17,828 nt of DNA from Chloroflexota bacterium. Its GTDB lineage: Bacteria > Chloroflexota > UBA6077. The position numbers and the translations under genes are program-made. The first letter of the stretch is position 1. Each line of letters opens with the position of its first letter. The stretch lies in NCBI GenBank assembly GCA_021788565.1, contig JAJYKO010000020.1:1-17828 (forward strand), given 5' to 3'. The notes beneath the pieces were generated by a model. It was given only the letters and a program-made list of their open reading frames with translations. It ran no database searches and was not told the origin of the DNA. This document shows positions 1 through 17,828 of this stretch, in pieces.

Positions 1-86
1 ATAGCTGATGACTAATAGCCTGACCTTAGCATGAAAGTGATTGAGGGTAAGATGCTCGCCGGTTTCGCCAGCACCAGGGGCATGGA

Positions 87-115
87 TCGACCGAGGCCGT
101 GACCGGGGGTATAAT
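87..115 (+). promoter_or_regulatory. Putative sigma70-type promoter of the Uma2-family gene
   Basis: A perfect TATAAT lies at 110-115, preceded at 17-bp spacing by TCGACC at 87-92 (4 of 6 matches to TTGACA). The expected transcription start near 122 would coincide with the Shine-Dalgarno GGGAGG at 122-127, giving a leader of only about 12 nt before the ATG at 134. The call rests on sequence match only. Confidence 0.5.
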
Positions 116-133
116 GCCAGCGGGAGGTCTACG

Positions 134-697
134 ATGGCACTCGATCTGAAGAGGCGGCGGTTCACAACAGATGAGTATCACCAGATGGCCCGGGCCGGCA
201 TCCTTGGCGAGGACGATCGCGTTGAACTCATCGAAGGAGAGATAGTGGAGATGACGCCGATTGGAGCGCGCCATGCAGAGTGCGTGGACCGGCTGACAGA
301 CCTTTTCTCCCGGGCTTTCAGTGACGCGGCGCGACTTCGGGTGCAGAACCCGGTCCGGTTGGGCGAGAACTCGGAGCCACAGCCTGACATCGTGTTGGCA
401 CGTCGAAAGTCCGGATTCTACGCCTCGGACCATCCCACGCCGGAGGATATCTTGTTGTTGGTCGAGGTAGCCGACTCCTCGGCCGATCCGGACCGACGTG
501 TCAAGGTGCCACTGTACGTCCGGAGCGGCATCGTGGAGGTGTGGCTCGTGGATCTGGAGCAGGATACGATCACCATCTATCGGGACCCCACCCCAGATGG
601 TTACCACTCTGCTCGGGTCGCCCGTCGGGGCGACGAGGTGGCTCCGATCACCTTCCCGGACCGTGCCATCGCCATCGCCGACATTCTCCCAGACTGA
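134..697 (+). CDS. Uma2 family (DUF820) PD-(D/E)XK endonuclease-like protein
   Basis: This 187-residue protein matches the Uma2 family (restriction-endonuclease-like fold), which is greatly expanded in Cyanobacteria and Chloroflexota and whose biological role is uncertain. Visible family marks are the N-terminal DEYHQMARAGIL and ELIEGEIVEMTPIG segments (about residues 13-45), the acidic residue of the PQPD motif (D85), the ILLLVEVADSS strand with E111, the conserved D120 and K124, and the VEVWLVDLE strand with the following TITIYRDP near the C-terminus. These fit a PD-(D/E)XK catalytic core. The start at 134 is chosen because GGGAGG lies 6 nt upstream and a perfect TATAAT lies just before it; an in-frame ATG at 41 would add 31 non-conserved residues upstream of the promoter. 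The gene stands alone and converges on the helicase operon. No toxin or antitoxin partner is visible. Confidence 0.85.
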   Translation: MALDLKRRRFTTDEYHQMARAGILGEDDRVELIEGEIVEMTPIGARHAECVDRLTDLFSRAFSDAARLRVQNPVRLGENSEPQPDIVLARRKSGFYASDHPTPEDILLLVEVADSSADPDRRVKVPLYVRSGIVEVWLVDLEQDTITIYRDPTPDGYHSARVARRGDEVAPITFPDRAIAIADILPD

Positions 698-771
698 TCC
701 GCGGCGGTAACTCATGAAGCCCAGCCGCGCAGGTAGGCTCGTTCGCTAATTCCGAGTGGGGCGTGTCAGAT

Positions 772-1611
772 TCACCTCATCTGCCGGCTCCTGGTGCGTA
801 CCCGCTCGTACAGCTCTTCCATGACCGCGGTGAACGGCTGATCCTTCTGCCAGAAGGGGGGATAGTCGCCCTGCTTCTTTATCAGGAGGGCACGGAGGCT
901 AGGAGGCGTCGCCGCATCGGTCTCCGGCGGCAGCCGTCGAGCTCCGGTCCAGAACTCCTTGTAGCTGACCACCTCTGGCGCGGGCTCGGCAACCGGTCGG
1001 GTGTAGTACGACGGCACGGGCCGTGGTTCGACATCCGGCAGTTCGAGCTCGGAGGCGAGCAGTTGCCCCAGAGGAGATTTCGCCAGCTCCCCTCGAAGTT
1101 GGTCCCGCGCGAGTCCACGCAGCTCGAAAAGCAGAAAGGGATCCTGGTCCAGCGCCGACGCCAGCAGGTAGCAGACTCCGGCAACATGTTTGCAGGGGTT
1201 GGCCCAATCAGGACAGGAGCACCTGGTGGTGAAGTCGCGTTCGCCGCCGGGAAGCAGATGAAGCCCCAGGCCGCCAAAGATGTCGTCTATGTCGTCGGGC
1301 ATCTCGCTCAGCAGCAGCTTTACCACAGGCCCGGCCCTGCCCGAGAGCTCCGCGATCACTTTGGTCCAGTTGCCTCGCGAAATCGGCTCCAGTGCGATCG
1401 TCGTGGTGTAGATCGGCTCCTCGTACACGCCATAGTAAGGGTTGATCGATCCGCGCACCTTCGCGCTTACCTTGCCACCCCCGATCTCGTAGCTGAGTAT
1501 CCGTCCCCCACTGGCGTAGGATCGCCCGCGACCGAGTCGAGCGGGGTCGGTGAATCGCTCGAGGGCCTGGATGAACCTCTGCCCCCACCATGTTCGGCCA
1601 AATTCAGGCAT
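772..1611 (-). CDS. SWIM zinc-finger domain protein, partner of the SNF2 helicase
   Basis: This 279-residue protein has one clear domain, a SWIM zinc finger with the pattern CxCx6CxH at C131, C133, C140 and H142, followed by a hydrophobic helix (VAGVCYLLASAL). SWIM domains are thought to bind DNA or protein partners. The N-terminal 125 residues contain a region typical of these proteins: an early WWGQRFIQALE segment, then GRGRSYASGG and a beta-rich stretch. The C-terminal third is proline-rich around residues 190-210 and otherwise featureless. The gene starts 4 nt after the stop of the SNF2 helicase gene, with GGAG (complement of 1619-1622) about 7 nt before the ATG, so the two are almost certainly co-transcribed and translationally linked. 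Helicase plus SWIM pairs of this type recur in many bacteria and are usually annotated only by domain. Substrate and pathway are not known to me. Confidence 0.88.
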   Translation of the reverse strand: MPEFGRTWWGQRFIQALERFTDPARLGRGRSYASGGRILSYEIGGGKVSAKVRGSINPYYGVYEEPIYTTTIALEPISRGNWTKVIAELSGRAGPVVKLLLSEMPDDIDDIFGGLGLHLLPGGERDFTTRCSCPDWANPCKHVAGVCYLLASALDQDPFLLFELRGLARDQLRGELAKSPLGQLLASELELPDVEPRPVPSYYTRPVAEPAPEVVSYKEFWTGARRLPPETDAATPPSLRALLIKKQGDYPPFWQKDQPFTAVMEELYERVRTRSRQMR

Positions 1612-1615
1612 TTCG

Positions 1616-4600
1616 CTACTCCAGCACCGCTTCGCGACGAAGCTTGATCAAGTCCTTGAATGTGTTGTTGTCGAGCTCGGTCAGCCAGGACTCGTCGGTG
1701 CCGACGACCACTCCCGACAGCCGTTTCTTGTCCTCGATCATCTGGTCGATGCGCTCCTCGACTGTCCCCATGGCGACGAACTTGTGGACGAAAACGTTCT
1801 TCCGCTGGCCTATCCGGAAGGCACGATCCGTCGCCTGGTCCTCGACCGCGGGATTCCACCAGCGATCGAAGTGGAAGACGTGATTCGCCCGGGTGAGGTT
1901 CAATCCAACGCCGCCCGCGCGCAGGGAGAGGATGAATACGGAGGGCTCGGTCTCGGGATCCTGAAACGCCTCGATCATCCGCTCCCGCTGCGGTGCGCTC
2001 GTCCCGCCATACAGGTAGAACGTGTTGTAGTGCAGGGTATGCGCGACGTACGCTTCGAGCGCAGAGCCAACCTCGGCGAACTGGGTGAAGACGAGAAGGC
2101 TGTCGCCGCTGGCTATGGCCTCCTCGGCCATCTCGCTTAGCCGCTGCAGCTTGTGGGAGCGCTCGCTCGTAAAGGCGCTGCCATCCTGAAGAAACTGCGC
2201 CGGGTGGTTGCACACCTGCTTGAGCCTCAGCAGCGTAGACAGGATCAAGCCCTTCCGCTGGATGCCCTCCACCTCGTCCAGCTGTTCCTCTACGTCTTTG
2301 ACCACCGCCGCATAGAGCGACGCCTGCTCCGGTGTGAGTTGGCAGTACACCTTCTGCTCGATCTTCTCCGGCAGATCGGCGATGATCCGCTGATCCGTCT
2401 TCACGCGCCGGAGGATGAAGGGCTCGACCAGCCTCTTCAACGCAGCCGCTCGACCCGAATCGTTCTCCTTCTGGATGGGAAGCTCGAAGCTCTTGCGGAA
2501 CTGTGCTTCCTTGCCCAGGTAACCGGGGTTGAGGAAATTGAAGATCGACCAGAGATCGCGCAGCCGGTTCTCGACCGGAGTGCCGGTCAACGCGAGACGG
2601 CGCGGGGCCGCGAGCTTCGTGATGGCACGCGTCTGCGCCGCCTCGGGGTTCTTGATGTTCTGCGCCTCGTCCACCACCACGCGGCCCCACTGGACGCCGC
2701 GGAGGAGCTTGTCGTCCAGACGGGCCAGAGCGAAAGAGGTGATCACCACGTCGCTAGCGTAGCAGGCGTTCTGAAAGCGACGCCCCTCCTTGGTTCGGCC
2801 GCTTCCTTGATGGACCAGGGTCCGCAGCCCTGGCGCGAAACGCTCGATCTCTTTTCGCCAGTTTCCCAGCACTGAGGTCGGCGCGATCACCAGGGTCGGC
2901 TGCACCCTCTTCTCCGAGCGTCTCTCGTCCAGCAGTCGAGCGATCACTTCCAGCGTCTTGCCCAGCCCCATGTCGTCGGCAAGGCAGGGATTTAGACCCA
3001 GACTCTCGAGATAGCCCAGCCAGGCCACACCTCGCCGCTGGTAGTCCCGCAGGCTGCCCCGAAGCTCAGGTGGATCTTCGATCAGCACGAAGCTGCTCTT
3101 GTCCTTCAGGCGGGCGAGCATGGATTGCAGGACCTGGTCGTGCTCCCATTCCAGGTCGTCCTCGGCGTCGGCGGTTGCCTTCAGGAAATCCCGGATCGTG
3201 AGCTCCGGCTCCGCACCGCGGTGGGTTTGCCAGAACTCCAGGAGTTGCTGCATTCGGTCGCGGTCCAACTCCATCCACTGGCCGCGGAACCTCACCAGCG
3301 GCGTCTTTGCCTCCACCAGTTGCCGCCATTCTTCGTCCGAGACGACCGCGTCGCCGATCGACAGCTCGAATCTATAGGTGACGATCGAGTCGAAGCCGAG
3401 GAGCCCGCTGCCCGCCCCCGTCTTCCCTTTCGCCGGACGCTGCGCGGTCTTCAGCCGCAGCTTCGCCCGACGCCGTCCCTCCGGCGTCCACCAGGCCGGC
3501 ACGCTGACGGTATAGCCCGCGTCTTCCAGGACCCAGGCGCTCTCCTTAAGGAAAGAGAACGCCTCCTCCAGGGTCAGATGAAACCCGGCCGGCCGGCTTG
3601 TCTCCAGCCCGCGCCAGACCTCCGGGTAGATCCGCGCGGCGTGCCCCAGTCCCAGAAGCAGATGCCTCTCAAAACCCGAACCGAAGGGGCGAGCGAGGTT
3701 GGCGCGGGCTGTTGGCTCGAGTTCCCAGTAGTCCGCGAGACGAAGTCGGTGGGAGGGATCGCGCTTCGCCGCGACCTGGAAGTGAAGCTGCCAGTCGTCG
3801 ACGTCGTCAGCAGGTGCTTCTTCCAGCTGGAACCCCAGGATGAATCCAGCGTCGACCTGCGGCCTCGTCAGCTTTTCCCGCCACCCCGCCCAGGCACGGT
3901 ACTCGGCCAGTTCGTCAGATGGCGACCGCGGCCGCCCGTCCGGCCGGTAGGGGTACATCGCGCGATACAGGAAAGTGCCGGCGAGTTGCTGGTCGTTCTT
4001 CGCCGTCAGAGGCGTCCCGGTCACAGCTTCGTGCAGTTGGCACTCAGCAAAGTGGCGCAGAAGCGGCTCGTTCGCGTGGACCGTCGTGGCCGGGGCAGCC
4101 GATCCCACGGCGCATAGCGTGGGCATGGCGGCGACGTAGCTCGGGATGGCCGCCTCGTAAGGATGCGAGAGTATCTCCCATCCTGGATGAAGCTCGAACC
4201 GGGGCCCATTCTTCGTGCGCTTGCCGGTCGCCGGGGCGATCTCCCGGTACTTGATCGCTGGGATGTACTGCTCGCGCGCGATCACCTGCTTGATGACCCG
4301 GCTGAACTGGTGCCAGAAGAGGAAATCTGCTCCAAGCTGGAAGTCCTCCGGCGCGTTCAGAGCGATGAAGTGGATATCGTTCAGGGTTCGGATGACGTCG
4401 GGCACTGGGTAGCAGCAGACCTGCCAGGTCGCCAACTCAAAGCTGTCCGGAATCTCTTGGTCCACGTATCGCTGCAACTCGAGGGAAGGGAGAGGCGCGC
4501 CGTCTGCGCTCGGAAGCAGAAAATAGCGGCGGCAAAGTGCGCGGGAAACGGTATCGGCGTAGGTGTCCCGAATCCCGAGCTTCTCGGCAAGAAACGTCGC

Positions 4601-4759
4601 CAGCGACGCGTCGACCAGCTGTCGGGGGTGAATCGCTCCGTTCTCCGAACGGAGCTTTGCGCGCAGCGGCGAGTCGGTTTCGACCCACAGGTAGAAAGCG
4701 CCCGACTGAATAAATTCTTCAGTATCGTCAGGGATCCAGGTCCCGTGAATCACGTGCAT
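1616..4759 (-). CDS. SNF2/Rad54-type DEAD/DEAH helicase (HelZ-like)
   Basis: This 1047-residue ATP-dependent DNA translocase has a large N-terminal region (about 1-560) of the kind found in bacterial HelZ-like SNF2 proteins, followed by the two RecA-like lobes. Motifs read directly: motif I DDMGLGKT (595-602), motif Ia IAPTSVLGNW (about 625-634), motif II DEAQ (697-700), motif III LTGTP (724-728), then in lobe two FTQFAEV (891-897), motif V RAGGVGLNLT (947-956) and motif VI QATDRAFRIGQ (975-985). All catalytic signatures are intact, so an active ATPase is expected. The only ATG for the full-length frame is at 4759. No good Shine-Dalgarno precedes it, and a weak TAAAAT -10-like element (complement of 4816-4821) has no convincing -35. 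It is the first gene of a two-gene operon with the SWIM protein and is divergent from nadA. The family is related to M. tuberculosis Rv2101 (HelZ). Its role (repair, chromatin-like remodelling or defence) is unsettled. Confidence 0.92.
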   Translation of the reverse strand: MHVIHGTWIPDDTEEFIQSGAFYLWVETDSPLRAKLRSENGAIHPRQLVDASLATFLAEKLGIRDTYADTVSRALCRRYFLLPSADGAPLPSLELQRYVDQEIPDSFELATWQVCCYPVPDVIRTLNDIHFIALNAPEDFQLGADFLFWHQFSRVIKQVIAREQYIPAIKYREIAPATGKRTKNGPRFELHPGWEILSHPYEAAIPSYVAAMPTLCAVGSAAPATTVHANEPLLRHFAECQLHEAVTGTPLTAKNDQQLAGTFLYRAMYPYRPDGRPRSPSDELAEYRAWAGWREKLTRPQVDAGFILGFQLEEAPADDVDDWQLHFQVAAKRDPSHRLRLADYWELEPTARANLARPFGSGFERHLLLGLGHAARIYPEVWRGLETSRPAGFHLTLEEAFSFLKESAWVLEDAGYTVSVPAWWTPEGRRRAKLRLKTAQRPAKGKTGAGSGLLGFDSIVTYRFELSIGDAVVSDEEWRQLVEAKTPLVRFRGQWMELDRDRMQQLLEFWQTHRGAEPELTIRDFLKATADAEDDLEWEHDQVLQSMLARLKDKSSFVLIEDPPELRGSLRDYQRRGVAWLGYLESLGLNPCLADDMGLGKTLEVIARLLDERRSEKRVQPTLVIAPTSVLGNWRKEIERFAPGLRTLVHQGSGRTKEGRRFQNACYASDVVITSFALARLDDKLLRGVQWGRVVVDEAQNIKNPEAAQTRAITKLAAPRRLALTGTPVENRLRDLWSIFNFLNPGYLGKEAQFRKSFELPIQKENDSGRAAALKRLVEPFILRRVKTDQRIIADLPEKIEQKVYCQLTPEQASLYAAVVKDVEEQLDEVEGIQRKGLILSTLLRLKQVCNHPAQFLQDGSAFTSERSHKLQRLSEMAEEAIASGDSLLVFTQFAEVGSALEAYVAHTLHYNTFYLYGGTSAPQRERMIEAFQDPETEPSVFILSLRAGGVGLNLTRANHVFHFDRWWNPAVEDQATDRAFRIGQRKNVFVHKFVAMGTVEERIDQMIEDKKRLSGVVVGTDESWLTELDNNTFKDLIKLRREAVLE

Positions 4760-4867
4760 TGGCGGCCGCCGCGAGCGCGTGCTCTATGATCGGGGTGAGA
4801 CAACCACCCTGGTCTATTTTACACCGGGTCGCGCGGACGCGAAGGTCGAGATACAGGGAAAGGCTGT

Positions 4868-4888
4868 CTTGTCACCTGACTTGACAAG
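4868..4888. promoter_or_regulatory. Putative operator: 7+7 bp inverted repeat over the nadA -35 box
   Basis: CTTGTCA at 4868-4874 and TGACAAG at 4882-4888 are perfect inverted repeats separated by 7 nt (centre to centre 14 bp). A smaller inverted repeat, GTCA-CC-TGAC (4871-4880), is nested inside. The right arm includes most of the nadA -35 box TTGACA (4881-4886), so a dimeric protein bound here would block RNA polymerase. De novo NAD genes are commonly repressed in bacteria by NiaR- or NrtR-type regulators. I cannot tell from the sequence which, if either, acts here. Confidence 0.55.
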
Positions 4889-4910
4889 GTCTGCCGAGGC
4901 TGCCTAACAT
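4881..4910 (+). promoter_or_regulatory. Putative sigma70 promoter of nadABC
   Basis: A perfect -35 TTGACA (4881-4886) is followed after 18 bp by TAACAT (4905-4910; 4 of 6 matches to TATAAT). Transcription would start near 4917, about 43 nt before the chosen nadA ATG. The ATG at 4909 overlaps the -10 element, which argues against it as the translation start. Confidence 0.6.
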
Positions 4911-4959
4911 GCGCCGACCAACCGACGCATGCTCAGCCCGTCATGGCTCTGGAGGTCCC

Positions 4960-6165
4960 ATGGACACTACTACAGGAGCGTACGCAGACCTTTCCGATAT
5001 CACCTCAACACCGTGCGATACCCCCGTCCCCCAACAGCCTGCCCCATCAATCTTCGGTACCGCGGGCTCCCGCACACCTCCCCTTCAGACCCCGCTGCCG
5101 GACCAATATTGGCAGTTGACCGACGCGGAGCTAGCCGACCGCATCGGCGCGGCTCGATCGGCGCTCGGGCCGAGCGCCGTGATCCTCGGCCATCACTACC
5201 AGCGCGATGAAATCGTCAGGTTCGCCGACTTTCTGGGCGATTCTTTCAAGCTCTCGATGCAGGCAGCCTCCCGGCGTGACGCCCGGTTCATCGTATTCTG
5301 CGGTGTGCACTTCATGGCTGAGAGCGCCGACATCCTCAGCGGTGCCGACCAGCAGGTGATCCTGCCCAACCTCGAAGCCGGCTGCTCGATGGCGGACATG
5401 GCCGATCTGGACGCTGTCACGGAGTGCTACCAGAGCATCGAGGATGTGTGCGGTCCGAGTGTTCTGCCCGTGACTTACGTCAATTCCTCTGCCGACCTAA
5501 AAGCCTTTTGCGGCCAGCACGGCGGCGCGGTCTGCACCTCCTCGAACGCAGGGGCTATTCTGAGTTGGGCGCTGGAGCGGAGTGACCGCGTGCTGTTCTT
5601 CCCGGATCAGCACCTTGGCCGCAACACCGCTCGCCAGCTCGGCATCGAGCCGGACCGGACGATCGTGTGGGATCGGGCGCGGCCTCTTGGCGGCAACGAT
5701 CCCGCCGCTCTGCGTAGAGCTCGCCTGATCCTCTGGAACGGCCACTGCTCGGTGCACATGCGCTTCACGACGAGCCAGATTGCGAGGGCGCGCGAGCACT
5801 ATCCCGACATCAACGTTATCGTGCACCCGGAATGTCGAGCCGAGGTTGTGCTCGCCGCCGACGCCGTTGGGTCTACGGAGCTTATCGTGAAGAGGATCGC
5901 CGAGTCGCCTCCCGGTTCGCAGTGGGCGGTGGGAACGGAGATCAATCTCGTCAACCGCGTCGCGAAGGAGCACCCGGACAAGCTGGTCTTCTGTCTGGAC
6001 CCGGTTGTGTGTCCCTGCGCAACCATGTACCGAATCCATCCGGCCTATCTGCTCTGGTCGCTGGAGAGCTTGCTCGCGGGCGAGGTTGTGAACCGGATCG
6101 CCGTGGCACCTGAGGTGGCACACTGGGCCAGGGAGGCACTGACGAGGATGCTGGAGATCGCGTGA
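4960..6165 (+). CDS. nadA: Quinolinate synthase NadA
   Basis: This [4Fe-4S] enzyme condenses iminoaspartate with dihydroxyacetone phosphate to give quinolinate, in the cytosol. The 401-residue product carries ILGHHYQRDEI (76-86), FCGVHFMAESADIL (113-126), LEAGCSMADMADLD (138-151), VNSSADLKA (174-182), TSSNA (193-197), DQHLGRNTA (216-224), NGHCSVH (260-266), HPECRAE (289-295) and the C-terminal CPCATM (351-356). By comparison with E. coli C113, C200 and C297, the likely cluster ligands are C142, C263 and C351 (C353 is an alternative for the last). The start at 4960 has GGAGG at 4951-4955; an upstream in-frame ATG (4909) lies in the -10 box. About 45 residues at the N-terminus, rich in Pro and Thr, precede the conserved core and look disordered. 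The gene is first in nadABC, with one nucleotide separating it from nadB. Confidence 0.96.
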   Translation: MDTTTGAYADLSDITSTPCDTPVPQQPAPSIFGTAGSRTPPLQTPLPDQYWQLTDAELADRIGAARSALGPSAVILGHHYQRDEIVRFADFLGDSFKLSMQAASRRDARFIVFCGVHFMAESADILSGADQQVILPNLEAGCSMADMADLDAVTECYQSIEDVCGPSVLPVTYVNSSADLKAFCGQHGGAVCTSSNAGAILSWALERSDRVLFFPDQHLGRNTARQLGIEPDRTIVWDRARPLGGNDPAALRRARLILWNGHCSVHMRFTTSQIARAREHYPDINVIVHPECRAEVVLAADAVGSTELIVKRIAESPPGSQWAVGTEINLVNRVAKEHPDKLVFCLDPVVCPCATMYRIHPAYLLWSLESLLAGEVVNRIAVAPEVAHWAREALTRMLEIA

Positions 6166-6166
6166 G

Positions 6167-7843
6167 ATGTACGATTGCATTGTCATAGGAAGCGGCATCG
6201 CAGGGCTGTACACTGCTTTGCTCGCGCAATCCCACGGCCGCGTACTGCTGCTCACGAAAGCTCGACTCGACGACAGCAACACCAACAATGCTCAGGGCGG
6301 CATCGCTGCAGCTGTCGGCACCGACGATAGGCCGGAGCTCCAGTGGCGCGACACACTGGAAGCAGGTGCGGGGCTGAGCGATCCCCTTGCTTCCTGGGTT
6401 CTGGCAGTAGAGGGACCGGACCGGATTGCCGACCTCGTGAGCTTGGGGGTACCGTTCGACCGCGAGGGTGGGCACCTGGCGCTCGGTCGGGAAGGTGCGC
6501 ACACCAGGGCTAGGGTGCTTCACGCCGGAGGGGATGCCACCGGCGCACGGGTTCAAGCAACGCTCGGGCATCTGGTAGGTGAGTCCAGGAATGTCACTAT
6601 TCGCGAGCACTCCCTCGTCACGGACCTGGTTCTGGCGGACGGCGCGGTGCGCGGAGTTATCGCCATGGACCATCGGAGCGGTCTGGAGAAGCGCTATGCC
6701 GGTCGGGCCGTGGTACTGGCCACGGGTGGCGCCGGCCAGCTGTACGCCCAGACCACGAATCCGGCCGTCGCCAGCGGGACCGGGCTGGCTCTCGCGTACC
6801 GTGCCGGCGCGAGCCTGGCCGATCTGGAGTTCATCCAATTCCACCCCACGGCACTGATGTTGAACGGTGCGCCACGCTTCCTGATCTCGGAGGCAGCGCG
6901 CGGAGCGGGCGCAGTTCTACGTGACCGGGACGGTCGCCGCTTCATGTTCGACTACGACCCTCGTGGCGAGCTTGCGCCGCGCCACGTCGTGGCCGGCGCG
7001 ATTCTGACTGAGATGACGCGACAGAACGCCGCCTGCGTATATCTGGACCTGAGCGGTCTCCCGGAGGCCGAGACCCGGCAGCACTTCCCGACGATCGCTG
7101 AGTTCTGCGACAGCTATGATCTGGACATCACCCGGAGGCCGATTCCGGTGGCGCCCGCGGCACACTACGTGATGGGTGGCGTGCGGACGAACCTCTGGGG
7201 CGAAACCGACCTACCCGGTCTCTTCGCCTGCGGTGAAGTGGCCTGCACTGGCGTCCATGGTGCCAACCGGCTGGCGAGCAATTCGCTGCTCGAAGCGCTC
7301 GTGTTTGGCAGCCGGGTTGTGCGACGGATGGTCGCGGGCAGCGGAGCCCCGGATCTGGAGGTGGCGGATGCATCCGGCCCGATGCCACAGCATGGGCAGG
7401 CGAGGATTGTCGAGGATCACCGCCTAGGGCCATCCGCACAGAGCGTTCCGAATCCCCAACGCCAGCCGGACCAGGCAGGTGAAGAGCAGCGTCCGCCCGC
7501 GGTGCTGATGAAGGACGTGCAGGAGCTGATGTGGGCAAACGTCGGCATGGTGCGCTCGCGGGAGTCACTGGAGGTCGCGCAACACCGCCTCGATCAGTGG
7601 ACTCGAGAGATGGACCCGCCGTCAAGCTCAGCTGATCACGAGCTGCGGGCTCTCCTACTCGTCGCGCGGCTGGTGACCACAGCGGCCCTCGTTCGTGAAG
7701 AGTCGCGAGGAGGGCACCGGCGAAGCGACTACCCTGACGAAGATGATGCCTGGCTGCGGCGCGTCGTCTTTCGGGCTCCGGTCGATCAGCACAGATTGGC
7801 GAAAGCCGGAGCGAAGCCCCACGCCAAGGCCCGGATCGATTGA
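6167..7843 (+). CDS. nadB: L-aspartate oxidase NadB
   Basis: This FAD-dependent enzyme oxidises L-aspartate to iminoaspartate, which is passed to NadA. The 558-residue protein begins at once with the dinucleotide-binding motif VIGSGIAGLYTALLA (6-20), then the FAD and substrate loop NNAQGGIAAA (40-49), QFHPTAL (224-230), EAARGAGAVL (242-251), R272 in PRHVVAGAI (a counterpart of the catalytic arginine of E. coli NadB), HYVMGG (333-338), the C-terminal FAD contact CGEVACTGVHGANRLASNSL (355-374), and a C-terminal helical domain from about residue 450. A stretch of about 60 residues (395-455) rich in Gln, Pro and Gly looks like a linker longer than usual. The ATG begins 1 nt after the nadA stop, with GGAG at 6153-6156, so translation is coupled. 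Confidence 0.96.
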   Translation: MYDCIVIGSGIAGLYTALLAQSHGRVLLLTKARLDDSNTNNAQGGIAAAVGTDDRPELQWRDTLEAGAGLSDPLASWVLAVEGPDRIADLVSLGVPFDREGGHLALGREGAHTRARVLHAGGDATGARVQATLGHLVGESRNVTIREHSLVTDLVLADGAVRGVIAMDHRSGLEKRYAGRAVVLATGGAGQLYAQTTNPAVASGTGLALAYRAGASLADLEFIQFHPTALMLNGAPRFLISEAARGAGAVLRDRDGRRFMFDYDPRGELAPRHVVAGAILTEMTRQNAACVYLDLSGLPEAETRQHFPTIAEFCDSYDLDITRRPIPVAPAAHYVMGGVRTNLWGETDLPGLFACGEVACTGVHGANRLASNSLLEALVFGSRVVRRMVAGSGAPDLEVADASGPMPQHGQARIVEDHRLGPSAQSVPNPQRQPDQAGEEQRPPAVLMKDVQELMWANVGMVRSRESLEVAQHRLDQWTREMDPPSSSADHELRALLLVARLVTTAALVREESRGGHRRSDYPDEDDAWLRRVVFRAPVDQHRLAKAGAKPHAKARID

Positions 7844-7872
7844 ACGAAATATCCCCGATGGAGGAGGCCGCG

Positions 7873-8736
7873 ATGATCCCCGAACCGGCGCTGGTGAAAC
7901 GCATAGTCGATGGTGCGCTCGCCGAAGATCTCGCCTGGGGCGATCTCACCACCGATAGCCTGGTCGATCCCGGGCAGACCGGCGTTGGCCGGCTGGTCGC
8001 CAAACAGGACGGCGTTCTCGCCGGGATCGATGTAGCTGCACTGGTTTTCACGCGGAACGATCCGACCCTCGAGACAGAGATAGTGGTCGCGGACGGTTCC
8101 CGCGTTACTCCTCATACGACGCTGGCCATCGTGCGTGGCCGCGTGGCAAGCATTCTCAGGGCCGAGCGCGTCAGCTTGAACTTTGTCCAACGCATGAGTG
8201 GCATCGCGACGATGACAGCGAGCTACGTGGCGGCGACGGAGGGCACCTCCGCGCGAATCGTCGACACACGCAAGACCACGCCCGGACTACGTGTCCTCGA
8301 AAAGTACGCCGTCCGCGTGGGTGGTGCCGCCAATCACCGCTTCTGTCTCAGCGACGGCGTTCTGATCAAGGACAATCACCTCGCCGCCTTGCGTGCTCGC
8401 GGTCGCGGGCTAAAGGAAGCGGTGGCCCTCGCTCGTGCGGGCGTGCCCCACATGGTGAGGATCGAGGTTGAGGTCGAGTCGCTGGAGGAGGCGCGGGAGG
8501 CGCTGGAGGCCGGCGCCGACGCAATCCTGCTCGACAACATGAGCCCCGAGGAGATGCGGCGGTGCGTGGATCTGATCGGCGGGCGGGCCATGACCGAAGC
8601 CTCCGGCGGGATCACTCTGGCGACGGTACGAGACGTGGCGGAGTCGGGGGTGGATCTCATCTCCGCGGGCGCCATCACCCATTCGGTCCGAGCGCTGGAC
8701 ATAAGCCTTGACCTGGAGGTGGAAGCCGCCTCGTAG
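7873..8736 (+). CDS. nadC: Nicotinate-nucleotide pyrophosphorylase (carboxylating) NadC
   Basis: This enzyme converts quinolinate and PRPP into nicotinate mononucleotide, CO2 and pyrophosphate, the last step shared by nadABC. The 287 residues (family usual about 280-290) contain DLAWGDLTTD (19-28), RAERVSLNFVQRMSGIAT (96-113), DTRKTTPGLR (131-140), VRVGGAANHR (147-156), LIKDNHLA (164-171), IEVEVES (197-203), LLDNMSP (219-225) and SGGI (244-247). These supply the known quinolinate and PRPP contacts (for example R98, K134, R148, H155, K166, E198, D221). The start at 7873 is preferred because GGAGGAGG (7860-7867) lies 5 nt before it. A TTG at 7840 overlapping the nadB stop and an ATG at 7858 are in frame but add only non-conserved residues. 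Confidence 0.95.
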   Translation: MIPEPALVKRIVDGALAEDLAWGDLTTDSLVDPGQTGVGRLVAKQDGVLAGIDVAALVFTRNDPTLETEIVVADGSRVTPHTTLAIVRGRVASILRAERVSLNFVQRMSGIATMTASYVAATEGTSARIVDTRKTTPGLRVLEKYAVRVGGAANHRFCLSDGVLIKDNHLAALRARGRGLKEAVALARAGVPHMVRIEVEVESLEEAREALEAGADAILLDNMSPEEMRRCVDLIGGRAMTEASGGITLATVRDVAESGVDLISAGAITHSVRALDISLDLEVEAAS

Positions 8737-8833
8737 GGCTATCAGGTGAAGGTCTGAGCAGATGGTCTGAAGGCCGCACATCACCTGCAGCATGCCTTAG
8801 GCTCAAAGATTGCAGCAGTATAGGCTAAGTGCT

Positions 8834-8865
8834 CCTACGGGCGGCCCTACCGCGCCGCCTGTAGG
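8834..8865 (+). repeat. Strong palindromic hairpin between nadC and tkt
   Basis: The arms 8834-8845 and 8854-8865 can pair over 12 bp with a single G-U wobble, around an 8-nt loop. There is no following T-run, so it does not look like a classical intrinsic terminator. It lies about 40 nt upstream of the tkt start, inside what would be the tkt leader or the read-through transcript. It shares a GTAGGG core with the repeat units near 15939-16030 and may be a distant member of the same family. Confidence 0.5.
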
Positions 8866-8905
8866 GTCTGATGGCGCCATCTATTGGCAAACAAGGAGAA
8901 CAACA

Positions 8906-10996
8906 TTGAGCACTAGCTCCGCTGCAACACAGTCGCCGTCCAAACTTGATGAGCTGTCCATCAACACCATCCGTTTCCTCTCGGTGGATGCCGTCGAGAA
9001 GGCCAACAGCGGCCATCCAGGCCTGCCCATGGGGGCGGCAGCCATGGCTTACGTCCTCTGGACACGGTTCCTGAAGCACAGCCCGGCCAACCCTAAATGG
9101 TTCGATCGCGATCGGTTCATCCTCTCCGCCGGCCACGGGTCCATGCTGCTGTACAGCCTGCTCTACCTCACGGGCTACGACCTGCCCCTGGAGCAGATCG
9201 AGCAGTTCCGGCAGTGGGGGAGCAAAACCCCCGGTCACCCGGAGTACGGCGTCACCCCGGGAGTCGAGGTAACCACGGGCCCTCTGGGGCAAGGCTTCGC
9301 CAACGGCGTCGGGATGGCGATCGCGGAAGCCTACCTCGCCGCTCGATACAATCGCCCCGGACACGACATCATCGATCACTATATCTACTCTATAGTGGGC
9401 GATGGGGATCTGATGGAGGGGGTATCGGCGGAGGCAGCCTCTCTGGCTGGACACCTGGAACTGGGAAGACTCATCTATCTCTTCGACAACAACCACGTCT
9501 CCCTGGCCGCGTCCACCAACCTCACTTTTACCGAGGACGTGGCGAAGCGGTTCCAGGCGTACGGGTGGCACACCCAGACGGTGGACAACGGCAACGATCT
9601 CGAGGCCGTCGATCGGGCGATTCGCGCCGCACGGGACGAGAAACAGCGCCCCTCGCTAATCCTGGTCCACAACCACCTCGGATACGGCGCACCGCACAAG
9701 CAAGACACCTTCGCGGCCCACGGCTCTCCCCTGGGCGCCGACGAGGTGAAGGCGGCCAAGCAGAACCTCGGTTGGCCCGAGGACCCGCCTTTCTACGTGC
9801 CGGACGAGGCCTTGAGCCACTTCCGAGAAGCCGTGGACAGGGGCACACAGGCCGAGACCGAGTGGGATGCACGCTTTCGGGATTACGCCCGGGCCTTCCC
9901 CGCGGAAGCCGCCGAGCTACGCCGTCTCATCGATGGCGTGCTGCCGGCCGGGTGGGACTCCGACATACCCACCTTCCCGGCTGATCCCAAAGGGATGGCC
10001 ACTCGCGTCGCCGCCTCGAAGGTGATGGATTCCTTCGCGCCCAAGCTGCCGGAGTTCATAGGTAGCTCGGCCGACCTCAACCCCTCCACCCACACTATCA
10101 TGAAGGGTCTGGGCGACTTCCAGCCCCAGAAGTACGCGTCCGGCGACACCCAGGGAGCCGCGGGCGGCGCGTGGGGCTATGGCGGGCGAAACATTCACTA
10201 TGGAGTGCGCGAGCACGCGATGGGCTCTACGATGAACGGCATGGCGGCCCACGGCGGGATCTTGCCGTTCGGATCGACCTTCCTGATCTTCTCGGACTAC
10301 ATGCGCCCACCGATCCGGCTGGCCGCGATAATGGACCTGCACACCATCTACGTCTTCACTCACGACAGCATCGGAGTGGGTGAGGATGGTCCAACTCATC
10401 AGTCGGTGGAGCAGCTGGCCAATCTGCGGGCCGTGCCGACGCTAATCGTCATCCGGCCGGCCGATGCCAACGAGACAGCCGTCGCCTGGAAGGTCGCTGT
10501 GGAGACTCGCAACCGTCCAGTGGCGCTGGTCCTGTCTCGTCAAAACGTGCCGACCTTCGACCGGGCGACACTCGCACCTGCCGAGTGGCTGCGACGAGGC
10601 GCGTACGTCCTCTCGGACGTGGACGACGGCCGGCCAGATCTCATCCTGATCGCCACCGGGTCGGAGGTCGGCCTGGCTCTCGAGGCAAAGACAAAGCTTG
10701 CCGAGCAGAAGGTCGGCGTCCGTGTGGTCTCCATGCCGAGCTGGGAGCTTTTCGAGGTCCAGTCTCAGCAATATCGCGACTCGGTCCTGCCGCCCGAAGT
10801 CCGCTCTCGCCTCTCCATCGAGGCGGCTTCGCCCTTCGGTTGGAGCCGGTGGGTCGGAGACGATGGCGACATCATCGGGGTGGACCATTTCGGCGCCTCT
10901 GCGCCGACCGATGTGGTTATGCGCGAATACGGCTTCAGCGTGGAAAACGTGGTGAAGCGTACGCTGGCGCTAATCGGTCGCACCAGGAGTTCTTAG
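8906..10996 (+). CDS. tkt: Transketolase
   Basis: This thiamine-diphosphate enzyme transfers two-carbon units between sugar phosphates in the non-oxidative pentose phosphate pathway. The 696-residue product shows GHPGLPMG (36-43), GHGSMLLY (76-83), the ThDP/Mg motif GDGDLMEG (165-172) running to DNN (194-196), the catalytic glutamate region GVREHAMG (E436), and the pyrimidine-domain loop [14 protein letters not shown] (486-499). Length and domain order (PP, Pyr, C-terminal) are normal. The start is a TTG at 8906, 7 nt after AAGGAG (8893-8898). An in-frame TTG at 8810 would run a further 32 residues through the hairpin and lacks a Shine-Dalgarno. It opens the sugar-phosphate operon. A 169-nt gap to nadC without a terminator leaves read-through from nadABC possible. 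Confidence 0.96.
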
Positions 10997-11041
10997 GTGG
11001 TGAAGACCCGCTAAGCGTTCCTGACTGGAAAGGAGGTAGGC

Positions 11042-11512
11042 ATGCGGCTTGGGATCGCGGCCGACCATGGGGGATTCGACCTGAAAGAGCGCGTGGCCCA
11101 GGCGCTGCGGGGAGAGGGCCATGAGATCGTCGACTTCGGAGCCACGAGCCTGGCGCCAGGGGACGACTATCCAGACTACGTGGCGCCGCTCGCCCGAGCT
11201 GTGGTCAGGGGCGAAGTGGAGCGAGCCGTCGTCATCTGCGGCAGCGGAGTCGGAGCCTGCATCGCGGCCAACAAGGTGGCCGGGGTGCGAGCGGCACTGA
11301 TTACCGACGCCTTCTCGGCCCATCAGGGGGTCGAGGACGACGACATGAACGTGATCTGTCTGGGCGGGCGGGTCGTGGGATTCGCGCTAGCGATGGATCT
11401 GGTCCACGCATTCCTGGCTGCCCGTTTCATTGGAGCCGAGCGCCACAGGCGCCGTCTGGCAAAGGTGGCTACGCTGGAACTGGAAAGGGAAGGGAAAGAG
11501 CATGATGGATAA
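11042..11512 (+). CDS. rpiB: Ribose-5-phosphate isomerase B (RpiB/LacAB family)
   Basis: The enzyme interconverts ribose 5-phosphate and ribulose 5-phosphate. The 156-residue protein has GIAADHGGFDLK (4-15, with D8 and H9), DFG (31-33), the phosphate-binding and catalytic loop ICGSGVGACIAANK (65-78) with the presumed catalytic C66, and DDDMNVICLGGRVVG (99-113). AAAGGAGGT at 11029-11037 lies 4 nt before the ATG, a very strong ribosome site. The His that acts as general acid in E. coli RpiB (H99) appears to be replaced by Asp in the VEDDDMN segment, though H94 is close by. It lies 45 nt after tkt, and its last 11 nt overlap the start of the tal-pgi gene, so the two are translationally coupled. 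Confidence 0.93.
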   Translation: MRLGIAADHGGFDLKERVAQALRGEGHEIVDFGATSLAPGDDYPDYVAPLARAVVRGEVERAVVICGSGVGACIAANKVAGVRAALITDAFSAHQGVEDDDMNVICLGGRVVGFALAMDLVHAFLAARFIGAERHRRRLAKVATLELEREGKEHDG

Positions 11513-14408
11513 TCCTCTCCTGAGGCTGGAGGCCCTTGGTCAGAGCGTCTGGATGGACTTCCTGCGCCGGGGAACCATTTCCTCGGGTGAGTTGCAACGG
11601 CTGATCGACGAGGACGGTCTGAGCGGGGTGACCTCCAACCCCTCCATCTTCGAAAAGGCGATAGGCGGCAGCCACGACTACGACGACGCCATTCGCGCGC
11701 TGGCTCTGGAAGGAAGGACCGTGGAGGAGATCTACCGGTCCACGGTCGTGGAGGACATCCAGCGCGCGGCCGATCTCTTCCGCCCCACCTACGAGCGAAC
11801 CGATGGCGGGGACGGGTTCGTGAGCCTCGAGGTGTCACCGCACCTGGCTTCCGACACCGATGGAACCGTCGCCGAGGCCCGCGAGTTGTGGACGGCGCTG
11901 AACCGCCCCAACGTCTTCATCAAGGTCCCAGGAACCAGGGCAGGGCTGCCGGCCATCCGACAGCTGATAGGTGAGGGCATCAACGTAAACGTCACCCTCC
12001 TCTTCGGGCTGCCGCGCTACCGGGAGGTGGCCGAGGCCTACATATTGGGTCTGGAGGATCGGGTAAAGGGTGGCAAACCGGTGGACCGCATAGCCTCCGT
12101 CGCCAGCTTCTTCCTCAGCCGTATCGACGTCCTGCTGGACCCCATCCTCGAGAAGAAGATGCAGGCGGGGGGCTCCGAAGGCGCAGCAGCGGGTGTCCTG
12201 CACGGCGAGGTGGCCGAGTCCAGTGCCAAGGTCGCCTACCAGATCTACAGAGAGATCTTCGGCTCAGCCCGTTTCCGCGCCCTAACAAACCGTGGAGCGA
12301 AGGTCCAGCGGCTGCTTTGGGCGAGCACCAGCACCAAGAATCCGGCCTACAGTGACGTCAAGTACGTGGAGCCGCTGATCGGCCAGGACACAATCAACAC
12401 CATGCCGCTGGAGACGATCAACGCCTACCGTGACCACGGCGACCCGGCTCCGAGACTGGACAAGGAAGTGAACGAGGCTCAATTGGTCCTCCAGCAGCTG
12501 CCGGCGGTTGGAATAGACCTGGATCAGGCTACCCAGCAGCTCGAGGACGAAGGGGTGCAAAAGTTCGTCAAGCCCTTCGACGCCCTGATGGCCACGCTGA
12601 AGAAGAAGCGAGTCGAGGCGCTGAGCGAGGCGCCGGACCGCGAGACTCTCAGCCTCGGTAAGCAAGAGGCAGCTGTCCAGGGGCGGATAGGGGGCCTGGC
12701 AAATGAGCATTTCGGTGCGCGCCTCTGGCGGAAGGACGCAACCCTCTGGAAGAGCGATCCCCGCGATCAAGACCAGATTCGCAACTCCCTCGGATGGCTC
12801 ACGGTGGCTCAAGCCATGGAAGAGTGCGCCGCCGAACTGGAGGAGTTCCGCAAAGAGGTGAGGGAAGCGGGCTTCAGGCATGTGGTTCACATGGGTATGG
12901 GCGGCAGTAGCCTGGCACCGCTAGTGTTTGCCTCCACGTTCCCACCCGGGGACAATGGCCTGCCGCTGACCGTCCTGGACACCACTGACCCCGCGACCAT
13001 CCTCCGAATAGAGCGGGAAGTGCCCCTGGCCGACACCCTGTTCATAGTCGCCAGCAAGTCGGGGACGACCGCGGAGCCCTCGGCTTTCGGTGATTACTTC
13101 TACGCCCGAGTGAAGGATCTCAAGGGCGACCGCGCCGGCGAGAATTTCGTCGCCATCACCGATCCCGGCTCTCCGATGGTCAAGCTCGCCGCGGACAGGC
13201 GGTTCCGCAAGACGTTCCTCAACTTCGCGGACATTGGAGGTCGCTACTCAGCCCTCTCCTACTTCGGATTGCTTCCCGCCTCACTGATGGGAATGGACAT
13301 CGGAGAACTGCTGGTCAGAGCGCTCAGGATGGTGCACGCCTGCACCTCCAGCGTGCCGGACGAGGAGAACCCTGGCCTGGTGCTGGGCGCAGCCCTCGGC
13401 GAACTCGCACACCATTGGCAGGATAAGCTCACTTTCCTGGTCCCAGGTGCCGTCGGCACGCTCGGCCTTTGGTTGGAGCAGCTGCTGGCTGAAAGTACCG
13501 GCAAGGAGGGCACAGGCATCTTGCCGGTGGCCGGCGAGCCGATAGGCACCCCGGCAGTTTACGGGGACGACCGCATCTTCGTGCTCTACAAGGTGAGGAA
13601 CGAGCCGGATGAGGCACAGAGCCAGGCCACCGTCACACTTCAGCAAGCAGGTCATCCCCTGATCGCCATTACCCTCGAGGATCGCCTCGACCTGGCCCAG
13701 GAGTTCTTCCGGTGGGAAATGGCGACCGCCACGTCGGGAGCTATCCTGGGGATAAATCCCTTCGACCAGCCCAACGTCCAGGAGAGCAAGGACAACACGA
13801 ACCGATTGCTGGCGATGGTCCGCGAGCAGGGTCATCTACCCGAGGAGAAGCCGGCCTTGACGGAAGGTTCGCTCAGCCTGTACGGAGATGCTTCGGCTCC
13901 GACCCTCGCCGAGGTTCTGCGGCACTTCTTCGAGCAGGCGGGAACAGGTTCCGCGAGTACCGATGAGGCGGCGGTGAGCAATGAGAACGCCCATGCTTCG
14001 AGCAGCGGCAACTACATCGCTATCCTTGCCTACCTGCCCGAGACACCCGAAACGGACCGGGCGCTACAGTCCATGCGCGTCCGGCTGCGTGACAGGTACC
14101 GAGTTGCCACCACAATGGGCTACGGGCCGCGCTATCTCCACTCAACTGGCCAATTCCACAAGGGCGGCCCGAACACCGGGCTCTTCCTGGAACTTACCGC
14201 CGACGATGCCGAGGATGTACAGATCCCCGGCCAGCCGTACACCTTTGGCACCTTCAAACAGGCCCAGGCTCTCGGGGATCTGGAGGCTCTTCGCCGGCAC
14301 GGCCGGCGGGCCCTTCGCATCCACCTGGGAGAGGTTACGTCGAAAGGGCTCCGGGAGCTGGAGCAAGCCCTGGAGCGTGCCATCGCAGTGAAAGGAGTCA
14401 GAACATAA
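11502..14408 (+). CDS. tal-pgi: Bifunctional transaldolase / glucose-6-phosphate isomerase
   Basis: This is a fusion of two complete enzymes in 968 residues. Residues 1 to about 370 are a transaldolase: GVTSNPSIFEKAI (42-54), the Schiff-base lysine K141 in NVFIKVPGT, NVNVTLLF (161-168), SVASFFLSRID (199-209) and WASTSTKNPAYSD (273-285). Residues from about 385 to the end are a phosphoglucose isomerase: HMGMGGSSLAP (463-473), VASKSGTTAEPSAF (516-529), IGGRYSALSYFG (578-589), EQLLAESTGKEG (659-670) and STGQFHKGGPNTG (881-893) with K887 near the C-terminus. Such fusions are known in several bacterial phyla. Transaldolase makes fructose 6-P, and the isomerase converts it to glucose 6-P for Zwf. 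Start: ATG at 11502 (or 11505) behind a purine-rich GGGAAAGAG; upstream in-frame codons from 11430 lie within rpiB and are not conserved. The stop overlaps the proposed zwf start. Confidence 0.95.
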   Translation: MMDNPLLRLEALGQSVWMDFLRRGTISSGELQRLIDEDGLSGVTSNPSIFEKAIGGSHDYDDAIRALALEGRTVEEIYRSTVVEDIQRAADLFRPTYERTDGGDGFVSLEVSPHLASDTDGTVAEARELWTALNRPNVFIKVPGTRAGLPAIRQLIGEGINVNVTLLFGLPRYREVAEAYILGLEDRVKGGKPVDRIASVASFFLSRIDVLLDPILEKKMQAGGSEGAAAGVLHGEVAESSAKVAYQIYREIFGSARFRALTNRGAKVQRLLWASTSTKNPAYSDVKYVEPLIGQDTINTMPLETINAYRDHGDPAPRLDKEVNEAQLVLQQLPAVGIDLDQATQQLEDEGVQKFVKPFDALMATLKKKRVEALSEAPDRETLSLGKQEAAVQGRIGGLANEHFGARLWRKDATLWKSDPRDQDQIRNSLGWLTVAQAMEECAAELEEFRKEVREAGFRHVVHMGMGGSSLAPLVFASTFPPGDNGLPLTVLDTTDPATILRIEREVPLADTLFIVASKSGTTAEPSAFGDYFYARVKDLKGDRAGENFVAITDPGSPMVKLAADRRFRKTFLNFADIGGRYSALSYFGLLPASLMGMDIGELLVRALRMVHACTSSVPDEENPGLVLGAALGELAHHWQDKLTFLVPGAVGTLGLWLEQLLAESTGKEGTGILPVAGEPIGTPAVYGDDRIFVLYKVRNEPDEAQSQATVTLQQAGHPLIAITLEDRLDLAQEFFRWEMATATSGAILGINPFDQPNVQESKDNTNRLLAMVREQGHLPEEKPALTEGSLSLYGDASAPTLAEVLRHFFEQAGTGSASTDEAAVSNENAHASSSGNYIAILAYLPETPETDRALQSMRVRLRDRYRVATTMGYGPRYLHSTGQFHKGGPNTGLFLELTADDAEDVQIPGQPYTFGTFKQAQALGDLEALRRHGRRALRIHLGEVTSKGLRELEQALERAIAVKGVRT
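14391..14397 (+). promoter_or_regulatory. Shine-Dalgarno AAAGGAG deciding an AUA start for zwf
   Basis: AAAGGAG sits inside the last codons of tal-pgi with 7 nt between it and the ATA at 14405, ideal spacing for initiation there. No ATG, GTG or TTG in the zwf frame lies between the preceding in-frame stop and 14543. Confidence 0.65.
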
Positions 14409-15925
14409 ACGCGAACGAACACACACACCCAGAACCGGCAGCTCTGGTAATCTTTGGCGCGGTCGGAGACCTGACCTGGCGCAAGCTGGTTCCCGCGCTC
14501 TACAACCTGTGGCTCGACGGATGGCTGCCCGAGTCGTTCGCCGTGATCGGCGTAGACCGCAAGGAGATCGATCTCAACTCCTTCCTCGAGCGGCTGCGCG
14601 ACGGCGTGAATCGGTTCTCCCGCCGTGGCCAGGTGAGCGACGAGAGCTGGTCAGAATTCGCGAAGATGGTCCAGATAGTCGTGGCGGACTTCGCGAGTCC
14701 TGACGGCTACGCGAGCCTAGCCAAACGGCTGGGCGAGCTGGACCAGAAATGGGGCACCCGCGCCAATCGCGCGTTCTATCTGGCTGTCCCGCCGGGCGTG
14801 GTCGAGACCATCGCCCCGCAGCTTGGTGAGGCAGGCCTGGCAGACGATCGGCAGCACGATCGTCTTGTAGCCGAGAAGCCGTTCGGCAGGGACCTTGACT
14901 CGGCGACGGCCCTCAACAGGCTGCTCACCGGTATCTTCGACGAGCGCCAGATCTATCGAATCGACCACTATCTGGGCAAGGAGACCGTTCAGAATATTCT
15001 GGCCCTGCGGTTCGCTAACATCCTTTTCGAGCCAGTCTGGAACCGACGCTACGTGGACCACATCCAGATCACGGTCGCAGAGCAGGAAGGGGTTGGTCAC
15101 CGGGGCGACTACTACGAGCACGCCGGGGCACTGCGCGACATGATCCAGAACCATCTGCTGCAGGTCCTCTGCCTGATCGCCATGGAGCCGCCGGTTTCCT
15201 TCGACGCCGACGAGATCCGGAACAAGAAGCTGGACGTGCTGAAGGCTCTGCGACCCATTTCGGCGGACGACGTTCCGGACATGTCGGCCCGCGGTCAGTA
15301 CGGCACGGGGGAGATCGGCGACGAGCCGGTTCCAGCGTACCGGAGGGAGGGAGGAGTTTCTCCAGACTCCCCAGTAGAGACCTACGCAGCTTTGAGGCTG
15401 TTCGTGGATAACTGGCGTTGGCAGGACGTTCCCTTCTACTTGAGGACGGGGAAGCGGCTTCCCATCCGTGTGTCGGAGGTGTTCATCCAATTCAAACCGG
15501 TGCCGCATCGCTCGTTCCCGGCTTCGGCGGTGGCCGACTGGCGTCCAAACAGGCTCGCTCTTCGCATCCAACCCGACGAGGGTATCCTGCTCCGCTTTCA
15601 GGCCAAGCAGCCTGGCCCGGAGATCACGCTCGATCCCGTGAAGATGCGCTTCTACTACAAGGACGCCTTCAACGTCCAACAGCCAGAGGGCTACGAGACG
15701 CTGCTGCTGGACGTATTCAGAGGAGATCAGACCCTCTTCATGAGGGCTGACCAGATATCGACATCGTGGGCCGCCATAACGCCGGTACTGGAAGCCTGGG
15801 AACGCCACGCGCCCATTGATTTTCCCAACTACCCGGCCGGGACGTGGGGCCCCGCCGTAGCGGATCGCTTGATAGAGGAGGACGGCCGGCGGTGGATTAC
15901 GCCAACCCTCCAGGAGGAGGACTAG
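14405..15925 (+). CDS. zwf: Glucose-6-phosphate 1-dehydrogenase, apparent AUA start
   Basis: This enzyme oxidises glucose 6-phosphate to 6-phosphogluconolactone with reduction of NADP+, the entry step of the oxidative pentose phosphate pathway. From 14405 the product is 506 residues, the usual family size. Conserved parts: coenzyme motif VIFGAVGDLTWRKLVPALYN (15-34), EKPFG (157-161), the active-site signature RIDHYLGKE (185-193), AGALRDMIQNH (240-250), and YLRTGKRLP near the C-terminal domain. Starting instead at the first ordinary start codon (GTG 14543) would give 460 residues and delete the whole GxxGDL motif. The ATA at 14405 overlaps the tal-pgi stop as ATAA, with AAAGGAG 7 nt upstream. 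A CTG at 14444 is the only other option and has no ribosome site. The motif has Val where Ser or Gly is more usual. Confidence 0.9.
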   Translation: MNANEHTHPEPAALVIFGAVGDLTWRKLVPALYNLWLDGWLPESFAVIGVDRKEIDLNSFLERLRDGVNRFSRRGQVSDESWSEFAKMVQIVVADFASPDGYASLAKRLGELDQKWGTRANRAFYLAVPPGVVETIAPQLGEAGLADDRQHDRLVAEKPFGRDLDSATALNRLLTGIFDERQIYRIDHYLGKETVQNILALRFANILFEPVWNRRYVDHIQITVAEQEGVGHRGDYYEHAGALRDMIQNHLLQVLCLIAMEPPVSFDADEIRNKKLDVLKALRPISADDVPDMSARGQYGTGEIGDEPVPAYRREGGVSPDSPVETYAALRLFVDNWRWQDVPFYLRTGKRLPIRVSEVFIQFKPVPHRSFPASAVADWRPNRLALRIQPDEGILLRFQAKQPGPEITLDPVKMRFYYKDAFNVQQPEGYETLLLDVFRGDQTLFMRADQISTSWAAITPVLEAWERHAPIDFPNYPAGTWGPAVADRLIEEDGRRWITPTLQEED

Positions 15926-15930
15926 GCATG

Positions 15931-15945
15931 CCTACGCATGTAGGG
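15931..15945 (+). repeat. Small inverted repeat after zwf
   Basis: CCTAC (15931-15935) and GTAGG (15940-15944) form a 5-bp stem with a 4-nt loop just after the zwf stop, directly abutting the first GTAGGGGCCG repeat unit. There is no T-run, so it is not a terminator on its own. Confidence 0.35.
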
Positions 15946-15991
15946 GCCGCGTGATGCTGCGCTCGCTCGCATCACGCTCTGCCGGCCCGCC
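15939..15991 (+). repeat. Palindromic intergenic repeat, unit 1 (long form)
   Basis: This unit starts with TGTAGGGGCCG (15939-15949) and ends with CTCTGCCGGCCCGCC (15977-15991). The same ends occur in unit 2. The middle 27 nt contain a perfect 9-bp inverted repeat, GCGTGATGC (15949-15957) and GCATCACGC (15969-15977), around an 11-nt loop. It resembles REP- or MITE-like small palindromic elements rather than coding DNA. Confidence 0.7.
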
Positions 15992-16000
15992 TGTCGCCAT

Positions 16001-16030
16001 TGTAGGGGCCGGCGGCTCTGCCGGCCCGCC
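16001..16030 (+). repeat. Palindromic intergenic repeat, unit 2 (short form)
   Basis: It has the same ends as unit 1, TGTAGGGGCCG (16001-16011) and CTCTGCCGGCCCGCC (16016-16030), but only 4 nt between them. GGGCCGGC (16006-16013) pairs with GCCGGCCC (16020-16027) in an 8-bp GC-only stem with a 6-nt loop. It ends 9 nt before the pgl ATG. Confidence 0.7.
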
Positions 16031-16039
16031 CAGCGAACG

Positions 16040-16768
16040 ATGAATATCCAAATATACCCGGACCTCGGCGCCTTAAGCACAGCGGCGGCGCAGCTGTTCG
16101 TCAGCCGGGCAGAGCAAGCTGTCCAGGCGCATGGACGCTTTGCAGTCGCCCTGGCAGGTGGAAACACCCCTAGAAGCAGCTACGAACTACTGAGCGAATC
16201 GCCGTTTCGCGAGCAGGTGCCATGGGATAAGGTGCACGTCTTCTTCGGGGACGAGAGGTGTGTTCCCGCCGACGACCCGCGCAGCAACCAGAAGATGGCT
16301 CGCGAAGCGCTGCTGGACCGAGTCCCAATCCCGCCGAGCCAGATCTACCCCATACCGTGCGAGGCCTCCCCGGATGAGGCAGCGGATCGATACGAGACGT
16401 TGCTGCGCGGCTTTTTCGCCGGGCATTCGCCTGACCTGGACCTGGTGTTACTTGGCATGGGCGAGGACGGCCACACCGCCTCGCTCTTCCCTGGCACCCC
16501 CGCCCTCGAAGAGCAGGTCAGGTGGGTCACGTGGGTATGTCCCCCCTCCCAGGAGTTGTGCAGGGTAACCCTGACCGCCCCAGTTATCAACCAGGCAGCT
16601 GCTGTGGCGTTCCTCGTCTCCGGCGAGGGCAAGGCCGGTGCGCTGCGCGAGGTGCTGGAGGGCCCCCACGCCCCACGCCGGCTGCCTGCCCAACTCATCC
16701 ACCTGTCAGGCGGACAGCCGCTGTGGCTCGTAGATGCAGCAGCTGCTCGCCTACTAAGCAAGACATAA
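16040..16768 (+). CDS. pgl: 6-phosphogluconolactonase
   Basis: This enzyme hydrolyses 6-phosphogluconolactone, the product of Zwf, to 6-phosphogluconate. The 242-residue protein, the normal size for the SOL/DevB-type family, carries ALAGGNTPRSSYELL (37-51), VHVFFGDERCVPADDPRSN (65-83) and LGMGEDGHTASLFPG (138-152), including the conserved Asp-Gly-His. It follows zwf by 114 nt, most of which is the palindromic repeat pair, so unlike the other operon junctions it is not translationally coupled. No Shine-Dalgarno is visible before the ATG at 16040, and the upstream GC-rich hairpin is close enough to affect initiation. It is the last identified gene of the sugar-phosphate operon; gnd does not follow. 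Confidence 0.95.
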   Translation: MNIQIYPDLGALSTAAAQLFVSRAEQAVQAHGRFAVALAGGNTPRSSYELLSESPFREQVPWDKVHVFFGDERCVPADDPRSNQKMAREALLDRVPIPPSQIYPIPCEASPDEAADRYETLLRGFFAGHSPDLDLVLLGMGEDGHTASLFPGTPALEEQVRWVTWVCPPSQELCRVTLTAPVINQAAAVAFLVSGEGKAGALREVLEGPHAPRRLPAQLIHLSGGQPLWLVDAAAARLLSKT

Positions 16769-17049
16769 CCCCGCGTCCTGGCCAAATCCGTTCCCTCGCC
16801 CGCGCCCATCGCGCCGCTAAGCTTTCCTTCAGGTTACGCTAAGTTTGCCGATTCGAATCCTAAGGACGGCTCTATCTGGCAGGTAGATGATAACCGATAT
16901 AAGGGCAATTCTAGCCCGAAGTATGAGGTGCTGAGGATGACGTTATCTACGCGTAGCCCCCCGATAAATCCGCAACTGGAAGACCGCGGGTAGCACAGTC
17001 CGTCTCGGTGTAGCGAGGACGCAAGACAACGATAAGGATGGTGTCTAAT
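16769..17049 (+). other. Intergenic region with possible structured leader RNA
   Basis: No gene is seen in these 281 nt, and base composition is visibly less GC-rich than the flanks. Several pairings stand out: GGGC/GCCC (16903-16906 and 16914-16917) with a 7-nt loop; ATAAC (16890-16894) with GTTAT (16942-16946) enclosing it; the palindrome CTACGCGTAG (16947-16956); TTATC (16943-16947) with GATAA (16963-16967); and a 7-bp hairpin with one bulge (17001-17007 with 17014-17021) just upstream of the next gene's ribosome site. A CGCTAAG direct repeat recurs at 22-bp spacing (16815-16821, 16837-16843). I recognise no known riboswitch class, no clear terminator for pgl and no strong promoter. Confidence 0.4.
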
Positions 17050-17828
17050 ATGCGTGTAGCTGTCTTCGTGCTTAATCGTTTGATGCCCCTATGGCTGATT
17101 GTTCTAGGGATAGCGTCGTACGCGGCGCCGTCCGGTTTTCTTTGGTTGCACGACTATACCAACTACCTGCTAGGCTTCGTCATCCTGCTAATGAGCCTCA
17201 CGCTGACCACCGAATCCCTGGTCGGCGTAGTTCGGCACCCCAAGGCCGCTATTGTCGGCTTCGTAGCCAAGTGGATCACGGTACCCCTGGTTGCCGTGAT
17301 AGCCGCCCACCTCGTCTATTCAAGCCAGCCTCAGTTGGCTGCCGGCACGATCCTGGATGGTTCGGTTCCGGCCGGCGTTTCGTCCAACCTGTTCACGTTC
17401 TTGGCGCACGGGTCGGTAGCGCTCGCGGTGAGTCTCGCCTCAATCAACACGATACTCGCCCCTATCCTCACTCCGACCTTCACGAAAGTGCTGGCTAGCA
17501 CATTTGTGCCCGTCGATTTCATGAGTATGTTCCTCCAGCTCATCCAAATCATCGTGGTGCCGCTGGTGCTTGGATTGCTCATCAGGTGGGGTGTCGGCCA
17601 GGCGAGGATTGCCAAGGCAGAGCCGGTGCTGCCTATGCTATCCGCATTGGCCCTCTACGGGGTCGAGGTCGGGATTATCAGCTCGGCGGCTCCGACCATC
17701 CAGAAGAACCTGGTCTGGGTTCCGATCGTCTTCGCAACCACGAGCGTCCTAATCATCGTCAACCTGGCGCTGGCCTACTTGATAGCCAGAAAGCTGGGGC
17801 TGGACGACGCGACGTCTCGGGCCATCAT
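17050..17828 (+). CDS. BASS (bile acid:sodium symporter) family transporter, partial at 3' end
   Basis: An open frame begins at ATG 17050 and continues without a stop to the window edge (259 complete codons seen; families of this kind usually have about 310-330 residues). The protein is very hydrophobic, with membrane segments at roughly residues 11-26, 38-54, 66-89, 122-142, 160-179, 193-212 and 221-246. The stretch DGSVPAGVSSNLFTFLAHGS (103-122) followed by VALAVSLASINTILAPILTP (123-142) matches the BASS core, whose usual form is PGGxxSNxxTxxAxGDxALS with LAPxxxP. The usual acidic residue after Gly is Ser here (S122). Members move organic anions such as bile acids, keto acids or pantothenate precursors with Na+. 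The substrate here is unknown. AAGGA at 17034-17038 lies 11 nt upstream. Closer in-frame ATG and GTG codons (17038, 17041) overlap or crowd that site. Confidence 0.85.
   Translation, partial: MRVAVFVLNRLMPLWLIVLGIASYAAPSGFLWLHDYTNYLLGFVILLMSLTLTTESLVGVVRHPKAAIVGFVAKWITVPLVAVIAAHLVYSSQPQLAAGTILDGSVPAGVSSNLFTFLAHGSVALAVSLASINTILAPILTPTFTKVLASTFVPVDFMSMFLQLIQIIVVPLVLGLLIRWGVGQARIAKAEPVLPMLSALALYGVEVGIISSAAPTIQKNLVWVPIVFATTSVLIIVNLALAYLIARKLGLDDATSRAI

Follow-up and report, generated by a model that had tools for sequence, protein, structure and literature searches.

An AUA codon overlapping the tal-pgi stop as the probable start of zwf in a small clade of uncultured bacteria

Introduction

In the stretch of DNA studied here (17,828 nucleotides; hereafter, the window), zwf, the gene for glucose-6-phosphate dehydrogenase, is quite likely translated from an AUA codon at position 14405 by ribosomes that restart after completing Tal-Pgi. 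The arrangement has probably been passed down within a small clade of uncultured bacteria, which are likely members of the Chloroflexota. A first-pass annotation of the window had placed the start at this codon and had offered a base-call error as the alternative; its interpretation as a whole is partly supported. The AUA start is its well-supported part: conserved coding sequence lies between ATA and CTG 14444, a Shine-Dalgarno (SD) site precedes ATA, and the geometry of the junction fits. That ribosomes use AUA itself is what we infer from these sequence features. AUA starts and overlaps of −4 nt are each already known.

The tal-pgi/zwf Junction

The genes tkt, rpiB, tal-pgi, zwf, and pgl form an operon-like row on the + strand of the window. 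The gene upstream of tal-pgi is one that we take to be rpiB. The features needed for the argument are as follows.

8906, + strand: probable TTG start of tkt
11042, + strand: ATG start of rpiB
11505..14408, + strand: tal-pgi, bifunctional transaldolase/phosphoglucose isomerase; start ATG 11502 or 11505
14390..14397, + strand: Shine-Dalgarno site GAAAGGAG, in the last tal-pgi codons, 7 nt before ATA
14405..14407, + strand: ATA, the proposed zwf start
14405..15925, + strand: zwf, glucose-6-phosphate dehydrogenase; 506 codons with ATA as the start
14406..14408, + strand: TAA, the tal-pgi stop, overlapping the zwf start as ATAA
14426..14443, + strand: HPEPAA, a conserved N-terminal segment between ATA and CTG 14444, found with a profile of homologue N-termini
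14444..14446, + strand: CTG, a rival start
14447..14473, + strand: VIFGAVGDL, located by homologue alignment and Pfam, which we take to be the first strand and NADP-binding loop
14543..14545, + strand: GTG, the first ordinary start, 46 codons after ATA
16040..16768, + strand: pgl, 6-phosphogluconolactonase (Pfam PF01182); start ATG 16040, the next gene after zwf

Both products at the junction match their families well. Tal-Pgi scores 1241.8 bits against NCBIfam NF007080 (cutoff 712), and Zwf scores 601.3 bits against NCBIfam TIGR00871, for which the curated cutoff is 400.6, placing it within that family. Read from ATA, the product contains complete Pfam domains, with G6PD_N matched over positions 1–183 of 183 and G6PD_C over 1–295 of 296.

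The zwf frame is open from stop to stop, 14093–15925. As the first-pass annotation had claimed, none of the 104 codons from TGA 14090 to ATA 14405 is ATG, GTG, or TTG; CTG is absent too, and the sole start-like codon among them is ATT 14153, deep within tal-pgi. The predicted overlap with the tal-pgi stop is present: ATA occupies 14405–14407 and TAA 14406–14408, so that ATAA at 14405–14408 forms a stop/start overlap of −4 nt. The junction is thus ATA plus TAA, not an NTG start with a TGA stop. Between ATA and GTG 14543, the other candidate codons are CTG at 14444, 14471, 14486, 14507, and 14525, and ATC at 14450.

Conserved Coding Sequence Upstream of the Ordinary Start

The first strand and the NADP-binding loop are both encoded before GTG 14543. 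The sequence VIFGAVGDLTWRKL is found in the zwf frame upstream of this codon, exactly as had been described. Reading zwf from this GTG costs 50 bits against TIGR00871 and removes the first 33 of the 183 G6PD_N positions. The result would be a truncated Zwf without the first strand and cofactor-binding loop, which would be inactive or would serve some other function. We consider such a product highly improbable. The equivalent codon is the called start of two close relatives, P0002 and P0006; four others (P0003, P0004, P0005, and P0007) have their called starts elsewhere, and the GTG has no SD match. Such scattered calls are expected if the true start is missing from the predictions, not if one new start has been conserved. 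Moreover, were zwf read from GTG 14543, the codons upstream of it should decay. They have not decayed; residues 8–46 retain an open frame and exceed the remainder in conservation, with a mean identity of 73.1% versus 64.5% for residues 47–497 and 56.7% for residues 47–199 (111 full-length homologues, three of the 114 outside the closest six having been dropped as short at the N-terminus).

Between ATA and CTG 14444, the zwf frame encodes INANEHTHPEPAA. We compared this segment with a profile of the 12 residues preceding the loop FG (TG in some), made from 110 of the 114 homologues that remain when the closest six are set aside; the other four were left out as N-terminally too short, and 101 of the rows were unique. 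EHTHPEPAA scores 21.0 on the profile, a value reached by none of 200,000 random peptides and, among the 28,030 stop-free 12-mers in the six frames of the window, only by its own. One homologue, P0026, which is 65% identical overall, has MTQSIHPEPAALVIFGAGGDL where the window has INANEHTHPEPAALVIFGAVGDL; the common segment, HPEPAALVIFGA, is identical at 12 of 12 positions. Since the stretch from ATA to CTG 14444 fits the homologue profile, it is coding sequence that has been kept.

The conserved residues precede CTG 14444, and therefore translation must begin upstream of it. Translation from that CTG, whose product would have the first strand at its very N-terminus, is for this reason very improbable, even though CTG is a near-cognate start and starting there lowers the TIGR00871 score by only 2 bits; its SD match is 4 nt long. 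ATA 14405 is the only nearby start-like codon ahead of the conserved stretch. One detail counts against ATA: it lies 16 residues before FG, while the first residue of most homologues lies 14 before it.

The Shine-Dalgarno Site and the Local RNA Fold

The motif AAAGGAG is located at 14391–14397, 7 nt upstream of ATA, in agreement with the first-pass annotation. Together with G14390, it makes an 8-nt match to what we take to be the complement of the anti-Shine-Dalgarno sequence. This exceeds chance expectation: matches of at least 7 nt at a spacing of 4–11 nt occur at 128 of 17,228 window positions. The window has 79 ATA triplets on the + strand, three of which reach an SD match of 6 nt; only ATA 14405, with 8 nt, exceeds that length. 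Among the window genes checked, rpiB alone has a longer match (10 nt), and tkt has one of 6 nt. An SD site of 8 nt at a 7-nt spacing is of the strong, well-placed kind looked for at genes with AUA starts.

In the predicted folds of 71 and 101 nt, an open loop at 14391–14409 contains the SD site together with ATAA. The predicted fold of the 41 nt around the start is weak, with 198 of 200 shuffled sequences folding at least as well. The 101-nt fold taken whole resembles its shuffles and is no weaker than they are (z −0.41), a point against the AUA reading.

The same region could be read in another way. A −1 shift of the ribosome near the end of tal-pgi would produce a Tal-Pgi–Zwf fusion for which no start is needed. 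Upstream, the −1 frame stays open over 104 codons, and an SD-like site closely precedes the stop. An opening at least as long, however, is seen in 117 of 2000 synonymous shuffles. No heptamer of the form X XXY YYZ occurs, in any register, in the last 25 bases up to the tal-pgi stop. Nor is there a fusion among the best 120 of 8000 Tal-Pgi homologues, all of which are 920–968 residues long, though lengths of up to 1.75 times the query were eligible. A fusion thus has very little to recommend it beside a start at AUA.

Short Gene Calls Shared by the Closest Relatives

Zwf homologues were taken as predicted proteins; 8000 were scored, and the best 120 were used. The six closest, P0002 to P0007, are 100, 84, 88, 82, 77, and 76% identical to the Zwf of the window, and in all six, the predicted start lies in or past the GDL motif of the NADP-binding loop. 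The start called for P0002 and P0006 corresponds to GTG 14543; P0004, P0005, and P0007 begin three codons after it, and P0003 begins where the motif ends, at its last residue. Among the remaining 114 of the best 120, the first residue lies 10 or more residues ahead of FG in 111. Short calls outside the clade are rare: P0070 and P0103 start three residues before FG. The last of the 114, P0038, starts two residues before it, without a Met. Fisher's test of six of six against two of 114 gives 8e-9; because the rows share ancestry, however, the pattern is better expressed with a phylogeny. A tree was made from 49 of the 121 rows, with the first 46 residues of the window's Zwf excluded. In it, a branch supported at 100/100 sets the window and its six relatives apart from the rest, and the label changes a single time.

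Missing starts were also sought at the DNA level, as a control. An ordinary start lies at least six codons before residue 16 in 107 of 109 zwf rows, which represent 99 distinct loci, ten having been fetched twice. The exception is one gene, present twice among the rows (as L017 and L088), which follows a stretch that, judged by eye, is like a dispersed repeat. Another locus, L043, passes this control, yet its N-terminus is disturbed and contains an X.

These calls bear on the proposal that the true base at 14407 is G, and that a base-call or assembly error has concealed a normal ATGA overlap. For the window taken alone, one base would suffice. P0002, which differs from the window's protein by a residue and comes from another contig, of 11,414 bases, is also called short, and it could derive from the same reads. 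P0003 to P0007 are short as well, at 76–88% identity and from three kinds of source (ena, jgi, and ncbi), and they cannot share such an error. Because no start ahead of the motif is called in any of six relatives, the most distant of them at 76% identity, a base-call error is very unlikely, and the alternative raised in the first-pass annotation is disfavoured.

Instead, the absence of an ordinary start in the predicted proteins of the closest relatives looks like a lasting feature. Because relatives down to 76% identity also have no called ordinary start, its loss probably predates a protein divergence of 24%. The Tal-Pgi proteins P0243 to P0246 (82–89% identity) have their C-terminal end at the window's alignment column, and the Lys-Gly pair, encoded in the window by the codons with the SD core, is invariant in five of five Tal-Pgi rows. 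The Zwf protein P0005 and the Tal-Pgi protein P0246 come from the same source and from contigs of equal length, 5708 bases, which suggests that they lie on one contig; the junction would therefore not be at a contig edge. Given the same overlap start in the relatives and no ordinary start, what is left at the overlap is N|TAA, N|TAG, or C|TGA, and therefore AUA or CUG as near-cognate options. We infer that the relatives have the same AUA codon.

Search for the Junction in Related Genomes

The genome, plasmid, and viral sequences searched gave only more distant matches. A scan of genome contigs, covering the best 80 of 180 relatives, gave none above 64% identity, and the best match in 400 Chloroflexota genomes was 62%. 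At E 1e-195, one of 29 genomes in the class of G005 matched (62%), as did 11 of 298 in the class of G218 (best, 63%). Searches without a positive control, which carry no weight as negatives, gave zero of three in the class of G035 (E 1e-180) and, with the relative P0004 as query, zero of 294 in the class of G387 (E 1e-190) and zero of 41 in the class of G239. With the Tal-Pgi protein P0259, 25 of 29 genomes in the class of G091 matched at E 0.001, the best at 62%. Matches were found in 264 plasmid records, every one below 60% identity, and at 41 loci of viral contigs, at 35–42% identity.

The nadA-nadB-nadC cluster of the window occurs in the same order in genome G091, at 65–71% identity. The class of G091 (29 genomes compared) also includes G005, the Chloroflexi MAG FK_Sedi_B_Bin.63. 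Judged by gene similarity alone, the organism of the window is probably a member of the Chloroflexota related to this class.

Proposed Mechanism and Meaning

We propose the following sequence of events for translation from AUA. A ribosome terminating Tal-Pgi at UAA 14406–14408 would sit on the AUAA overlap. The Shine-Dalgarno helix with GAAAGGAG would hold it there, and initiator tRNA placed on AUA would then allow a restart for zwf. Such a restart is most likely how zwf is initiated. It is plausible that AUA lowers the yield of Zwf relative to Tal-Pgi; this is an expectation from published AUA efficiencies, not a result. It is tempting to go further and to propose that an uncultured lineage has fixed AUAA as the hand-over between Tal-Pgi and Zwf, with a restart helped by the SD site and Zwf made as a fixed low fraction of Tal-Pgi, a proposal that we make tentatively and rate at somewhat below even chances.

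Common gene callers accept ATG, GTG, and TTG. With callers restricted in this way, a clade-wide AUA start would be visible only as proteins cut past the cofactor site. If the proposal is true, AUAA couplings would be invisible to NTG-only callers and may be more frequent than annotation indicates. If AUA works here for a housekeeping enzyme, termination at UAA followed by restart at AUA would be a usable way to fix the ratio of two enzymes, and the predicted proteomes of prokaryotes would contain systematic N-terminal errors. A signature for such errors would be close relatives that are all short, conserved sequence upstream, and a strong SD site at a stop overlap.

In the open-licence literature, in which few subscription journals were covered, we found no AUAA stop/start overlap as a named coupling signal. 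The same literature gave no clade-wide AUA start within an overlap on a housekeeping enzyme and, in a weak search, no zwf with an AUA start. Elsewhere, "AUAA" appears as an enzyme name (AuaA) and as an RNA cleavage site (PMC4701950). The subject of PMC9431474, as far as its available text goes, is GUG and CUG starts.

Comparison with Known Systems

The locus in FK_Sedi_B_Bin.63 (L006/L182) has the order tkt-rpiB-tal-pgi-HAD-gnd-zwf-pgl, with the HAD hydrolase and gnd identified by Pfam. The surrounding gene order is like that of the window, at 57–65% protein identity (tkt only in part). There, zwf follows gnd and has an ordinary ATG preceded by GAGGAGG; in the window, neither HAD nor gnd lies between tal-pgi and zwf, and these two overlap. 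The direct overlap may be a product of the loss of the two intervening genes. The first-pass annotation had derived ATAA from a standard ATGA by a single G-to-A change. As arithmetic, this holds; as history, it is conjectural: no relative with ATGA was found, and zwf follows gnd, not tal-pgi, in the syntenic locus L182.

AUA initiation has been observed by ribosome profiling for infC and ccpN of S. aureus, for both of which an extended SD motif is predicted, and the AUA start of ccpN is common to S. aureus and B. subtilis (PMC13009471). Reporters with the AUA starts of ccpN and citZ gave about 10% of the AUG value, rising to as much as 30% for ccpN in rich medium (PMC13009471). Like infC, ccpN, and citZ, the window has an AUA start on a gene of the kind that serves translation or central metabolism. 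Unlike those genes, for which the available text of that study describes no overlap, the AUA of the window lies within an upstream stop and in an uncultured lineage.

A spontaneous ATG-to-ATA change in rpoS of E. coli O104:H4 reduced RpoS by up to 5-fold (PMC12864459). This variant resembles the window in having an ATA start, one that in rpoS still yields protein. It differs in having arisen in one strain during laboratory cultivation, not by inheritance in a clade, and the available text mentions no overlap comparable to the window's ATAA (PMC12864459). In E. coli, ATA gives at most 1% of ATG, according to Hecht et al. as cited in PMC12864459. Barring help from coupling, an enzyme of metabolism would then be made at a very low level, which counts against AUA.

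Restart at gene overlaps is documented, and in 20 of 24 prokaryote groups an SD motif accompanies roughly 50% of the overlapping starts or more, although the contribution of the SD site varies from gene to gene (PMC6728339). NTGA is by far the commonest spacing motif (PMC12548453). As far as these two sources are available, the window is like NTGA-coupled pairs in its −4 spacing, in the SD site before the downstream start, and in the co-directed genes of one pathway (PMC6728339, PMC12548453). It is unlike them in that they join NTG with TGA, whereas the window joins ATA with TAA and so falls outside the NTGA pattern.

Overlapping Junctions and Start Codons in the Window

The nad cluster of the window also contains a -4 overlap, formed with a UUG start codon, as follows.

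7840–7843: nadB/nadC junction, TTGA, in which the nadC start TTG overlaps the nadB stop TGA

In the forward-strand row tkt, rpiB, tal-pgi, zwf, and pgl, the tkt start is most likely TTG 8906, as judged from the 696-residue length of P0122, the window's own tkt entry. Further downstream, tal-pgi overlaps rpiB at 11502–11512, and its start may be ATG 11502 or the adjacent ATG 11505.

zwf Homologues with Unusual Predicted Starts

Five predicted zwf homologues make up a further group. In two of them, P0070 and P0103, the called start codon lies three residues ahead of FG, the residue pair within the NADP-binding loop. The listed sequences of the other three, P0041, P0047, and P0089, open with L, which may indicate a UUG or CUG start. 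P0041, P0070, and P0103 group together in the zwf tree, which was built from 49 of 121 rows without the first 46 residues of the window protein.

A zwf gene from a Thermoflexales MAG (L017:1-110, the same gene as L088) also has no ordinary start ahead of the NADP-binding motif. Directly upstream of it is a stretch that, judged by eye, resembles a dispersed repeat. The same genome carries an additional 3′ piece, containing three stops.

Comparison with Syntenic Loci

The window's nadA-nadB-nadC segment (4909–8736) is syntenic with L178:8358-12232 of genome G091, at 65–71% identity, and this similarity is the strongest clue to the class of the host; the zwf search of 400 Chloroflexota genomes gave no match in G091. 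In the syntenic locus of Chloroflexi MAG FK_Sedi_B_Bin.63, a HAD hydrolase gene and gnd separate tal-pgi from zwf (L182:4220-6357), whereas the window lacks both genes at this position.
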